In this document: positions 1 through 64,000 of the stretch, piece after piece
How positions within the stretch are numbered: position 1 is the stretch's first letter
Layout: the number at the start of each line of letters is the position of its first letter
Origin: Lentimicrobiaceae bacterium
GTDB taxonomy: Bacteria > Bacteroidota > Bacteroidia > Bacteroidales > F082
Direction of reading: 5' to 3'
Assembly: GCA_015061315.1 (NCBI GenBank)
Contig: SUWV01000004.1
Coordinates: 1 to 64,000 of the forward strand
Length of the DNA: 64,000 nt
Translations under genes and position numbers: made by a program
The notes under the pieces: model-generated
The model's input: only the letters and a program-made list of their open reading frames with translations
The model's database searches: none
What the model was told of the DNA's origin: nothing

Positions 1-493
1 GTATGTTTCCCCGCAAATCTAGCAAGGTGTGCATCTTGACCGCTCCTCGACTGTATTTTCCAGACGCCCACGCTGCAAGGTTGATACTCACCGAAATGGA
101 TGTAGAGTCTAATGCAAATATCGTTTCATCCCAATCAATGAGAGGCGTCCTTTCTTTCGCGAACAATGGTCTGACTTGTTCTATCAAGTGATAACCAAAG
201 TCTTGAAAGATACGGTAATCTCTCTTCTCATTGGCTCTGGACAGGCTTGATTGGTTCACCTGCTGCCTGATCCCCAAGTGGTAAAGGTTGTTTTGGTGCG
301 CTTTGAGGCACAGACAAATATCTCTCAACGAGGTGCAGGAGGTGATTTGTCCGAAGATGAGTTGAAGTAAGTGATTGTATGAGTTTAGGCTCTTTGTATG
401 AAAGTCGCCTTTGTATCTTTTAACACACTTTTCGAACTCATAACGAGGTAGAAACTCCACTATTTGAGCGAATACAAATTTGCCGAGATGCAT
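1..493 (-). mobile_element. IS4-type transposase, N-terminal part, cut by window edge
   Basis: The minus strand is open from an ATG at 493 to the window edge, about 164 codons. The ORF track missed it because the stop lies outside. The translation begins MHLGKFVFAQIVEFLPRYEF and later has FALDSTSIS and KMHTLLDLRGN. This matches the start of Bacteroidota IS4-family transposases (DUF4372 domain, then the first catalytic Asp in a LDST context). It would cut and paste its own element. The C-terminal half with the remaining DDE residues is outside, so intactness is unknown. No terminal inverted repeat could be fixed upstream of the ATG. The 3..191 plus-strand ORF is a shadow of this gene. Confidence 0.8.
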
Positions 494-651
494 AACTTTG
501 ATGTTTTGACTGCAAAGTTACCATCAACAATTTCAAATCAAAAAATCAAAGAACGCTTGTAATTAATTTATATTTAATAATTTAACTACTACTTGGCGAA
601 TTTTATCGCATCAGTAGTAATTGTCAATTGTTAATTGTTAATTGTCAATTG
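494..651. repeat. Intergenic TTGTTAATTG repeat tract
   Basis: The gap between the transposase and the OPT gene is AT-rich. It ends at about 618-656 with reiterated TTGTTAATT/TTGTCAATT words, the same word family seen at 2868, 26590, 36771, 53700, 55335, 56216 and 57385. No gene is visible. Confidence 0.6.
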
Positions 652-2655
652 TTAATTCTTAACTCTTTTTGAATCCCATATCATATAGATGATGATTGCG
701 ACATACATGAACAAGGCTACCAAAGAAGCCCATGGCGTTTGTGCAAAAGCAGTTCCGTCGGCTGTTCTTACAATCAAATCTACGTTAGCGAACTTCAAGA
801 TTGCGCTGACAACACCCATCAAGGCACCGCCTGCAATGAAACCTGAAGCAATCAAAGTACCTCTGTTGTTACGTGCGTTATTGAGAGCCTCGTCTTTGCT
901 GCGAGTGCTTACGTACCATGAAATTGCGCCACCTATTAATAAAGGTATATTAAGGTCGATTGGGATAAACATACCGAGAGCGAATGGTAATGCTGGAATC
1001 TTAGCGACGGTCAATATCAATGCTATAACTGCGCCAATGCCGTATAACAGCCATGGTGCGCTACCGCCCGACATCATAGGTTCGATGACAGCCGACATCG
1101 CATTTGCCTGAGGAGCCACTAATGCGTCGTCGCCGACAAAACCGTAAGCTTTGTTCAAAACCATGATGACGCCTGCTACCGTTGCTGCTGCTACTGCCAC
1201 GCCGACGAACTTCCATATCTCCTGATTCTTAGGTGTCGTTCCAATCCAATATCCAACTTTCAAGTCGGTGATGAATGCGCCAGCGACTGCCAAAGCGGTA
1301 CATACCACGCCGCCAATAATAAGAGCTGCTGTCATTCCCATCGCGCCGCTCAAACCTGCAGCCACCATCACCAAAGAGGCTAATATCAATGTCATAAGTG
1401 TCATGCCACTGACAGGATTTGAACCTACGATAGCGATAGCGTTAGCAGCTACTGTCGTGAATAAGAATGAAATCACTGCCACGACTAAGATACCAACCAA
1501 AGCGTGTTTTACATTACCAACCACGCCGAACCAGAAGAAGAAGAAAGTAATGATTAAAACGACGATGATACCTATCACGACGAATTTCATCGAGAGGTCG
1601 CTGTCGGTGCGAGACTCAACTACATTGTTTTTCTTGCCTTTAAATTCGTTGGCAGCCAAGCCGACAGACGATTTTATCACGCCCCACGACTTGATGATAC
1701 TTACCACGCCAGCCATCGCGATACCGCCGATACCGATATGACGTGCGTATTCTTTGAATATCATCTCTGGCTCCATCTGCCCTATCGTCATGCTGATACC
1801 AGAGTTCATAAGGTCGATGACTTCATTACCCCAGAAGATATTCATTCCTGGAATGATGACAAACCATACCAACATTGAGCCGCAACAAATTATGAAAGCG
1901 TATTTCAAGCCGATGATGTAACCGAGACCTAAGACAGCGGCGCCGACATTGACTTTAAACATAAGCTTTGCGCTGTCAGCTACTGCGAGTCCCCATGTCA
2001 TGACTTTCGTTGACAATGTCTCAGTCCATAAACCGAAAGTAGAAACTAAGAAATCGTAGACGCCGCCAATCAAACCGCTGACGACCAACAATAAAGAATC
2101 CTTTCCTTTTTTCTGTCCGCTGACGAGCACCTGTGTCGTCGCTGTTGCTTCAGGGAACGGGAACTTGCCATGCTGTTCCTTGACGAAATATTTTCTGAAA
2201 GGAATTAAAAAAAGTATTCCCAAAATGCCGCCGAGGAGCGAAGCGAGGAATACCTGCATATAGTTGATTTCAATTTCGTAGCCTTTACCCTGTAAGATGT
2301 AAAGCGCTGGCAATGTGAAGATAGCACCTGCCACCACGCCGCCAGAGCAGCCACCGATAGATTGGATGATGACGTTTTGTGAGAGAGCGTCGTTTTTCTT
2401 AGCCACGCCAGAGAGACCGATGGCGATGATAGCGATTGGGATAGCAGCTTCAAACACCTGTCCCACTTTAAGACCAAGATAAGCCGCTGCTGCAGAGAAC
2501 AATATCGTCATCAAAAGACCAATGGTGACGGACCACACCGTCACTTCTTTATATTTCTTATCGGCAGATAAGATAGGTTTATACACCTCACCTGGAGCGA
2601 GTTCGCGCTGCGCGTTTTCCGGCAGACTCATGTTTTCGTTGTCGATTTTTTCCAT
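652..2655 (-). CDS. OPT family oligopeptide transporter
   Basis: This 667-residue, strongly hydrophobic protein has at least a dozen predicted membrane segments and is typical in length and composition for the OPT family. That family imports oligopeptides, or metal chelates in the YSL branch, across the inner membrane using the proton gradient. Recognisable parts are an N-terminal cytoplasmic stretch rich in charged residues, then a first helix with a GLLMTILFSAAAAYLGLKVG-like sequence, and a central NPVSGMT motif near residue 410. A TATATTTG-type -7 box lies about 30 nt upstream (2681-2688). The gene stands alone. In an amino-acid fermenter, peptide uptake fits the lysine pathway elsewhere in the window. 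The substrate cannot be told from sequence. Confidence 0.9.
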   Translation of the reverse strand: MEKIDNENMSLPENAQRELAPGEVYKPILSADKKYKEVTVWSVTIGLLMTILFSAAAAYLGLKVGQVFEAAIPIAIIAIGLSGVAKKNDALSQNVIIQSIGGCSGGVVAGAIFTLPALYILQGKGYEIEINYMQVFLASLLGGILGILFLIPFRKYFVKEQHGKFPFPEATATTQVLVSGQKKGKDSLLLVVSGLIGGVYDFLVSTFGLWTETLSTKVMTWGLAVADSAKLMFKVNVGAAVLGLGYIIGLKYAFIICCGSMLVWFVIIPGMNIFWGNEVIDLMNSGISMTIGQMEPEMIFKEYARHIGIGGIAMAGVVSIIKSWGVIKSSVGLAANEFKGKKNNVVESRTDSDLSMKFVVIGIIVVLIITFFFFWFGVVGNVKHALVGILVVAVISFLFTTVAANAIAIVGSNPVSGMTLMTLILASLVMVAAGLSGAMGMTAALIIGGVVCTALAVAGAFITDLKVGYWIGTTPKNQEIWKFVGVAVAAATVAGVIMVLNKAYGFVGDDALVAPQANAMSAVIEPMMSGGSAPWLLYGIGAVIALILTVAKIPALPFALGMFIPIDLNIPLLIGGAISWYVSTRSKDEALNNARNNRGTLIASGFIAGGALMGVVSAILKFANVDLIVRTADGTAFAQTPWASLVALFMYVAIIIYMIWDSKRVKN

Positions 2656-3135
2656 AGTTTTTTACTTTAATTTTAAAAAGCAAATATAATAAAAGTCTGC
2701 AGTCTACGGTCTATAGTCTACAGATTTTTTTAAGTCTACAATGTCCATGAATTAAGGCGAATTTGCCGCTAATGATTTTGTCCGCGAATTAACACGAAAT
2801 TTGCGCTAATGATTATTCAGTTCCGTGTATCGCGAGAATCAGCGCGGATATTAAACCATCCGTTGTTAATTGTACATTGTTAATTGTTAATTGTACATTG
2901 TTTTGGGCGTTCCGGCTATCGCCGTCGGGCTTTCCGCTATATCTTTTTCCGCTGCGCTCCAAAAGGATGCCGCTCCAATCCCTAACGCATGGCGGCTGCC
3001 ATAATATAAATGCTTCTCTCGGACTTGATACGGACTTGGTACGGACTTGATACGGAGGAAGTCGTCATTCAAAGAATATAACATCGCCGAGGTTGTATCC
3101 GTAGGTTGAGGTGACATTGGCACTGTTGTCTAATT
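2656..3135. repeat. Repeat-filled intergenic region
   Basis: No intact gene is seen. In order the region holds: a tract of GTCTACAG/GTCTATAG words (2695-2735); an element with two GCGAATT..CGCTAATG units ending in CGTATCGCGAG (2748-2855); TTGTTAATTG words (2868-2902); one copy of the GC-rich dispersed element (2905-3000); and GACTTGATACG words (3018-3052). The 2887..3123 minus-strand ORF lies mostly in the repeat and is not a credible gene. Confidence 0.6.
2905..3000 (+). repeat. GC-rich dispersed repeat, copy A
   Basis: This roughly 95-bp element begins GGGCGTTCCGGC, continues CGTCGGGCTTTCCGCTATAT and ends GGATGCCGCTCCAATCCC then TAACGC. Five more copies lie at 31653, 34568, 36820, 45491 (inverted) and 56270. 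The central part can fold by pairing CTTTT with AAAAG. Confidence 0.8.
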
Positions 3136-4548
3136 CTATCTTCTCTTAGATTTTATAGATTGTGTAACTTCCCAGTGGCCGTTATTTCCTCTACCTATGT
3201 ATTTGACATGTGGCATCTTCGCTATGTGACGTTTGATTGTTTTAGATGTTTTATCAGATAGTTTTGCCAATTCGTCCGTTGTTATTTTAGGATTAATTCT
3301 TATTTGTTCTTCTATCCATAAATCAAGAGATTTGTCGCTGCTGTGAGGGACATTCTGAGGGACATTCTGAGGGACACTCTGAGGGACATTTAAGTCTTCT
3401 TGTTTGCAATTATTATTAGGAATTTCTGTAAAAAACGACTCGTATTGAGAACGAAAGTTAGGTTGCTTTTCCGTGGAATATCCAGGCAACTTTGCTGTTT
3501 CATTACGTATTTTTCGCAATCCACTACCTCTTTTCTCCATATAACCAAATTGAGTAAACACGTCTGCTATAATAGGATTACGGCGTTTGGAAGGCACCTC
3601 GTTCAAATCCCTATTTTGAATCAGACTACCGTCAAACATACCGCCAGGAGAATATATAACCAAACGATTGTCATAAATATCAATGTGAATCTCACTGCCT
3701 AATATTGAATAATCACGATGTATGAGCGCATTAACCAATGCTTCAAATATGGCACGATCTGAATAATCGGGTGTGTCTAATCGTTTATTTGGTAATTTTA
3801 TCCAGCCTTTTTTATTGTGCAATGTGGTAAATTGAACCCCTGCTTCTAACAATGTGAGCAGATTACCTTGATATTCACGAGAATCTGAAGCATCGTCCTT
3901 TTCAAAACCATCCCAACGTGTACAATACAGACTGGAATGACGATATGGACATTGGTCTGAGAATAATACACCAGCTTGAGTAAGATAACCATCTTCTGTT
4001 ACTAAAGAAAATGATTGTAACAATTTTTGTTCAAAATGTAATCTTGTCTGTTTATTGTAAATTTTTGATAATGCGTCAAATGTCATATCTCCTATTCTGT
4101 ATTCTGTGACCAACGAGTCGTATGTGCGATTCCTTCCTTTCAAAACAAGAGAACTCAGTTGATGTGAGGTGGCGACAACGCTCTCGTCTCCAACACGTAT
4201 AAACGCAGTGCGTGTGCCGCTATTGACATAATAATAAGGAGTCATTTCACCTGCAGGAATATGAACTTCTAATATAGAACGACCGTTATCAGCTGGTTTT
4301 GTTATCAAGTCAAACTCTGGTATTGGATCTATTAAAGCTTTGATGCGGTCGCTGATAAATTCTGTATCTGATTTGACATCATCTAAACCAACTATATCTC
4401 CATTGTCATTTACGCCGAAGACCAAACTGCCACCCATTCCATTAGCAAACGCACTGATGCTTTTGAGCCAACTCTTTGGTTGTTTGCGTTCTACAGATTC
4501 TTTGAAATCGCAGGCAGAATCTTCCCCGTACAGTTGTTTAATTTTCAT
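3136..4548 (-). CDS. Schlafen/AlbA_2-domain ATP-binding protein with wHTH
   Basis: The 470-residue protein has the usual layout of bacterial Schlafen-like (former RecG-like) regulators. An AlbA_2 domain spans residues 10-130 with FKESVERKQP and SAFANGMGGSLVFGV. A GHKL-type ATP-binding domain follows at roughly 240-350, with EALVNALIHRDYS and EKRGSGLRKI. A winged-helix segment ends the protein (TTDELAKLSDKTSKTIKRHI). A tetrapeptide tandem repeat (VPQN/VPQS, near residue 390) encoded by 12-bp units links the last two parts. A clear promoter sits at 4580-4610. Members of this family are often found in defence islands as putative nucleases or regulators. The role here is inferred only. A broken paralogue lies at 38100 and a shorter AlbA_2 gene at 37021. 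Confidence 0.82.
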   Translation of the reverse strand: MKIKQLYGEDSACDFKESVERKQPKSWLKSISAFANGMGGSLVFGVNDNGDIVGLDDVKSDTEFISDRIKALIDPIPEFDLITKPADNGRSILEVHIPAGEMTPYYYVNSGTRTAFIRVGDESVVATSHQLSSLVLKGRNRTYDSLVTEYRIGDMTFDALSKIYNKQTRLHFEQKLLQSFSLVTEDGYLTQAGVLFSDQCPYRHSSLYCTRWDGFEKDDASDSREYQGNLLTLLEAGVQFTTLHNKKGWIKLPNKRLDTPDYSDRAIFEALVNALIHRDYSILGSEIHIDIYDNRLVIYSPGGMFDGSLIQNRDLNEVPSKRRNPIIADVFTQFGYMEKRGSGLRKIRNETAKLPGYSTEKQPNFRSQYESFFTEIPNNNCKQEDLNVPQSVPQNVPQNVPHSSDKSLDLWIEEQIRINPKITTDELAKLSDKTSKTIKRHIAKMPHVKYIGRGNNGHWEVTQSIKSKRR

Positions 4549-4579
4549 AAATATTTGGTGTTTAATTCAAAAAGTGATG

Positions 4580-4610
4580 CAAAACTAACCCCTTCTTTGT
4601 TATCTTCCAA
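4580..4610 (-). promoter_or_regulatory. Bacteroidota promoter for the Schlafen-like gene
   Basis: On the minus strand there is TTG, 20 nt, then TAGTTTTG, about 30 nt before the ATG at 4548. This matches the Bacteroidota -33/-7 consensus. Confidence 0.6.
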
Positions 4611-4947
4611 ATATTTTTAGTTAATATTTATTTACTTTCAAAACAATTCTCATTTTTATGTAATTCTTTAAGTTTTTTTCTTAAAAAGGATTAACATATA
4701 TGCTTTGTGTTATCGAAAACATGCCTACTTATGTCACGAACTTGCACAGATTGGCAGGAAATATCTTGTCCACGAATGGGCGTGAATTATACGCTAATGA
4801 TTTTTATTTCCTCGTATCGCGATGTATTTGCACGTATATTTTCCGAGCTAAACAGGAACTTGGTAGGAACTTGACAAGAAGATGACAGGAAGATGGTAGG
4901 AAGATGGGTACTATGACTTCCGCTTACTTTAGACTTTTGCCATTTGT
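4611..4947. repeat. Intergenic region with CGAATGGGCGTGAATTATACGC element
   Basis: No gene is supported. At about 4773-4848 lies a copy of the degenerate element with CACGAATGGGCGTGAATTAT, ACGCTAATGATTTTTAT and CGTATCGCGATG, also seen at 34366 and 56137. It is followed by AGGAACTTG/GGAAGATG word repeats (4853-4905). Confidence 0.5.
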
Positions 4948-5727
4948 CTATTTTTCAAGTATTAAGGTTGTATTGCTGCTTTGCAATTTCTCTTGCATAG
5001 TTCGTTGGTATTGCAACCAAGATTGGTAATATTCTTTATCTATGGCTGACAGTTGCGTATCAGCCATGTCTGACTCGTTCATAAAGGTTTTATACACTAC
5101 ATATTGTGCTATGGGTCTTTCTTTTGAATCTTCACTTTTTACCAGTTGCATATCTGTCAGTGTGAAGCAGAATCCGTCTCTTACACGATATCCGTACATT
5201 GCGCCTTCTCCGTATTTGTCTAAACGCCTGTTAATCTCATCATTCATTTCAATTGGCATTGCTTTATCTTTGTTTCTTGACAGATATATGCAAGCGATAT
5301 CATTTGCATTGAGTGAGATGTCTTTATATCTTGGTTCTTTGTTTAACCAGCGTTCTTTATATCTAGCAAAAAAGTGAGTTGTATATAGTTGTATTTCTCT
5401 GAGAAGCATCATTTCTCCACCATCTGGCACAAAACATCTTGCGCCCCACTTAATTACATTTCTGCCTTCATCATCGTATGCAAGGCAAAAATAATCTGTT
5501 TTAGGATTTTCAATAGAGAATTTGTTATCTGCATAGAAGAATATTACATATTTATTACCAGTGGAAGGAATTGTGTATTCATAACATCTCCAAGCAGGAA
5601 ATCTCATCTCCTTTTTGAGTTCCTTAACAGCCCTCGGCAATAGATATTCTTTCTTTATATTAATCTTTTCAAGGTCTGCAGCGAGACAATCATACATTTC
5701 TTTATATGTCATTGATGGAAGGAGCAT
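4948..5727 (-). CDS. Uncharacterised protein, last gene of the defence operon
   Basis: I do not recognise a named family for this 259-residue protein. It is soluble, has no signal peptide or membrane segment, and shows a mixed alpha/beta composition. Possibly conserved short stretches are FPAWRCYEY, LYTTHFFARYKERW and GYRVRDGFCFTL. Its ATG overlaps the stop of the DUF3732 gene (TAATG), so it is almost certainly co-translated and part of the same system. It could be an extra effector or a cargo protein. The His and Arg residues in the THFFARY segment are candidates for a functional site, but that is a guess. It ends the operon; a repeat-rich gap follows. Confidence 0.7.
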   Translation of the reverse strand: MLLPSMTYKEMYDCLAADLEKINIKKEYLLPRAVKELKKEMRFPAWRCYEYTIPSTGNKYVIFFYADNKFSIENPKTDYFCLAYDDEGRNVIKWGARCFVPDGGEMMLLREIQLYTTHFFARYKERWLNKEPRYKDISLNANDIACIYLSRNKDKAMPIEMNDEINRRLDKYGEGAMYGYRVRDGFCFTLTDMQLVKSEDSKERPIAQYVVYKTFMNESDMADTQLSAIDKEYYQSWLQYQRTMQEKLQSSNTTLILEK

Positions 5728-7769
5728 TATTCTATTTTATTATCTTCATTTTTTGAATTATTAATTTTATTTATATCTATAAATCCCTCATCTTTTCCTC
5801 TCCATCTACATACAACAAAATCATCGAAATTATATTTTCCTAAATCTAAATAATCTGCATGGTCTGATATTATAATTTGAGGTTTAAATCCGTACTCTTC
5901 ATTTATTGAATTTATAACATCAACTATTTGCACAAAGAGATTTGTTACAGCTTTAAGATCCTCATCAGCTGACTTGTTTTCTAAGTTTTTAAGGCCTTCG
6001 GCATCAAATCCGTCTTCACTGACATCTATGGTTGCAGGAAAATATACTTGACTAGGTTGATCTAAAAACAGAATGGATGGAACCAAAGCTTTATCTCCCA
6101 ATGATGCAAAATATTTTAGTATTGCTAAAAACAAACAAATATGAGAATATAACCAATTTGCGCCACTACCCATAGATCTTAAATATACTTTTGCATTTGT
6201 ATTGGAATCTCTTAAATGATATAACTCAAAAGTACGAATATCAAAATGAAGATTAATAGGCATATATGATGATTCAAAATCTAATTTACCGCCTATTTCA
6301 TTCATAGTTTTATTAATGAATTCTTCAGCTTTACGCAACTTCTGCTCAACATTATATTGATTTTGCAATACTGATTCTATTTCTTTAATTCGGTTCTTTA
6401 TGAAATCGATATTATCATTATCCAAACTAATAGACTTATCTCTAGACCATTCTAATTCATTCTCAATCTGAAGTCTTATTTTTAATGATTGTTCCTCTAA
6501 AGATTTATTTTGTTCTAAGTTTCTATTACTATCATTTATTTTGGATATCTCTTTAATTACATCCTTTATTTTCTGATCAATTTCTCGTATTTCACTCTCA
6601 TACTCTCGTTTCTTTGGCATGAATGAATCTATTATCAAAGGAGACTTTTTCAACTCGGAATTCAACCAATTTATCGCATTTGCCATTTTATTAGCTTCTA
6701 TTCCTATTTTTGTGTTTGGGTTATTACAAAATGGACAAACCGAAGGATTATTAATAGCCTCTCTTATAGGATTGTAACTATCCATTTTTTTCGCATATAA
6801 TTTTGCATATTCAATGGATGAATTTACTTTTTCTAAATTAAGTATTATCTCTCTTTTTTTAGCAAGCAGATTATTTTTTTCTTTTGTAAGAGATGCATAT
6901 TGACATCTAAACTGCTCCGAATCCTCATTTACAACAACTTCACATTCATTCAATTTATCAAGATATTGTTGAGGTGCATCAAGTATATGTGAACTTTCTA
7001 TTTCAGGGAATAACTCATTTCCACTAATAGTAAAATAATCTTCTCTTAACTTGTTTATATATGCTTCCTTTTCTTTCTTATCTTCTTCAAAACGATTTCG
7101 TTCATTTTGACATCTATCTAGTTTGATTCTCCACTCTTCTAACTCCTTAGACAAGATATAATATTGCTGGTCAACCATTCCTGCAAATATCTTAAATTCA
7201 TCGATGACTTTTTCCCGTTTTTCTTTCTCATCAAATCTATAAAACAATGAATGTTTATTGGCAATTAAATTTTGATGTTGAAGCATAAAAGAGACCATAT
7301 TTCTGAAAGACGGATGTCCTTTTTTAACACTTCTCTTGTTTAAACGAGTATCTGTTTCGTCCATATCAGATATATCAATTCCACAAAAATATCCCAACGC
7401 TTTTTTAAAAGCCTCAATATCTATAAAATACTCATCACTAAAATAAGAAGCGTTCAACTCATTAATATTCAACTCTTGAGATTCAATTTTAAAAAACAGT
7501 TTTCTTGTTCTAGCAGTCTGCTCACGAGCTAATACCAATTGTGAGTCACCTTTATACAATACAATAAAATATATACGAGCATTATCTGTAATAACACCTG
7601 ATGGGATTGTGTTATCTGAACTTCCTGTGCAATAATCAAACAACTCTATAATAGCACTTTTCCCAGTTGAAGATCTACCTGTTATTATATTCAAGCCTTC
7701 ATGCATATCAATATGATGGCAATTATCATATTGATCTATAATACCCATATATTTAATATAACTTCTCAT
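5727..7769 (-). CDS. DUF3732 ABC ATPase (ABC three-component system)
   Basis: This 680-residue SMC/Rad50-like ATPase has a Walker A motif GRSSTGKS at residues 31-38 and long charged coiled-coil stretches from about 200 to 500. Near residue 343 these are broken by a CPFC motif resembling a zinc hook. A Walker B-like [13 protein letters not shown] lies near 565. The [10 protein letters not shown] sequence and overall plan are characteristic of DUF3732 proteins, the ATPase of the ABC three-component conflict systems. These are thought to sense invading nucleic acid and license a partner effector. The start overlaps the middle-component stop by 4 nt (ATGA). The partner effector here is probably the Cap4-like nuclease two genes upstream. 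Confidence 0.85.
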
Positions 7770-8227
7770 AACTTCTTTATTCCAAATTCATAATATGTAT
7801 TGACAACATCCTTTGTAAAAACCCTATATAATTTAGCGGCCATTTCATTGCTTTTGATTAATTGAGGAGCAATAAACCTATTATCATCATATATAACAGT
7901 CACTCTAAGATTATCATCAACTTCTATATATCCACTATCAATAGCATATTGCAAACACATGTTCGTTTGTTCCTTATAGTAATCAAAGCGTTCTTCAAAT
8001 CCAGCCATTATATCTTTGTCTCTCGTTATTCTACTCAAATTAGATGCGGTAGTAATTTTCTGAATCTTTTCTAAGAACTCATTATTGAGAACTAATGGAA
8101 GAACAAAATAAGCCAATAGAATATTCTTATCCGTTGGTTTCAGGTTCTTATAAAAAGAAACTAGTAACGGAGTTAGAGCAAATGTATTATTTTGCAATGT
8201 TGATATGTTTTCTATAAACTTACTCAT
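7766..8227 (-). CDS. ABC-three component system middle component
   Basis: This small 153-residue helical protein has the size and position of the middle component that links the effector and the ATPase in ABC three-component systems. It begins with a helical [14 protein letters not shown] segment and has a conserved-looking PLVLN near residue 45. A C-terminal half with [12 protein letters not shown] may be a winged-helix-like fold. The ATG overlaps the end of the Cap4-like gene by 8 nt and its stop overlaps the DUF3732 start by 4 nt, so the three are translationally coupled. The role as an adaptor is known only by association for the family. Confidence 0.75.
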
Positions 8228-9350
8228 TTGCTTTATCTTTTAACAACCATACTAATTCGTCATTTTCATCAGCCATTATATGTAGCATACCATTATGAAA
8301 ATATAAATCTACATTATTATAGGTGTGAAAAGTGATATCACTACTTCCCGTCATGTCATCATAAAAGTCTTGTGATTTGGCAATTCGCTCACCATCATTG
8401 TAGTTCCTTGATGCTTTCCTATATTTTGCGGTATAACTCCCCTTTAAGTTCTTTTCATATTGTAATAGCGATTTCTTCTTTGTTTCTGACTTTTCTAACT
8501 CTTGTTGAATCATACTTGCAGTATGTACATAGTCATCAATGGCTCCAGAAATAGCTTCATCATATTTTATGTCCTTGATTTTCTCTACAAAAGTATAACT
8601 GTCATAGTCACTATCCTTTATATCTGCCAGTTTTACTTTTGTAGGGAACACTGCAGTATTTTCCACCAATGTTTTTGTTACTTCTTCTACCTCTCGCGCA
8701 AAATCATTGTAAGTAATTCTCCAATTTTGATTTACAATGTCAGGGTTAAGTATATAACCAAACATAAGATTTATATATTTCCCCTTCTGTATATCGGGGA
8801 TCCCCTTTCCGTATTTTTCTTGAAGAGATTTATGGTATTGATTTCCATCCATACTAATGCTATCAATGTATAACATCTTTGTTATCTGAGATAGTCTCGT
8901 CGCATTTTTAACATCAAAAATGACATTCATGTATGTTGCTATATCCTTATCTTTTCTTTTGCGTGAGTCAAAATTCGTTTTGATATTTCTAAGGACTTCC
9001 ATCCTTTCAGATGGATTTTTCCTATTCCAATTCAACCATGCAGAATTAATAGACACTTTCTGAGTTGTAAGCAATACCAAAGATCCAAACTGCTCAATAG
9101 GAAACTCATCTCTCATCCAATTATAAATACTCTTCCATACATTCTTGTCTGTGTCCGTTAATGCTTTCTTATAAAGTTTTGATTCAATCTGTTTGCTATC
9201 GGACAGATTTCCCAATACAGAGACATCACCATATGTTTCTATATATGCAGATTGTCCTTCTTGCATTTCAAAGCACCTTTCTAATGCAACAAGAAATTGG
9301 AATAAAACGCCTTTAATAGGTGATGTTGAATCAAACTTTAGTTTTGACAT
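8220..9350 (-). CDS. Cap4-like PD-(D/E)XK nuclease, likely effector of the ABC module
   Basis: The 376-residue protein begins with SPIKGVLFQFLVALERCF followed by E38, D42 (ETYGDVSV) and Q54-I-E56-S-K58. This is the spacing of the PD-(D/E)XK active site in Cap4/DUF4297-type double-strand DNA endonucleases, which have a G.xxQ helix, then E..xDV and an IExK strand. The rest is alpha-helical and probably the sensing or assembly part. It lies 15 nt after the SMC-like ATPase and overlaps the middle component, so it takes the effector slot of the ABC three-component cassette. Cleavage of invader or self DNA is inferred. The nuclease call rests on motif reading. Confidence 0.7.
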   Translation of the reverse strand: MSKLKFDSTSPIKGVLFQFLVALERCFEMQEGQSAYIETYGDVSVLGNLSDSKQIESKLYKKALTDTDKNVWKSIYNWMRDEFPIEQFGSLVLLTTQKVSINSAWLNWNRKNPSERMEVLRNIKTNFDSRKRKDKDIATYMNVIFDVKNATRLSQITKMLYIDSISMDGNQYHKSLQEKYGKGIPDIQKGKYINLMFGYILNPDIVNQNWRITYNDFAREVEEVTKTLVENTAVFPTKVKLADIKDSDYDSYTFVEKIKDIKYDEAISGAIDDYVHTASMIQQELEKSETKKKSLLQYEKNLKGSYTAKYRKASRNYNDGERIAKSQDFYDDMTGSSDITFHTYNNVDLYFHNGMLHIMADENDELVWLLKDKANE

Positions 9351-9365
9351 TATTATGTGGATTTT

Positions 9366-11276
9366 TTATAGTTTACCTTTGATTAAAGTGCCATGATCAT
9401 ACAATACATCCAATAGGGCTATATTGGAATCTGCCCCATATTTTTCACAATAAGACTCGTACGCATTGTATATGGAGTCGAATGATACTTCTGGTGTTAT
9501 CTCCGTATGTACTCCGGCATCAATAACCTTGTATACCAAACATTTTGTATAATATGAGACTCTACTTGCACCGTTATACTCTATAATATTCAGTTTATTA
9601 CTTCTAATATCAATACAAACAGTTATAGCCCTACCATCATTGGCTTTTAATTCTATACCTAATTGACGATTAACTCCAATCGTCTTTTTATCAGTTGCTA
9701 TTTGGCTTAATTTTGATAGGATTCTCATTATTGATAATATCTCATTGCCATAAATTGGAGAAGACACATCATAATGAGACGCCAGGTTAAGGACATTGTC
9801 TTTATATATTTTAAGGTCTTTAAATTCATTAAAATCAATTGATTCATTTATGCAATAATCATTTAATCTGACAATTCTATCATTTAACGATGTATCAATA
9901 GTCTTTCCAGTAGTACCATCTATGCTTTTTAATAAAGCACTAGGATACAAACGTTCAAAAATATCTTCACACCATTTTCTCAACCTCTGTCCACAAGCAG
10001 GGTAATCATGCATTATATAATATTCTCTCGCACTTAACAGCGCATCCTTTTCTTCTATAAAAATAGGATAAGGATTACATAAATTGAAATCAATAGAATT
10101 ATCCCTATCATGCATATATACTCCACCGCAAAGCCAATCTTCTTGTAGTTTATCCGCGTTAATCCGTTTTTTGAATGAAGTAAATAAAAGTCTATCATGG
10201 GTGAAGATATATAGTTTATATTTCGGTAAAACTTCCTTAAAAATGTAATCTATTACCTTCATTCGATTACTCATATCAAGGCTAATAAGCATATCGTCAA
10301 GAGCTAGAAAACGACCATCTGCAGGCTTGTCTAGATTCAGCAGTGCAAAACGAACAGATAATGCTATTGCCGTTAATTTTGCTTCGTTAAAATATATATG
10401 CGGCTTAACAATCTTTCGTAGATTACCATCAGACATCTTCTCAGAAATCTCTAAGCCAATAAATGGTTCATTTAGTTTCTTGTAATAAGACTTACGTTCT
10501 TTTATTTCCCCATTCTCTTTAACTAATTCTATAATATTGTCATACTTTAACCAATACTCATTAGTGTCATCATCGGGTTTATCAAAATTCGAATCGTATC
10601 GCAATCTTATAACCAACTCATTATCATCTTCATCCTTAAAAGACTCATTATATCGATCGGAGGCATAAATGTTAATGTCTTCAACGACCTTCTTGACTGC
10701 TTTGTTAAAATATTCAATATTAGAAATATAATCAGGGTGTATATGTCGTCCCTTCTTGATAATTGATGCTGTTATTTCATCATACATTTCGCCAATATGA
10801 AGTCCAGTATGGTCATCTTTACAAAATGGCAAAATATCTTTTATAAATACAGGAAATAGGTTTATTCTCTGAGAATTTCTAAAATTGAAAAAATGAAATA
10901 AGAATTGATGATTTACAAAACAACCATTAATATGTCCAGGTAGCGGACGCAAGCCATTCAGAAACTGCATCTTATACCCATTTTTATCCACAATATATAT
11001 AAACGGATGTCTCCCGTCAAAATCTATCCATATTTTGGAATCAACATCAAAATTATTTAAGTTCTTTAGATGCTGCTCACTGGCAGGGTCAAAGTATTTT
11101 TTACCTGCATCTGACTTTAAGGGTGCTTGAAACATACAATGTAAAGCATAGTAGATGGAAGATTTTCCGCTACCATTCTCGCCATACATTAAAAGATTCT
11201 TTCCTTCTATGACTAATTCAAAATCATTTGGAAAAGCCTTAAAACCACATATATGTATTCTATTTATTGCTGGCAT
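9366..11276 (-). CDS. SMC/RecF-like AAA ATPase of the defence operon
   Basis: An ABC-type ATPase of about 636 residues. Walker A is GENGSGKSS near residue 32, a FNEAKLTAIALS helix sits in the signature position, and Walker B is FLALDDMLISLD followed by FTHDRLLF. Unlike DUF3732 there is little coiled coil. The C-terminal 250 residues form a separate alpha/beta part of unknown role. The track starts at TTG 11288; I prefer the ATG at 11276, which sits 1 nt after the methylase stop and has an AAGGA ribosome site. Tight coupling to the methylase and helicase suggests a DNA-status sensing or loading ATPase of that restriction module. A narrower name is not justified. Confidence 0.82.
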   Translation of the reverse strand: MPAINRIHICGFKAFPNDFELVIEGKNLLMYGENGSGKSSIYYALHCMFQAPLKSDAGKKYFDPASEQHLKNLNNFDVDSKIWIDFDGRHPFIYIVDKNGYKMQFLNGLRPLPGHINGCFVNHQFLFHFFNFRNSQRINLFPVFIKDILPFCKDDHTGLHIGEMYDEITASIIKKGRHIHPDYISNIEYFNKAVKKVVEDINIYASDRYNESFKDEDDNELVIRLRYDSNFDKPDDDTNEYWLKYDNIIELVKENGEIKERKSYYKKLNEPFIGLEISEKMSDGNLRKIVKPHIYFNEAKLTAIALSVRFALLNLDKPADGRFLALDDMLISLDMSNRMKVIDYIFKEVLPKYKLYIFTHDRLLFTSFKKRINADKLQEDWLCGGVYMHDRDNSIDFNLCNPYPIFIEEKDALLSAREYYIMHDYPACGQRLRKWCEDIFERLYPSALLKSIDGTTGKTIDTSLNDRIVRLNDYCINESIDFNEFKDLKIYKDNVLNLASHYDVSSPIYGNEILSIMRILSKLSQIATDKKTIGVNRQLGIELKANDGRAITVCIDIRSNKLNIIEYNGASRVSYYTKCLVYKVIDAGVHTEITPEVSFDSIYNAYESYCEKYGADSNIALLDVLYDHGTLIKGKL

Positions 11277-11277
11277 A

Positions 11278-14200
11278 TTATCCTTCAATTATAAGTTTGA
11301 GTATTTCAGGGCTTCTTAATGTAAATAAATCTAATCTGTTTCGTATAGAATTATCAGTTTTCTTGATATTCATAAATACATCAAGTATCATATCTGCTTT
11401 TTCTTTATCTGAGGATAGTTGTGTGATTGGCTTTATGAGTTCCAACGATGAATCAATTATATTGATTTCTTGCTCTTTCATATGCTCTTCAAAGTATAAT
11501 TCATATACGCATCCATCAATTATTTTCTCAAAGAACGATGCTATTGTTTCATTAGAGACTAATTCTGATAAGTTTTCTTTTGTAGAACTAGCTATCATTA
11601 CATAATCAACAATTGTTGCAATCAATTCTTGTACATTGATTGCTGGTGTAACAATAGGAATTTGTTGCAAAGGTTCTTTGTCTATTTGAAAATTTGCCCC
11701 CTGCATTTTCCCTCTATGTTTTAGCCAATACTTTATTAGTGTTGAGTTCAACAATCCAGTTAGATATTTCTGGTTTACTCTATTCGTTTTAATAATTAAA
11801 TAAGCTCTAGAAACAAAACTATCAAAATTCACATAAGAGAACGCTGGACTATTTACACACTTTCTTAATGCTAAGATTTTTTCTCCTTCAAAACTTTCTT
11901 TTTTTCTAGCACGATGTAACCCATAAGGTTTATTTACTGATGTAATAACTTTAAAAAATTGATCTAAATGCTTTTGTATATTTGGATAAAGTGAAATACT
12001 ATCATTTGTAGAAGAATCTGTATATATTATCCATTCAGAATTCTTTTTGCATACTGAATATCTGTTTATCTGTTTTGACGTATAATATGGCTTCACAAGA
12101 GCCTTTTCATTTCCATTAAGATTTAGGCTATCATATTCTTGTTGACTTAATACAAAAATACCATCTCCAATTTGTTTCTTATTGTTTAAAAGCTGTTGAG
12201 ACTTTTTATTTACATAATCTTGCAAAACATCAATACCAGAAGATATCTCCTTAAGTCCATCTTGATCGTTTAAGAGAATATGTTTTGCATTACTTATTAA
12301 TTGCAATATTTGGTCATTCTCTGTAGATGCGAATGTCAATAGCTGATTTGAGAAATGCTCTCTATTAAATAATGGCATAAAGTACACATTGCTATCATCA
12401 TGGATTTTCTCTAATAAATTAATAGCAACCTGTTTATTAGCATGTTTTTGTTGTACTTTTCGATAATCAAAAAAATAATTATCAGCAACGCTATCTTTCT
12501 GAAATAGCATAATCATTGTTTGTATACTTGCACTGTCAAAGACCATAGCATCAAAGAAATCTATTAGTTGTATGATTTTGACATCTGAAACAATCTTGTT
12601 GCGTAAGATACTTGCTCCGTCATTGGTAACCCAATTATTTGTGGCAATATAACATAAACACGCATTAGACTTTAATAAGTCTATTCCTTTACAAGCGAAA
12701 ATATACCAAAGATCCATTTTCCCTTGGTAATATTCAGTGTTTCTTAACCCATCAAATGCGTTTTTATCAGTTGCTTCTTTAATATATGGCGGATTTCCTA
12801 TTATTATATCAAACCCAATAAATTTTCCATTTTCATCAAGCAATTGTGGGAATTCAAATCTCCATTCAAAGGCATCTTCGTAGACCTTGTTATTTAAAAC
12901 ATCTTCTCTTTCAGACTCTAACTTCTCAAGTTTAGCCTTCAGTTTCTTCAATTCGCTTTTTTGTGTTTTGGTTAGTTCTTCACCAAAAAGATTTGGTTGT
13001 TCTAAATCGTAAATATCCTTCTTAACACTAACTATCTTATTGATTTCCTTCTTGCTTAATTCTGTCTTAAATGTTTTCTTTATCTCTTCAATTGTCTTTC
13101 TAAACAAATCTTTCTTCGCATGATTGGAAGTGTTTGTGTAATCATTTACGAGTTGTTTGTATTTTGCTAAAGACAACTTATCATCATCGTTCTTATCCTT
13201 GTTGTATTCTATAAACACATTATCCAAAGGCGTATCTAATGCATATCTATTCAATAACGAATTTCCACAAGTGATTTTATAATCCAAGTTAGGCAATGGC
13301 TGTGGTTCATCTGCATCTACTACCAATGCTAACCAGAAACGCAGACGTGCTATGTCAACAGCTCCTTGTTCAATGTCAACGCCAAAGATATTGTTCTGTA
13401 TTATATTTCGTTTTGTCTTTGTAGAATCAAAACTTTTGTTTGGTTCGGCATGTGACTGCAGATGATGAAGCGCATAATATAAAACATACAAAATTCCCAT
13501 TGGGAAAGCTCCAGAGCCAATCGCTGGGTCGCATACCTTAACGTTCTTTAACAATTCAATAAAACGCGTGGCGGTTTCCTTATTCTGCAACACAGGTTCA
13601 ACAACACTTTCGTTAATAAGTCGCTCTATTGCAAGAGAATATTTTTCGTCGGCTTCGTGTGCCTTCAAATATTGTATAACGCTCTGACGGCACATATACT
13701 GCACAATTTCCTTAGGCGTATAGAAAGCTCCTTTGTCTTTGTTGTCTTCCAAAAGATTCTCAAAGATATGTCCAAGCATTTCAGGGTCAACGCCGACTTC
13801 GGCATCGTCGGGGTCGTTTTCGTCTATGGTGAAATTATATCCGTTAAAGAACTCCATCAAATCTTCAAAATAGGAATATGGGAAGTCTATATCCAAAGCA
13901 TCGGTTTTGTCCTTATCAAACAATCCGCCGTTGAGATATGGTATTTTTATATTATCGCCGAGTCTGCAATCTGCAATATCTCCTACCCTTTCCTTATTCA
14001 GAGTCTCGAAGAACAAAGGTTCCAAAACATCACTCAGAATCCTATCGTTGCCTTTGTATCTTTCAATCAGGTTTGCCAGATAATTCTTGTCACCACCTTC
14101 CCAATTCTCGTTAGTCGCAGAAACGCCCATCCAACCTTTCTTCTGAAGGAATTGTAAAAACACCAAGCGACCGAGCATTTTCTTAACATAATCGCGATGC

Positions 14201-14808
14201 TGTTTTTTATCTTCAAGAAGTTTGAGGAATTTAGCATATTGCGCTTTGTATCCATTGAAAAACTCTTTGTTGAGTCGTTCAACAGAGAATGCATCGGTAA
14301 CATCTGTTAAATAAATGGAGCCATAGGTCCTCTTATCAGCCAATTCTTTAAGTCGGCTTGCTGCTGTGGTACAAGGCTCGTTCTTGCCTAACAAGAATGT
14401 ATATCGTTTAGGAGCTGTTTCCTTCTTTACTAATTCTCCGCTTTCATTGAAATATGTCTGTTTGGCAATGAATGTCAAGCGATAGTCATTTAGGTTTTGC
14501 GAATAATAGAAAACCAAAGCTCCATGAATCAAGCCTTGATCTACATATTTTGCAGCAATATCGCGCAAACTTTTACGGTTGCGGGATATTTGCACATTGT
14601 CGGCTACCTCAAAGCGGAATATAGCCAATGAACGTCCGTCATCTAAACGGATGTTTCCTACATGACCACCATCTTTCACATGTGAATCTGTAATTTTAGC
14701 AACACTTGTAAAGATTTCGACTTTGGGGAAGATCTTTTCCAACAAATCTTTCCAGATATCAAAATCAAATTGTGCAGATAGTATATTTTTCAAATATGCT
14801 TGATTCAT
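11278..14808 (-). CDS. Eco57I-type adenine-specific DNA methyltransferase
   Basis: The 1176-residue protein has the N6-adenine methylase core of Type IIG/Eco57I and PglX-like enzymes. The SAM motif DPAIGSGAFP lies near residue 427 and the catalytic NPPYIKE near 671. A KDKGAFYTPKEIVQYM lead-in precedes motif I and a target-recognition-like C-terminal half follows (about 750-1100). The N-terminal 150 residues include IFRFEVADNVQISRNR, which sits where related proteins have a PD-(D/E)XK nuclease. No clear ExK remains, so it may modify only, with cleavage supplied by the PLD helicase or the Cap4-like protein. It lies 12 nt after the helicase gene in the same operon. Confidence 0.9.
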   Translation of the reverse strand: MNQAYLKNILSAQFDFDIWKDLLEKIFPKVEIFTSVAKITDSHVKDGGHVGNIRLDDGRSLAIFRFEVADNVQISRNRKSLRDIAAKYVDQGLIHGALVFYYSQNLNDYRLTFIAKQTYFNESGELVKKETAPKRYTFLLGKNEPCTTAASRLKELADKRTYGSIYLTDVTDAFSVERLNKEFFNGYKAQYAKFLKLLEDKKQHRDYVKKMLGRLVFLQFLQKKGWMGVSATNENWEGGDKNYLANLIERYKGNDRILSDVLEPLFFETLNKERVGDIADCRLGDNIKIPYLNGGLFDKDKTDALDIDFPYSYFEDLMEFFNGYNFTIDENDPDDAEVGVDPEMLGHIFENLLEDNKDKGAFYTPKEIVQYMCRQSVIQYLKAHEADEKYSLAIERLINESVVEPVLQNKETATRFIELLKNVKVCDPAIGSGAFPMGILYVLYYALHHLQSHAEPNKSFDSTKTKRNIIQNNIFGVDIEQGAVDIARLRFWLALVVDADEPQPLPNLDYKITCGNSLLNRYALDTPLDNVFIEYNKDKNDDDKLSLAKYKQLVNDYTNTSNHAKKDLFRKTIEEIKKTFKTELSKKEINKIVSVKKDIYDLEQPNLFGEELTKTQKSELKKLKAKLEKLESEREDVLNNKVYEDAFEWRFEFPQLLDENGKFIGFDIIIGNPPYIKEATDKNAFDGLRNTEYYQGKMDLWYIFACKGIDLLKSNACLCYIATNNWVTNDGASILRNKIVSDVKIIQLIDFFDAMVFDSASIQTMIMLFQKDSVADNYFFDYRKVQQKHANKQVAINLLEKIHDDSNVYFMPLFNREHFSNQLLTFASTENDQILQLISNAKHILLNDQDGLKEISSGIDVLQDYVNKKSQQLLNNKKQIGDGIFVLSQQEYDSLNLNGNEKALVKPYYTSKQINRYSVCKKNSEWIIYTDSSTNDSISLYPNIQKHLDQFFKVITSVNKPYGLHRARKKESFEGEKILALRKCVNSPAFSYVNFDSFVSRAYLIIKTNRVNQKYLTGLLNSTLIKYWLKHRGKMQGANFQIDKEPLQQIPIVTPAINVQELIATIVDYVMIASSTKENLSELVSNETIASFFEKIIDGCVYELYFEEHMKEQEINIIDSSLELIKPITQLSSDKEKADMILDVFMNIKKTDNSIRNRLDLFTLRSPEILKLIIEG

Positions 14809-14820
14809 AATAATATTGTG

Positions 14821-17800
14821 TTAGATGTTAAAACTCTCTGAAATAATAATCTCAGGTATAAAATCTTTAGTCGTTTTGAGGACTTCCATCTGTTTGCCAA
14901 CACATTCACTTTGGACGTGTTCCAATGGATATCCTGATATAATCTTTATCAATTGCTCAAGTAAAACCACCGGCTTGACAGGTGTTTTCTTTGTTGCTGT
15001 TTTCAGTTTATTTATATCACGCTGCAACTGCTGGAACTTACCTGTTGTTATCGCTCGTTTCGCTTTATTTATCAATTCAAGTTCTTGTTCTGTGATGTTG
15101 GGAATACTGACAAAGCCATCGAGATATGCAATTGCCTTTTTCTCATTAGGACCTTGTGTAGGATTAACTTTCTGCTTTGCAGACTTGTTTTCCTCTTCTT
15201 GCATAGCGAAAGCATCGAGTGCAATTTTCACCTGTTCGTGGTGATTCCCATGTAATGGTATAGATTTCTCGTCAATACGGGCTTCAAACTCCTTGACAGC
15301 TTCCAGGAAAGTTAGCTCCTCAATAGTTCCGTCTTCTCTGACGAAGGTAAAGGCATCACGACGTTTGTTGCGTATAAACACTATAGTACTTCCTGGAATA
15401 AACTTGCTCTTGCGTCCAGTACGAGCCCGCAACGGCATTTTGCTGATACGTTTTATCAAATCAGGGTCATCCTGTTTAAGTTGTCTGAGCCACATCAGAT
15501 AGCGTAATTTCTCATCACGTTCCTCATCAACATCCTTATCAAAAAGACCAAAACTTTCAGGATTCTCGTCAGTGGAATATATCTGACTATCTTCGCCGAG
15601 CGCAGCATGGAATGCGAAGAGTTTCATTTTAGCTTTTTTCTCCAACTCAATATCATTATTCACTTTCGATGTCGGGAAGAAGTTAAATATATGTATTTCT
15701 TTTGCTGTGCTACCGATACGGTTCACACGACCGATACGCTGCATGAGTCTTGTCGAGTTCCAAGGAGTATCGTAGTTTACGATAACATTGGCACGATGGA
15801 GGTTTACTCCTTCGGCAAGTACCTCGGTAGAAATCACAATATCGTAGTCGTTTTTCTTTTCGCCTTTATAGTTTGCGTCAAAGTTCTCTTTCAGCAGAGA
15901 CATCTGCGAATCTCTATTATCGCTCTGCACAGTCATAATCTTGCCAAATCCATGACTTTTTAGAGAGTCATATAGATATTTGGTGGTTTCTTTTGATTCT
16001 GAGAATATGACTAACTTACCTTCGTGATTAATAGACTTGTCAAATAAAGTTTCTTCAAGATATTTGATAAACTCATTTAATTTAGGATCGACATCTACGG
16101 ATTCCCACTTAGAAACAAGTTCTTTGAGGATAGCATCGTCTTTCTCTACTCCTTCCTTAAAACCATATTCAAAATCATCGGGTGTACAAACCTCAATAGT
16201 CGGGTCGGTGTATTTTGCTTCTTCGATAAGTTTAATCAATTCATCTTCTTTACCTTCGCTAAGTAGCTCATTGACTTTCAGATTGGGAGCAATGTATATA
16301 GTACCATTGCTGAACATATCGAGCATAACCTTATTAGCCTCATAATATCGCCTCAGTGATTGTTTGAATGCATAGAAACTACTGTCTATTCGCTTGACAA
16401 GCAATGTCTTCATAATACCTGCCAACTGAATAGAAATCATATCAGCCTTCTTATACTTGCTTTTTTTATTTGCTTTAAGATATTTTATAGCTTGATATCT
16501 GTTGTATGAGAGCCCATCTTTCTTGTCGCTAAGACATCTGATGGTCTTATCATATAAATCTTCTAATTCAGAATCAAGTTGATAATAAATCTTACAAGGT
16601 GATTTTACATCTGGAAACTGTATATTTTGATTTTCCAAATCTTCGCGATAAGCGTCATTTTCTTTCAAGTCTTTGCGAGTACGACGTACTGTCAATGGTT
16701 CCACAACCTTGACGCGTATTTTTTCGTAGATAGCTTTAACTTCATCCGCTATGAGAACTATGTTTTTCTCCTTTTTTAATTTGTTATACTTGTCGATATG
16801 CTCACGGAAGAAACGCTGCAAATTACCTTCTTCCAAAGTACTGTCTTTAGAATCTTGAAATAGATAAACCAAATTTGCAATATCTTCAGGTTTGTTATTC
16901 AATGGTGTTGCTGATACGAGTATAAGCTTCTTATCGTGCAGACTGCCATCATAGCGTTTGGTCTTAGTCTTACACAATTTTTGTAATTCGTTATACATCG
17001 ATGCTGTATCGCTTCTGAATTTATGAGCCTCATCAACAATAATCAAATCATAAAGTTCCGGATTCTTTATCTTATGAAGACTTCCGTTAGTAATAACTTT
17101 AAAGTTGTCCAACTTAAACTCAGAAAGAGTCTCGTCCCAATTGTCTTTCATTGCAGGAGGCACAATCACCAATGTATGAGAGCGATGTGTTGGGAATCCG
17201 TTAGAGAAGAAGAATTTCTTTGCTATAAGAGCAGACACAACGGTTTTGCCTAATCCGACGACATCAGACAAGAAAAATCCGTTATGTTTCATCATTTTGG
17301 CATATCCATCATTAACTGCATCTATTTGATACGACAACTTTTTATAGCCTGGAGGTAAATCGGAGACAGAATTTGGGTCAAAATCAATGCTCTTTCCGAA
17401 GTATTCTAACAAGAACTTCAGATATACTTCATACGGAGTAAAGTTCGGATTAAGATACGAATCACTCTTTATCTTTTCTATGTGCGTTATGTCTATCTCC
17501 ACAGATTCTTCCCATAATCTTTCAAATGTTTCGGTAGCGAACTGTATATCGTCATCATATCTCAATTCTACATTGAACTCGAAGTTCTTTTCGAGTCCAG
17601 CTTCAGTTAAATTGCTAGAACCAGTGATAACAGAACCATAACCATGAGGATGATAAACTTCCTCACGGAATATATAAATCTTAGCATGAATGTTTTGTTT
17701 AGGATGGATGCGCATAGTTATTCTACCAGTTACAATATCTTCTATGAACTGATACATACCATCCTCAACTTCTTTGTCATATTTCGCTTCCTGTATGTTG

Positions 17801-18081
17801 CGCTTGATATCATTAAAGAACTCTTCCTGAGACTGCTCTGCATTAGGATTGAAAAGTAGCCCCTGCTGATTTGCTTGATAAGTGAGTTTATCTACATTGA
17901 TACCAACCAAAATGCGAATCATGGGAGTCTGTTGTATAAACTTCCTGATACGGAAATAGCCTGACGCTCGGAAATAACCTACAAGCGCATCAAAGAAATG
18001 CACTTTCTTATATTTAAAAACTCCTTCTATTTTTTCAAGAAGAGTATTTTCTTTTTCATTTGTGAAAAAGTTTGTTCCCAT
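14821..18081 (-). CDS. PLD-nuclease/SNF2-type helicase fusion
   Basis: First gene of the seven-gene operon, 1086 residues. The N-terminal 200 residues carry a phospholipase-D/HKD nuclease-like domain with HAKIYIF near 134 and a downstream GSSNLTEAG. A full SF2 helicase follows: Walker A VVGLGKTVV near 273, DEAH box LIIVDEAHKF near 350, SATPLNN, and motif VI QRIGRVNRIGS near 785. Such PLD-helicases are common with Type IIG-like methylases in phage-defence loci and would translocate on and cut DNA lacking the modification. Only one HKD half-site is visible, so activity would need a dimer. A weak promoter and a 14-bp palindrome lie just upstream. Confidence 0.88.
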   Translation of the reverse strand: MGTNFFTNEKENTLLEKIEGVFKYKKVHFFDALVGYFRASGYFRIRKFIQQTPMIRILVGINVDKLTYQANQQGLLFNPNAEQSQEEFFNDIKRNIQEAKYDKEVEDGMYQFIEDIVTGRITMRIHPKQNIHAKIYIFREEVYHPHGYGSVITGSSNLTEAGLEKNFEFNVELRYDDDIQFATETFERLWEESVEIDITHIEKIKSDSYLNPNFTPYEVYLKFLLEYFGKSIDFDPNSVSDLPPGYKKLSYQIDAVNDGYAKMMKHNGFFLSDVVGLGKTVVSALIAKKFFFSNGFPTHRSHTLVIVPPAMKDNWDETLSEFKLDNFKVITNGSLHKIKNPELYDLIIVDEAHKFRSDTASMYNELQKLCKTKTKRYDGSLHDKKLILVSATPLNNKPEDIANLVYLFQDSKDSTLEEGNLQRFFREHIDKYNKLKKEKNIVLIADEVKAIYEKIRVKVVEPLTVRRTRKDLKENDAYREDLENQNIQFPDVKSPCKIYYQLDSELEDLYDKTIRCLSDKKDGLSYNRYQAIKYLKANKKSKYKKADMISIQLAGIMKTLLVKRIDSSFYAFKQSLRRYYEANKVMLDMFSNGTIYIAPNLKVNELLSEGKEDELIKLIEEAKYTDPTIEVCTPDDFEYGFKEGVEKDDAILKELVSKWESVDVDPKLNEFIKYLEETLFDKSINHEGKLVIFSESKETTKYLYDSLKSHGFGKIMTVQSDNRDSQMSLLKENFDANYKGEKKNDYDIVISTEVLAEGVNLHRANVIVNYDTPWNSTRLMQRIGRVNRIGSTAKEIHIFNFFPTSKVNNDIELEKKAKMKLFAFHAALGEDSQIYSTDENPESFGLFDKDVDEERDEKLRYLMWLRQLKQDDPDLIKRISKMPLRARTGRKSKFIPGSTIVFIRNKRRDAFTFVREDGTIEELTFLEAVKEFEARIDEKSIPLHGNHHEQVKIALDAFAMQEEENKSAKQKVNPTQGPNEKKAIAYLDGFVSIPNITEQELELINKAKRAITTGKFQQLQRDINKLKTATKKTPVKPVVLLEQLIKIISGYPLEHVQSECVGKQMEVLKTTKDFIPEIIISESFNI

Positions 18082-18090
18082 ATTCCTTTA

Positions 18091-18104
18091 TTTAAGCGCT
18101 TAAA
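18091..18104. promoter_or_regulatory. Perfect 14-bp palindrome before the defence operon
   Basis: TTTAAGCGCTTAAA is a perfect palindrome 10 nt upstream of the helicase ATG, and sits where the transcription start would fall for the box at 18111-18118. It could be an operator. No cognate regulator gene lies beside it. Confidence 0.35.
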
Positions 18105-18110
18105 CAGTTG

Positions 18111-18138
18111 TAAAAGTAATATTAATATTCTTCCACAA
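18111..18138 (-). promoter_or_regulatory. Probable promoter of the seven-gene defence operon
   Basis: On the minus strand TTG, 17 nt, then TACTTTTA resembles the Bacteroidota -33/-7 pair, but with short spacing and A instead of the final G. It is the best candidate before the helicase gene. Confidence 0.4.
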
Positions 18139-18179
18139 ATTTATGAATAATTATCTGATTCCTTAAATTTATTCAGAAA

Positions 18180-18477
18180 AAAATAATGGATTTTTATCAA
18201 CAATCCTTTTTTTAAAGTTTAGAGTTCATAGTTTAGAGCAATTTTAGAGTTGAGAGTTTTATAGTTGAATGATGTCTAAAGTCTAAAGATGAAAGTCTAA
18301 AGGATTGTATAAATGCTTACAGCTCACGTCTCATAGCTCACAGCAAAACCTTAAACTTTAGGCCTTAAACTTTAAACCAAAACACTATTGTCTTAAAATC
18401 CTTTAACATCTCTCCCACTCTTTCATTAACATCTACGTTAAAAATTGTTAAAATCGAAATATTTCCTTTACAAATGC
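18180..18477. repeat. Word-repeat tract and conserved upstream module of YhcG-type genes
   Basis: Positions 18215-18382 are near-tandem words (TTTAGAG, GTCTAAAG, AGCTCACAG, CCTTAAACTTTA). From about 18395 comes a sequence with CTTTAACATCTCTCCCACTC, TTTCATTAACAT and CGTTAAAAATTGTTAAAATC. It recurs before the YhcG gene at 45838 and again at 48061. No gene is present. Confidence 0.6.
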
Positions 18478-18508
18478 TTGACAAATGTAAGGTGATGGTT
18501 TAATTTTG
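18478..18508 (+). promoter_or_regulatory. Promoter of the YhcG remnant
   Basis: TTG, 20 nt, then TAATTTTG: a good Bacteroidota promoter. The track start (TTG at 18506) lies inside the -7 box, so the ATG at 18539 is the better start. The same layout is found at 45774-45805. Confidence 0.65.
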
Positions 18509-18538
18509 CAAGGAGAATTAACCAAAGTTTATGATGTT

Positions 18539-18886
18539 ATGACTGCACTTATTAAAATTGATGGCGAGTATGCCAACTGGATTAAGGATTTTTTCAAAAA
18601 CTTAAGTCGTGATTTACAGAATGCGCTACCTGGAGCCAGAGGGTTCTCTGAAAAGAATTTATATTACATGAAACTAATGTATCTTCTTTATAGAGAATGC
18701 TTTGAAAAGTTCCCACAAGATGTGGGAAAAATCGGCAATCATAATTTATTTAACCCTGATGATTTATTCTCTATATCATGGAGTCACCATCGTTACATTA
18801 TCGACAAATGTAAAAAAGATACTGACAAGGCTCTTTTCTATGTGAGAAAAACTCTTGAAAACAATTGGTCTCGTAATATATATTGA
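18539..18886 (+). pseudogene. Decayed YhcG/DUF1016 nuclease remnant
   Basis: The translation (TALIKIDGEYANWIKD, LSRDLQNALPGARGFSEKN, SWSHHRYIIDKCKKDTDKAL) is very close to the gene at 47008. Compared with it, about 43 codons are missing between IKD and FF. The frame ends at SRNIY just after KTLENNW, so the whole C-terminal PD-(D/E)XK nuclease domain is lost. The promoter is intact. It is a third, most degraded copy of the YhcG family in this window. It probably has no nuclease activity, though a short N-terminal domain could still be made. Confidence 0.8.
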
Positions 18887-19120
18887 TGGTTTCTTTTTTT
18901 CTGTATCTCTTTAAAAACTCTAACGACTTATTGAGAATTGCAATTATCCTTTAATCAGACGAATTTAAAATTACAACGATTTGTTGGAATGGTCTAAACA
19001 AATCTGCTTTAATCAACTGTTCTAAATCTAACATTAAAATTTTTCTTATTTAAATATTATCATCTTTCAAAAAATAATTGTACCTTTACAATCGTGATTA
19101 ACCAATTAATTTTTAATGTT
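18887..19120. other. AT-rich leader before the M48 peptidase gene
   Basis: No gene is seen. The sequence holds AT-rich words and, at about 19080-19089, a TACCTTTAC box that could serve as the -7 element for the peptidase gene. Confidence 0.4.
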
Positions 19121-20365
19121 ATGGATAATGCTAAACTAATATCAGAATATGGTCTTCCATTGGAAGTAGAACTCAGCACTCAGATTTATAACGCCTTGCA
19201 GGGTAATGTCGTTGAAGAGATCATCAAAATGGCTAAGATTCCTTTCTCGGATAATTATTACCGTAGCATGCTCGAAGGTCATAGCTTCAAGGTAGAAGAA
19301 GGCACTCTGTCGCGCTACTACAACATATTCAATGAGATAAAAGAGACGCTGCAGTTTACAGAGCCTGTCGATTTCTACATCACCGGCGACCCTTCTGTCA
19401 ATGCTTTTGCCATCGCTTCTCAAGAAGAGGGCGAACCTAATATCATCAACGTAAACTCTTCTCTCATACAGCTTATGACCGACGATGAGTTACGTTTCGT
19501 CATCGGTCACGAGATGGGACATCTCATCAATAAAAACGCTACTCTCGTGAAACTCATCAACTTCGTCTTCCCTCATGGCGCTACTATTCCTATCACGCTT
19601 CAATATAAAATCAGACTTTGGCAGCAGCTCTCTGAACTCGTCGCCGACCGCTTCGGCTATATGGCGATGCCTAACCTTAACGTCTGCATCTCTGCTTTCT
19701 TTAAGATGTCGTCGGGCTTGGATTTCAACAAGATGGACATGAAAGTGGAGGCTTTCCTCGAAGATAACAAAAAACGCTTGGAATATTTTCGTAACGACAA
19801 AGGTATCAACTTCGCGACACATCCTATCAATCCTATCAGAGTGGAGGCTTTGAACCAATTCTCTAAAAGTGTGTTCTTCAACGAGAAAGGTACAAGTAAG
19901 GAGGACCTCGAAAACGGCATGAACGAGTTAATAGAAATATTATTAAAGGTGAGAAACACTGAACTCGACTCTAATATGGCGAAGTTCATCGCGACAGCCG
20001 GCTTGATAATAGCCAACTGCGACGAGAATATCAGTGAAAACGAAATCGACTTGATATTCAGCGAGCTGTCGGTCTTGGAGATCTTCCCTAAGACTTATTT
20101 GGAAGATATCGCTCAGAGCGACGTGGTGGAGACTTTCAAGGAATCTATCAAGAAACTGCTTGAATTGAATCCTGAGACAAGAGAGGCGATGCTGAGATAT
20201 TTGATTTCTATCGCTTTGGCTGACAAAGACATCAACGTCAAGGAAGTGGAGTTGATTTTCAATATCGCTGCAGGTGAACTCGGCTACTCTCCTATGGAGA
20301 CGGCTCAAATCTTCTCGCAGATGATTCAAATAGATTTCACCCCAAGTATGAATGCGCTATGTTAA
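19121..20365 (+). CDS. M48-type metallopeptidase with TerB-like C-terminus
   Basis: About 414 residues. The zinc site HEMGH lies near residue 130 (FVIGHEMGHLI) and a downstream SELVADRFG supplies the third ligand, as in M48 peptidases. No membrane segment or signal peptide is obvious, so it is likely cytosolic, unlike HtpX. Residues 290-410 repeat an acidic helical pattern (CDENISENEIDLIFSELS, ADKDINVKEVELIF) typical of TerB-like domains. The track uses GTG 19094; the ATG at 19121 follows a TACCTTTA box and gives a cleaner start. A perfect hairpin at 20402-20446 ends the unit. The substrate is unknown. Confidence 0.85.
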   Translation: MDNAKLISEYGLPLEVELSTQIYNALQGNVVEEIIKMAKIPFSDNYYRSMLEGHSFKVEEGTLSRYYNIFNEIKETLQFTEPVDFYITGDPSVNAFAIASQEEGEPNIINVNSSLIQLMTDDELRFVIGHEMGHLINKNATLVKLINFVFPHGATIPITLQYKIRLWQQLSELVADRFGYMAMPNLNVCISAFFKMSSGLDFNKMDMKVEAFLEDNKKRLEYFRNDKGINFATHPINPIRVEALNQFSKSVFFNEKGTSKEDLENGMNELIEILLKVRNTELDSNMAKFIATAGLIIANCDENISENEIDLIFSELSVLEIFPKTYLEDIAQSDVVETFKESIKKLLELNPETREAMLRYLISIALADKDINVKEVELIFNIAAGELGYSPMETAQIFSQMIQIDFTPSMNALC

Positions 20366-20401
20366 GTCAACGAGACTACATGACTACAAGTCAACAAGTA
20401 T
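20366..20401. repeat. GTCAACAAG word repeat after the peptidase gene
   Basis: AGTCAACGAGACTAC and AAGTCAACAAG follow the stop codon directly. The same words occur inside coding sequences at 23227, 24062, 24848, 28566, 57931 and 62514. Confidence 0.7.
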
Positions 20402-20446
20402 AGACGCGTCAATTACAAAGACAAATATACAATAATTGACGCGTCT
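20402..20446. terminator. Hairpin AGACGCGTCAATTA, probable terminator
   Basis: A perfect 14-bp inverted repeat (AGACGCGTCAATTA / TAATTGACGCGTCT) with a 17-nt loop lies after the M48 gene. It belongs to a hairpin family also seen at 49322, 53917 and 55290. Confidence 0.7.
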
Positions 20447-20467
20447 CAAAAAGCCTAAATATAAACT

Positions 20468-21370
20468 ATGATTGATTTTAAAGATATTACATTAGAAGAT
20501 AAAGAGATAATTACGTCGTACATTTTTCCTAACGATTGTTGTAATTGTGAGCTTTCTTTTTCAAATCTCATCTCGTGGCGTTTCTTATACAACACGAAAT
20601 ATGCTGTCGTTGATGATTTTCTGATACTTTTCTATCATAATCAGCAATATGGCGATATTTACATGATGCCTATCGGTAAAGGTAATGCTGATGCAATAGT
20701 GAATAAGTTGATAGACGACGCCCATGCTCGTGGCAACAAGTTTATGATGCACGCGGCTTGTCATTTCGTTGAGAATCAGCTCAGCGATGAGATGAAAGAA
20801 CGACTTCTCTTAGAGCCTAATCGAGACAGCTTTGATTATGTGTATAACAGAGAAGACTTGGCCACATTGAAAGGTAATAAGTTCCAACAGAAACGTAATC
20901 ACGTCAACCGTTTTAAGAAGACTTATCCTAACTGGGAATATAAGTCGGCGACGCCAGAATTGATAAGACTTTGTATCGAGAAAGAAAACGAATGGTACGA
21001 GAGCAACGATGATTATAAACATCAGGATATTGGCAACGAGCGACAAGCCTTGTTATTTGCCATGACTCATGCTGAGGAGATTGGTGTGAAAGGCGGAGTG
21101 TTGTTTGTCGATAATGAAGTCGTCGCCTTCACTTTCGGTTATCCTATCAACCACAAGACTTTCGGTGTTCATTTCGAGAAGGCTGACATCAACTATACAG
21201 GAGCTTTTACTGTTATAAATCAGATGTTTGCGAACGACATTCCTGAGGAGTTTGAATATATAAATCGTGAAGAAGACTTAGGAATAGAAGGACTAAGGAA
21301 AGCGAAGACTTCATATAATCCAGCGTTTCTGATAACAAAAGGCTTGATACAGCTGAAGGTTGAGAGTTGA
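20468..21370 (+). CDS. DUF2156 / phosphatidylglycerol lysyltransferase-like protein
   Basis: The 300-residue protein has the double-GNAT layout of DUF2156 proteins. It opens with FKDITLEDKEIITSYIF and has the basic KGNKFQQKRNHVNRFKKTYP segment near 135-155. The second acyltransferase-like half carries HPx-type AFTFGYPINHKTFGVHFEKA and EYINREEDLGIEGLRKAKTSY. This C-terminal signature is usual in Bacteroidales homologues. Such proteins transfer aminoacyl or acyl groups, but the substrate is not known and no membrane part is present. The C-terminus (LKVES) runs directly into GGTTGAGAG word repeats. It is followed by a small antitoxin-like gene in the same direction. Confidence 0.8.
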   Translation: MIDFKDITLEDKEIITSYIFPNDCCNCELSFSNLISWRFLYNTKYAVVDDFLILFYHNQQYGDIYMMPIGKGNADAIVNKLIDDAHARGNKFMMHAACHFVENQLSDEMKERLLLEPNRDSFDYVYNREDLATLKGNKFQQKRNHVNRFKKTYPNWEYKSATPELIRLCIEKENEWYESNDDYKHQDIGNERQALLFAMTHAEEIGVKGGVLFVDNEVVAFTFGYPINHKTFGVHFEKADINYTGAFTVINQMFANDIPEEFEYINREEDLGIEGLRKAKTSYNPAFLITKGLIQLKVES

Positions 21371-21373
21371 GGG

Positions 21374-21402
21374 TTGAGAGTTTGAAAATTTTCATATCTT
21401 TG
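21374..21402 (+). promoter_or_regulatory. Promoter of the AbiEii toxin-antitoxin pair
   Basis: TTG, 18 nt, then TATCTTTG, only 4 nt before the ATG at 21407. The mRNA would be leaderless or nearly so. The -33 part lies in a GTTGAGAG word repeat. Confidence 0.5.
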
Positions 21403-21406
21403 TGTC

Positions 21407-21727
21407 ATGGTAATTTTAGATAAATATAAACCTGGAAGTCACAGCATAAATCATTCACTTTTATGGGAATATGATATTGACAACTTTGACTGGCATAATT
21501 CTAAATCGTTGGTGGTTCAACGGGTTATAGAATTAGGGGAACCTGAAGATTACTATGCCGCTTTCGATTTATATGACGGTATTGAAGGCTTCAGAGAAAT
21601 AATAAAGACATTACCATACCTTAGTGATATAGATATCAATTTTGTATGCTTATTTTTTAATCTAAAAAGAGAAGAATTGAGATGTTGTACAAGGAGACAG
21701 TCGAACCAAAAACATTGGAACTTTTGA
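21407..21727 (+). CDS. Small antitoxin-like protein preceding the AbiEii toxin
   Basis: This 106-residue protein (LLWEYDIDNFDWHNSKSLVV, VIELGEPEDYYAAFDLYDGI, FFNLKREELRCC) resembles DUF6922-type proteins found directly before AbiEii-type nucleotidyltransferases in Bacteroidota. It overlaps the next gene by 46 nt. By position it is the antitoxin or DNA-binding partner of a type IV-like toxin-antitoxin pair. The family name is from memory of the pattern, and no DNA-binding motif is unambiguous. Confidence 0.7.
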   Translation: MVILDKYKPGSHSINHSLLWEYDIDNFDWHNSKSLVVQRVIELGEPEDYYAAFDLYDGIEGFREIIKTLPYLSDIDINFVCLFFNLKREELRCCTRRQSNQKHWNF

Positions 21728-22320
21728 TTGATTTACAAAGAGAACCATTGTTAACGTCATTTAATCTTGTCGGTGGAACAGCTTTAGCCTTACATTTAGG
21801 ACATCGCAAGAGTATCGACCTCGATTTTTTTACATCAGAACAGTTTGACTTAGAAGAATTGAAAATGATGCTAACTAAGAAATATGACTTTAAAATTGCA
21901 TACAACAGATCACAGACTCTTAAAGGATTTATCAACGGTATTAAAATTGATTTCATAAGATTCGACTATCCACATTTATGCAATTGTGATATTATCGATG
22001 GTATCAGGTTTGAAAGTATTCCAGATATAATAGCAATGAAGTTGTTAAGCATCACTGATAATGGTTCTAGGATAAAAGATTTCATAGATATTGCATTCTT
22101 GTCATCAAAGTTCTCGTTAGAGGAAATGCTTAAGTTTTATGTTAATAAAATTCCTAATTCAAATGTTATGATACCTCTTAAAGCATTAACATATTTTGAT
22201 GATATAAACTTTAATGAAACAATAGTGATGCTGAACTTTGATTATAATTGGGAAAAAGTTTCAGAAAGATTAATTAACATGACAAAAGAACCAAACAAAA
22301 TATTTGAGAAATTACAATAA
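21682..22320 (+). CDS. AbiEii/AbiGii-type nucleotidyltransferase toxin
   Basis: The 212-residue protein has the minimal nucleotidyltransferase signature GGTALALHLGHRKSIDLDFF (G31, G32, D46, D48). It is followed by a FINGIKIDFIRFDYP strand with the third acidic residue and the ESIPDIIAMKLLSI helix typical of AbiEii toxins. These toxins block phage or cell growth by transferring nucleotides, in known cases to tRNA ends. The ATG has an AGAAG ribosome site inside the upstream coding sequence. It is shorter than many AbiEii proteins but has all core motifs, so it is probably functional. Confidence 0.85.
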   Translation: MLYKETVEPKTLELLIDLQREPLLTSFNLVGGTALALHLGHRKSIDLDFFTSEQFDLEELKMMLTKKYDFKIAYNRSQTLKGFINGIKIDFIRFDYPHLCNCDIIDGIRFESIPDIIAMKLLSITDNGSRIKDFIDIAFLSSKFSLEEMLKFYVNKIPNSNVMIPLKALTYFDDINFNETIVMLNFDYNWEKVSERLINMTKEPNKIFEKLQ

Positions 22321-22328
22321 CTAAAGAA

Positions 22329-22826
22329 ATGACAATAACATTATATCACGGATCTTATATAGAAGTTAAAAATCCTTTGGTGAATGTCGGAAGAAAAAAT
22401 CTCGATTTCGGGCAGGGTTTTTATCTTTATAACTCTAAGTCGGAAGCTGAGTCGTGGGCAAAGATTGCATCAAATCGTGAAGGCGATGATGTTAAACCAA
22501 TTGTAAATGTCTATAACTTTGATTATTTCAGGACTAAAAACATAGGCTATCGTTTCAATGAATTTGAAACCTATAATATCGAATGGCTGAATTTTGTCGT
22601 CGATTGCCGCAAAGGTAAAGATGTGTTTTCTGATTATGACATTGTCATCGCTGGCAGCATCGACGACGAGATTGCTAATATCGTTGTGGATTATGAAAAA
22701 GGTGTCATCACCGCTGAACAGGCTCTCGAGCAGTTAAGATATAAAGATGTCAAGCATCAGATTTGCATTTTAAATCAAGAGATTATTGATTATTGTTTGG
22801 AATTTGTTGAAAGTTATACATTATGA
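22329..22826 (+). CDS. DUF3990 protein, probable ADP-ribosyltransferase-like toxin
   Basis: The 165-residue protein starts ITLYHGSYIEVKNPLVNVGR and has LDFGQGFYLYNSKSEAESWA, the hallmark of DUF3990. The YHGS and F-G-x-G-F-Y segments resemble the NAD-binding parts of ADP-ribosyltransferases. DUF3990 genes usually sit beside small DUF3791 partners in Bacteroidetes. Here none is seen and the neighbour is the AbiEii pair, 8 nt upstream, so it may be a cargo or third gene of that unit. The C-terminal region (ITAEQALEQLRYKDVKHQIC) could supply the regulatory part. Its stop overlaps the next start (ATGA). Confidence 0.75.
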   Translation: MTITLYHGSYIEVKNPLVNVGRKNLDFGQGFYLYNSKSEAESWAKIASNREGDDVKPIVNVYNFDYFRTKNIGYRFNEFETYNIEWLNFVVDCRKGKDVFSDYDIVIAGSIDDEIANIVVDYEKGVITAEQALEQLRYKDVKHQICILNQEIIDYCLEFVESYTL

Positions 22827-23959
22827 ACGACAGAATAAAAAACGAGACTCGCGTCTTGTGGGACAAATGTTTTAGCGAGGAAGACAAACGTTTTGTGGAT
22901 TTTTATTTCGAGAAACGATATAACGAAAATGATAATATCTTTATCGAGAAGGACGGCAAAGTCGTCTCTGCATTGCAGCTCATCTCCTACCCTTTCTCTT
23001 ATTATGGCAAGACGATAGGCTGCTCCTACCTATCAGGCTGCTGCACTGATCCTGATTATCGCTCGCAAGGCTTGATGAACGACCTGATCATCAAAGCACT
23101 GAAGCAAGCAAAGAACAACGGCGCTTGTTTCGCAGCTCTTATCCCTGCATCGGAAAGTCTCTTCAACTATTACGCAGGAACTAACTTCGTCACAACTTTC
23201 GATTATTCTAAGATAAGGATTAATTTAAGTCAACAAGTCAACGAGACTACAAGTCAACAAGTGAGCAATTCAGTAATATCAGATTTCCAACAGCTAATAG
23301 CTAATAGCCAACAGCCAACAGCTGATTTTTACGAAGTGTATGAATATTTTAACAATAAAATGAGAGCTCGTAACTGTTGCATCCAGCATAATGAATATGA
23401 TTTTAAAGTCATTACAGACGACTTGGAGTTGTTCGATAATCATCTGCTTGTTGCGAGATATGGAGAAGATATTTGCGGCTTGGCTTTCTGTTATTTAAGA
23501 AACGACGAGATCTATATCAAAGATGTCTTCGCCAAATCGAGTGCTATCTTCAGCGACTTGATATCAGCTGCAGGGAAAATGACGAAAGGCGAAAGTCTAA
23601 AGTCTAAAGCGTCAGAGTCAGTGTCAATAAACATTCTAGTTCCTCCTGTTGCGGGACAGAAGACGCATCGTCTCGGGATGGCGCGTCTTATAGATGCGGA
23701 GACAATGTTACGACTTTACGCGATGTCGCATCCGAAGATGAAAATTGAGATTTCTTTAGTCGATACTATCTTGCCAGAAAACAACGGCACATATTATATT
23801 AATAATGGCACGTTGGATAAGAAAAACTCTATCGGGACAAACGTCGTTGATATTGAGCAGCTGACGCAGGCTTTGTTCGGCTACAAAACAGAAACGCTGC
23901 CCGAGAAGTTAAAAGCGTTTAACAACCAAGCAACGTTTATGAGTCTGATGTTGGATTGA
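22823..23959 (+). CDS. GNAT acetyltransferase with SCP2-like C-terminus and repeat-derived insert
   Basis: This 378-residue protein has an Eis-like plan. The N-terminal GNAT domain includes SYLSGCCTDPDYRSQGLMND, where the acetyl-CoA loop has RSQG. A second GNAT-like half follows, then an SCP2-like C-terminal part (ARLIDAETMLRLYAMSHP). Between the two halves, around residues 135-170, lies a stretch encoded by intergenic-type word repeats (SQQVNETTSQQVS, then QQLIANSQQPTAD). A second short one (ESLKSKASESVS) comes from GTCTAAA words. Both keep the frame and fall where loops are expected, so the enzyme may still fold. The substrate is unknown. Confidence 0.82.
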   Translation: MNDRIKNETRVLWDKCFSEEDKRFVDFYFEKRYNENDNIFIEKDGKVVSALQLISYPFSYYGKTIGCSYLSGCCTDPDYRSQGLMNDLIIKALKQAKNNGACFAALIPASESLFNYYAGTNFVTTFDYSKIRINLSQQVNETTSQQVSNSVISDFQQLIANSQQPTADFYEVYEYFNNKMRARNCCIQHNEYDFKVITDDLELFDNHLLVARYGEDICGLAFCYLRNDEIYIKDVFAKSSAIFSDLISAAGKMTKGESLKSKASESVSINILVPPVAGQKTHRLGMARLIDAETMLRLYAMSHPKMKIEISLVDTILPENNGTYYINNGTLDKKNSIGTNVVDIEQLTQALFGYKTETLPEKLKAFNNQATFMSLMLD

Positions 23960-24026
23960 GATTGTTCTGATTTGAACATTTTCTTTCCTTGTTCGTTTGT
24001 CATATCAAACGAAACATCATCAGGTT

Positions 24027-25553
24027 ATGAGACCTTTTTTACTTTTATTAACGGGTTTAATAAGTCAACAAATCAACGGGACTACGAGTCGACAAGCTGA
24101 GTCGCTGAGTTATAATGACACAGTGTCGCAAAGTTCAACAGCTACGAGCCAAGATCTGACAGCTAATATAGATTTCAGAACAGCTGTCAGATTGATGCTC
24201 GAGAACAACAACGCCATCAAAGCTGCTGAGAAAAATACCGAGTTGGCAAGACGTCAGTCGCAGCTCATCAACGCGAGCTGGTTCCCAACAATCACGATGA
24301 CTGGTACTTACGCCATGATGTCGAATAAGATCAGCGTTAATCAAGAATACGCTCCACTACTCGACCCTCTCAAAGAAAAATATGCCGATGACTTCCTCGT
24401 GCCTAATGTTTTAAATTTCATTTCTAAGGAGTTAGGTGATTTGTCATTTGATGTTCCCGTCATCGACGACGACTTCGGCTCAATAGATTTGGAAGTCATA
24501 TATCCTTTGTTTACAGGAGTTAAAAGAATTTATGCCAATAAGTTAGCCAAAGATAACGAATCGCTTTCGGAGATCACTAAAGAGTCGATTGGTGCAACGA
24601 AATATTTGGAACTTGCCAATATTTATTTTTCTTTAAGTCTTAATGAATCAATGATAAAAGTCCTTAACGAATCTCACGATATGACAAAACATCATTATTC
24701 GCAGGCTGTCAAGATGGAAAATATCGGCATGTTCGACAAAGCAGAACGTCTCATTGTGAAAGTAGCACTCGACGAAAGCGACAGAAATCTCAAAAGCGCA
24801 GAAAATCAGAATGAAGTCTTGAAGAATGCTCTGTATACTATTATAGGACTACGAGACAACAAGTCAACAAGTCAACAAGTTGGTCAGCAAGTCGACAATA
24901 CAACAGACAACGGACAAAACATTTCTACTTCCACTTCATTGTTTCTCAATGAACAATATCCGTCATTAGATTGGTTTAAAGATATGATGCGTAAAAACTC
25001 TTACGTATACAAACAGTCGGAGCTTCATAATGATATTTCTAAAAATACTTTAAGAATGAGTAGGTCTAATTATTTCCCGGTTATTTCAGTCTTTGGCAAA
25101 CAGACAATCGCTTCGTATCATGTCCCTAACAACCTGATACCTAATACTGTTGGCGGTATAAATCTCGCTTGGGATATTTTCGATGGACTTGCGAGAGAGC
25201 GTAACATACAGATGACTAAGATAGAATCTGAGATTATCAGCGAGACGCAGCAGAACCTGAAAAATGAATTGGAAATAGCTGTCGATGAATGGCATGCCAA
25301 TCTTAAGCAAGCTGTCGTCAATGCAAAAGATTTACAATCCTCATTGGATTTAGCGGAAGAAGTCTATAAGATAAGAAAGAAATCATTTGCCGAAGGTCTA
25401 TGCACATCGCAGCAAGTCCTTGACGCATTAAATCTTTTAAACAAGACTAAGTTATTGTTGCTCACGACCTATTTTGAATACGACATCGCTTTGGCGAACC
25501 TATGCTGTCTCTGCGGAATACCAGAATATTTCGAAGCGTTTATCAATGAATAG
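24027..25553 (+). CDS. TolC-type outer-membrane efflux protein
   Basis: About 508 residues. It begins MRPFLLLLTGLI and then has the repeat-derived SQQINGTTSRQAE where the signal-peptide cleavage region should be. Two OEP domains follow (FRTAVRLMLENNNAIKAAEK; KSFAEGLCTSQQVLDALNLL), with the long helical and beta-barrel pattern of TolC channels. A second repeat insert (NKSTSQQVGQQVDNTTDNGQ) sits between them. The track start is TTG 23997; the ATG 24027 gives a proper hydrophobic leader. It is the first gene of a four-gene export operon and would form the outer-membrane exit duct. Confidence 0.85.
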   Translation: MRPFLLLLTGLISQQINGTTSRQAESLSYNDTVSQSSTATSQDLTANIDFRTAVRLMLENNNAIKAAEKNTELARRQSQLINASWFPTITMTGTYAMMSNKISVNQEYAPLLDPLKEKYADDFLVPNVLNFISKELGDLSFDVPVIDDDFGSIDLEVIYPLFTGVKRIYANKLAKDNESLSEITKESIGATKYLELANIYFSLSLNESMIKVLNESHDMTKHHYSQAVKMENIGMFDKAERLIVKVALDESDRNLKSAENQNEVLKNALYTIIGLRDNKSTSQQVGQQVDNTTDNGQNISTSTSLFLNEQYPSLDWFKDMMRKNSYVYKQSELHNDISKNTLRMSRSNYFPVISVFGKQTIASYHVPNNLIPNTVGGINLAWDIFDGLARERNIQMTKIESEIISETQQNLKNELEIAVDEWHANLKQAVVNAKDLQSSLDLAEEVYKIRKKSFAEGLCTSQQVLDALNLLNKTKLLLLTTYFEYDIALANLCCLCGIPEYFEAFINE

Positions 25554-25580
25554 TTTATAGTTTATAGTTTTATAATTAAG

Positions 25581-26597
25581 TTGATAATGAAAATATCTAA
25601 CAAAATATTATTTACGGCATTTGTGGTTATATTATTGATAATATTGACCTTATCTATTCTCGGCATTTTCTTGATGAAGGAAAGAGACATTGTTTTGCAA
25701 GGACAGATTGAAGCTGAAGAATATAATATTTCAGGTTTGTTGCCTGGAAGGATTGAAGAGATATATGTCGAAAAAGGACAGCATGTAAAAAAAGGCGACA
25801 TCTTAGTACATATTATCTCTAATGAAGTTATTGCTGAATATGAAGCTCAGAAATCGTTGGAGAAAGCAGCTAAGCTACAGAGCGAGAAACTCGACTCAGG
25901 CTCACGTAAGGAATTGGTTTCCATTGCCAAGGAATTATGGGACGGCACTAAAGCCGATTTAAACTTAGCAAAAACGACTTACGAAAGAATATCCGCCTTG
26001 TATGAAGATTCTATCGTCAGCCAGCAGCGCAGAGATGAAGTCGAGGCAATTTACAAGTCAGCATTGGCAGCTGAACGTGCTGCATATCATCAATATAAGA
26101 TTGCTAAAGAAGGTGCGCAGGAACAAGATAAAGCATCGGCAAAAGAGATGGCAAAAGCTGCTCGAAGTAACGCCGAAGTCGTGAAGGCACTGCTGAAAGA
26201 CTCAAAACTCGCAGCTCCTATTTCTGGACAGGTAGCTACTATAGCATTGAACAAAGGAGAGTTATCGTCGATAGGTACTTCCATCATGACCATTGTCGAT
26301 ATAGAAAACCCTTATTTAGTCATGAATGTACGCGAGGATTTGTTAAAATATTTTAAGATGGGAAACGACATCTTATGCGAGATACCAGCCTTAGGATTGA
26401 AAGACATTCCTTTCAGCATCAACTACATATCTCCACTCGGCAGCTTCGCCACATGGAAAGCCACCAAAGACAGCGGCGGCTACGACCTAAGAACATTTGA
26501 AATACAAGCAGTTCCAAAATATAAAATAGAAGACCTACGACCTGGAATGACATGTTTGTTGACAATTGACAATGAACAATTTACAATGAACAATTAA
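25581..26597 (+). CDS. HlyD-type membrane fusion protein
   Basis: The 338-residue periplasmic adaptor has one N-terminal membrane anchor (residues 8-32). A lipoyl-like half motif follows (GLLPGRIEEIYVEKGQHVKK), then a helical hairpin of about 100 residues and the matching second half (KLAAPISGQVATIALNKGEL). It would bridge the ABC-2 permeases to the TolC channel. The last residues (LTIDNEQFTMNN) are encoded by the TTGACAATGAACAATTTAC word repeat that continues past the stop, so the C-terminus has been rewritten by a repeat. It lies 27 nt after the TolC gene. Confidence 0.88.
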   Translation: MIMKISNKILFTAFVVILLIILTLSILGIFLMKERDIVLQGQIEAEEYNISGLLPGRIEEIYVEKGQHVKKGDILVHIISNEVIAEYEAQKSLEKAAKLQSEKLDSGSRKELVSIAKELWDGTKADLNLAKTTYERISALYEDSIVSQQRRDEVEAIYKSALAAERAAYHQYKIAKEGAQEQDKASAKEMAKAARSNAEVVKALLKDSKLAAPISGQVATIALNKGELSSIGTSIMTIVDIENPYLVMNVREDLLKYFKMGNDILCEIPALGLKDIPFSINYISPLGSFATWKATKDSGGYDLRTFEIQAVPKYKIEDLRPGMTCLLTIDNEQFTMNN

Positions 26598-26622
26598 CAA
26601 TTAACAATTAACAATTAACAAT
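26559..26622. repeat. AACAATTAACAATT word array crossing a stop codon
   Basis: Reiterated TTGACAATGAACAATT / AACAATTAACAATTAAC words start within the HlyD coding sequence and continue 25 nt past its stop codon. Confidence 0.75.
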
Positions 26623-26682
26623 GTATAATATGTAATTATCTCATTGACTTATTGTCTTAATGACTTATTGACTTAAAATAAA

Positions 26683-27849
26683 ATGAACAAAACGAATCAT
26701 CATAGTGGATTTTTTGCTGTCGTCAAGAGAGAGTGCGGTATCTTGGTATCGAGGCCTCTGTATCTTTTCACGGCATTGATATTTCCATTATTCGCTTTGT
26801 TTTTCATGACGACGATTTTTGGCAACGGCATGATCGACAGCATTCCTGTAGGCATAGTCGATGAGGATAACAGTACGATGTCGCGTGATATAGAGCGGCT
26901 TTGCTCGGCGGTACCCGAAATTCGTGTGACAGAAAAATTCTCCAACACCGCCGAGGCTCGCGATGCTCTTCTCTCAAAGAAAATATACGGCTATCTCATA
27001 ATACCGCATGACTTCCAGAAAGACGTGGAGGCAAACAGAAACACCACGCTAACACTATGTTATCATTACGCTTTTCTGAGCGTCGGCTCCGAGGTGATGC
27101 AAGGTTTCCTCAACGCATTAAGAATCATAGCTGTCGCTCCATTACAACAGACGACCGACTTCCTCGGTATCGACGACGAGACATTAGAGACGTTGGCATC
27201 GCCCATCAGCATAGCAGCTCATCCTTTATATAACCCTGCCTTAAATTACTCTTCATATCTCACATTCCCTTACTTCTGGGTTCTGTTTCAAATCTTGATT
27301 TTACTTAACATAGCATATTCCTTCGGCATGGATTTCAAAGACATAAGGAAGACAAGAGAATGTCTGAAAGCTGGTAACAATAAAATGCTCAATGTGGTCT
27401 TCGGAAAACTTACACCTTATATATTAATATTTACCGCCATAGCCATCTTCGCCGACGTACTGATGTTCGACATCATGGACTTCGACTTACATGCTAACAT
27501 CGTCTCAATAATAGCAGTCTGTTTTCTGTTCATCATGGCGACATGTTCTGTCTCGCTTTTCCTTTTCTCTATATATCCCAACCTGCCGATTATCATCAGT
27601 TTCATCTCGATGTTCGGCTCGTTGGGAGCCACTTTTGCCGGCGTGACTTTCCCCGTAAACGCGATGTACCCAATCTTCGAAAAATTATCACTGCTCTTCC
27701 CTATCCGTCACTTCGTCGTAATAACCGACTACCTTCGCTATGAAAGCCACGCCTTTTTATATTGCTGGAAATCAGTCTTGATATTAATAAGCTTTAACAT
27801 TCTGATAATAATAGCGAGTTTACTTTTAAAATTAAGAATGAAAAATTAA
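26683..27849 (+). CDS. ABC-2 type export permease (first)
   Basis: The 388-residue protein has one N-terminal membrane helix (LYLFTALIFPLFALFFMTTIF), a periplasmic domain of about 130 residues, and five further C-terminal helices. This is the YhhJ/YbhS-type ABC2_membrane_3 plan. It pairs with the second permease at 27931. Its C-terminus LLLKLRMKN is encoded by AAAATTAAGAATGAA words that continue downstream as an array (27830-27876). No ABC ATPase is encoded in the operon. The exporter would need a distant ATPase or work differently. Confidence 0.87.
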   Translation: MNKTNHHSGFFAVVKRECGILVSRPLYLFTALIFPLFALFFMTTIFGNGMIDSIPVGIVDEDNSTMSRDIERLCSAVPEIRVTEKFSNTAEARDALLSKKIYGYLIIPHDFQKDVEANRNTTLTLCYHYAFLSVGSEVMQGFLNALRIIAVAPLQQTTDFLGIDDETLETLASPISIAAHPLYNPALNYSSYLTFPYFWVLFQILILLNIAYSFGMDFKDIRKTRECLKAGNNKMLNVVFGKLTPYILIFTAIAIFADVLMFDIMDFDLHANIVSIIAVCFLFIMATCSVSLFLFSIYPNLPIIISFISMFGSLGATFAGVTFPVNAMYPIFEKLSLLFPIRHFVVITDYLRYESHAFLYCWKSVLILISFNILIIIASLLLKLRMKN

Positions 27850-27930
27850 GAATGAAGAATTAAGAATGAAGAATTACAAACATCTCATAACTTATTATCT
27901 TATTGACTCATTGACTTGTAGACTTAAAAC

Positions 27931-29079
27931 ATGAACGACATTATCAAAATAATATGCTCTGAATTTAAGGCGATCGGGACCAACATTCCGATTCTTATTG
28001 TATTGATTCTCGGCAATGTAGGTTACGGTTTTCTATATAACTTACTATATAACACAAACGTATATCGCGAAGCACCTATTGCAATCGTTGATATGTCGCA
28101 GAGCGATTTGAGCCGTCATTTCATTGATTATATTGACGCTACACAGCAAGTCGATGTCGTCATGAAGACTCAAGACTTTCATCAAGCCAAAGAAAAACTC
28201 GTCGAGAAAGAGATTATCGGCTTCCTTTATATTCCTTCCGAGCTGAAAGAAAATGTGATGCGAGGCAGACAGACCGAATGTACCATTTACGGCTCAACGC
28301 TTTCATTCTTAGATTATCTTAACATTTCAGAAGCTGTCAATTTCGCTTGCTTGGAAATTAATTCAGAGTTACTCCCTGAGATGATAAAATCTCTTAATAT
28401 GATTGACGTTCTTTTTCTTGCTAACGACAAGGCTGTCAATATCGTAAGCGAGCCGCTTTATAACAGCACTGAAGGTTACGGCACATATCTCATTCCGCCA
28501 GTGATGGTGATTATAATTTTCCAGACCATGATGATAACAATGGCGATGAGGCTTGGAGGAGAAAAAGTCAACAAGACCACAAGACCACAAGTCATTAAGT
28601 CATATAAAATCGTTCTCGGCAAAGCAATCACCAATGTGATGATTTATATTGTATTTTCGGTTTTCTTCTTAGGCTTGCTACCATTGATATTTCATCTTCC
28701 ACATCTCGGTAATTACTTAAACATCACAATCATGATGATACCATATCTTTTTGCGACTGCGTTCTTCTGTCTGTGTTTAGCTCCATTTTTCACCGATGCC
28801 GACATGCCATTGTTTCTCATCGTCTTCATGTCGGTGCCATTGGTCTTTCTGACTGGCATCTCCTACCCTTTGGAGCTTATGCCTTGGCATTGGAAGATTC
28901 TGCATTATCTCTTTCCTGTCGCACCCGCCACCTTAGCCTTTGTGAAGTTAGACTGTATGGGCGGCGATCTAAGTAATATACGTCCAGAACTGCTGACACT
29001 CTGGATACAATGCGCTGTTTATTTCTTAGTCGCGGTTTTAGTATGGAGAAGAGGGACAAGATGTATTAATAACTTATAA
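27931..29079 (+). CDS. ABC-2 type export permease (second)
   Basis: The 382-residue paralogue of the preceding gene has the same plan: one helix, a periplasmic domain with APIAIVDMSQSDLSRHFIDY, then five helices including FLTGISYPLELMPWHWKILH near the end. A cytoplasmic or loop stretch after the second helix (GGEKVNKTTRPQVIKS) is encoded by GTCAACAAGACCACAAG repeats. It is the last gene of the TolC-HlyD-permease-permease operon, and a strong inverted repeat follows. Confidence 0.87.
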   Translation: MNDIIKIICSEFKAIGTNIPILIVLILGNVGYGFLYNLLYNTNVYREAPIAIVDMSQSDLSRHFIDYIDATQQVDVVMKTQDFHQAKEKLVEKEIIGFLYIPSELKENVMRGRQTECTIYGSTLSFLDYLNISEAVNFACLEINSELLPEMIKSLNMIDVLFLANDKAVNIVSEPLYNSTEGYGTYLIPPVMVIIIFQTMMITMAMRLGGEKVNKTTRPQVIKSYKIVLGKAITNVMIYIVFSVFFLGLLPLIFHLPHLGNYLNITIMMIPYLFATAFFCLCLAPFFTDADMPLFLIVFMSVPLVFLTGISYPLELMPWHWKILHYLFPVAPATLAFVKLDCMGGDLSNIRPELLTLWIQCAVYFLVAVLVWRRGTRCINNL

Positions 29080-29083
29080 AAAA

Positions 29084-29126
29084 GACTTACGGACAAGCAT
29101 AAACCAAAATCGCTTGTCCGTAAGTC
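29084..29126. terminator. Perfect 15-bp hairpin between convergent genes
   Basis: GACTTACGGACAAGC pairs perfectly with GCTTGTCCGTAAGTC across a 13-nt loop. On the minus strand it is followed by TTTTTT, so it ends the T9SS gene. It probably also ends the export operon from the other side. Confidence 0.8.
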
Positions 29127-29179
29127 GAATAATTTACAATAACAGTTAGAGTTTTTGTATATCGTATTGTTACTCCGTA

Positions 29180-31516
29180 TTACCTAATCACTGTTATTTT
29201 TTCTGTAACAAAACCTGTTTCCGTTGTAATATGAACTACATAAATTCCAGCCTCATATTGAGTTAGGTCGATTATTTGTTCATTGTCAATGACTTCATTA
29301 TTATACATTACTTGACCGAAAGCATTGACAATAGTGATACGTGTCATTTTCTCAGCTGCAATCGTAAGCTTATCTTTAACTGGGTTAGGATAAATGCTTA
29401 ACACATTTGAATCGTTTTCCGCTAAGCCAACATATTCTATAGTCAAGTTTTGTGGACATGATATTGCATAATTGGTATAAACCACTCTGATGTCATATTC
29501 GTATGTACCAAGTTCTGTCATTGGATCAGAATATGTTTCTTCCGAAATAATATCATTCACAACCAATTCACCATCACGATAAAGAACAACTCCAAGCGGA
29601 TCTGCGCCACGTTCTATGAAGCCTCGCACCTGCCATGTCATTGGAAGACCAAACACATCAGATGCCTTAAACCATTGTTCTCCGTCTATTGAAATCCAGT
29701 CACCGTTTTTGCTTTCGACATCAGAGAATGGTGCCACTTGTGTAGAGCCATCAGTGTTTGTAAACACAATCCACAGATTCTCTGTACCATTAATAACAAC
29801 AGGTTTTAACAAATTGAAATCAACATATTCTCCTGTTCCATTACACTCGTATTCTTGTTTGGTAACCAATGTTTCAGGAATTGTATCGCCGCCTAAGTAT
29901 ATGAAGAACTCACCAGAGTGAGCTTCCCCGTCGAACATCATGATTTTCGTCAGATTGCCTGGCATCATATCTAATGCAGGGAACATTACTCCCCAGTAGA
30001 AACTACTGCCGTCAGTTTGACCAATATAATTGAAGTTAAGGCTGTCGTCATAATTCAAGAAATCTGTCATATAATTACCTTCTGGGAGTTTCCAAGTAAG
30101 TATTGCATTACCATCTGAACATGTAGATGCAAGGTCTGACACGCCTTCAAATTCATCACAAGCCACACATGTCCAAGTGTATTCCGTTGCTTCGGCATCA
30201 CCGGTGTTATAGTTGGCAATGACTGATGTCGTGTACTTTTCACCTGGCGTTACGTCCTCATGCTGATAATATGATGTAGTCACTGTCGCCTCTTCAACGC
30301 CATTTAACAGCACTGTGTAGCTTTCTATAGCACGGGTATCAGCGTTTTCGTTTTCCCATTTTGCAAAGCCGGTCGGCGACACATACAAATCTTTAGCCGC
30401 ATTTATTATTTCAGTGAGTACGCACTCTAACGCGGTTTCATCTGTAATTTCTATAACCTCCGCTGTAGCGCACGACTCATATCCTTTCTTGTATACAGTA
30501 TATTCGTATGTGCCCTTGCGGAATTCTGTCCATTCATAACTTGCTGTAGCATCTAATACTGCCTCATAGTCAAATCCCGTCTCATAAAGATTGACAAATT
30601 TGACTGTCGTTCCGCTCATACTTTCCGTCGCATTCGATGTAACTGTCACTGCAACAGTAGTGTACATGTCTTTGTCGAGTGTATTCGACCACACTATTTT
30701 TGGTTCTATTGAATTGAGTACAATATTATCAACGCCAATACCGTAACCGTTATAATCTTCATTCTCGAAAGCGACATAAATTGTCTGACCTATAAACTGT
30801 GTGAGGTCTATTGTTTTATAAGTCCATTCGTTAGCGTATGAATCAGCTGTTGAGAATACCGTTTCCCATGGACCTTCTTGCGATGTGCCGACTTTCACAT
30901 TCAAAACACATTTATCGCCTAAAAACTCAACGTTGGCATAGTCGAATGACAAAGCAGCTGATATAGAGGTTGTAAGGTCAACAGCGCTTGTAATCATCTC
31001 ATAACGCAAGCCATCGTATGCAGTGCCGTTTGAAAATGCGGCATATTTTCCTTTTGCCGGAAAATTGGTGTAAGCGAGTCTTTCCGAAACGCTCCATTCC
31101 GAAGTGGTCTGATATATCTGCTGCGATGTAGTGACCCAACCTTCAGGCATCATGCCATCTTCAAAATCTACATTTATTATATTGACATTATTATCATTAG
31201 TCTCACTTACTACCTCAACGCCCCATTGATAGACTCCGAAAGGCGCTTCTGCCCATGTAGTATCAACTATAACTGTACCAGTCACTTTCTCCGCAAAAAG
31301 CTCCACGTCCTTCCCTTTTATGACATTTTTCTTGTAAACATTATATTCACATGTGTCACAATTAGTTGACTCATCCCAACTCCATACCACTTCAACTTTA
31401 TCGTCATTGATTTGTCTCGCGCATACTTCCGCTACGGTATCCGCTTCCCTGTTAAATGCAAATGCTGATGAAGCGATTAACGACATCAGCAAAGTAAATG
31501 TTAAAAATCTTTTCAT
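29180..31516 (-). CDS. Secreted T9SS cargo protein with choice-of-anchor J domain
   Basis: This 778-residue protein has a signal peptide (KRFLTFTLLMSLIASSAFAF). Near residues 110-270 it has a MAM-like/cleaved-adhesin (choice-of-anchor J) domain with VDFEDGMMPEGWVTTS and FEDG-type sequences. Several fibronectin-like and carboxypeptidase-regulatory-like segments follow. A typical C-terminal type IX sorting domain ends it (LSIYPNPVKDKLTI, AGIYVVHI). It is exported by the Bacteroidota type IX system and probably fixed to the surface. No peptidase active site was found, so adhesion or a structural role is more likely than proteolysis. The gene stands alone, convergent with the export operon. Confidence 0.87.
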   Translation of the reverse strand: MKRFLTFTLLMSLIASSAFAFNREADTVAEVCARQINDDKVEVVWSWDESTNCDTCEYNVYKKNVIKGKDVELFAEKVTGTVIVDTTWAEAPFGVYQWGVEVVSETNDNNVNIINVDFEDGMMPEGWVTTSQQIYQTTSEWSVSERLAYTNFPAKGKYAAFSNGTAYDGLRYEMITSAVDLTTSISAALSFDYANVEFLGDKCVLNVKVGTSQEGPWETVFSTADSYANEWTYKTIDLTQFIGQTIYVAFENEDYNGYGIGVDNIVLNSIEPKIVWSNTLDKDMYTTVAVTVTSNATESMSGTTVKFVNLYETGFDYEAVLDATASYEWTEFRKGTYEYTVYKKGYESCATAEVIEITDETALECVLTEIINAAKDLYVSPTGFAKWENENADTRAIESYTVLLNGVEEATVTTSYYQHEDVTPGEKYTTSVIANYNTGDAEATEYTWTCVACDEFEGVSDLASTCSDGNAILTWKLPEGNYMTDFLNYDDSLNFNYIGQTDGSSFYWGVMFPALDMMPGNLTKIMMFDGEAHSGEFFIYLGGDTIPETLVTKQEYECNGTGEYVDFNLLKPVVINGTENLWIVFTNTDGSTQVAPFSDVESKNGDWISIDGEQWFKASDVFGLPMTWQVRGFIERGADPLGVVLYRDGELVVNDIISEETYSDPMTELGTYEYDIRVVYTNYAISCPQNLTIEYVGLAENDSNVLSIYPNPVKDKLTIAAEKMTRITIVNAFGQVMYNNEVIDNEQIIDLTQYEAGIYVVHITTETGFVTEKITVIR

Positions 31517-31901
31517 CTTGTAAAAAAGTTAGTTAATAATTAAGTTTTATAAAGTGTTTGTTAAAATTCATGTCTCGCAAATATATAAATATTTTGTCAA
31601 TGATGTAAGGCTTTAATTTATTTTTATCACACTTTATTTATTCAGTTGATTTGGGCGTTCCGGCAAGCCGTCGGGCTTTCCGCTATATCTTTTTCCGCTA
31701 CGCTCCAAAAGGATGCCGCTCCAATCCCTAACGCATTGGCGGCTACTGAAAATAAGTAATATCTTTTGCGTATCCCAACGACGTAATCGTGATGACTACT
31801 GAGACCCAAATCTTCACATCTACATCTTTAACATTTTTTAAGTTAACGGACAACATTAGTTTATAAATCACTATCTTTGCATAACAAATAATTTCAGATA
31901 A
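31517..31901. other. Intergenic region with GC-rich repeat copy B
   Basis: The region holds a CAAATATA (minus TATATTTG) box for the T9SS gene at 31578-31585 and a GC-rich repeat at 31653-31746. A TTTAACATTTTTTAAGTTAACG segment follows, with TATCTTTG at 31872-31879 before the oxidoreductase gene. No gene is seen. Confidence 0.55.
31653..31746 (+). repeat. GC-rich dispersed repeat, copy B
   Basis: GGGCGTTCCGGCAAGCCGTC to TCCAATCCCTAACGC, near-identical to copy A except for the small CAAG change near the start and the TACG/TGCG loop. Confidence 0.8.
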
Positions 31902-32477
31902 ATGAAAAAGTTATTTTACATCGACGCTTGTTTGAGAGATGGTTCTAACACCAAGAAGATTGCTGATGCTGTCATTTCAGAACTTTCTAAACGATATGAT
32001 ATTGAGACGATACGACTGTCGGATCATAATTTCCCTGTCGTGAATAACGACATTCTCAATGATCGTAACAACGGCTATGTTCCTGAGGAATATGTTGAGA
32101 TTGCGAGAAAGATTGCCGCAGCCGACCGTCTCGTTATTGCAGCTCCTTTCTGGGACATGAGTTTCCCGAGTGCGATGAAAGTCTTTTTCGAGAACATGTC
32201 GCTGTTCAACGTCACATTCGGCAGCAACGAGAAAGAATGTTATGGCTTATGTAAGGCTGAGAAAGTGTTGTATATCACCACGCGAGGCATGAACATCAGC
32301 ACCGGTGACGAGTTGGAGCAGGCAACGCCTTATATCAAGGCACTCAGTAAGTTATGGGGCTTAGGCGAGTTATTTATCATCTCTGCCCAGAACATGGATT
32401 ACAGCACAGAGGAAGAGAAATGCGACAAAATCAAAAAAGCAATAGACGAAGGATTGAGACTCTGCGAAGAGTTTTGA
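31902..32477 (+). CDS. Flavodoxin-fold NAD(P)H oxidoreductase (azoreductase-like)
   Basis: The 191-residue protein has a flavodoxin-2 fold. The N-terminal beta strand with the FMN phosphate loop is KKLFYIDACLRDGSNTKKIA, followed by AAPFWDMSFPSAMKVFFENM, the usual FMN ring-binding loop of azoreductase/NQO-like enzymes. It would transfer two electrons from NAD(P)H to quinones or azo compounds in the cytoplasm. A TATCTTTG promoter box lies 22 nt upstream. Length and motifs are complete. The physiological substrate is unknown. Confidence 0.85.
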   Translation: MKKLFYIDACLRDGSNTKKIADAVISELSKRYDIETIRLSDHNFPVVNNDILNDRNNGYVPEEYVEIARKIAAADRLVIAAPFWDMSFPSAMKVFFENMSLFNVTFGSNEKECYGLCKAEKVLYITTRGMNISTGDELEQATPYIKALSKLWGLGELFIISAQNMDYSTEEEKCDKIKKAIDEGLRLCEEF

Positions 32478-32580
32478 TTATGAGATGAGATAATAATTTA
32501 GATTTTCACATTTTGTCTTTAAATTTTATTATATTTGCACTGAGTAAAAATACTCAACACACTGAGTAAAATGTAATATA

Positions 32581-33765
32581 ATGTATAAAAGAAGTGAATA
32601 TCACATAATTACACAACGTCTTAAAGAGAAGCGGAAATTCATACAAGTCGTAATGGGTGCTCGTCAAATAGGGAAATCAACGGTTGTCAAACAAGTATTG
32701 AAAGACATTGACCTACCCTATCAGTTTTTCTCTGCCGACAATATTCCTGCCACTAAACAATCCTGGATTTCAGATTGTTGGGATGCTGTCAGGAGTATCA
32801 AGAAGAGCAATAATTACGAGAGTATGATTCTTGTAATTGACGAGATACAGAAGATCTCAAATTGGAGTGAGGCTGTAAAGAAGGAATGGGACGCTGATAC
32901 TTTTAACGACTGCGATATCAAGGTGTTGCTTTTGGGAAGCAGTAGAGTTATGTTGGAGAAAGGATTGTCGGAATCGTTAGCAGGACGCTTCGAAGAGATT
33001 AGAATGAGTCATTGGAGTTTTCTTGAGATGAAAGAATGCTTTGACTTCAGTCTCGAACAATACATATATTACGGTGGTTATCCTGGTGCCGCATCATTAA
33101 TAAATGACAACGACCGCTTTAGTCAGTATATACAGTCGGCAATCATCGATGCGACTATCAACAAAGACATACTGATGGACACTCCCATTAACAAACCTGC
33201 TCTGTTGAGACAAACATTCGAACTTGGAGCTTCGTATTCTGGAGAGTTGCTCTCGTTGAACAAAATGTTAGGTTCTTTGCAAGATGCAGGTAACACAGTG
33301 ACATTAGCGGGATATATCAATCTACTGAACGAAAGCGGCTTACTTTGTGGCCTACAGAAATTCAGCATTGACAATGCAAGAAGAAAAGCCAGTATTCCTA
33401 AATTGCAGGTATATAACAATGCGCTAAAAATGGTTTATAATTCATCGTCATTCGAACAGTCTTTGATAGACAGAAAACATTGGGGACGAATATTCGAGTC
33501 AGGGATCGGTGCATATTTGGTCAGTCAGGCTTTTACTCATCGTTTTGAAGTTTATTATTGGAGAGAACGTAACGACGAAGTAGATTTCATATTGCGCAAA
33601 AACAACTCATTGATCGCTATTGAAGTAAAAAGCAATGCTGAGAAAAACACTTCAGGATTAGACAGGTTCCGTCAGAACTTCAATCCTGATAAAGCTTTCA
33701 TAGTTGGTGAAGGAGGCATCACTCCTGAAGAATTTCTCTCAATGAACATAAAGAAGCTGTTTTAA
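32581..33765 (+). CDS. AAA ATPase with DUF4143
   Basis: This 394-residue ATPase is of the AAA_14/DUF4143 family: Walker A GARQIGKST (26-34), Walker B SMILVIDEIQKI, sensor VLLLGSSRVML, and a C-terminal DUF4143 domain with YYWRERNDEVDFIL and AIEVKSNAEK. The latter is a PD-(D/E)XK-like fold with an exact D..ExK pattern. Such genes are widespread in Bacteroidetes and their cellular role is unsolved. The gene is alone, with an AT-rich upstream containing TATATTTG. The start at 32581 is the only reasonable ATG. Confidence 0.88.
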   Translation: MYKRSEYHIITQRLKEKRKFIQVVMGARQIGKSTVVKQVLKDIDLPYQFFSADNIPATKQSWISDCWDAVRSIKKSNNYESMILVIDEIQKISNWSEAVKKEWDADTFNDCDIKVLLLGSSRVMLEKGLSESLAGRFEEIRMSHWSFLEMKECFDFSLEQYIYYGGYPGAASLINDNDRFSQYIQSAIIDATINKDILMDTPINKPALLRQTFELGASYSGELLSLNKMLGSLQDAGNTVTLAGYINLLNESGLLCGLQKFSIDNARRKASIPKLQVYNNALKMVYNSSSFEQSLIDRKHWGRIFESGIGAYLVSQAFTHRFEVYYWRERNDEVDFILRKNNSLIAIEVKSNAEKNTSGLDRFRQNFNPDKAFIVGEGGITPEEFLSMNIKKLF

Positions 33766-33789
33766 TAGAATCTAATAAATTCAATACTT

Positions 33790-34191
33790 ATGAACAAACA
33801 AGAATACATTCAAGCCAACAGAGATTGGTTGAAGGCTAAGGCTCAGGAAGATGGCGTCAAGGCTCTTCCTCACGGAATATATTACAAGGTTATCAGCGAA
33901 GGCAAAAACGACGGCGTACATCCATCGCCACGCAGTGTCGTCACGGCACATTACACCGGCTGGACTATCGACGGTAAGGTATTCGACAGCAGCCGCGACG
34001 AGAACGTCCCTATCGCATTCCGTCTTAACGAGTTAATAGAAGGCTGGATCATCGCGATGCAGCAGATGTGCGTCGGCGACAAATGGGAGATATATCTTCC
34101 TGCCGAGATGGCTTACGGCAACTATTCGCAACCAGGAATCCCTGGCGGCTCGACGCTTATATTCGAGATAGAACTGTTCGGGATAGCGTGA
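33790..34191 (+). CDS. FKBP-type peptidyl-prolyl cis-trans isomerase
   Basis: The 133-residue protein is a compact FKBP domain without a signal peptide. It has VVTAHYTGWTIDGKVFDSSR, ELIEGWIIAMQQMCVGDKWE and the usual IPGGSTLIFEIELFGI end. It catalyses proline isomerisation during folding, here in the cytoplasm. It lies 24 nt after the DUF4143 gene. The last about 48 bp of the gene are present a second time at 35189-35236, 1 kb downstream. Confidence 0.92.
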   Translation: MNKQEYIQANRDWLKAKAQEDGVKALPHGIYYKVISEGKNDGVHPSPRSVVTAHYTGWTIDGKVFDSSRDENVPIAFRLNELIEGWIIAMQQMCVGDKWEIYLPAEMAYGNYSQPGIPGGSTLIFEIELFGIA

Positions 34192-34765
34192 GGATGTTTT
34201 TTATCTCCACGTATCGCGATGTATTTGCACGTATATTTTTGGAATCTGAGAAATTGAGAATCTGAAAATCTGAGAATTTATTTCTGCTAAATCCATGAAA
34301 ATCCGTTGAATCCGTGGGAGAATGGATTAAGACCCACAGATGGCACAGATTGACACAGATTATTTTGTCCACGAATGGGCGTAAATTATACGCTAATGAT
34401 TTTTATCTCCACGTATCGCGAGGTATCTGAGCGAATATTTTCCGAGCTTGTCTCGAATGTGATACGAAAGAGGTTTAACCACAGATAAGACAGATTTATA
34501 GAATCGAAAGTTGAGATTTGAAAACTAAAAATTATGCATTGTGAATTATGCATTATAAATTAATCTTGGGCGTTCCGGCTATCGCCGTCGGGCTTTCCGC
34601 TATATCTTTTTCCGCTACGCTCCAAAAGGATGCCGCTCCAATCCCTAACGCGACCTCCCCGATTAAAAATTAAAAGTTCTATTATTGAAAATTTAAGAAT
34701 TTTATGGTGATATAATATATAATGATTTAACTATTGTTAGAGTTCAGGTATTTTTTAATTACGCG
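34192..34765. repeat. Repeat-filled region after the FKBP gene
   Basis: No gene is visible. Contents: a partial CGTATCGCGATG element (34198-34245), AATCTGAGAAT words, a CCGTTGAATCCGTGGG and CACAGATGGCACAGATT segment, a full CACGAATGGGCG element (34366-34447), ATTATGCATT words, and GC-rich repeat copy C (34568-34652). Confidence 0.6.
34568..34652 (+). repeat. GC-rich dispersed repeat, copy C
   Basis: Near-identical to copy A from GGGCGTTCC to CCCTAACGC; the following GCATGGCGGCTGCC part is absent. Confidence 0.8.
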
Positions 34766-35080
34766 TTACGCCACCTGTGACTGAACTCTATAACCAAGAG
34801 CAATGATCATATCAAGATTATAGTGAGCGATTTTTCGTTTCACCTGTCTGTTCCCCTCTTGTCGAACTAATAAGAAATCCTTATAAGTTCGATTTTCTTC
34901 CAGTTCTTTATCTGCATAAATATTGCTAATATGCATAGAGATATTTTCCTGAGTTGTACAGTATATCTCTGCCAACTGATTCTGTGTCAACCATAAGTCC
35001 TCGTCGGAGAATCTTACCGACACTCTTGTTATCTCGTTATCGTCCTGATAAATAATAATTTTATTTTCATCTTTCATCAT
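34766..35080 (-). pseudogene. Truncated RhuM-family gene
   Basis: About 104 residues from an ATG with a GGAGG site: RFSDEDLWLTQNQLAEIYCT and YNLDMIIALGYRVQSQVA. This is the N-terminal third of RhuM proteins; the intact copy at 48280 is 335 residues. After QVA the frame stops, and the following RVIKKYLNS-like codons hint at a deletion in the usual RIWATQRL region. The N-terminal HTH-like domain could still be expressed. A TACTTTTG box lies at 35096-35103 upstream. Confidence 0.75.
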
Positions 35081-35347
35081 CAACCTCCTTCTTTGCAAAA
35101 GTATAAAGAAAAATCTTCACTTATACAATTTTAACATTTTTTAACTTTTGTGTTCCTAAATGGAAAGTTAACGGGCAAAAGTACATAATGGCTCGACGCT
35201 TATATTCGAGATAGAACTGTTCGGGATAGCGTGAGGTCCGCGAAATTACGCTAATGTTATCTCTGCGTATCGCGAGTATCGGCACGGATATTTTTAGGAC
35301 TTAACAGTAATGATTGGAAGTTGGAAGGTATGCAGATTTAAGTTATT
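35081..35347. repeat. Intergenic region with duplicated FKBP 3' end
   Basis: Positions 35189-35236 repeat the last bases of the FKBP gene (GGCTCGACGCTTATATTCG through ACTGTTCGGGATAGCGTGAG). A degenerate CGTATCGCGAG element follows (35237-35302). No gene is seen. Confidence 0.75.
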
Positions 35348-36373
35348 TTATAGTTCTTCGTTATAATATACTTTGTAATATTTTCCTTTTGCGTCTTCGC
35401 CTTGTTCTATATGGTCGCGGTTGCCGTCGATGATAATCTGTATCTTATCGTCGAGACGAATCACGCGTTTGTAGGAACGTTGCTGTTTCTTGAAGGCGTT
35501 GTTTGAAATAGCGAAGTTATCGTCGATAGTGATGTCATTATCAGCTTCATAGTTCTTTTTAAAGTTATGAAAGCTCTCAATGACAGCAGATTGTTCTATG
35601 ACTTCATTAGCGAACTCTTCGATATCGAAAGTGTCTTTATCTTTAAAAAATTGTAAAGATTTATTAAGAAGATCTATCTGGTCAGCTTTCGACACCTCAA
35701 ATTCCTTTGGTAGTTCCTGTGTCACAAAGTTCTTAGCCATCGCCATGACATTCTGAGTGTTAGCGTACTCATCTTTACGCTGACGCACATGTAAGAAATC
35801 ATCGGTCCAGTACAGAGCTTCAGTACCTTTATTAGTGTTATCGACTATGGAAACAACGTAGCCCTCTTCCCTATCCTTATTGAAAATCAGGCAACCCTTA
35901 TCGAGTTTCTTGATATTGATACCCTGTTCGCTCTCGAGGTTCATCTTACCGCCAGAATGTTGCACTTTAAGGAAAGTGTCTTTGTTTTCGGTCTTGAAGA
36001 TACCTATCGCATCGACGGTGGTACCGCTCATGATGCAGTCGGAGAAGTAAGCCACGTAGAACTCGCCGCCTTTGATTTTAGGGTGCGTGCTTTGTTCGTA
36101 GAGATGGCGAGCTAACTTCACCGACTCCTCGTGGAGCGACGAAGGATCCTCGAATATCTTGGAAGCTGCGCCATGCGCCACATTATATTCTATACCGCTG
36201 TCGTGATAAAGGTGGAAGAACTCACCTATGTTAAAGGCATTTAAGAAAAACTTGGTCAAGATGTTACGCATTTCCTCGTCGAGAGAGACATTCGACTTTG
36301 CAAGATGCACGCCCTCCTCTTCCGACTTATTACCAACAAGATGCAAGGCTATATGAGTGAGTTTTGTTTCCAT
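35348..36373 (-). CDS. NdpA/YejK-type nucleoid-associated protein
   Basis: The 341-residue protein matches the 37-kDa nucleoid-associated protein family, with an N-terminal ALHLVGNKSEEEGVHLAKS-like start, YVAYFSDCIMSGTTVDAIGI, and a C-terminal GYYxVYYNEEL-like end. Members bind DNA and RNA non-specifically and are found in chromosomes and on plasmids or islands. A TAATTTTG box (36391-36398) lies just upstream. It stands alone next to a long repeat region. The function is inferred from the family only. Confidence 0.8.
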   Translation of the reverse strand: METKLTHIALHLVGNKSEEEGVHLAKSNVSLDEEMRNILTKFFLNAFNIGEFFHLYHDSGIEYNVAHGAASKIFEDPSSLHEESVKLARHLYEQSTHPKIKGGEFYVAYFSDCIMSGTTVDAIGIFKTENKDTFLKVQHSGGKMNLESEQGINIKKLDKGCLIFNKDREEGYVVSIVDNTNKGTEALYWTDDFLHVRQRKDEYANTQNVMAMAKNFVTQELPKEFEVSKADQIDLLNKSLQFFKDKDTFDIEEFANEVIEQSAVIESFHNFKKNYEADNDITIDDNFAISNNAFKKQQRSYKRVIRLDDKIQIIIDGNRDHIEQGEDAKGKYYKVYYNEEL

Positions 36374-36540
36374 AAGATTATATTGATTCGCAAAATTAGG
36401 AAAAAATCCATTATCAATTGAAAGTTGAAAATTGAAAATTGAAAATTGAAAGTTGAGAATTAGGAATTGTTAAGGGGATTAGTTGAGTTGGTATGGAAAA
36501 GAGTCTCTACTAATTTACACTTTATATTTTTCTTTTACAT

Positions 36541-36735
36541 TGATTCTTTTCTCTTTTTTTCCGCAAAAAAGAGAAACAGAAAAAGCTCGCCGCTACGGAT
36601 AAATCTGCTAAAATTTTCTTGTCTTCGCTGAACAAAAATAAACTCGCTGCGATCAGACAGTATTTTTGTTTTAACCGCTACGACAATAAAATTTCTTAAC
36701 GCGATTTCTCCAAGGCGGCAGGGAGCGTCCTGGAT
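36541..36735. repeat. Nested-hairpin element
   Basis: It contains a perfect TTCTCTTTTTT/AAAAAAGAGAA hairpin (36549-36575). A two-level nested inverted repeat follows: AAATTTTCTTGTC (36611) pairs with GACAATAAAATTT (36682) with one mismatch, enclosing AACAAAAATA/TATTTTTGTT (36631/36661). It ends AAGGCGGCAGGGAGCGTCC. Confidence 0.7.
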
Positions 36736-36819
36736 TTAAAAGTTGAGATTTGAAAACTGAAAGTTGTTAATTGCAAACTGTTAATTGTAAATTGTACATT
36801 GTTAATTGTCAATTATTTT

Positions 36820-36960
36820 GGGCGTTCCGGCTATCGCCGTCGGGCTTTCCGCTATATCTTTGCTCGCTCAACCTCCACCCCGCTTCCAAAATCCCGTCCC
36901 CGTTCCCAAAAGAAGCTCGCAAAGGATGCCGCTCCAATCCCTAACGCATGGAGGCTGCTA
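36820..36960 (+). repeat. GC-rich dispersed repeat, copy D with long variable centre
   Basis: The flanks match the other copies, but the centre is about 50 nt longer and closes with CTTTGC/GCAAAG instead of CTTTT/AAAAG. Confidence 0.8.
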
Positions 36961-37020
36961 TAAAAGTGAAAGGGTAAAATCAGACAATAAGGGATTAGGA
37001 AAAAACATTCAAATATCAAG

Positions 37021-38016
37021 CTATTTTCTCGGTATATCTTTTAGTTTAATTTTTCCACTTTTAACAGATGCGCCATCAGCATTCAAGCACCAACTAATTT
37101 CAACATCTTGATTAAGATTTGCATTAGGGTGTATAATTATTCCTTTATGCACTCCCGTCATACCAGGAAGTATCGGCACAATACGAGGAAGTCCATACTT
37201 TATATTTGTTGGAGTACTACCTTCCAAAATATCGCAATACAAGTTTTCACGACGCATAGTTACAAAACCGTCTTTCACTTCTGCAATATCAAACTCTTGT
37301 CCTATGGCTACGATATTTTCAGGTAATTTTACGAAATAGTGGACATGTTCTGCTACAACTGTTCCAATATTTCTAGGAATACAATTTAGAACCAATATTG
37401 CTCTTTGCACAATTTGCGGATGAGCTGGTAGAGGTGAACCATATAGAGGATTATATGTTGGTTGTATCCAATATAATTCCTGTTTGGTTATTTGCCTTAA
37501 CTCAAAGTCTAAAGTTATATCAGGGTGGACGTTACGATTCATAATATCTCGAATCTCATAATCCTCCATTGAATCAACAGTTGTTGAATAACGCTTATGA
37601 TATTGCTTTGTTTTCAAATTTTGATGGGCCGTACTGCTTTGTGGTATAGTTATAATATAAACGACCTCATTCGGTTTGCTCACATCTACTACTAAACAAT
37701 TAATTTCTAATCCTTTAATCTTAGGACTAATATTACTTGATATAACTTGAGCGATTGTTTCTTTTGAGATTTTTGTAGTGTCTAAGGGTGTTATCTGTGA
37801 TGGAATATGACGTTTATCCTTTTCGTCAAACTCTTTTACCCCATATATTATTACTCCACCATTAGCATTAGCCATTGCACTAACATCCTTGGCCATTTCA
37901 CCTTTCCATTTAGCATCAGCGATATTAATTCCACTCTTATACTCTATCGTAGTGTTTTCTTCAACACCTGCTGCAATTAATGCTTTGACATCTTCAATTG
38001 TAGTGATTTTATTCAT
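37021..38016 (-). CDS. AlbA_2 (Schlafen-like) domain protein
   Basis: The 331-residue protein has an N-terminal AlbA_2 domain (ENTTIEYKSGINIADAKWKG; MAKDVSAMANANGGVIIYGV). A C-terminal half of about 180 residues is not recognised and has a beta-rich pattern. Unlike the gene at 3136 it lacks the GHKL ATPase and winged helix. AlbA_2 proteins are putative nucleases or nucleic-acid binders and are frequent in defence islands. A 12-bp inverted repeat (38038-38092) and a TAATTTTG box precede it, so it is probably expressed on its own, just after the five-gene cassette. Confidence 0.8.
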   Translation of the reverse strand: MNKITTIEDVKALIAAGVEENTTIEYKSGINIADAKWKGEMAKDVSAMANANGGVIIYGVKEFDEKDKRHIPSQITPLDTTKISKETIAQVISSNISPKIKGLEINCLVVDVSKPNEVVYIITIPQSSTAHQNLKTKQYHKRYSTTVDSMEDYEIRDIMNRNVHPDITLDFELRQITKQELYWIQPTYNPLYGSPLPAHPQIVQRAILVLNCIPRNIGTVVAEHVHYFVKLPENIVAIGQEFDIAEVKDGFVTMRRENLYCDILEGSTPTNIKYGLPRIVPILPGMTGVHKGIIIHPNANLNQDVEISWCLNADGASVKSGKIKLKDIPRK

Positions 38017-38037
38017 ATCAAAATATACTTGTTAGCA

Positions 38038-38092
38038 TAACCTATCATAAAATATGAAATAATTACGGTTTTTTATATCATATGATAGGTTA
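38038..38092. promoter_or_regulatory. 12-bp inverted repeat upstream of AlbA_2 gene
   Basis: TAACCTATCATA and TATGATAGGTTA form a perfect 12-bp inverted repeat with a 31-nt gap, between a TAATTTTG box (minus, 38095-38102) and the ATG at 38016. It is an operator or leader hairpin candidate. Confidence 0.5.
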
Positions 38093-38099
38093 AGCAAAA

Positions 38100-38618
38100 T
38101 TACTTATTATTTGTTAAGCTATTTTTCAAAGCAATACCCTTTGCTGTGAGACGATATTTCTGATATTGACTATTAGGCTTATCTGGAATAGTAAGTTCTA
38201 TATAACCATTACTAATAGCAGGATTCAAATAATCAGTTCTAAAATAATCTCTATTCTTGATAGATAGTAATTCTTGTAATTCAGAACGTCCCATCTCTCC
38301 TATCAATGCATAAACAAGTTTCTCAACTTGCGCACTTGCATGGTCACTTGCATGGTCACTTGCATGGTCATGAGCACTAATAGGCAAAGTAATGCGTATG
38401 AAGTTGTCGGTAAACTTGAAGCAATCTTCACCGTATGCACGCAAGATACGAGGAATGCCGGAGCCTAACGACTCCACCAACTCCACATCACGGTAGATAT
38501 CAATTCCAAAATAGATGTATCCGCCCTCCTTGTAGTTAAGGAACGCCACAACCTCCTTCTCAATATCAAGTTCAGGAGTTAATTATCTTTTATATTCTAT
38601 GCGGTTGGTTTCAGTCAT
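38100..38618 (-). pseudogene. Broken Schlafen/AlbA_2 ATPase gene
   Basis: From an ATG at 38618 the frame reads MTETNRIEYKR, then a TAA where E is expected, then LTPELDIEKEVVAFLNYKEG. An internal deletion joins YFGID directly to VELVESLGSGIPRIL of the ATPase domain. The middle of the gene, about 200 or more codons, is missing. The C-terminal part keeps a tetrapeptide repeat (DHAS three times, 12-bp units) and the winged-helix end. It is non-functional as an ATPase. The track start at 38549 is an internal GTG/ATG. Confidence 0.85.
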
Positions 38619-38653
38619 AAATAATAATCGTTATATGTTTAAAAATATTATGT

Positions 38654-39385
38654 TTAAACTAGTTCATTATCTAGTTTACACATCAACATACTGGCAAAAT
38701 GTAATTTTCTAATAGCATCTGCTTTTGATAATGTTTGATTGCTATGAGCTTTGGGGTTTCTTATGCCAATCATTGCTCCCACAAACATTTCCATATATCC
38801 TTGTTGTACATTTGTACCTGTTTCAGTTGAAATATCTCCTAATTTTATTATTGGATTTTGAGGAGAAAATGCCGATTGCATTAATTTTACACCATCTTTT
38901 TCAATGGATGTCCTATTCTTATAAATTCCTTTAACTCTAGTATTTACTTCCTTAAATGCAGCTTCTACTGCATCTGCATAATAACTATCATCAAAACGAC
39001 CTTTAGCGACTGAAACTATCTGTGGGTGTATATTGTCCCAAAAAGATGATGAATTATTATTACTATATCCATTTAGATAGGCAATAGTTGCAATAACTTC
39101 ACCAAACAAATATGGGTTAATGCCATTTTGAGGCGTAGATAATGGTTGCCCAAATTGATTCACAGAAATAAAATCAGGCATTTTAAGATTAGGTAATATT
39201 TTGTCTCTAAGCCTATCACTAAATACTTTATATTCTACTGGAACCAAAGGTATCAATTTATACAACTCATTGTATAGCTCAGTGCAACTAATATTATTGC
39301 TTTGAATGTGTTGCATATTGATCATATGACGGATACGATCAATAATCTGTTTACAGATTTCTAATTGTGCTAAATATCTGTCCAT
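38654..39385 (-). CDS. HEPN-type TIGR02391 (Ymh) protein, end of cassette
   Basis: This 243-residue helical protein has a C-terminal Ymh/TIGR02391 domain: HPQIVSVAKGRFDDSYYADA, VEAAFKEVNTRVK and the HEPN ribonuclease motif RNPKAH (Rx4H) near residue 212. HEPN proteins of this class cut RNA and act as abortive-infection effectors. Its ATG overlaps the GIY-YIG stop by 1 nt, so it is co-translated with the cassette and may be its suicide effector. The N-terminal 100 residues are not recognised. Next downstream is a broken Schlafen gene. Confidence 0.8.
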   Translation of the reverse strand: MDRYLAQLEICKQIIDRIRHMINMQHIQSNNISCTELYNELYKLIPLVPVEYKVFSDRLRDKILPNLKMPDFISVNQFGQPLSTPQNGINPYLFGEVIATIAYLNGYSNNNSSSFWDNIHPQIVSVAKGRFDDSYYADAVEAAFKEVNTRVKGIYKNRTSIEKDGVKLMQSAFSPQNPIIKLGDISTETGTNVQQGYMEMFVGAMIGIRNPKAHSNQTLSKADAIRKLHFASMLMCKLDNELV

Positions 39386-40212
39386 TATTCTAATTGTTTT
39401 CTATAAACTGAATCTAAAGTATTACCTTCTTTATCTTTCCATTCTATCCAACCGTTTGCAGAACGACCCAAACAAAAACATGCAGCAGTACTTGGACTTG
39501 TAAAAGTTTTATCCGATGTCATTATTATTTTACCATCTTCTATAGCTGAATATTCTTGAAGCATCTTTTCCCTATGCTCGATTCCTTTAAAAGAAGATGT
39601 TGTGTTTTGTGCTATGACACTTCCTTTCAATACAGTAAAGCCATTTGAACTATAGAAACCTTTTGCATTACATCCACGACCAGTGGCGTAAAACAAATGT
39701 TCTTTTTCCTCTTGTACCACTTCAAATATGTTACAACCGACAAACGCTGCCAAAAACTTCACATCCTCAAAGAACTCATCCATTGAGTCTTTCTGATATT
39801 CAGGCAAGTTTGGAGCTTTGGGAGTTTGTTTGTTGTCGTTCAATACAAATGTGTTTGCATTTTTAGCTTCTGATATTGCTTTGTATTCTAAATACTGAAC
39901 ATCAGCTTTTGTCATATCTGCGTCTTTTGAAACAAAAATGAGTGCTTTTTGCCAAAATGACTTCTTGCTATCGTGATCTTTAACACGCTCACGGAAGTTC
40001 TCTGTTTCACCTATATATGCTTGCGGTTTTGTCATTTCATCTTCGCCAAGTAATATGTAAAACGCTGGTTTCTGTAGTTTATCCTGCGTATTAAGATATG
40101 CAAGATTCGAGCGTGGCACAACAAACATCTGGCAAATCTTGTTGCTGATGAATGCGTATTGAGTTCCTTTCGGATCTCCATCAATTAAGTATGTGGTTAC
40201 TGTTTTGCCCAT
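39385..40212 (-). CDS. GIY-YIG nuclease with DUF4357
   Basis: The 275-residue protein has a GIY-YIG fold (FYILLGEDEM, AYIGETENFRERVKDHDSK) at about residues 50-90. It is followed by an associated helical part and a C-terminal DUF4357-like domain (GRGCNAKGFYSSNGFTVLKG). GIY-YIG nucleases nick or cut DNA and DUF4357 often accompanies restriction nucleases. It lies 11 nt after the helicase gene and overlaps the HEPN gene. In this cassette it is the most obvious DNA-cutting subunit. The catalytic Arg (in NFRERVKDH) is present. Confidence 0.85.
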   Translation of the reverse strand: MGKTVTTYLIDGDPKGTQYAFISNKICQMFVVPRSNLAYLNTQDKLQKPAFYILLGEDEMTKPQAYIGETENFRERVKDHDSKKSFWQKALIFVSKDADMTKADVQYLEYKAISEAKNANTFVLNDNKQTPKAPNLPEYQKDSMDEFFEDVKFLAAFVGCNIFEVVQEEKEHLFYATGRGCNAKGFYSSNGFTVLKGSVIAQNTTSSFKGIEHREKMLQEYSAIEDGKIIMTSDKTFTSPSTAACFCLGRSANGWIEWKDKEGNTLDSVYRKQLE

Positions 40213-40223
40213 AATGTATTTAG

Positions 40224-41900
40224 TTATATAGTGATGGTTTCATTTATCTTTGCCTTATCAAAAGATGTAAATTTCAGTAACAGTCCCTCTTTGTTTATTG
40301 TTCCAACTATGCGACTCATAGAAGAATTGATGGTTGTTGCTGATAATGTTTTGATTATTGTAAACGACTTTCTCGAAGGTTCTTTTTTTACTATAATAAT
40401 ACCACCACGCATTGTTTTAATCGTGGTTAATAGCATTTTATTTTGATTTCGGGCATTCACAATAAAGAATCCGTTTTCATTCTCCTCAATAAAATATTTG
40501 CCAGAATTAAAAGGTTTGCTTTTAATTGAAAAATGAGAAATGATATCAGGCTTATGAGTGGAAATATCTTCTGTCGGGATAACAGGAATTACAGTAGATA
40601 TTTCTTCTACTACCTCTTCGACAACTTTAGGTATTTCTAAATCTTGTATAAGGATCATTTCCTCGTTGCCTTCGCTCAAATCTGTTTCCACATACTCTCT
40701 TAAGTTACCATTGTTGCGAGAATATCCTTTTGTAGAAGAGGTTTCTTTATCTTCTCCATAGAAGAAAGACTCCCAATCTCGTTCCTCATCAGGCAGACCA
40801 AAGCGAGAGTACATACCTACGTTATCAAGTATTATACACTTCTTATCACCATTCTTTCGCAAACCTCTTCCGACTTGTTGTATGTATTTGACTAATGATT
40901 TTGTAGGTCTTGCTAATTGAATAAATTCAATATCAGGGCAATCAAAACCTTCTGAGAAAATATCAACATTTACAATAATATCAATTTCTCCATTTCTAAA
41001 AGCTTTTATAACTTTTTCTCTGACCTTTGCAGGAGTCTTGCTATCAATATTTTCAATTGCTAAACCGCGATTGCGATATTGCAAGCATATGTGCTCACTA
41101 TGTTCTCTTGAGATGCTATAAATAATACCTTTCTTGCCTAAGACATTTTTTTCATAACTATCATAAAGCTGAGCTCGAATCTTTGATGTATCACACACTT
41201 CTACCAATGCACTGTTCTTATAATCACCGTCTATATCAAATTCCCTAATAGACTCAATAGATTTGACAAGTTCGGAACTTGTAGGAATAGAATAATATTG
41301 ATATGTTGCCAACCATCCTTTTTGTATAAAATCCTTAATTGACATAGAAGGAATATACGCATCAAAGATTTGTGCAAAACCACTATTATTCATTCTCCAA
41401 GGGGTTGCAGTTACGCCCAACTTTTTAGCATCAGGGCAATACTCCCATAATTTCTGATATGAATTTGCAACTGCGTGATGAGCTTCATCTATGATTATAA
41501 AGTCAAATTTCAGATCATCTATCATACATTGATTAGCAGGATGTGTGATGGTTTGAATAGAGGCTACTTGTATAGCTTGAGTCAAATCACGCTTATCCAT
41601 CATCGTGCCAGCTAGCACACCATGTTTAATGCGATATTTATCTAGGCTACGAGAACTTTGCTCGATCAATTCACTACGATGAGCTATGATTAATATACGA
41701 TAATTAATATTATGTCTTAATCCCCAAATGCTTATATCACGGATAATAGATGTAAATAATCGAGTTTTGCCAGTTCCTGTTGGCATCTGATATAGGATAT
41801 TGTCAACACAATTCCACTTGCTAAAGATCTCCTCTTTGGCAAATTGCTGATAATCACGCAATGTGATATCATTTTGACAAAACTCGTTATAATCAATCAT
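40224..41900 (-). CDS. DEAD/DEAH helicase of the five-gene cassette
   Basis: The 558-residue SF2 helicase is of the ERCC3/restriction type: Walker A MPTGTGKTRL near residue 40, DEAH box FIIIDEAHHAV, GVTATPWR, and motif VI YIQQVGRGLRKNGDK. Residues 430-558 form an extra beta-rich C-terminal part that may bind DNA or a partner. Its start overlaps the DGQHR stop (TAATG) and it precedes the GIY-YIG gene by 11 nt. The layout suggests an ATP-driven translocase feeding the GIY-YIG nuclease, as in Type I/III-like restriction. Confidence 0.9.
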   Translation of the reverse strand: MIDYNEFCQNDITLRDYQQFAKEEIFSKWNCVDNILYQMPTGTGKTRLFTSIIRDISIWGLRHNINYRILIIAHRSELIEQSSRSLDKYRIKHGVLAGTMMDKRDLTQAIQVASIQTITHPANQCMIDDLKFDFIIIDEAHHAVANSYQKLWEYCPDAKKLGVTATPWRMNNSGFAQIFDAYIPSMSIKDFIQKGWLATYQYYSIPTSSELVKSIESIREFDIDGDYKNSALVEVCDTSKIRAQLYDSYEKNVLGKKGIIYSISREHSEHICLQYRNRGLAIENIDSKTPAKVREKVIKAFRNGEIDIIVNVDIFSEGFDCPDIEFIQLARPTKSLVKYIQQVGRGLRKNGDKKCIILDNVGMYSRFGLPDEERDWESFFYGEDKETSSTKGYSRNNGNLREYVETDLSEGNEEMILIQDLEIPKVVEEVVEEISTVIPVIPTEDISTHKPDIISHFSIKSKPFNSGKYFIEENENGFFIVNARNQNKMLLTTIKTMRGGIIIVKKEPSRKSFTIIKTLSATTINSSMSRIVGTINKEGLLLKFTSFDKAKINETITI

Positions 41901-44236
41901 TAGAATTCCTCAGTAGGTGCTAAACTTTGTAATATCGATTGCATTTCATTAACCTCTGCTTGTGATAGAGGTCTTCCTTTAGTGGTAGTCCATGCTTTAC
42001 TGAATGCAATAAGGTCATTTATCCATTTCAGTTTGTCAGTCTTTGTTCTAAATGAATCTGACACCTGTATCGCAAACTCATCCTCAAATGTAACGAATGA
42101 CTCATCATCCTCTTTCTTTACACTCCAGTTACTTTCAATAATTTCTTTGTAATCCTGTAATGTCATTAGGTCTGTCCAATCTTGGTTGTCAACATCCTCA
42201 TCGTCACCCATGCGCTGAAGACATTTGCCCATAATCTTTTTTACCTTACTCTCCCAGATGCTTCCGTATAGTTCTTCAAGTTTTCTGAGAATGGTCTCTT
42301 TTATGTGTTTTTCAATCTGGTGGCCATACTCTTTTCCTTCCTCTTGCAAGTCTTTATCCTGTGTTTCAAGCCAAGCTTCTAGGCCTTCTGGATTATATTC
42401 AGACATCTGTTTGTGAATGGAATTTTGATACATTCGAAGCCATAGAGTATCCGCACCTTGACCTTTGATTAAGCGAATTTGCGTTTGTTCATCTATCGGC
42501 ATATTGCACAAATAATTGATTAGCACATCAAAATATGGAGCCATTGCATCTACCTGCTCTTTGGTGCTAGATTTTTGCGATAACTTCTCACTTCTGATTA
42601 GACTCTCATTTAAAGATGCAATTAAAGAAACGAAAGCATATGTACCGCGATTACACTCAATAAAGGTCTCATATTCTTCTTTATGCTCATTGATCATTTT
42701 GTAATAAACATAAGCATAGCAATCCTTTATTAAATTCGATATTCGTTTCTGTGCATCCAACATTGCTTTGTTATGCTCAACGCAGTTAGTGTTGTATAGA
42801 CAAACATCCGTATGATCTGTAAATTCTTTCTTGGTCGCTTTAGGTAGCAGTGATGATTTAGACAGCGCTGTATCAAATGGCTTTAATTGCAGTTTCGCAG
42901 TATCTTCTCCAATTGCAATCTTGCGGGCCAAAACACTGCTATTATCCCTGCCAAGTTGTTTAATAATGGATGAACGCAACGCCTTTAAACGCGAATCCAA
43001 ATGTGGAGACTCCCAGTTCAAATCCTCGTTTAAATCCAAACGCAAGCTCGGGCTAACAGCCTTTTGATGCTCATTGATATCCATAAATATTCTGAGCTGT
43101 TCATCTGATGGCAAACCATCAAAAGCTACTACAGGGATCGTATTCGTATCTTTATATTTTGAGCCTGCGTAACCATATACGCGATGTTGGCCATCTATGA
43201 TATATGCAATGCAATAGGCGTTCGGAATGGTAAGGTATCCTAATTTTGTTCTCGTATCATCAGATCCGCCAGAAGCCAAATCAAACTGAATCCTATTTTT
43301 CCTCTCAGAATCATCAAAATTGATAATTACAGAGTTAGGAAAGTATCCATTTTTCTTATCAATAAATTCCCCAATACCCTTCAATCGAGAAGGTACAAGC
43401 AACCTCTGATATGTTGGCATAGTGATTTGCGTATTGACTCTTGTTCGATGCAACACAAAGCCAATCTTTAGCAGTGTGGCTGGCTCGATAGAAAGCATAT
43501 AATACGTGTGACCACCCATAGTACCTTTTAATGCCGGGATACGAATTTTATCATTATTGATGCGTTCGTGTCGGAACATCAAACCATAAAATTGGTATAT
43601 AACAGTTGAGTTATATGCCTTTATGAGACTATTCACATAGTCGTATGTATTGTCAGTAAACTGGAATATCTTATTTTCTGCCAATCTCTTCTCGTCCTCA
43701 CATCCCTCTGCAAATGTGTAATTGCGTGTCGCAAAAATAAACTTAACCTTTTTGTCCTCTCCGTATATTTGACGCAAAGCCTTCATTACACCATCCCTAT
43801 ATAAGCGCATATCGTCTATATCTTTTTTGAATGATGCGGGCTTAATGTTTTCAGTGGCCTTACACTCAACAACAAATATAGCTTCTTCGCCAATAGCAAC
43901 AACATCAAGTTGATGTTTATCTCCTGGATTTTCTCCCCAAGGAATCTCTAACTTCTCATCATAATTAAGATGTCTAAAGCCAAGATTATAAAACATACAC
44001 CAAATATCATCCTCAAATCTTACTCCTGCAGGTTTGAGTTTTTGGATCTTTGCCTTATATTTTGTTCGAGAAACTTCTTCCCATCCTTCATTAACATAAT
44101 CTTCTAGCTCATTGATTAAAATACTTTGTGTGAAGTATGGGTTCTTTTTTGCTTTAAATTTTTTCGTTAACATGGACTCATCATGAGTCATATGTTCCTT
44201 AATTGCTTGAATCTGCGAGATAGTCAAAGAAGCCAT
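41900..44236 (-). CDS. DndB-like DGQHR protein fused to PD-(D/E)XK domain
   Basis: The 778-residue protein has two parts. The N-terminal 200 residues carry a restriction-nuclease-like motif (KHQLDVVAIGEEAIFVVECK, a D..ExK pattern) with RY..D..ALRQIYG after it. From about 290 comes a DGQHR domain (CIAYIIDGQHRVYGYAGSKY), the ParB-like fold first named in DndB. A long helical C-terminal part follows. DGQHR proteins occur with DNA-modification-based defence genes. Here it lies between a Dam-type methylase and a helicase and could read methylation state. No Dnd sulfur genes are present, so DndB function should not be assumed. Confidence 0.85.
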   Translation of the reverse strand: MASLTISQIQAIKEHMTHDESMLTKKFKAKKNPYFTQSILINELEDYVNEGWEEVSRTKYKAKIQKLKPAGVRFEDDIWCMFYNLGFRHLNYDEKLEIPWGENPGDKHQLDVVAIGEEAIFVVECKATENIKPASFKKDIDDMRLYRDGVMKALRQIYGEDKKVKFIFATRNYTFAEGCEDEKRLAENKIFQFTDNTYDYVNSLIKAYNSTVIYQFYGLMFRHERINNDKIRIPALKGTMGGHTYYMLSIEPATLLKIGFVLHRTRVNTQITMPTYQRLLVPSRLKGIGEFIDKKNGYFPNSVIINFDDSERKNRIQFDLASGGSDDTRTKLGYLTIPNAYCIAYIIDGQHRVYGYAGSKYKDTNTIPVVAFDGLPSDEQLRIFMDINEHQKAVSPSLRLDLNEDLNWESPHLDSRLKALRSSIIKQLGRDNSSVLARKIAIGEDTAKLQLKPFDTALSKSSLLPKATKKEFTDHTDVCLYNTNCVEHNKAMLDAQKRISNLIKDCYAYVYYKMINEHKEEYETFIECNRGTYAFVSLIASLNESLIRSEKLSQKSSTKEQVDAMAPYFDVLINYLCNMPIDEQTQIRLIKGQGADTLWLRMYQNSIHKQMSEYNPEGLEAWLETQDKDLQEEGKEYGHQIEKHIKETILRKLEELYGSIWESKVKKIMGKCLQRMGDDEDVDNQDWTDLMTLQDYKEIIESNWSVKKEDDESFVTFEDEFAIQVSDSFRTKTDKLKWINDLIAFSKAWTTTKGRPLSQAEVNEMQSILQSLAPTEEF

Positions 44237-44270
44237 ATTAAATTCATTTATTTGTTAACACTACGATATA

Positions 44271-45179
44271 TTAGTAATTCATAATGAGTAATTCTATTTC
44301 CTTTTCCCGTTTCCCTGCATGAGCATTTATGAAACGATGGGCTAAAATTTGATTGATATTATACGTATTATATAATTTGACAAAATATAATTCTCCATTA
44401 TCGTCTAACGATTTTGAATTACTTAGCATAATCTTACATCCTTCTTGGGTTAATCTATCACAATAAGCTTTCAGTTTTTCCTGCTCTGCGTCATCAAATA
44501 CATTATGTGTATACTCAATAAAGCATGCTGAACCAGAGAGCGGTCGATATGGTGGATCGATATAAATAAAGTTGTACTTTCCACCTAAACGATTTGTGAT
44601 ATTTTGATATCCTCCAACATATATATCTACCTTCTGCAACGCCTTGTGGTCTGTCATAATGAGTTCTTCGTCACAAATGTTAGGATGATCATATTGGCCA
44701 AATGGCACATTGAATTTTCCACTAGTATTGACCCTATAAAGACCATTAAAACAAGTCTTATTAAGAAATATAAAACAAGCTGCCCGCTTTTCTTTTGTCA
44801 GTTCTTCATTATTATACTTCTCTCGTATTTGATAATAGTACTGCGATTTTGTTTCTATGGTAGTTAGTCGATAATACTCTTCTTTTATTTCCCGTAATGA
44901 TGCTATGAGTTTTTCAGGGTCATTTTTTATTAACAAATAACAATTTATCAAGTCCTCATTAACATCATTAATTACAGCTCGTTTTATGTTAGGGTAATGT
45001 ACTAACATATAAAAGAGCATGGCACCACCTCCAACAAAGGGCTCAATATAAGTCACATTTTGCTGTTTCTCAAAGTCCTGTGGCAAGTACTCTACAAGTT
45101 GACTTATTATAGAACCTTTACCACCAGCCCATTTCACGAATGGCTTAGCAACAGCTCTGTTAATTTGTTTTTTTGACAT
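44271..45179 (-). CDS. Dam-type (D12 class) adenine DNA methyltransferase
   Basis: The 302-residue enzyme has the D12-class motifs. FVKWAGGKGSIISQL (residues 14-28) binds SAM, and FVGGGAMLFYML and FIYIDPPYRPL (catalytic DPPY) follow. It is the first gene of the five-gene minus-strand cassette, 34 nt ahead of the DGQHR gene. Dam-class enzymes usually methylate GATC; the target here cannot be told. It would mark host DNA as self for the helicase/GIY-YIG part. A TAAATTTG box lies about 150 nt upstream (45325-45332). Confidence 0.9.
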   Translation of the reverse strand: MSKKQINRAVAKPFVKWAGGKGSIISQLVEYLPQDFEKQQNVTYIEPFVGGGAMLFYMLVHYPNIKRAVINDVNEDLINCYLLIKNDPEKLIASLREIKEEYYRLTTIETKSQYYYQIREKYNNEELTKEKRAACFIFLNKTCFNGLYRVNTSGKFNVPFGQYDHPNICDEELIMTDHKALQKVDIYVGGYQNITNRLGGKYNFIYIDPPYRPLSGSACFIEYTHNVFDDAEQEKLKAYCDRLTQEGCKIMLSNSKSLDDNGELYFVKLYNTYNINQILAHRFINAHAGKREKEIELLIMNY

Positions 45180-45490
45180 ATATCAAAAACAATCTATTCT
45201 TTTTTTATAATTTTTAAGTTCTTCTTATCCTCTAAATAGAAAACATATTGGTTATTAAGAAATGAGAATTACATTCACAAAGAAAATTAATATCTTACGC
45301 TCAAATCTAACCTTCTTTTAATTGCAAATTTAAAAAAATATTATAAAACTATAATATCTCTTAAAAAATATTTCTTTGCTACATTATTTGTAATTCTAAG
45401 TTTGTTTTAAATGATTAAAATAATTATTAAAACATTTAGCACCATAATTATCATTTGTAAACTATTAATCATACCCATCATTTTCTATTC
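45180..45490. other. AT-rich leader of the Dam cassette
   Basis: No gene is seen. The region is highly AT-rich and contains the possible -7 box TAAATTTG (minus, 45325-45332). Confidence 0.45.
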
Positions 45491-45585
45491 AGTAGCCGTC
45501 CTGCGTTAGGGATTGGAGCGGCATCCTTTTGGAGCGTAGCGGAAAAAGACATAGCGGAAAGCCCGACGGCAGAGCCGGAACGCCC
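45491..45585 (-). repeat. GC-rich dispersed repeat, copy E (inverted)
   Basis: Reverse complement of the element: GCGTTAGGGATTGGAGCGGC to GCCGGAACGCCC. The only inverted copy in the window. Confidence 0.8.
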
Positions 45586-45773
45586 AAAGTCAATTCATAA
45601 TTGAAAGTTTAAAGTATTTAAGTTTTAAAGTTTATTTACTCAGATCTCAAGCCCAAAGTCCGTTGTCTATTGTCTATTGTCTATTGTCTTAAAATCCTTT
45701 AACATCTCTCCCACTCTTTCATTAACATTTACGTTAGAAATTGTTAAAAACGTGATTTTGTCGGGGAAAAGTA
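45586..45773. repeat. Word repeats and conserved upstream module of YhcG gene
   Basis: GTTTAAAGTATTTAAG words, then GTTGTCTATTGTCTATT words (45662-45687). The module with CCTTTAACATCTCTCCCACTC and GTTAGAAATTGTTAAAA follows, shared with 18395 and 48061. Confidence 0.65.
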
Positions 45774-45805
45774 TTGACAAAAGGAATGGGATTGTTGTAA
45801 CTTTG
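45774..45805 (+). promoter_or_regulatory. Promoter of the intact YhcG gene
   Basis: TTG, 21 nt, then TAACTTTG. The track start GTG 45805 lies in the box, so the ATG at 45838 is the likely start. Confidence 0.7.
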
Positions 45806-45837
45806 TGAGAGAGAATATTACCAAAATTTATGATGAT

Positions 45838-46971
45838 ATGAGTAGTGATAGAAAAGATTCCGAACAGGATTTATCGCAATATGTTTCAGCGGTAAAAGAG
45901 ATTAAAAACGCTATACTTGACAGCCGCTATCGTGTGGCAAGACAAGCTAATAAAGAGGTGCTGCAACTTAACTATGGCATTGGCAGGTTTATATCTGTTA
46001 ATAGCAGATCTGCAAAATGGGGAAGTAACGCCATAACAGTGATTTCTAAAATGCTTCAACAGGAATTGCCTGGATTAAAAGGTTTTTCAGAAGCAAGCAT
46101 AAAGATGATGAGAATCTTCTATGAAGAATGGTGTCACATATTCGAAAATCGTCAATTGGCAATTGACGATTTAGGTAATCCAATAATTGATAGTATATCA
46201 AGTGATAACATAAGGATAGAAGAATTTGATACGGATAAATTATCAGAATCAGATTTGTCTTATTTTTTAAATGTCGGCTTTACCAACCATTACATAATAA
46301 TCAGCAGAACCACAACATTAGAAGAACGACTTTATTATATCCGACGATGTGCCACTGAATTTTGGAAGGTGGAGACAACGAAGTATTATCTTAAAGAAGA
46401 TCTTTATCACAAGGAAGGTAGCATTCAGCAGACTAACTTCGAGAAAACCATTGAAGAATCTGATTTTAAAAGGAGAGCTTTACAATCGTTCAAAGAGGAA
46501 TATCAACTTGATTTTATCAACACTGAGGATATAAGCGAAAAGGTCATCGAACAACAGGTGGTGCTGAATATCAAGAATTTCATCATGGCGTTCGGTCCAG
46601 AGTTTACCTTTATGGGAAATCAATACAGATTAGAAGTTTCCGGAAAAGAATTCTTCATCGACTTGCTTTTCTTTTCGCGTCGCTTGAAATCGCTTGTCGC
46701 TTTTGAATTGAAACGTGGAGAATTCAAACCTGAATATACTGGAAAAATGAACTTCTATCTCGCGGCATTAGATAAATATGTTAAACTTCCTGACGAGAAT
46801 CCTTCTATCGGAATAATTTTATGTAAAAGCAAAAATGAGGAAATCGTGGAATTGTCTTTCTCCGATACTTCAAAGCCAATGGGAGTTGCGACATTTAGGA
46901 CTTCGCAAGAACTGCCAAAACGTTTCAGAAAGGCTTTGCCAAATATAGAGGATTTGAAGAAGTTGTTATAA
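45838..46971 (+). CDS. YhcG-type PD-(D/E)XK nuclease (DUF1016), intact
   Basis: About 377 residues from the ATG at 45838. The N-terminal DUF1016 helical domain has LNYGIGRFISVNSRSAKWGS and LPGLKGFSEASIKMMRIFYE. The C-terminal YhcG nuclease domain has FTFMGNQYRLEVSGKEFFID and FELKRGEFKPEYTGKMNFYL, the D..ExK site with E-L-K present. Such proteins are often found in defence islands and are thought to cut DNA. All motifs are complete. It is followed 36 nt later by a second paralogue with its own copy of the promoter region. Confidence 0.87.
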   Translation: MSSDRKDSEQDLSQYVSAVKEIKNAILDSRYRVARQANKEVLQLNYGIGRFISVNSRSAKWGSNAITVISKMLQQELPGLKGFSEASIKMMRIFYEEWCHIFENRQLAIDDLGNPIIDSISSDNIRIEEFDTDKLSESDLSYFLNVGFTNHYIIISRTTTLEERLYYIRRCATEFWKVETTKYYLKEDLYHKEGSIQQTNFEKTIEESDFKRRALQSFKEEYQLDFINTEDISEKVIEQQVVLNIKNFIMAFGPEFTFMGNQYRLEVSGKEFFIDLLFFSRRLKSLVAFELKRGEFKPEYTGKMNFYLAALDKYVKLPDENPSIGIILCKSKNEEIVELSFSDTSKPMGVATFRTSQELPKRFRKALPNIEDLKKLL

Positions 46972-47007
46972 CTTTGCGGAAGGAATTTTACCAAAATTTA
47001 TGATGAT

Positions 47008-48048
47008 ATGGGAAAGTTAATTAAAATTGATGGCGAATATGCCAATTGGATTAAGGATTTAAGTTTACGTTTTAAGCAGAGTCAGATCAAAGCGGCAATC
47101 AGAGTCAATAGCGAGATGCTGAGATTCTATTTTAATTTAGGTGCCGATATTGTTAACAAGAAAGCCGAGAGTCGTTGGGGCGATGGTTTCTTTGCCAATT
47201 TAAGTCGAGATTTGCAGAATGAATTGCCTGGCGTAAAAGGGTTTTCTGAAACAAATTTAAGATATTCAAAATATTTCTATCTATTATATAATCAAACGCT
47301 TACAATTCATCCCCAAGTTGGGGACGAATTTGGTGTTTTTAAGATTCCTTGGGGTCACCACAAATATATCATCGACAAATGTAAGAAAGATACAGACAAG
47401 GCTCTTTTCTATGTCAGAAAAACTCTTGAAAACAATTGGTAGCGAAGTGTCTTGCTGAATTTTTTAGACACTGATTTGTACGAGCGACAAGGTAAGGCTG
47501 TTAGTAATTTCAAAAATACTTTGCCAGAAGTGAACAGCGATTTGGCGCAACAATTGGTGAAGGATCCTTATTGTTTTGACTTCGCTTCATTGACTGACCG
47601 TTATAACGAAAAAGAATTAAAAGATGCTCTCGTTAAAAACATAGAGAATTTCCTCATTGAATTGGGTAACGGTTTCGCTTATATGGGACGGGAATATCGT
47701 ATTGAAGTCGGCAATACGGAGTTGTTTGCTGATATGATGTTCTACAACACTGTTTTACATTGTTACGTAGTCATAGAAGTAAAAACAAAAAAATTCGAGC
47801 CTTCGTTTTTAGGACAACTTAGCGGTTATGTCTCATGCGCCAATCATGTTCTGAGAAGAGATGGCGATAATCCCACAGTAGGATTGCTGATTTGCAAGGA
47901 TAAAGATGACGTGATGGCTCGTTATGCTCTTGAAGGTTATAACAATCCGCTTGGTATTTCAGAGTATGAGTTATCGAAGTTGTTCCCTCAAGATTTCAAA
48001 AGCACCTTGCCAAGTATCGAAGATCTTGAAAAGGAACTTGAAGATTGA
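47008..48048 (+). pseudogene. YhcG-type nuclease gene interrupted by an in-frame TAG
   Basis: Two track ORFs (47008-47442 and 47452-48048) are in the same frame and together give a full-length DUF1016/YhcG protein of about 346 codons. The only break is a TAG after KTLENNW, where homologues have Ser (TCG to TAG is one change). The C-terminal nuclease part is intact (YMGREYRIEVGNTELFADMM; VVIEVKTKKFEPSFLGQL). It may be a recent pseudogene, be read through, or make two halves. A TAACTTTG box at the end of the previous gene and the ACCAAAATTTATGATGATATG leader repeat that gene's own start region. Confidence 0.8.
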
Positions 48049-48056
48049 AATGAGGA

Positions 48057-48279
48057 ATCTTAACAAATCTTAACATCTCTCCCACTCTTTCATTAACATT
48101 CACGTTAAAAATTGTTAAAATCGTGATTTTGTTAATAAAAAGTCTTGACAAAAGAAATGGGATTGTTGTAAATTTGTAGAAGTTATGATAATTATCGTTC
48201 GAGGATGAAAATAATAGAATTATCAGTTATTGTATTTTAGAAATATTCTTTATCTTCGCAAACAAAAAAACTAAGAAAT
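48057..48279. other. Orphan copy of the YhcG promoter module before rhuM
   Basis: The CTTAACATCTCTCCCACTC module and promoter (48145-48176) are present, but the YhcG coding start that should follow is missing. A second possible -7 box TATCTTCG lies at about 48250, before the RhuM gene. Confidence 0.55.
48145..48176 (+). promoter_or_regulatory. Third copy of the YhcG-type promoter
   Basis: TTG, 21 nt, then TAAATTTG. It now lies about 100 nt ahead of the RhuM gene. Confidence 0.6.
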
Positions 48280-49287
48280 ATGAAACAGGAATTAGCACCA
48301 ATTCAAGACGAAATAGTCATTTACCAATCGGAAGATGGTAACGTTAAAGTCGATGTTTTATTTCAAGATGAAACCGTCTGGCTTACACAGGATCAGATGG
48401 CATTGTTGTTCGGGAAATCCAAATCAACAGTAAATGAACACATACTCCATATTTTTCAAGAAGGAGAATTGCAAGAAGAACTAAGTGTAAGAAAAATCGG
48501 AATTTCCGATTTTTCCACAAAACCGACTAATTTTTATAATCTCGATGTCATCATCTCTGTGGGTTATCGTGTAAAATCGCGTCAAGGCACGATGTTCCGA
48601 ATCTGGGCTACCCAGCGATTACGCGATTACATAATACGAGGTTACGCCTTGAATGAAGAGCGTTTCAAGAAAGGTTCTTCCATGAACTATTTCAAAGAGT
48701 TGATGGAGAAAATTCGTGAAATAAGAGTCGAAGAGAAAGTTTTCTATCAACAGATAAAAGACATCTATAAAACCAGCATAGATTACGACCCTTCTGACGA
48801 GATGACTCTGAGCTTTTTCAAAGAGGTACAAAACAAATTGTTATGGGCTGTCAGTGAGAAAACCGCTGCTGAACTGATTTATTATCGCGCTAATGCTTCT
48901 TTGCCATTGATGGGAGTGACATCAACAAGCGCAGTGTCGAAAGTAAGGAAACAGGATATAACAATCGGCAAGAATTATCTTAGAGAAGATGAGTTGCAAG
49001 CTTTAAAATTAATTGTCGAACAATATTTGGCTTTCGCAGAAGCTCAGGCTTTGGCTCATCGCCCCATGTATATGAAAGACTGGAAAGAGCGTTTGGATCT
49101 CATCTTGAAGCTTAATGAGAGAAATGTGTTGGAAGGTCCCGGAAAAATATCCCATGAATTGGCTTTGGAAAAAGCTGAAACAGAATACCATAAATTCAAA
49201 GAAATTGAAAAAGAAAAGGTTCATTTAGAAAGTATCAAGGAATTAGACCGTGATATTCGATTGATTAATAAAGAACATTTACGTTAA
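48280..49287 (+). CDS. rhuM: RhuM-family protein, intact
   Basis: The 335-residue protein has the complete RhuM pattern: DETVWLTQDQMALLFGKSKS (an HTH-like start), VISVGYRVKSRQGTMFRIWA, and a helical C-terminal part with LLWAVSEKTAAELIYYRANA. RhuM is named after a Salmonella pathogenicity-island gene. Its biochemical role is not settled, though the N-terminus resembles DNA-binding or Fic-partner domains. It follows the YhcG pair and the orphan promoter module. A truncated relative lies at 34766. Confidence 0.87.
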   Translation: MKQELAPIQDEIVIYQSEDGNVKVDVLFQDETVWLTQDQMALLFGKSKSTVNEHILHIFQEGELQEELSVRKIGISDFSTKPTNFYNLDVIISVGYRVKSRQGTMFRIWATQRLRDYIIRGYALNEERFKKGSSMNYFKELMEKIREIRVEEKVFYQQIKDIYKTSIDYDPSDEMTLSFFKEVQNKLLWAVSEKTAAELIYYRANASLPLMGVTSTSAVSKVRKQDITIGKNYLREDELQALKLIVEQYLAFAEAQALAHRPMYMKDWKERLDLILKLNERNVLEGPGKISHELALEKAETEYHKFKEIEKEKVHLESIKELDRDIRLINKEHLR

Positions 49288-49321
49288 TAATTGTTAAAAT
49301 CATATTTTAATCCATCAAAAT

Positions 49322-49370
49322 TTAAACGCACCAATCACACAGTATATCCCTGCGTAATTGATGCGTTTAA
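49322..49370. terminator. Hairpin TTAAACGCA..TGCGTTTAA, probable terminator
   Basis: TTAAACGCACCAATCAC pairs with GTAATTGATGCGTTTAA with two mismatches. It is placed between the convergent rhuM and kamA genes, and belongs to the GACGCATCAATTA-like hairpin family. Confidence 0.6.
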
Positions 49371-49430
49371 TATCATGATAGTCTCACAATTGTACTCAAC
49401 AATTATGAATTATGCATTATAAATTATGCA

Positions 49431-50702
49431 TTATTTATTGTGTCTCTCGTGTCTCTTGATATGTGCTGGCTCGATATTCATCTTCTCACCATGTAACAAC
49501 GAGATAATGCCGTCAACAGCCTTGCCTTCTGCCACCTTACCTTTGTTTTCTCTGCGTTTCTGACATTCTGGACAGTCACAGTCGTTGTGGTATTCTGTTG
49601 GCTCTGTATAAGTTGTGATGACGCCTTCAAAGTTACGTAACACGACCTTACCTGGAACTTGTGAGATGACATATTGTGGCATGACTGGTGTCTTGCCGCC
49701 GCCACCTGGAGCATCGACGACGAATGTTGGCACTGCATATCCTGAAGTGTGACCGCGTAAGCCTTCGATGATCTCGATACCTTTAGATACTGGTGTACGG
49801 AAGTGTTCCAATCCCATTGAAAGGTCACATTGATATATATAATAAGGTCTAACACGCATCTTAACCAAAAGATGAACGAGTCTCTTCATGACGTGTACGC
49901 AGTCGTTGACGCCTCTTAACAAAACGCTCTGGTTACCTAATGGCACGCCAGCGTTTGCGAGTCTGTTACATGCTTCGATAGCTTCTGGTGTGACTTCATT
50001 TGGATGGTTGAAGTGTGTGTTGATCCATATTGGATGGTATTTCTTCAACATATCGCAGAGTTCTGGAGTTATACGTTGTGGACATACTACAGGAGTACGT
50101 GTTCCGAGACGTACTATCTCGACATGAGGGATAGCGCGCAAACGGCTGATGATATATTCCAACTTAGCATCGCTGACCATGAGAGCATCGCCGCCTGAGA
50201 GAAGGACGTCGCGTACCTCTGGTGTTCTCTCGATATATTCTAATGCTTTTTCTATTCTGTCTTGTGGCGACTCATCGTCTTTCTGTCCTGCGAAACGACG
50301 GCGTGTGCAGTGACGGCAATACATCGAACACATGTCGGTGATGAGGAACAAAACTCTGTCTGGATAACGGTGTGTCAAACCTGGGACCGGCGAGTCTTCG
50401 TCTTCGTGCAATGGGTCTAACAAGTCAGCATCGGCTTTGTGTGTCTCCAATGCTGTAGGGATACATTGACGACGTACTGGGTCTTTTGGGTTGTTTGGGT
50501 CGATGAGGCTTAAATAATAAGGTGTGATAGCCATACGTAATGTCGATAAAACACTGCGCACGCCATCTTCTTCTTCAGGAGTGAGCTGAACGTATTGCTT
50601 CAACTGTTCCAAAGTCTCGATACGATTCTTGACTTGCCATTTCCAGTCATTCCATTGTTCGTCGGTGACGTTAGGAAATAATTGTTTTCTTCTTGATTCC
50701 AT
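49431..50702 (-). CDS. kamA: Lysine 2,3-aminomutase
   Basis: About 423 residues from the ATG at 50702; the track start adds 16 unlikely residues. The radical-SAM cluster CSMYCRHC lies near residue 125, followed by RRRFAGQKD, DVLLSGGDALM and the PLP-lysine region VDAPGGGGKTPVMPQ. A Zn-binding CDCPECQKRR lies near the end. It converts L-lysine to L-beta-lysine, the first step of lysine fermentation. It sits 62 nt after kdd in one operon. The following steps kamD and kamE are absent from this window. The start was chosen because MESRRKQLFPNVT matches the usual family beginning. Confidence 0.95.
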   Translation of the reverse strand: MESRRKQLFPNVTDEQWNDWKWQVKNRIETLEQLKQYVQLTPEEEDGVRSVLSTLRMAITPYYLSLIDPNNPKDPVRRQCIPTALETHKADADLLDPLHEDEDSPVPGLTHRYPDRVLFLITDMCSMYCRHCTRRRFAGQKDDESPQDRIEKALEYIERTPEVRDVLLSGGDALMVSDAKLEYIISRLRAIPHVEIVRLGTRTPVVCPQRITPELCDMLKKYHPIWINTHFNHPNEVTPEAIEACNRLANAGVPLGNQSVLLRGVNDCVHVMKRLVHLLVKMRVRPYYIYQCDLSMGLEHFRTPVSKGIEIIEGLRGHTSGYAVPTFVVDAPGGGGKTPVMPQYVISQVPGKVVLRNFEGVITTYTEPTEYHNDCDCPECQKRRENKGKVAEGKAVDGIISLLHGEKMNIEPAHIKRHERHNK

Positions 50703-50764
50703 CTTATATATGTTAAAGAAAAATGAAAGTCGAGAGACATAAGCTCTCAACTTCCTACTATAAT

Positions 50765-51838
50765 TTATGCGTATAATTCTTCAAATATCTTACGGAGTTC
50801 TGGGCATTCGCGGAGTTCTTGTAATGTGAATTCTGCGTGGCCTTTAGTGTAGCCGTTACCGATAATCATATTGACGTCTGAGCCGATGCCTTCTGCGCCG
50901 AGAGCTGCCTTTGTAAAGCTTGTTGCCATTGAGAAGAAATAAACAACGCCGTCGTCTTTTGTGCAGAGAACTGCTGTCATCTCTTGATCTGGAACATTGA
51001 CGCAGTTGATTGTGACGTCTGCCATCTTACCGTCGGTGAGTTTGTAAATAAGTTCATAAACTTGAACCGGTGTCATGCCAGCTACGCTTTCCACTACATC
51101 GCAGAAACCGAGTTCCTTGATACGGTTGGTGCTCTTAGGGCTGTTAGCCAAACCGATGACCTTACCTGTGACGCCGACGCGTTTCTTAGCTTCGTAGCAG
51201 CAGAGCATACCTGACTTACCGCCTGCGCCGAGGATAACGACGTTTTGTCCGTATTGGCACAACTTAGCTGTCTGTGCTGGAGCGCCTGCTACGTCTAATG
51301 CTGAAAGAGCTAATTTCTCTGGCATGTCGTTAGGAATCTTAGCGTAGATGCCGCTTTCGAAGAGGATAGCCTTACCTTTGATGTCAACTTGGTCAACGTC
51401 TTTACGGATTTCGATGATTTCGTCGATGCGGAGAGGTGTCAATGACAATGAAACTAATGTTGCGATACGGTCGCCTTCTTGCAAGTCGATTTTGCCTTTC
51501 AAAGCGTCACCGATTTTCTCTACCTTACCGAGTAACATACCGCCTGAGCCTGTTCTGCGGTTACGGTGTTTACCTTGAAGTTCAACGTTGAGGAACATTT
51601 CCTTCTTCACTTCTTCAAGAATACGTTCGTCGCTTGCGCCTTCGCCAGCTTGTTGAACTGCATAGTTATATATGTCTGTAAATGATGCTGAGTCGATATT
51701 TAAAGTCTGGACGTCGATGAGTATTTCGTTATCCCAGATTTCGTCCATATTGTTATCCAATTTGTTAGCTGGTTGTGGAAGAACGCCGACAGGTTCAATC
51801 ACGCGGTGTGTACCGTACTTGTTTCCTTTTTTCTGCAT
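50765..51838 (-). CDS. kdd: 3,5-diaminohexanoate dehydrogenase
   Basis: The 357-residue enzyme oxidises L-erythro-3,5-diaminohexanoate to 3-keto-5-aminohexanoate with NAD in lysine fermentation. It starts KGNKYGTHRVIEPVGVLPQP, has GNRRTGSGG-like MLLGKVEKIGD, and a Rossmann motif VVILGAGGKSGMLC near residue 205. It is immediately upstream of kamA and has a clear promoter at 51897-51927. Length and motifs match the family. Confidence 0.93.
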   Translation of the reverse strand: MQKKGNKYGTHRVIEPVGVLPQPANKLDNNMDEIWDNEILIDVQTLNIDSASFTDIYNYAVQQAGEGASDERILEEVKKEMFLNVELQGKHRNRRTGSGGMLLGKVEKIGDALKGKIDLQEGDRIATLVSLSLTPLRIDEIIEIRKDVDQVDIKGKAILFESGIYAKIPNDMPEKLALSALDVAGAPAQTAKLCQYGQNVVILGAGGKSGMLCCYEAKKRVGVTGKVIGLANSPKSTNRIKELGFCDVVESVAGMTPVQVYELIYKLTDGKMADVTINCVNVPDQEMTAVLCTKDDGVVYFFSMATSFTKAALGAEGIGSDVNMIIGNGYTKGHAEFTLQELRECPELRKIFEELYA

Positions 51839-51896
51839 AGTATTTAGTGTTTTTATAGGTTAAATATTCTTTATTTAAAAATTTCACAAATGCTCG

Positions 51897-51927
51897 CAAA
51901 GATAAAAAGAAATATTCAAAAATACAA
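51897..51927 (-). promoter_or_regulatory. Promoter of kdd-kamA
   Basis: On the minus strand TTG, 20 nt, then TATCTTTG, about 58 nt before the kdd ATG. A textbook Bacteroidota match. Confidence 0.7.
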
Positions 51928-51967
51928 CGAAAGTGTTAATTCTTTTTTAAGGTAAAATTAACACTCA

Positions 51968-53095
51968 TTAAAACACATATTGCAACCCAATCTGATAACC
52001 TACATACATTCGCTGAGCATTATCGTTTGTGTCTTTGCTCCAGAGGTATTTCTTTGGCAACAAATTATCGGAATCGACGTAATTAGAATTAAGATAGTTA
52101 AAACTCACACCACCAAAAACATTATAATGATTCCAGAATGTAACAGAAGGTGCGAGAAGGTACGCAAAATTATAACAAGTCTTGTCGTTTGAAAAACCGA
52201 CGGATGTTGCTTTAAATTCATTATTGATTTCAAACAAATGATTTACAGGAATATGAATACCATAACCTGCCTCTGCCATAATCTTACTTCCGTCATTCAC
52301 CTTGACATTATAACCGACACCCAAAATACCGTATGTATATTTGCCTCCCGATCTGAATGACAAGACTGTGTTATTCAAGATGTCGTAAGAAAGAGAGACA
52401 CCCATTTTACCATTTTTTATGATATTGATAAAAGCAATAGGAAAATCGCTATCGTCAGCAATATTGATTATCGATGCGAATTGAACGCCTTTGACATTCT
52501 TCGCGACGTTCATCACTCCAGCGAATTGAAATCCTGTGAAATCACCTGAAATATTGCTTATGCCGCCTAACATAAGACCTTTAGCTAAACCAGAATAATT
52601 TACGATGCCTCCAATCTGCAACCCGATATTCGAATCTTTTGTAATATTCGCAATACCACCCAACATAAGACCTTTAGTCGAACCTGAATAATTTGCGATG
52701 CCACCGATTTGCAATCCGATATTCGAATCTTTCGTAAAGTTTGATATGCCGCCTATTTGAATTCCATTATAAAAACCCGCTGTATTTGCAATGCCTGCCA
52801 CCGCTATTCCATATCCTTTATTACCGATGTGATTTGAGATTCCCGCAATCTGCAAGCCTGTCGCGTCATTTGCCACGATATTGCTCAAACAAGACAAAGA
52901 CAAACTTCTCTCATTCTTCGAGATTCCTACCAACAAATTGATAGAAAATGCGTTTGTATAACTCTTCGCCTCTTTCATATTTATCGTACTCAATGGAAAT
53001 CCGAAATTTATCTGAACTGGACGAAATTTATCCTCTTGAGAAAAAACATTAAAAGACAGCAACAAAGATACTATAAGGATGATGATTTTCTTCAT
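51968..53095 (-). CDS. LA_2272-type surface repeat protein
   Basis: The 375-residue protein has a signal peptide (KKIIILIVSLLLSFNVFSQ). The middle holds tandem units of about 20 residues (GLQIGGIANYSGSTKGLMLG, then GGISNISGDFTGFQFAGVMN), the LA_2272 surface repeat. A C-terminal beta-rich part ends in an aromatic residue (GLQYVF), typical of outer-membrane proteins. It probably sits in the outer membrane. Its function is unknown. It lies between two blocks of lysine-fermentation genes but has no evident link to them. Confidence 0.82.
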   Translation of the reverse strand: MKKIIILIVSLLLSFNVFSQEDKFRPVQINFGFPLSTINMKEAKSYTNAFSINLLVGISKNERSLSLSCLSNIVANDATGLQIAGISNHIGNKGYGIAVAGIANTAGFYNGIQIGGISNFTKDSNIGLQIGGIANYSGSTKGLMLGGIANITKDSNIGLQIGGIVNYSGLAKGLMLGGISNISGDFTGFQFAGVMNVAKNVKGVQFASIINIADDSDFPIAFINIIKNGKMGVSLSYDILNNTVLSFRSGGKYTYGILGVGYNVKVNDGSKIMAEAGYGIHIPVNHLFEINNEFKATSVGFSNDKTCYNFAYLLAPSVTFWNHYNVFGGVSFNYLNSNYVDSDNLLPKKYLWSKDTNDNAQRMYVGYQIGLQYVF

Positions 53096-53153
53096 AAATG
53101 CATGTTTTTTTATATAACAATAATCTAAAATTTACATATTCAAGAAATTAATC

Positions 53154-53657
53154 TCATCTCACATATCTAGAACATGCGTCACTCATAATTTGACCTTCCT
53201 CAGTTCCTCTGATTGTAAGTATATTACCATCATATTCATCAACAGAAACACTTACGTAGCCATCCACTATTATATCAATTTCTTCATTAATGAAAATATC
53301 CTTTTTGACGGCATTTCTAACTTTCTTTGGCAATTCAATCAAATACTCATTTGCTGGAGTCTGACCATGTATGACCTGCGGAATATCTGTTGGTTTTGTT
53401 ACCTTGAACTCCTCCTGATAAACAAGGATTTCATCATTTATTTTAACGCTCAAAAGATTTCCTTCTTCAAATATCAAACAAATCTCTACATCGTAATTGT
53501 CCGCTATCCACACAAAAGTACCTGTTGATGTGGTTGCATTCCACTTCCACGTGCCTTCAATGTCAGGAATGCTTTCGGTTATTTCATGGTTTTCCTTGTT
53601 ACATGAGCATAGAAGTAACAAGAATGTTATAAATAAATACATTTTTTTCATACTCAT
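53154..53657 (-). CDS. Lipocalin-like lipoprotein
   Basis: The 167-residue protein has a lipoprotein signal (YLFITFLLLLCSCNKE with the lipobox LCSC). A short domain follows that starts IEGTWKWNATTSTGTF and has mainly beta strands, as in Bacteroidota lipocalin-like lipoproteins. It would be lipid-anchored on the periplasmic or outer face. No ligand can be inferred. It lies between the LA_2272 gene and the kce-kal-ctfA block. Confidence 0.75.
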   Translation of the reverse strand: MSMKKMYLFITFLLLLCSCNKENHEITESIPDIEGTWKWNATTSTGTFVWIADNYDVEICLIFEEGNLLSVKINDEILVYQEEFKVTKPTDIPQVIHGQTPANEYLIELPKKVRNAVKKDIFINEEIDIIVDGYVSVSVDEYDGNILTIRGTEEGQIMSDACSRYVR

Positions 53658-53720
53658 AATTGTTAATTTAAAAATTAGCTAACACGTCTCTACAAATTTT
53701 CAATTGTACATTGTTAACTG

Positions 53721-53874
53721 TCAATTGTCAATTACCGTCTCTCCTATTTCATATAAAAATTCCGGAGCGAAGTCGGCACCATTTTCCCATTCTATAGTGT
53801 TAAACTTAATAGTAAAACGCTTTCTAAAGACATATCAGTTTATTTTATCCATAAAATCTACTAATTTCTGGCAT
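53721..53874 (-). pseudogene. Fused remnants of DUF4160 and DUF2442 genes
   Basis: On the minus strand ATG at 53874 gives MPEISRFYG, the start of DUF4160 proteins, then a stop. In another frame about 80 nt later RFTIKFNTIEWENGADFAPE then FLYEIGETVIDN is the C-terminal end of a DUF2442 protein. The pair normally forms a two-gene toxin-antitoxin-like unit. Here most of both genes is deleted, and the tail VIDN is encoded by the ATTGACAATT word repeat. Confidence 0.6.
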
Positions 53875-53916
53875 AATAATTTTTTTAAGATTTCACAATT
53901 TTGTCAGGCTATTAAT

Positions 53917-53972
53917 AGAGACGCATCAACGATACATTATTTAATTATCTTAAATATCGTTGGTACGTCTCT
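53917..53972. terminator. Hairpin AGAGACGCATCAACGATA, probable terminator
   Basis: AGAGACGCATCAACGATA pairs with TATCGTTGGTACGTCTCT (two mismatches) downstream of kce. Same family as 20402, 49322 and 55290. Confidence 0.65.
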
Positions 53973-54011
53973 ATATTTCTAAGATTTTCAGTTTCTCAGT
54001 TTCTCAGATTT

Positions 54012-54845
54012 TCAATTTCTCGGCTTAAGTCCCAAAATCTCTCTCGCTTCGTCTGATGTCGCTACTTCACGACCAAGTTCCTTAGCAAGACGAACTACCT
54101 TAGCGACTAATTCGCCGTTTGATTTTGCAAGGACGCCTCTTGAAAGATAGAGGTTGTCTTCAAAACCGACTCTCACGTTACCGCCCATTGCGATAGCTGC
54201 TGCAGCGATTGGGAAAGCATGACGACCGATACCTGTTGCTGTCCATGTTGAACCTGCTGGTATTGCGTTGACCATCCAACAGAGGTTAGCTACTGTAGCT
54301 GGTGTACAGCCTGGTACGCCGAGAACGAAGTTGAACTGCATTGGTGCGCCTGGCACTTCGCCTTTACGAGCCATATTTAAGATTGTGTCGATGTGACCCA
54401 TCTCGAAACATTCGTATTCTGGCTTGATGCCGCGTTCCATCATACGTTTGCCGAAAGCACGCATCGTTGGCATTGTGTTGTCGAAGATCTCGTCGCCGAA
54501 GTTACAAGTGCCGCAGTCTAATGTAGCCATCTCTGGAAGTGGGTTTGTGTCTGTCGATTGGAGACGTTCGTCTGGTGTCATACCGACAGCTCCGCCTGTT
54601 GAAGGAATCAAGATCACGTTAGGACAAGCCTTGTAGATAGCTTCTTCGCATTCTTGGAAACGAGCGGCGTTTTGTGTTGGTGTGCCGTCGTCGAAACGAA
54701 CGTGAAGGTGAACGATAGCAGCACCAGCATCGACAGCCGACTTAGCTTCTCTTACTATTTCTTCCACTGTATAAGGAACAGCAGGGTTTTGTTCTTTAGT
54801 TACTTCTGCGCCGCAGATAGCAGCGGTGATGATAAGTTTTTCCAT
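54012..54845 (-). CDS. kce: 3-keto-5-aminohexanoate cleavage enzyme
   Basis: The 277-residue TIM-barrel enzyme of the BKACE/Kce family has the zinc-binding motif AAIVHLHVRFDDGTPTQNAA and MEYECFEMGHIDT-like H..E ligands. GGNVRVGFEDNLYLSRG lies near 215. It reacts 3-keto-5-aminohexanoate with acetyl-CoA to give 3-aminobutyryl-CoA and acetoacetate. It lies 11 nt after kal in one operon with ctfA. The family is large, but the neighbourhood fixes the substrate. Confidence 0.92.
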   Translation of the reverse strand: MEKLIITAAICGAEVTKEQNPAVPYTVEEIVREAKSAVDAGAAIVHLHVRFDDGTPTQNAARFQECEEAIYKACPNVILIPSTGGAVGMTPDERLQSTDTNPLPEMATLDCGTCNFGDEIFDNTMPTMRAFGKRMMERGIKPEYECFEMGHIDTILNMARKGEVPGAPMQFNFVLGVPGCTPATVANLCWMVNAIPAGSTWTATGIGRHAFPIAAAAIAMGGNVRVGFEDNLYLSRGVLAKSNGELVAKVVRLAKELGREVATSDEAREILGLKPRN

Positions 54846-54856
54846 TGTGTATTTTT

Positions 54857-55255
54857 TTATCTTTCAATTCTTTGACATTTCTTTGGAACTACGCAGGTAC
54901 CGCTCGCACGACAAACGATGATTGGTTCTGGCAATACGTCGGCTGCTGAATCTGAGATGTCTGGACGTGGGATGATAACCTTACGTGCCACGAACTCCAT
55001 CTTACGTGAAGTGTTGCCGATCTTTGTAACCCAACCTTCTGCTTCGATATAATCGCCTGCATAGACAGGAGCCAAGAACTCGATATTGTCGTAAGCGCAG
55101 AAGAGACCTTCGTCGCCGTCTGTCATGATTAATAATTCTGTTGCCACATCGCCGAAGAGATGAACCATGTGAGCACCATCGACTAAGTTACCGCCGTAAT
55201 GAGCGTCTTTTGCACTCATACGCAATCTGATAAGAGATCTATATTCTTTTTCCAT
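54857..55255 (-). CDS. kal: 3-aminobutyryl-CoA ammonia-lyase
   Basis: The 132-residue hotdog-fold protein ([40 protein letters not shown]) matches Kal, which removes ammonia from 3-aminobutyryl-CoA to give crotonyl-CoA. It is located between kce and the CoA-transferase subunit, as expected for the pathway. Length is typical. Confidence 0.92.
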
Positions 55256-55289
55256 TTTCTTAATATTTAATTGTTAATTATTCATCATT

Positions 55290-55336
55290 GAGACGCATCA
55301 ACGTATGTTTATATGCAGGAATCATTGACACGTCTC
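55290..55336. terminator. Imperfect hairpin GAGACGCATCAACG between ctfA and kal
   Basis: GAGACGCATCAACG pairs partly with CATTGACACGTCTC. It is a weaker member of the hairpin family and may attenuate or be a relic, since kal appears to be in the same operon. Confidence 0.45.
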
Positions 55337-55359
55337 TACAATTGTCAATTGTTAATTGT

Positions 55360-56010
55360 TCATTTTTCCAAATAAATTCCGTCAACGAATATACCTGATG
55401 CGTGGATTTGTTCAGGTGCTATTTCGCCACTCTTGACGAGTTTCTCAGCTTCAACAACAACATAATCAGCTGCCATCGCCATGAGTGGATTGAAGTTCTG
55501 TGTTGTTCCTAAGAAAACCATATTGCCGTCTTCATCAACGATGTTAGCGCGTAAGAAAGCGATGTCGGCTTTAAGAGGTTTTTCCAAGATATAATCTTTG
55601 CCATCGACATTGATGATTTGCTTACCTTCTTGAATTACAGTACCTAAACCTGTTGGAGTAAGAACGCCGCCGAGACCTGCGCCGTAGGCTCTGATTCGTT
55701 CAGCGAGAGTACCTTGTGGCACGTATTTCACTTCTAAAGTACCAGCATTTTTCTGTGCTGCGGTTTCTTTATTGGTTCCTGTATGAGACACTATAGCTTT
55801 CTTAACTTGATGATTAGCCACGAGTTTACCGTGTGCCACATTATCGTATGCCGTATCGTTAGCGATGATAGTCAAGTCTTTCACGCCTTTCTCTACAATA
55901 GCGTCGATGATTTGCACTGCGCTGCCAACGCCGAGGAATCCTGCGAACATAATAGTCATACCGTCTTGCACTTTAGCAACGGCTTCTTCCAATGATATTT
56001 GCTTGTTCAT
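55360..56010 (-). CDS. atoD: Acetoacetate/butyrate CoA-transferase subunit A
   Basis: The 216-residue subunit has GFLGVGSAVQIIDAIVEKGV, LVANHQVKKAIVSHTGTNKE and VKYVPQGTLAERIRAYGAGL, typical of the alpha subunit of heteromeric CoA-transferases. The lysine pathway uses the enzyme to move CoA from butyryl-CoA to acetoacetate. The beta subunit, which holds the catalytic glutamate, is not in the window, so it must lie elsewhere or the enzyme is incomplete. A clear promoter is at 56052-56081. It is the first gene of the kal-kce operon. Confidence 0.92.
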   Translation of the reverse strand: MNKQISLEEAVAKVQDGMTIMFAGFLGVGSAVQIIDAIVEKGVKDLTIIANDTAYDNVAHGKLVANHQVKKAIVSHTGTNKETAAQKNAGTLEVKYVPQGTLAERIRAYGAGLGGVLTPTGLGTVIQEGKQIINVDGKDYILEKPLKADIAFLRANIVDEDGNMVFLGTTQNFNPLMAMAADYVVVEAEKLVKSGEIAPEQIHASGIFVDGIYLEK

Positions 56011-56051
56011 ATATGATAAATTTAATTAATTTCAATCAGTCCAATGAAGCG

Positions 56052-56081
56052 CAAATATAACTTTTTTTTTGCAAAGTTCAA
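56052..56081 (-). promoter_or_regulatory. Promoter of atoD-kal-kce
   Basis: On the minus strand TTG, 19 nt, then TATATTTG, about 42 nt before the ATG at 56010. Confidence 0.7.
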
Positions 56082-56269
56082 CGTTACAGAAATAATATTT
56101 TTTTGATTGATTCAAGCACAAATTACACAGATTATATTATCCACGAATGGGCGCGAATTTTACGCTAATGATTTTTATCTACTCATATCGCAGGTATCAG
56201 CGTGGATATAAAACTATACATTGTTAATTGTTAATTGTTAACTGTTAACTATTAATTGTACATTGTTTT

Positions 56270-56364
56270 GGGCGTTCCGGCGAAGCCGTCGGGCTTTCCG
56301 CTATATCTTTTTCCGCTTCGCTCCAAAAGGATGCCGCTCCAATCCCTAACGCAGAGGGGCTGCT
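56270..56364 (+). repeat. GC-rich dispersed repeat, copy F
   Basis: GGGCGTTCCGGCGAAGCCGT to CCAATCCCTAACGC, as copy A with GAAG and TTCG changes in the first and second loops. Confidence 0.8.
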
Positions 56365-56429
56365 ATAAAAAAATCTCAATATCTAAAATAAAAGAAAATA
56401 ATAAGAATCAGAGGGCATTTGAACGTATC

Positions 56430-56543
56430 ATGATAATGGAATATGAACTTATTGGAATTGGCAGAGTAAAAATGACCGTAGGTATTCGCCGTAGAACACG
56501 TGAGAAAATCCAATATTGTATTACCGCTATTTCTACCGAATAA
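56430..56543 (+). pseudogene. Short transposase-like fragment
   Basis: A 37-residue frame (MEYELIGIGRVKMTVGIRRR, then EKIQYCITAIST) resembles the part of ISAs1-type transposases with W.GI..V..V..R and YYISSL. It is convergent with the small-RNA gene and shares its terminator. It is too short to be functional. The family match is by pattern only. Confidence 0.35.
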
Positions 56544-56556
56544 GGTTAGATAAAAT

Positions 56557-56580
56557 AAAAAAAGCATCCCACAGATGCCT
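56557..56580 (-). terminator. Rho-independent terminator of the small RNA
   Basis: GGCATCTGTGGGATGC followed by TTTTTTT on the minus strand. Confidence 0.75.
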
Positions 56581-56684
56581 TAGTTATTGTCCCTTATTGC
56601 GTGAGTGAGGTTTACACCAAAGTGTGATGCCATGCTGGCGGGGACTTCGCTCTACCCACTACATCGTCATCTCACGACTTGTCT
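56557..56684 (-). ncRNA. Probable small structured RNA
   Basis: On the minus strand a good promoter (56690-56718) is followed by about 128 nt without an ORF. The end is a strong rho-independent terminator, GCATC-TGTGG-GATGC then TTTTTTT. Within it CGTGAG near the start can pair with CTCACG near the end, and ACAC-TTTG-GTGT forms an inner hairpin, giving a rod with a large internal loop. This is reminiscent of 6S RNA, but I cannot assign it. It is not tmRNA, SRP or RNase P RNA by visible motifs. Confidence 0.55.
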
Positions 56685-56689
56685 GAGTG

Positions 56690-56718
56690 CAAAGATACAA
56701 ACATTTTTATAACGACAA
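56690..56718 (-). promoter_or_regulatory. Promoter of the small RNA
   Basis: On the minus strand TTG, 18 nt, then TATCTTTG. Confidence 0.65.
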
Positions 56719-56925
56719 CGTAAAAACGGATTTATTTTTCATTTCATTAATTTTGGAAAAATTGTATAGTCTAATCTATTTTGTAGCTCCACACTCAACT
56801 CCAATCGTCGGAGCCTCAACTCAATAAATAATAATTGTCAGAATTACATAGAATAACTCTGTAGGAACATATCTCATATACCCCAAATAAAACGTAGGGT
56901 ATACATTGATTATAACTGATAATAG

Positions 56926-57168
56926 CTAAAACAACATCTCTTCTTTCAGATTCACATATTTTGCAAGTTTCGTTCCTTTGTATACTTCTCTGGAATAACT
57001 TTCTCTAAGTGATGATTTTTTAACAATATCCTTAATGTTTATTTTGTTATTAGATATTTCTTTAGCGTATTTTATTCCAAACATCTGTATAAAAGCATTG
57101 CTTTCTTTTCTCTTTAATCCTTCATTATAAAACATCTCAAGGATTTGTGCTAATTCTGTTACATTCAT
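56926..57168 (-). CDS. Small conserved-looking hypothetical protein
   Basis: The 80-residue protein (VTELAQILEMFYNEGLKRKE; KKSSLRESYSREVYKGTKLA) is mostly helical and basic. I do not recognise the family. A TACTTTTG box (57186-57193) lies just upstream and the codon use looks natural, so I treat it as real. It may be a DNA-binding or antitoxin-like protein, but that is unsupported. Confidence 0.5.
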   Translation of the reverse strand: MNVTELAQILEMFYNEGLKRKESNAFIQMFGIKYAKEISNNKINIKDIVKKSSLRESYSREVYKGTKLAKYVNLKEEMLF

Positions 57169-57415
57169 AAACTATAATTTTAGTACAAAAGTAAAAAAAA
57201 ATTATTCTCTAAGATATAATACACAAAAAACATAATCGCCACACTATTTTCGTAGCACTGCCATACTTTCTTAACTTCATTAACGTTCACGTTAAAAAAT
57301 GTTAATTGGGGAAAAGCCATGATAAAAAGTAAAGTGAAGTTGCAGTCTAATAAATGCTGTTCATTACAAACGACTACTCACCATCCATTGTTAATTGTTA
57401 ACTGTTAATTACAAT
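57169..57415. other. Intergenic region with partial TTCATTAACGTTCACGTTAA motif
   Basis: It contains the promoter box of the 80-residue gene (57186-57193), a partial copy of the upstream module shared with the YhcG genes (57275-57310), and TTGTTAATTGTTAACTG words (57387-57412). No gene is seen. Confidence 0.5.
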
Positions 57416-58582
57416 CTAAACAACGCTTTTCTCAAAAATCTTATCGTAATCTTTATCGTATTGCAACGAATGTATCTCACCATCACAAACAGCGGTAAAA
57501 ACTGAAACAAGTTCTTTCTCGTTCTTGTCTTCGCGAATGTATTGTTTCTTGAATTTTGGTTTTATGGTTTGAGATTCCATTTCTTTGAGCTTGCGTTTCA
57601 AGGTCTTCTCGGCTGTTTCACCGAAAGCTACATGCCACCAATATTTCGCCAAGATTTCTTTCTTAGTGTTATAAATTATGAGATGTACCGCTGGATGCAT
57701 GACCTTATTGCCGTTATGAATCTCAAAATGAAGCGCACGCCCTACAATGTTACCTTGCTCGTTTACAAGAGGAAGAAACTCTGTCATTGACGCTGACTTT
57801 GACATGGACGCATTCAATGCGTCCCTACATGATGTTTGTACGGGCACATTTAATGTATCCTTGGGGACTTTGACTATCGACTCTGACGCTGACTCTGACT
57901 TTGATACCAACTCAGGAACAGACTCAGAACTTATTGACTTGTGGTCTTGTAGTCTTATCGACTTCTCCTCTCGTTGACTTGTTGTCTCGTTGTCTTGTGG
58001 TCTTATTGACTTTTCCTCTCGTCGACTTGTTGTCTCGTTGACTTGTGGTCTTATTGACTTTTCCTCTTGGCGACTTAGTGACTCGGTGACTTGGTGACTT
58101 AGTGACTCGTTGACTTGTTGACTTATTTCAAAAATCTCAACAATTTCCGTTCCTCTCGGCACCTTAATCTCAAACTTATCGCCTTTCTTCTTCCCTATCA
58201 ATGCTTTGGCTATCGGCGAAATAAACGAAATCAAACCTTTTGAGGCATCGGCTTCGTCAACGCCAACAATACGAATGACTTTATCGTTGTACTTAACATA
58301 CATTCCGAAACTGACAACATCGGGATTGGCTTTGGTATTATCAATCAAGACTGCACTGTTGATGCGTTCTGATAAAAGTCGCATCTTTGCATCTAAGTAG
58401 TTTTTAGTCACATAGTTAGAACCAGCGTCTGTCCATTCTTTTTTAAGTGTTTCCATCTCGTCCTGAAGTTTTTTCAATCCTTCCGGCGTGACGTAATTAG
58501 GAGTCCCCGATGGCAAAAAAGCTCTCGGCAACACCATCGGAACTTCTTCCTGATCACCTTCTTTTACAAAACCGCGACTCAT
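57416..58582 (-). CDS. GreA/GreB-like factor joined to a degenerate Nudix domain by a repeat-derived linker
   Basis: The 388-residue protein has three parts. Residues 1-160 resemble GreA/GreB-family transcription factors: YVTPEGLKKLQDEMETLKKE, then a C-terminal FKBP-like part with SPIAKALIGKKKGDKFEI. Residues 160-270 are a linker encoded by word repeats (ESLSHQVTESLSRQEEKSIR and a GGACGCATTCAATGCGTCC palindrome giving RDALNAS). Residues 270-388 look like a Nudix fold (HPAVHLIIYNTKKEILAKYW). The box is degenerate (GETAEKTLKRKLKEM lacks the usual REUxEE), so hydrolysis is doubtful. The fusion is unusual, and the linker suggests repeat-mediated joining of two genes. Confidence 0.75.
   Translation of the reverse strand: MSRGFVKEGDQEEVPMVLPRAFLPSGTPNYVTPEGLKKLQDEMETLKKEWTDAGSNYVTKNYLDAKMRLLSERINSAVLIDNTKANPDVVSFGMYVKYNDKVIRIVGVDEADASKGLISFISPIAKALIGKKKGDKFEIKVPRGTEIVEIFEISQQVNESLSHQVTESLSRQEEKSIRPQVNETTSRREEKSIRPQDNETTSQREEKSIRLQDHKSISSESVPELVSKSESASESIVKVPKDTLNVPVQTSCRDALNASMSKSASMTEFLPLVNEQGNIVGRALHFEIHNGNKVMHPAVHLIIYNTKKEILAKYWWHVAFGETAEKTLKRKLKEMESQTIKPKFKKQYIREDKNEKELVSVFTAVCDGEIHSLQYDKDYDKIFEKSVV
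57790..58130. repeat. GTTGACTTGTTGTCTCG repeat tract inside the GreA-like gene
   Basis: About 340 bp of near-tandem words (GACTTGTTGTCTCGTTGACTT, GACTCTGACGCTGACTCTG) and a perfect palindrome GGACGCATTCAATGCGTCC (57806-57824), all in one open frame of the gene. Confidence 0.8.
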
Positions 58583-58589
58583 CTTTTTT

Positions 58590-58668
58590 TAAAGTCTATA
58601 AGACAACGAGTCAACAAGTCAACAAGATGCTTGTGGTCTCGTTGACTTGTTGTCTTGTAGTCTTTTAG
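58590..58668. repeat. GTCAACAAG repeat between GreA-like and small gene
   Basis: AAGACAACGAGTCAACAAG, followed by its near inverted copy CTCGTTGACTTGTTGTCTTG, so the tract can also fold as a hairpin. Confidence 0.7.
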
Positions 58669-58859
58669 TTAAACATCATCTCTACTTTGCCAAATCGTGT
58701 CTCGACGCAGTCGTATGAAGCAGCGAAACTCATTATCGTACTCAAGGCTTTCTTACTTGGTTTTTCGTTTCTGTAAGTCTCTTTAAGACTTTTTCTGATT
58801 TGGCTTTCTAAAGAATTTTCTGTTGAATAATAAAGTGTAGATTTTATATCCATAGGCAA
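58665..58859 (-). CDS. Small hypothetical protein downstream of the sigma factor
   Basis: A 64-residue, mostly helical protein (YYSTENSLESQIRKSLKETY; KALSTIMSFAASYDCVETRF). It lies 56 nt after the ECF sigma gene on the same strand. In Bacteroidetes similar small proteins follow this ECF gene, but the function is unknown. It is not an obvious anti-sigma factor since no membrane segment is present. Its stop borders the GTCAACAAG tract. Confidence 0.6.
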   Translation of the reverse strand: MPMDIKSTLYYSTENSLESQIRKSLKETYRNEKPSKKALSTIMSFAASYDCVETRFGKVEMMFN

Positions 58860-58915
58860 ATTTAATTTTCATTTGCCTACTTAACGCAATAAAATCTCAT
58901 TTTATTTTATCAATC

Positions 58916-59515
58916 TTAAAAATTATTTAATGTTAATGTTAAATTGTGTTCTTTCGCCATCTTCCTGAGGTTGATAAGCGCGTAACGCATTCTTCCTAAA
59001 GCAGTATTAATACTAACATTTGTAGCGTCTGCAATCTCCTTGAACGACATATCAGCATACATTCTCATATTCAAGACTTCCTTCTGTTCTTCAGGAAGAA
59101 GCTCTATCATCTTACGTAAATCACTGTAAACCTGTTCTGTAACCATAGAATCTTCCACCGAAGGATCGCTGAGTTTAGCATTATTCAACAAATCATAGTC
59201 ATTGTCTTTGTTGACAGGATCCACCATCGGCAGTCTGTTTGCCTTACGAAAATGATCTATAACGAGATTATGGGCGATACGCATCGCAAACTGTATGAAC
59301 TTACCTTCTTCCTTATACGCGCCAGCTTTTATAGTACGTATAATCTTTAAGAATGTATCTTGAAAAATATCATCAGCAAGCTGTCTGTCTTTGACAAGCA
59401 TTAAGATGTATGAAAAAACTTTATTTTGATGACGCTCTACCAACAATTCAAAATTAGCGACGTTACCATTCTTGTAACCGTCGACTAATTGTTTGTCGCT
59501 TAATATTTCTAACAT
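58916..59515 (-). CDS. ECF-type RNA polymerase sigma factor
   Basis: The 199-residue protein has sigma region 2 (DDIFQDTFLKIIRTIKAGAY) and region 4 (LPEEQKEVLNMRMYADMSFK; EIADATNVSINTALGRMRYA). This is a SigW/RpoE-like ECF factor of the type common and often constitutive in Bacteroidetes. No anti-sigma gene is adjacent. A TATACTTTA-like box lies upstream near 59545. Regulatory targets cannot be inferred. Confidence 0.9.
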   Translation of the reverse strand: MLEILSDKQLVDGYKNGNVANFELLVERHQNKVFSYILMLVKDRQLADDIFQDTFLKIIRTIKAGAYKEEGKFIQFAMRIAHNLVIDHFRKANRLPMVDPVNKDNDYDLLNNAKLSDPSVEDSMVTEQVYSDLRKMIELLPEEQKEVLNMRMYADMSFKEIADATNVSINTALGRMRYALINLRKMAKEHNLTLTLNNF

Positions 59516-59689
59516 AATTTCTCTTTGTTTTAATTAAAAGAGTAAAGTATATTCGATAGTGCGTCTCCTATTTTTTGAGGTTATACAATAAATTGAAAAT
59601 TCTTTCGTAGAAAGTTTTGCAAATATAATAATCTTTTCGTTACGAACAAATGTTTTTTTCGTAAATTCGTAAACTTTTTTTCAGGCTTA

Positions 59690-59697
59690 TAATTTTG
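59690..59697 (+). promoter_or_regulatory. -7 box close to the uvrA start
   Basis: TAATTTTG ends 8 nt before the uvrA ATG, implying a leaderless or very short-leader mRNA. No good TTG is found 20 nt further up. Confidence 0.45.
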
Positions 59698-59704
59698 GTA
59701 ATTA

Positions 59705-62551
59705 ATGAAGAAGTTAGAATCAATCAGCATACAGGGAGCAAGAGTTAATAACTTAAAAAACATAAGTTTAAGTATTCCCAAGAACAAGTTCGTAGTGATA
59801 ACAGGCTTGTCGGGTTCAGGCAAGTCATCGCTCGCTTTCGACACTATTTATGCCGAAGGTCAGCGTCGTTATGTGGAAAGTCTGAGTGCTTACGCCCGTC
59901 AGTTTTTGGGACGTATGACGAAACCCGATGTCGATCTGATTACCGGACTGTCTCCTGCCATCGCGATTGAGCAGAAAGTCAACTCGAGCAACCCACGCTC
60001 TACAGTCGGCACAAGCACAGAGATTTACGAATATCTCAAACTTCTTTACGCAAGAATTGGTCGCACCTTCTCCCCTATCTCCGGCATCGAAGTCAAACGT
60101 CATCAAATCAATGATGTGATAGATTTTATCCTCGAACAGAAAGGTTGCGCCGTTTATATTTTATCGCCTATAATTTTGCCTGAAGGAAGAAAAATCGAAG
60201 AACATTTCAACATTCTTCTGCAACAAGGTTTTAACCGTCTTTACATAGAAAATAAGATGGTACGTATCGAGGATTTTCTCAAAGAAAAGAACTTCGACAA
60301 TATTAATAATGTAAGGATTCTTATCGACAGATTGAAGGTCAACGACAAGACTTCTGAGTTGATTCCGCAGATTTCCGATTCGGTACAGACCGCCTTTTAT
60401 GAAGGCAAGGATAGCTGTATCATATTGGTTGACAACACCGAACATTATTTCTCTTCACGTTTTGAAGCAGACGGAATAACTTTTGAGACGCCTACAACAC
60501 ATCTTTTCTCTTTCAATAATCCTTACGGCGCTTGTCCGAGATGCGAAGGCTTCGGCGACATTATCGGCATCGATCCCGACTTGGTCATTCCCGACAAATC
60601 GCTGTCGATTTACGACAATGCTGTGGCGTGTTGGCGCGGCGATAAAATGAGTGCGTGGCGCGACCAACTGATTCGCAACGCTCGTCATTTCGACTTCCCT
60701 ATCCATAAGCCTTATTATGAACTGACGAAAGAACAGAAAGAACTTCTTTGGAAAGGCAACAGATACTTTGGAGGCATCGAAGATTTCTTCAGAGAAGTTG
60801 AATCACAATCATATAAGATTCAATATCGAGTGATGTTATCGCGTTATCGTGGAAAGACGACATGTCCTGAATGTAACGGATTACGTCTTAGAAAAGAGGC
60901 GAGTTACGTCAAGATTAACGGCAAGAGCATCAGCGAGTTATGCGAGATGCCTTTGTCGAAATTAAAAATATTTTTCGATGAATTGACTTTGACAAAGACA
61001 GAACACTACATTGCAGAACGTCTCTTAACAGAAATTAAGAATCGTCTTAACTTCTTGATAGAAGTAGGTTTAGAATATCTCACCTTAAATCGTGCAGCCA
61101 ACACTCTTTCTGGCGGTGAGTCACAGAGGATCAACCTCGCCACTTCATTAGGTAGCACTCTCGTCGGCTCCACATATATCTTAGACGAGCCAAGTATCGG
61201 ACTTCACTCGCGTGATACGCAACGACTTATAAAGGTCTTACGCAGATTACGCGACATCGGCAACACAGTCATCGTGGTTGAACACGACGAGGAGATAATT
61301 CGCAGCGCCGACCATATAATCGACATTGGACCTTACGCTGGCGTCAATGGCGGCGAAGTAGTTTTTGAAGGCGACATTGAGAAGATGATGAAGATAAACG
61401 CTGACCATGACTCTAACAATGACAATGAAACTAAGTCGATGACGGCGAAATATATTTGTGGCGAGAAGCAGATTCCTGTGCCAACGAAACGACGTAAGTG
61501 GAACAACGCAATTGAGTTTGTCGGATGCGCCGAGCATAACTTAAAAAACATTAACGTCAAGATTCCATTGAATGTGATGACTGTCGTTACTGGCGTCAGC
61601 GGCTCTGGCAAATCTACATTGGTCAACGAAATCATTTATAAATCCTTAAAGAAACATTTTGAAGGAACGTCAGACAAGGTCGGTTCTTTTGGCAAGATAC
61701 AAGGCAGCCTGATGGCGATACAGAATGTAGAATTTATAAATCAAAATCCAATAGAACGTTCATCGCGTTCAAATCCTGTCACTTACGTCAAGGCTTTTGA
61801 TGACATACGCCAGCTTTTCGCCGAGCAGAAGTTAGCTAAGAACCGTAACTTGAAACCCGGATATTTCTCTTTCAACGTTGCTGGAGGTCGCTGCGACAAC
61901 TGTCAGGGCAGCGGTACACTGAAGGTCGAGATGCAGTTCATGGCTGACATATATCTGAAATGCGACGTATGTAATGGCAGCCGCTACAAAGAAGAGGCGC
62001 TTGAGATAAAATTCAAAGGCAAGAACATCAGCGACATCTTGAATATGAGTATTGATGAAGTCGTTGAGTTTTTAAATAACAACAAAGAAGGAGAATTTAA
62101 GACTATCATCGAGCGTATCATTGCGAAGATGAAGCCTTTACAAGATGTTGGTCTCGGTTATCTTCAGGCGGGGCAGCCATCATCGACGCTGAGTGGCGGG
62201 GAAGCGCAGCGTATCAAACTCGCTTCTTTCCTCATCAACGGCAACAACGAAAAACCGACATTATTTATCTTCGACGAGCCGACAACAGGACTTCATTTCC
62301 ATGACATCAACAAACTGTTAAAAGCTTTCGACGCATTAATTAATAATGGACATTCGCTCATCGTCATCGAACACGACCCTGATGTAATCAAGGTTGCAGA
62401 TTGGATCATCGACTTAGGACCAGAAGGCGGCGACAAAGGCGGAGAGCTCGTCTTTGAAGGGACACCAGAAGAATTGAAGAAGTGCGAGAGATCGTTTACG
62501 GCGAGAGTGTTAAAAGTCAACAAGTCAACAAGTCAACAAGTCAAAGAGTAA
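59705..62551 (+). CDS. uvrA: Excinuclease ABC subunit UvrA
   Basis: The 948-residue UvrA has two ABC halves: Walker A GLSGSGKSSLAFDT and GVSGSGKSTLVNEI, signatures TLSGGESQRINLA and TLSGGEAQRIKLA, and Walker B ILDEPSIGLH and IFDEPTTGLH. Zinc modules are CPRCEGFGD and CDNCQGSGTLKVEMQF. It finds bulky DNA damage and loads UvrB. The start matches the usual IQGARVNNLKNI beginning. The tail VNKSTSQQVKE is encoded by AGTCAACAAGTCAACAAG repeats (62514-62545) and is absent from the family consensus, so the end of the gene has been altered by a repeat. Confidence 0.96.
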   Translation: MKKLESISIQGARVNNLKNISLSIPKNKFVVITGLSGSGKSSLAFDTIYAEGQRRYVESLSAYARQFLGRMTKPDVDLITGLSPAIAIEQKVNSSNPRSTVGTSTEIYEYLKLLYARIGRTFSPISGIEVKRHQINDVIDFILEQKGCAVYILSPIILPEGRKIEEHFNILLQQGFNRLYIENKMVRIEDFLKEKNFDNINNVRILIDRLKVNDKTSELIPQISDSVQTAFYEGKDSCIILVDNTEHYFSSRFEADGITFETPTTHLFSFNNPYGACPRCEGFGDIIGIDPDLVIPDKSLSIYDNAVACWRGDKMSAWRDQLIRNARHFDFPIHKPYYELTKEQKELLWKGNRYFGGIEDFFREVESQSYKIQYRVMLSRYRGKTTCPECNGLRLRKEASYVKINGKSISELCEMPLSKLKIFFDELTLTKTEHYIAERLLTEIKNRLNFLIEVGLEYLTLNRAANTLSGGESQRINLATSLGSTLVGSTYILDEPSIGLHSRDTQRLIKVLRRLRDIGNTVIVVEHDEEIIRSADHIIDIGPYAGVNGGEVVFEGDIEKMMKINADHDSNNDNETKSMTAKYICGEKQIPVPTKRRKWNNAIEFVGCAEHNLKNINVKIPLNVMTVVTGVSGSGKSTLVNEIIYKSLKKHFEGTSDKVGSFGKIQGSLMAIQNVEFINQNPIERSSRSNPVTYVKAFDDIRQLFAEQKLAKNRNLKPGYFSFNVAGGRCDNCQGSGTLKVEMQFMADIYLKCDVCNGSRYKEEALEIKFKGKNISDILNMSIDEVVEFLNNNKEGEFKTIIERIIAKMKPLQDVGLGYLQAGQPSSTLSGGEAQRIKLASFLINGNNEKPTLFIFDEPTTGLHFHDINKLLKAFDALINNGHSLIVIEHDPDVIKVADWIIDLGPEGGDKGGELVFEGTPEELKKCERSFTARVLKVNKSTSQQVKE
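62514..62545. repeat. AAGTCAACAAGTCAACAAG repeat at the uvrA end
   Basis: AGTCAACA units in tandem encode the last residues of UvrA. Confidence 0.75.
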
Positions 62552-62702
62552 TAACACCTCAAATGTGTCAAAAAAAACGACATTATTTTTTTTATAATTT
62601 GATAATAAAATATCATTATAATAATTATATTTGCAGAAAGCTATTTAACAAGCTCTGAACTTATAATTAGACATTTAATAACCATTTAAACAATAAAACA
62701 TC

Positions 62703-63137
62703 ATGGAAGTATGGCAGATTTGGGTTATAGCAGCCCTTGTTTTTATCATCGTTGAAATTTTCACGAGCGGATTCGCAATCGCATGTTTATCTGTAGGTTG
62801 TCTTTTAGCAGCTGCAGGAGCGGCATTAGAATGGGCATTAGCATGGCAAGTGACATTATTCGCCGTAGGCACATTCCTCGCTTTCATTTTGATACGTCCT
62901 TTTGTATTGAAGCTCATGAATAAAAACACTGATAAGAATAATGTTAAGACAAACATGGACAATCTTATCGGTCGCAAGGCTATAGTCACAGAAAAGATTG
63001 AAAGCGATGGATTTGGTCGCGTCAAGATTGATGGCGATGACTGGAAGGCTCGTTTTGAAGACGAAAGCGAAGCAGAAGTTGGAGAAAAAGTCACTATCGT
63101 ATCGTACGAAAGCATTATATTAACCGTTAAAAAATAA
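62703..63137 (+). CDS. NfeD-like membrane protein
   Basis: The 144-residue protein has two to three N-terminal membrane segments (WVIAALVFIIVEIFTSGFAI; LLAAAGAALEWALAWQV) and a C-terminal OB-fold domain (NLIGRKAIVTEKIESDGFGR, VKIDGDDWKARFED). This is the short NfeD type that partners with SPFH/stomatin proteins. It is followed directly (5 nt) by such a gene. A TATATTTG box lies at 62626-62633. The pair is thought to organise membrane microdomains or quality control. Confidence 0.88.
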   Translation: MEVWQIWVIAALVFIIVEIFTSGFAIACLSVGCLLAAAGAALEWALAWQVTLFAVGTFLAFILIRPFVLKLMNKNTDKNNVKTNMDNLIGRKAIVTEKIESDGFGRVKIDGDDWKARFEDESEAEVGEKVTIVSYESIILTVKK

Positions 63138-63142
63138 ACAAT

Positions 63143-64000
63143 ATGGAAGGAACATTAATTATTGTAGGCATCATTGCCTTTATCGTAATAATCTTCGCCT
63201 TAAACGGCTTGAAGGTTGTGCCACAATCAGAGACAAAGGTCATAGAACGTCTCGGTAAGTTTCAGGGAGTTTTACCAGCAGGTCTTAACATAATCTGGCC
63301 TATCATCGACCGTCCTAAGTTAGTGACAGTGAGAGATCACAGAGGCAGAGCATATATGACAAGCAGCATCGACCTCAGAGAACAAGTCTATGATTTCCCA
63401 AAACAAAACGTTATCACAAAAGATAATGTCACTACAGAAATCAATGCGCTTCTTTATTTCCAAATCGTCGATCCTGTCAAGTCGGTCTATGAAATCGAGA
63501 ATCTTCCAAACGCTATCGAGAAGCTGACACAGACCACACTTCGTAACGTCATAGGTGAATTGGAGTTAGATGAGACTTTAACATCACGCGACACTATCAA
63601 TGCAAAATTACGCGCCGTCTTAGACGATGCAACAAACAAATGGGGTGTTAAGGTAAATCGTGTTGAGTTACAAGACATCACACCTCCAGAATCAGTTCGC
63701 GTAGCTATGGAAAAACAAATGCAGGCAGAACGTAACAGACGTGCCGAGATCTTAAACGCCGAAGGTGAAAAGGCTTCTGCAATTCTTAAATCGGAAGGTG
63801 AAAAGACATCACAAATCAACAACGCTGAGGCTGAGAAAGCAGCAGTACTTCTCAAAGCAGAAGGCGAAGCACAAGCTAAGATTTTACAGGCACAAGCTGA
63901 AGCTCAAGCAATTGCTGTGGTAGCAGAAGCTATTAAAAACACCAAGACCGACCCTGCTTCATATCTCTTGGCTACAAAATATATCCAGACATTAGAACAG
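63143..64000 (+). CDS. SPFH/band-7 (stomatin-like) protein, cut by window edge
   Basis: Open from the ATG at 63143 to the window end, 286 codons; absent from the ORF track because the stop is outside. It has one N-terminal membrane segment (GTLIIVGIIAFIVIIFALNG). The band-7 domain follows (VPQSETKVIERLGKFQGVLP; DVxNPxKS-like YFQIVDPVKSVYEIENLPNA; TTLRNVIGELELDETLTSRD). Next is an Ala/Glu-rich coiled coil (AEGEKASAILKSEGEK). It forms the usual NfeD-SPFH operon with the previous gene. Confidence 0.92.
   Translation, partial: MEGTLIIVGIIAFIVIIFALNGLKVVPQSETKVIERLGKFQGVLPAGLNIIWPIIDRPKLVTVRDHRGRAYMTSSIDLREQVYDFPKQNVITKDNVTTEINALLYFQIVDPVKSVYEIENLPNAIEKLTQTTLRNVIGELELDETLTSRDTINAKLRAVLDDATNKWGVKVNRVELQDITPPESVRVAMEKQMQAERNRRAEILNAEGEKASAILKSEGEKTSQINNAEAEKAAVLLKAEGEAQAKILQAQAEAQAIAVVAEAIKNTKTDPASYLLATKYIQTLEQ

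Follow-up and report, generated by a model that had tools for sequence, protein, structure and literature searches.

Degenerate 7- and 8-bp tandem repeats in intergenic regions and in frame within genes of a Lentimicrobiaceae bacterium

Repeat arrays in the genes of the window

The window analyzed in this study, a stretch of 64,000 nucleotides, is part of contig 38 of a draft genome of 2.47 Mb and 95% completeness (G000, the source genome). Its genes were confirmed by Pfam matches to GNAT (PF13527), outer-membrane efflux protein (PF02321), HlyD, ABC2_membrane_3, the GreA_GreB C-terminal domain, and UvrA. According to the original prediction, the short words that fill gaps between genes also lie inside these genes. 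This was confirmed at essentially every position, and the words were far above chance. Occurrence of the same words between and inside genes also held in general, with the exception of AGCTAATAGC, whose copies in the window lie only inside the GNAT gene.

The GNAT-family acetyltransferase gene (22823-23959, plus strand) carries an octamer array of the units AGTCAACA AGTCAACG AGACTACA AGTCAACA at 23227-23262, which codes for SQQVNETTSQQV, and in the same inter-domain region a heptamer array (AGCTAAT/AGCCAAC) at 23285-23327. A heterogeneous exact match of 35 nt links the octamer array to an unrelated gene at L047:14322. The words of this linker differ in 8 of 9 orthologs; the copy in G027 is near-identical, probably owing to homologous recombination. 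A second site in this gene (23576-23615, plus strand), consisting of AAAGTCT heptamers (23592-23609) followed by hexamer-like GTCAGTG words, is different or missing in the orthologs. Comparison of the GNAT protein with the PDB gave a weak match only. In the TolC-like gene (24024-25553, plus strand), degenerate octamer and heptamer words follow the signal-peptide region at 24062-24170, where words and length differ across species, and an octamer array at 24842-24930 (words at 24857-24880) occupies the linker right after the first OEP repeat, which ends at residue 275. The inserts in this linker differ across six species, with octamers in the source genome and G027, GPSTSSG...PEPVEG in G009, SQQ heptamer words in G077, and little in G064 and G071. 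A PDB search with the TolC-like protein returned no match. ABC permease 2 contains an octamer array at 28557-28606 (plus strand) in the loop following MAMRLGGEK, and octamer-type words of differing sequence were found there in six of six species. The GreA-like gene (57416-58582) contains a 200-nt octamer array with 24- and 48-nt higher-order copies (57929-58128, minus strand), which separates the GreA_GreB C-terminal domain (residues 87-154) from a conserved C-terminal part. In relatives this linker holds TELVEVTESYELPSTGSG (G071) in place of the octamers of the source genome, and in the sister clade G067, G070 and G076 (L262-L264) other dispersed repeats (VISTEAKRSGEI-type, RAEGARNDS).

Three further arrays are located at gene ends. 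At the end of the HlyD gene, AACAATT heptamers in sense orientation are followed by inverted octamers (TTGACTTA) that reach into the HlyD-ABC gap (26557-26677, plus strand), and the stop codon at 26597 lies within the array 26562-26629. Similarly, heptamers (AATTAAG/AATGAAG) and then inverted octamers extend from the end of ABC permease 1 into the gap before ABC permease 2 (27828-27925, plus strand), the gene terminating within the array 27828-27876. In UvrA, an octamer array at 62506-62555 (plus strand, words at 62514-62544) has replaced the ancestral end VLKL-stop by KVNKSTSQQVKE-stop. Among the relatives, G090 and G027 have VLKL-stop; other words are found in G091 and after the stop codon of G094. 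Since the stop codons of these three genes lie in or just after a 3' array, retention of the reading frame is trivial there, and an intact frame was rejected as functional evidence at such sites. The true internal inserts are those of the GNAT, TolC-like, ABC permease 2 and GreA-like genes.

Several other repeats were noted in the course of this analysis. Two window genes contain exact or near-exact 12-nt repeats (3344-3390 and 38333-38370, encoding VPQN and DHAS peptides), which in contrast to the 7- and 8-nt arrays are of the ordinary codon-multiple type, and the gene 51968-53095 holds a repeat of 93 nt at 52569-52737 (1.8 copies that are 86% alike). The known Flavo-1 RNA family (RF01705) is represented at 31665-31748, 34582-34668, 36834-36963 and 56283-56368, in all cases on the minus strand. 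The commonest non-periodic repeat in our 779-kb sample of the source genome, made of the pieces GGATTGGAGCGGCATCC, GCGGAAAGCCCGACGG and GCCGGAACGCCC at about 18-21 loci, presumably is the Flavo-1 element. A second dispersed element is a GTAG-led imperfect palindrome (GTAGAGACGTATCAATTACA...TGTAATTGCTGCGTCT) at L071:13711-13754, L046:3890-3925 and many other positions, including the TolC-HlyD and HlyD-ABC gaps of G077, G027 and G009. It looks like a REP element, yet a Y1 transposase was not found in the source genome.

Abundance, word families and distribution

The 779-kb sample comprised the window and 40 stretches of the source genome with 619 predicted genes and 87.6% coding sequence; genes outside the window were predicted with a simple hexamer caller. 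In total, 342 merged degenerate tracts of period 6, 7 or 8 were found in this sample. Their intergenic share of 14.6 kb corresponds to approximately 15% of the intergenic DNA. Within 62 of the predicted genes lie 81 of the tracts, and 36 genes (approximately 6%) contain an internal tract, i.e. one at least 30 residues away from either gene end. Of the exact arrays, defined as at least two copies plus three bases, 118 had period 7 (21 in coding and 97 in intergenic DNA, as compared to 0 after shuffling) and 87 had period 8 (28 coding and 59 intergenic, as compared to 1 after shuffling); periods 5, 6 and 9-13 were close to background. Degenerate tracts of period 7 (31 coding, 166 intergenic) and period 8 (56 coding, 123 intergenic) were absent from the shuffles. 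The coding arrays of the source genome thus have periods 7 and 8, with no preference for multiples of three. In the sister species G064, period 6 occurs in addition.

The families AACAATT (43) and AAGAATT (12) make up most of the intergenic arrays. Examples of this pool in the window are the AACAATT-family heptamer arrays at 611-670, just downstream of the gene 652-2655, and at 56210-56267, both on the minus strand. Both words contain TAA and were found at gene ends only, with none inside genes, where AACAAGAC, AACAAGTC, AACGAGAC and AACAGCC are dominant. The main octamer family follows the model AG[AT]C-N-[AC][CT][AG], adjacent units being mixed and not identical. Octamers in genes are mostly in sense orientation (42:6); the AGTCA types have TGA in antisense. 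Arrays in genes are filtered for in-frame insertion and for stop codons. Octamers 3' of genes are predominantly in sense (40:12) and those 5' of genes in antisense orientation (42:8). Adjacent octamer tracts were convergent in 16 cases and divergent in none, which shows that intergenic arrays often form inverted pairs.

Word counts in coding and non-coding DNA and in related genomes showed that the octamer words are not unique to the source genome but form a vocabulary common to about 11 species of one clade. The octamer family has 392 copies in the source genome, 6-256 in most other species of the clade, none in G091, and 0-6 in the rest of the genus. The source genome has 31 copies of an 18-mer of two GTCAACAA units and none of its reversed control. 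The reversed-control word (TGAACAAC octamers) was abundant in loci of G010, G109, G079, G087, G095 and G004, indicating that other clades of the genus have their own octamer vocabulary. A search for very close species among the carriers of this word yielded only loci of 75-85% identity. Most matches of a 25-mer of GTCAACAA came from metagenome-assembled genomes of Bacteroidales, with rare ones from Planctomycetota, Spirochaetia, Anaerolineaceae, Nocardia and others. The heptamer array (AACAATT)3 is present in 6 of 396 Bacteroidota genomes including the source genome, which has 59 copies. Octamer arrays are spaced about 2.1 kb apart along G077:C6 9250-26575, which suggests a tandem gene family with one array per gene. 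The literature search found no paper in which the GAGCTTGTCGAAGG element is printed.

The two defence operons, which are supported by PADLOC, were described in the original prediction as free of the words, and spread was proposed to be confined to the resident genome. Their coding sequences indeed contain no tract as compared to 3.0 expected (P(0)=0.048). This count, together with one match of the GTCAACAA 25-mer in 2.9 million viral contigs, is weakly supportive of such a confinement.

Turnover and exchange of words between loci and species

For octamer words in genes, starts in the three codon phases numbered 29, 26 and 32. This even distribution over the codon phases argues for DNA repeats and not for selected linkers. 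Furthermore, the orthologous linkers of about 10 related species hold different peptides derived from different DNA words, the opposite of identical peptides in unrelated codons, which had been named beforehand as the mark of selected linkers. Even codon phase, the periods 7 and 8, and the differing orthologs support the view that repeats at the DNA level entered genes in frame, and on these grounds selected linker peptides were ruled out as their origin. The predicted minimum free energy of all tracts showed no excess folding over control segments. Hairpins are therefore limited to a subset of the tracts, and the same comparison ruled out a general selection for hairpins.

Coding and intergenic tracts draw on a shared pool. 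For coding tracts, the remainder of the same genome yielded longer matches than did non-orthologous regions of the sister genome, both in the source genome (52:19, p=9e-5) and in G064 (46:15, p=4e-6). With only intergenic tracts as target, the ratios were 54:17 and 48:17, respectively. Heterogeneous 28-mers were common to 29 pairs of unlinked tracts without similar flanks as compared to 3.0 pairs after permutation of the unit order; 8 of the 29 were coding-intergenic pairs. For 31-mers, 18 pairs were found versus 0.9 in permuted arrays, and omission of the flank filter resulted in 34 pairs of shared 28-mers versus 2.1. Such unit orders, common to unlinked loci far more often than in permutations, indicate that array segments were copied between loci, and local slippage alone is insufficient to account for them. 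Of the mechanisms considered in the original prediction, slippage by itself thus fell short, and the spread of a replicating, micro-satellite-like element came closer.

Between the source genome and G064, 44 tracts could be compared with both flanks placed. The intergenic inverted pair of octamer arrays at 58592-58672 is wholly replaced in G064 by another octamer family, the array being inverted in both species and the flanks 98.7% identical. A 54-nt array at L067:5081 between tRNA-like sequences is present in the source genome and cleanly missing in G064; at this one clean empty site no target-site duplication was evident. At coding sites of the two species octamers were swapped for heptamers or hexamers in frame, and in the pairwise comparisons indels at insert sites were in frame. 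Insert sites therefore persist while their words are replaced. Such comparisons are between species, the closest sharing about 86-96% nucleotide identity, so that single mutational events are below their resolution.

Four insert sites were found in the gene for a family-5 solute-binding protein (L080:1290-3251). In the sister clade (G070, G067 and G076) inserts are missing and each site has 4-6 residues. In the species of the clade, the sites are up to 49 residues long and only a few are short; the words are nearly all different, and all inserts are in frame. An alignment with a relative from the PDB placed the inserts between conserved blocks and breaks around three of the four sites. Many of the inserts at sites 1, 3 and 4 consist of two inverted arms. 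Across species, the arm words co-vary at two of these sites, as judged from 2 (site 4) and 308 (site 3) of 20,000 permutations, and the value for site 1 was not significant (2,440 of 20,000). An insert of this gene that is common to G090 also contains the sole GAGCYTGTCGAAGG copy of the source genome (L080 about 2674-2687, G000:C37). Related genomes have up to 141 copies of this word, and the single copy may be a relic of an older generation of repeats.

Origin of the arrays and relation to known repeats

The explanation we favor, with a probability of roughly 0.6, is that arrays born by slippage are spread by ectopic copying and filtered for frame and stop codons. The degenerate 7- and 8-bp tandem words, together with the 6-bp words of the sister species, would constitute one genome-wide pool. 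DNA-polymerase slippage would lengthen and shorten arrays, and copies of segments including mixed unit orders would pass from one locus to another, the simplest route being ectopic template switching or gene conversion in which the repeats provide short homology. As to the enzymology, we infer that arrays originate by slippage and spread by one of these two processes. Copying of segments between loci would let each genome drift to its own vocabulary. Inserts presumably derive from intergenic DNA in most cases. To survive in a gene, an array would have to be free of in-frame stop codons, have a net length that is a multiple of three, and lie in a tolerated loop, an inter-domain linker or the C-terminus; in loops the inserts are probably neutral. 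An occupied site would remain a landing place at which words are repeatedly swapped for others of the resident pool. Hairpin arms can be both created and repaired by template switching (PMC8794818, PMC8604942), and the arm words of inverted arrays would be expected to change together if it copies one arm to the other. Several observations run counter to this explanation. Replacement by an unrelated family at one site is not simple slippage and would need several events, and the low-copy recurrence of the same word sets in other phyla is unexplained by the copying model. The non-significant arm co-variation at site 1 of the solute-binding protein and the folding energy of the tracts, which as a whole is no lower than in controls, also count against it. 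A bolder reading, which we put forward only tentatively, is that of self-spreading arrays of short words without transposase, fixed ends or fixed sequence, characterized by repeat-templated copying, inverted arms, species vocabularies and proteome-wide rewriting of loops at the same sites.

A purely local origin, i.e. independent slippage from chance seeds with shared words reflecting a preference of the replication machinery for 7- and 8-mer mutations, would account for the tandem arrangement and for similar low-copy words in unrelated phyla, and the strict periods match the heptamer preference reported for long simple sequence repeats (cited in PMC4679880). We consider it improbable, because unlinked loci have unit order and not just composition in common, sister vocabularies differ sharply (392 versus 71 copies of one octamer pattern), and whole arrays were exchanged for other word families between intact flanks. 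Similarly unlikely is in-frame insertion of a transposable palindromic element with stems of short repeats, comparable to Rickettsia palindromic elements (RPEs) or REPs. The inverted arms with their fixed polarity, the in-frame sites in many genes as known from RPEs, and the clean presence or absence of 54 nt at L067:5081 are in line with such an element, but ends, consensus and length are not fixed, many sites have a single arm, arm sequences are wholly different between species, and the clean empty site lacks an evident target-site duplication. Moreover, the Y1 transposase (PF01797) was found in 7 other genomes searched but not in G064 or in the source genome, the richest in repeats, which weakens a RAYT/REP transposition model.

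It is still less probable that selection acts on a function of the Q/N/S/T-rich linker peptides or of RNA hairpins, from which the DNA repeats would merely result. The position of inserts in loops and linkers, the Q/N/S/T-rich composition of many peptides and the arm co-variation at sites 3 and 4 of the solute-binding protein would fit this assumption. It is hardly compatible with the unrelated peptides at the same sites across species (TSQQV, PELVEG, VPESRSRVPS, ELVEVTESYELPSTGSG), the lack of inserts in the solute-binding protein of the sister clade, codon phases and periods that ignore the triplet, and folding energies that overall are not below those of controls. All compared genomes are draft assemblies, apparently derived from metagenomes, which raises the question of assembly or binning artefacts. 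Given that independent assemblies agree in conserved flanks and uninterrupted frames at these sites, each with genome-typical words, that each genome has hundreds of copies, and that the reversed control is zero in the source genome, such artefacts are extremely improbable as an explanation.

Among known repeats, the nearest intergenic relative of the arrays described here is the TAACTGA heptamer repeat of Beggiatoaceae, cyanobacteria and a few Bacteroidetes, as reported in PMC4679880 and by Mrazek 2007 cited therein. These heptamer repeats, too, are words of 7 bp in tandem that lie mostly between genes, close to where genes begin and end (PMC4679880). Short tandem units of more than chance length with prominent heptamers, which characterize long simple sequence repeats, were also observed here. 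TAACTGA repeats, too, lie occasionally at gene ends or in ORFs and are sporadic across species (PMC4679880). In contrast, the genomes studied here have many coexisting families of period 7 and 8 with degenerate and mixed units, unit orders shared between loci, arms that are often inverted, and inserts that are common in genes (36 of 619) and site-stable across species. While coding arrays of long simple sequence repeats prefer units of 3n, those found here have periods 7 and 8.

For the invasion of genes in frame, the nearest relatives are RPEs and REPs in ORFs. These are likewise dispersed repeats with inverted symmetry that occur in frame in many unrelated genes, and in two Xanthomonas species different repeats were found at about the same site of recB (PMC10969869, PMC3733652). 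However, RPEs are approximately 100-150 bp long with a family consensus, whereas our arrays have units of 7-8 bp without fixed consensus, ends or length, and the hairpin typical of RPEs is confined to a subset of tracts. REPs are palindromes of 20-40 bp with a GTAG or CGTC tag, which the octamer unit model lacks. The repeats of Borgs are also fast-evolving tandem repeats in intergenic regions and ORFs that add protein segments (PMC9879509). Borg ORF repeats have nearly perfect units divisible by three and an independent origin at each site (PMC9879509); the 7- or 8-bp units described here are degenerate, occur in all frames and are common to several sites. Homogenization of hairpin arms by template switching would explain why two inverted arms change in concert, in coding sequence as well; such a change was seen here at sites 3 and 4 of the solute-binding protein and was not significant at site 1. 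The process was described for individual hairpins and inverted repeats of short length, not for genome-wide arrays (PMC8794818, PMC8604942). In the literature searched, no direct precedent for in-frame 7/8-mer repeats in bacteria was found. The phenomenon is an RPE-like invasion with simple-repeat material, of the simple-repeat kind, whose combined features were not found described in that literature.

Simple repeats in bacteria are usually viewed as products of local slippage or as switches of phase variation. Here, the repeat vocabulary of a genome moves between loci and into genes, and the same loops hold different words in about 10 species. In this clade of uncultured gut Bacteroidales, spreading short repeats thus probably keep rewriting tolerated loops of ordinary proteins. 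This bears on the spread of short tandem words in the absence of a transposase, and on the amount of random sequence that is accepted at fixed sites by ordinary proteins, here a transporter, a transcription factor, an outer-membrane factor and a solute-binding lipoprotein. Linkers and C-termini of such proteins in the databases may be read-through of repeats and not conserved features.

Follow-up and report, generated by a model that had tools for sequence, protein, structure and literature searches.

The window, a 64,000-nt stretch of a Lentimicrobiaceae genome (contig SUWV01000004.1), contains six copies of a dispersed element, each lying between called genes (Table 1). As described in an earlier note made from the sequence, their outer sequences are common to all six, copy E is inverted relative to the others, and in five copies the centre reads CTTTT...AAAAG, within a core of 52 nt. 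The centre of copy D is indeed longer and closes with CTTTGC/GCAAAG (CTTTGCGAGC...GAGCGAGCAAAG, a 96-nt core, 44 nt more). It had been presented as the odd one out, but this type of closing proved to be a common subtype in the genome.

Table 1. Copies of the element in the window and features of copy D. The strand given is the structured one.
Feature	Position	Strand	Remarks
Flavo-1 copy A, CTTTT/AAAAG centre, outer stem to CCCAAA	2902..2988	-	below gathering score
Flavo-1 copy B	31650..31734	-	44.5 bits, above gathering
Flavo-1 copy C	34565..34651	-	43.2 bits
Flavo-1 copy D, long centre, CTTTGC/GCAAAG subtype	36817..36947	-	43.3 bits
Flavo-1 copy E, inverted relative to the other five	45503..45588	+	36.6 bits, below gathering
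Flavo-1 copy F	56267..56352	-	43.4 bits
Copy D outer stem, 5' strand GCGTT (not in Rfam model)	36943..36947	-	
Copy D outer stem, 3' strand AACGC	36822..36826	-	
Copy D accessory hairpin CGGC-GATA-GCCG	36828..36839	-	loop varies among copies
Copy D 5' module TTATAGCAGCC and variable spacer	36948..36963	-	in many copies, not all
7-mer tandem array abutting copy D on the 3' side	36756..36816	-	

The element turns out to be an unexceptional member of the known family Flavo-1 (Rfam RF01705), which the earlier note had missed. Four of the six copies (B, C, D and F) score above the gathering threshold over the full model (E ~3-6e-6), and they share its internal-loop sequences and its Bacteroidota host range. 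The whole assembly (hereafter G000; 2.47 Mb in 49 contigs) carries 35 copies, 25 of them above the cut-off; those below it, in the window as in the assembly, are close relatives of those above. The Flavo-1 RNA motif was described by Weinberg et al. in 2010 (PMC2864571); Rfam gives its type as 'Gene; sRNA', and its function has stayed unassigned since. It has been ranked with the most abundant bacterial sRNA families (PMC9029176).

A consensus was drawn from 85 full copies of three sister species, G000 (35 copies), G009 (42) and G027 (8). On the structured strand it consists of GCGTTAGGGATTGGAGCGGCATCCTTT, a variable centre, AAAGATATAGCGGAAAGCCCGACGGC, a loop and GCCGGAACGCCCAAA, preceded in many copies by TAGCAGCC and a spacer of 4-6 nt. 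GCGTT and AACGC form an outer stem and CGGC/GCCG an accessory hairpin, both of which are missing from the Rfam model. Two forms of the centre are common in G000, TTTTGGAGCGnAGCGGAAAA and TTTGCGAGCGnAGTTTACGGAGCGAGCAAA. Copy D has the second of these with an enlarged tip, and three other copies in the genome have tips that are longer still. In one complete genome of family f81 (L143, about 1500-1590), the Flavo-1 tip is a GTGGTCATTTCGACTACGCTCAATGACCAC hairpin resembling another common intergenic repeat, as though it had been captured.

The earlier note had proposed that base pairing is kept under a changing, swappable centre, and this holds in the larger alignment, where the two halves of the centre co-vary, the centres are diverse and still pair, and the outer stem covaries over 118 sites. 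For 51 distinct centres, the run of pairs leading inward from the closing helix averaged 4.98 within centres versus 4.26 between centres, and the mean self-pairing exceeded all of 5000 re-pairings of the halves (p=0.0002, an optimistic value because the sequences are related). A centre of G027 is identical to the reverse complement of one in G000, which means that the hairpin tip was inverted at the DNA level.

The outer stem was assessed on 118 unique sites that were picked, in Bacteroidota genomes and in viral contigs, by means of the CCAAA tail and the inner core. Its five positions pair in 90.5% of cells, versus 31-61% with the partner strand shifted by 1-3 nt, with the proviso that for the bacterial genome-contig sites the search pattern fixes part of the 5' strand; the viral sites are the strongest cases, because they were drawn without a 5'-strand pattern. 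About 15 stem types were found, including GCGTT/AACGC, GCGTG/CACGC, GGCTT/AAGCC, GCGTC/GACGC, GAGTT/AACTC, GTGTT/AACAC, GCATG/CATGC, GCGAA/TTCGC, GCGGC/GCCGC, GGCTC/GAGCC and GCGCA/TGCGC. Of 110 sites, 100 fold better on the Flavo-1 strand than on the complementary one when DNA parameters are used, and 95 when RNA parameters are.

All 85 full copies have genes on both sides, the sole overlaps being with small, doubtful open reading frames, and the TAG stop of three genes is supplied by the GCGTTAG of the element. Tandem arrays of 7- or 8-mers lie on the 3' side of 53-63% of copies, 0-20% having one on the 5' side (shuffled controls, 0); of 67 such arrays, 58 are rich in A when read on the Flavo-1 strand. 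They are not an obligatory part of the element, since some copies stand without them (L032, for example) and many arrays lie away from Flavo-1, as do 19 of the 23 array positions in the window. Degenerate arrays of the ATTGTTA and AAGTCAAC types are abundant there (among them 609-680, 23225-23320, 24837, 26557-26680, 27825-27925, 28561, 57929-58137 and 62501), and sister species have different array units at one and the same junction. At 57416-58582 of the window, an open reading frame with a GreA/GreB domain is far longer than the matched domain and contains an 8-mer array within the open frame.

Other repeats occur in the same neighbourhoods. A dispersed intergenic repeat, CCACGAATGGGCGTgAATTATACGCTAATGATT...CGTATCGCGATGTATTTGC, is found in the window at 4744-4869, 34194-34468 and 56125-56191, near copies C and F. 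Two identical 47-bp direct repeats (34147-34193 and 35190-35236), 1043 bp apart, enclose copy C and a truncated RhuM-like open reading frame, and may mark an inserted segment. Elsewhere in G000, the junction between ftsK and lolA carries a tandem pair of TATACCAAATAGCCTGAAAGGCTTATA..CAGCGTATGGCAAGGTCATACGAA (L024, 1590-1830), and a related palindrome lies upstream of Flavo-1 at L033; these sequences probably constitute another REP-like family of that genome. A RAYT-like Y1 gene (L039, 1375-1938, on G000:C22) stands with GGACACAT..ATGTGTCC palindromes in its flanks (1350-2080), and palindromes similar to them were seen directly 5' of Flavo-1 at L009 and L034.

Within the genus, three of 36 genomes are positive, with 35 (G000), 42 (G009) and 8 (G027) copies; Flavo-1 was not found in the other 33, several of which are at least 97% complete. 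By neighbour-gene identity the three positive species seem closest to each other, so that one acquisition followed by amplification fits the pattern and repeated invasion is not required. Class-wide, Flavo-1 was detected in 106 of 396 genomes. Copy numbers go from one to more than 10, with a ceiling of 11 set by the scan, and reach 10 or more in many of these genomes. Among the named hosts are Flavobacterium, Salinimicrobium, Christiangramia, Chitinophagaceae, Cyclobacteriaceae and Bacteroidales bins. A search of a plasmid collection gave no convincing match. In family f61 (L161, L163 and L164), copies are near-identical across genera and lie in different gene contexts; at L161 and L163 a larger module, roughly 250-300 nt long and containing more hairpins, has the element as its 3' end.

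A few sites are common to G000 and G027, and eight junctions were found occupied in one species and empty in relatives. Four are occupied in G000 (ftsK|lolA, queA|response regulator, the L033 site and recQ|L063 gene) and empty in G009 and/or G027 or in more distant congeners; the other four are occupied in G009 (DTD|hydrolase, L078|GAD, TolC|HlyD and L083|BCAT) and empty in G000, G027, G011 or G017. The extra DNA at occupied junctions often exceeds the element, with tandem arrays and other repeats included, so the exact ends cannot be fixed. These species-specific sites agree with the suggestion in the earlier note of a mobile element or insertion platform; the REP-type TnpA that it named as mobiliser is not supported (see below). 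Two further results count against mobility: no target-site duplication of 4-8 bp was found at any tested offset, and none of the sampled Flavo-1 loci has a gene-carrying centre that would make an autonomous copy.

One alternative is that Flavo-1 is a real RNA that either makes up an sRNA family or acts in cis, in 3' UTRs or between cistrons (as an mRNA stabiliser, for instance), and that is copied because it is useful. Its Rfam type points that way, as do the better folding of one strand, which holds with RNA parameters too, and the near-identity of copies across genera in family f61. Between co-directional genes, the element lies in sense in 34 of 43 cases and in antisense in 9 (p=0.0002), a bias that hints at an effect in RNA. 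Against this stand its absence from 33 of 36 congeners and the differing sites in sister species. In addition, according to a Flavobacterium psychrophilum transcriptome study, Flavo-1 matches lie sense or antisense to transcribed regions, many are untranscribed, and no function was assigned (PMC9723704). An intrinsic terminator is rejected, as the outer stem is followed by CCCAAA with no T run. Altogether we regard a primary role as RNA as unlikely, and the sRNA nature assigned to the family as doubtful.

Flavo-1 also extends into single-stranded-DNA phages that infect gut bacteria. When 50,697 phage records were searched, the 3' half of the element turned up in Microviridae; MG945248 has the full frame, GCGTGAGGGATAGGAGCC...GGCGGATAGCCCGACGGCTTTAGCCGGCACGCCCAAA, and other lineages have divergent versions of it. 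With the searches combined, 23 of the 25 phage records with E<=0.01 are Microviridae, a group that makes up at least 2,890 (about 5.7%) of the records and less than 1% of the bases. The chance of such an outcome by record share is about 7e-27, a figure that ignores near-duplicate records and takes all phages, not host-matched ones, as background. Nearly all microviral copies lie in intergenic gaps, at differing positions, and the coding strand carries about two thirds of them, the opposite strand about one third; such use of either strand relative to genes is a further point against an RNA. The Rfam model misses the microviral copies in all three records tested. Some larger viral contigs carry the element as well; in the scans of viral contigs, sites were counted only if both halves were present, because AGCGGAWAGCCCGAC alone matches mostly by chance. 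A weak match to the 3' half (E=0.05) lies in non-coding DNA of Dulem virus 63, one of the Inoviridae (L625, 1600-1640), where the 5' half is unrecognisable.

Flavo-1 might then be a single-strand replication signal of these phages, used for complementary-strand initiation or primosome assembly, that became dispersed on chromosomes. The phiX174 PAS and the G4 ori are complementary-strand origins of ssDNA phages, and like them Flavo-1 is a structured, non-coding element in microviruses. The enrichment in Microviridae, the almost exclusively non-coding position of the phage copies and a fold conserved with compensatory changes would all suit such a role. In contrast to PAS and ori, Flavo-1 occurs on either strand, in few microviruses (a copy visible to blastn in only about 1% of them), and abundantly on chromosomes. 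Its presence on some larger viral contigs and the lack of host matching in the enrichment background also weaken the case. Elements that use the lagging-strand template show a replication bias, whereas Flavo-1 shows none in three single-contig complete genomes (37 versus 45 copies, with GC skew sampled along the chromosomes and not computed over their whole length). An origin role looks attractive, but fits the mixed strand, the rarity and the missing replication-strand bias poorly, and we consider it improbable.

The mobiliser named in the earlier note would make Flavo-1 a REP moved by a RAYT (TnpA-REP), a Y1 HUH transposase. The likeness to REPs and REPtrons (PMC3733652, PMC6006769) is real, in that Flavo-1 is small, structured, intergenic and multicopy, with one folding strand. 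G000 has two RAYT-like genes, and the best lead in the literature is TnpA subclass 2.6 of the Bacteroidetes, because its REPs are called 'atypical' (PMC6006769). Unlike REPs, Flavo-1 has no GT[AG]G tetranucleotide at the hairpin foot, where the consensus is GCGTTAGGG / AACGCCCAAA; a GTAGCC farther 5' in some copies is not conserved. Y1 genes neither correlate with the element nor are flanked by it: the L039 gene of G000 has its own palindromes and no Flavo-1 around it, RAYT is not matched in G009, G027 and G050 (42, 8 and 17 Flavo-1 copies), and it is present in many congeners without a single copy. In a scan of 38 loci around Y1-type genes, some of them resembling subclass 2.6, Flavo-1 was never matched, and the locus of the single Y1 gene of G009 (C52) is free of it as well; the query for subclass 2.6, an approximate consensus, did retrieve real homologues, none with Flavo-1 in its locus. 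Mobilisation by RAYT is largely refuted, and we hold it to be highly improbable.

Integron attC-like sites were also considered and rejected: the box order is GTT ... AAC on both strands, whereas attC needs 5'-AAC ... GTT-3'.

A repeat that is dispersed in many copies, occupies species-specific sites, keeps a covarying fold on one strand and occurs in ssDNA phages behaves as a mobile DNA repeat. We therefore favour, with a probability of roughly 0.6, the reading that Flavo-1 is non-autonomous mobile DNA working like a REP or a MITE. In the Flavo-1 literature examined, the family is neither described as mobile nor linked to microviruses. MITEs are short, non-coding, non-autonomous DNA transposons, and Flavo-1 is likewise short, non-coding and insertion-polymorphic, with ends that pair together. 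It differs from them in that its terminal pairing spans only 5 bp and covaries between lineages, and in that no target duplication, and no related autonomous element among the sampled loci, was found. Nor does any transposase-like gene recur beside Flavo-1 across genomes.

Such a mobile repeat could work as follows. One strand would fold in three parts: the outer stem (here GCGTT/AACGC), a main hairpin whose internal-loop sequences are conserved and whose tip can be replaced, and the accessory hairpin. A hypothetical enzyme supplied in trans would recognise this fold and place new copies in intergenic DNA, in many cases immediately 5' of a 7- or 8-mer array. The tip sequence would not be read, so that it could drift, expand, be replaced or invert while still closing. 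Three steps of this scheme are what we infer: insertion, not loss, as the cause of the patchy sites, recognition of the fold in its DNA form, and a trans-acting enzyme as the agent of recognition and insertion. More tentatively, Flavo-1 may be one branch of a larger family of mobile ssDNA structures common to Bacteroidota chromosomes and their ssDNA phages, in which an undescribed enzyme would read the outer stem, the internal loops and the accessory hairpin and ignore the tip.

If Flavo-1 is indeed a mobile DNA repeat, many annotated 'sRNA genes' of Bacteroidota would not be RNA genes. To find the enzyme or host factor that would read the fold, one can start directly from the extended structure, the microviral copies and the insertion-polymorphic sites.
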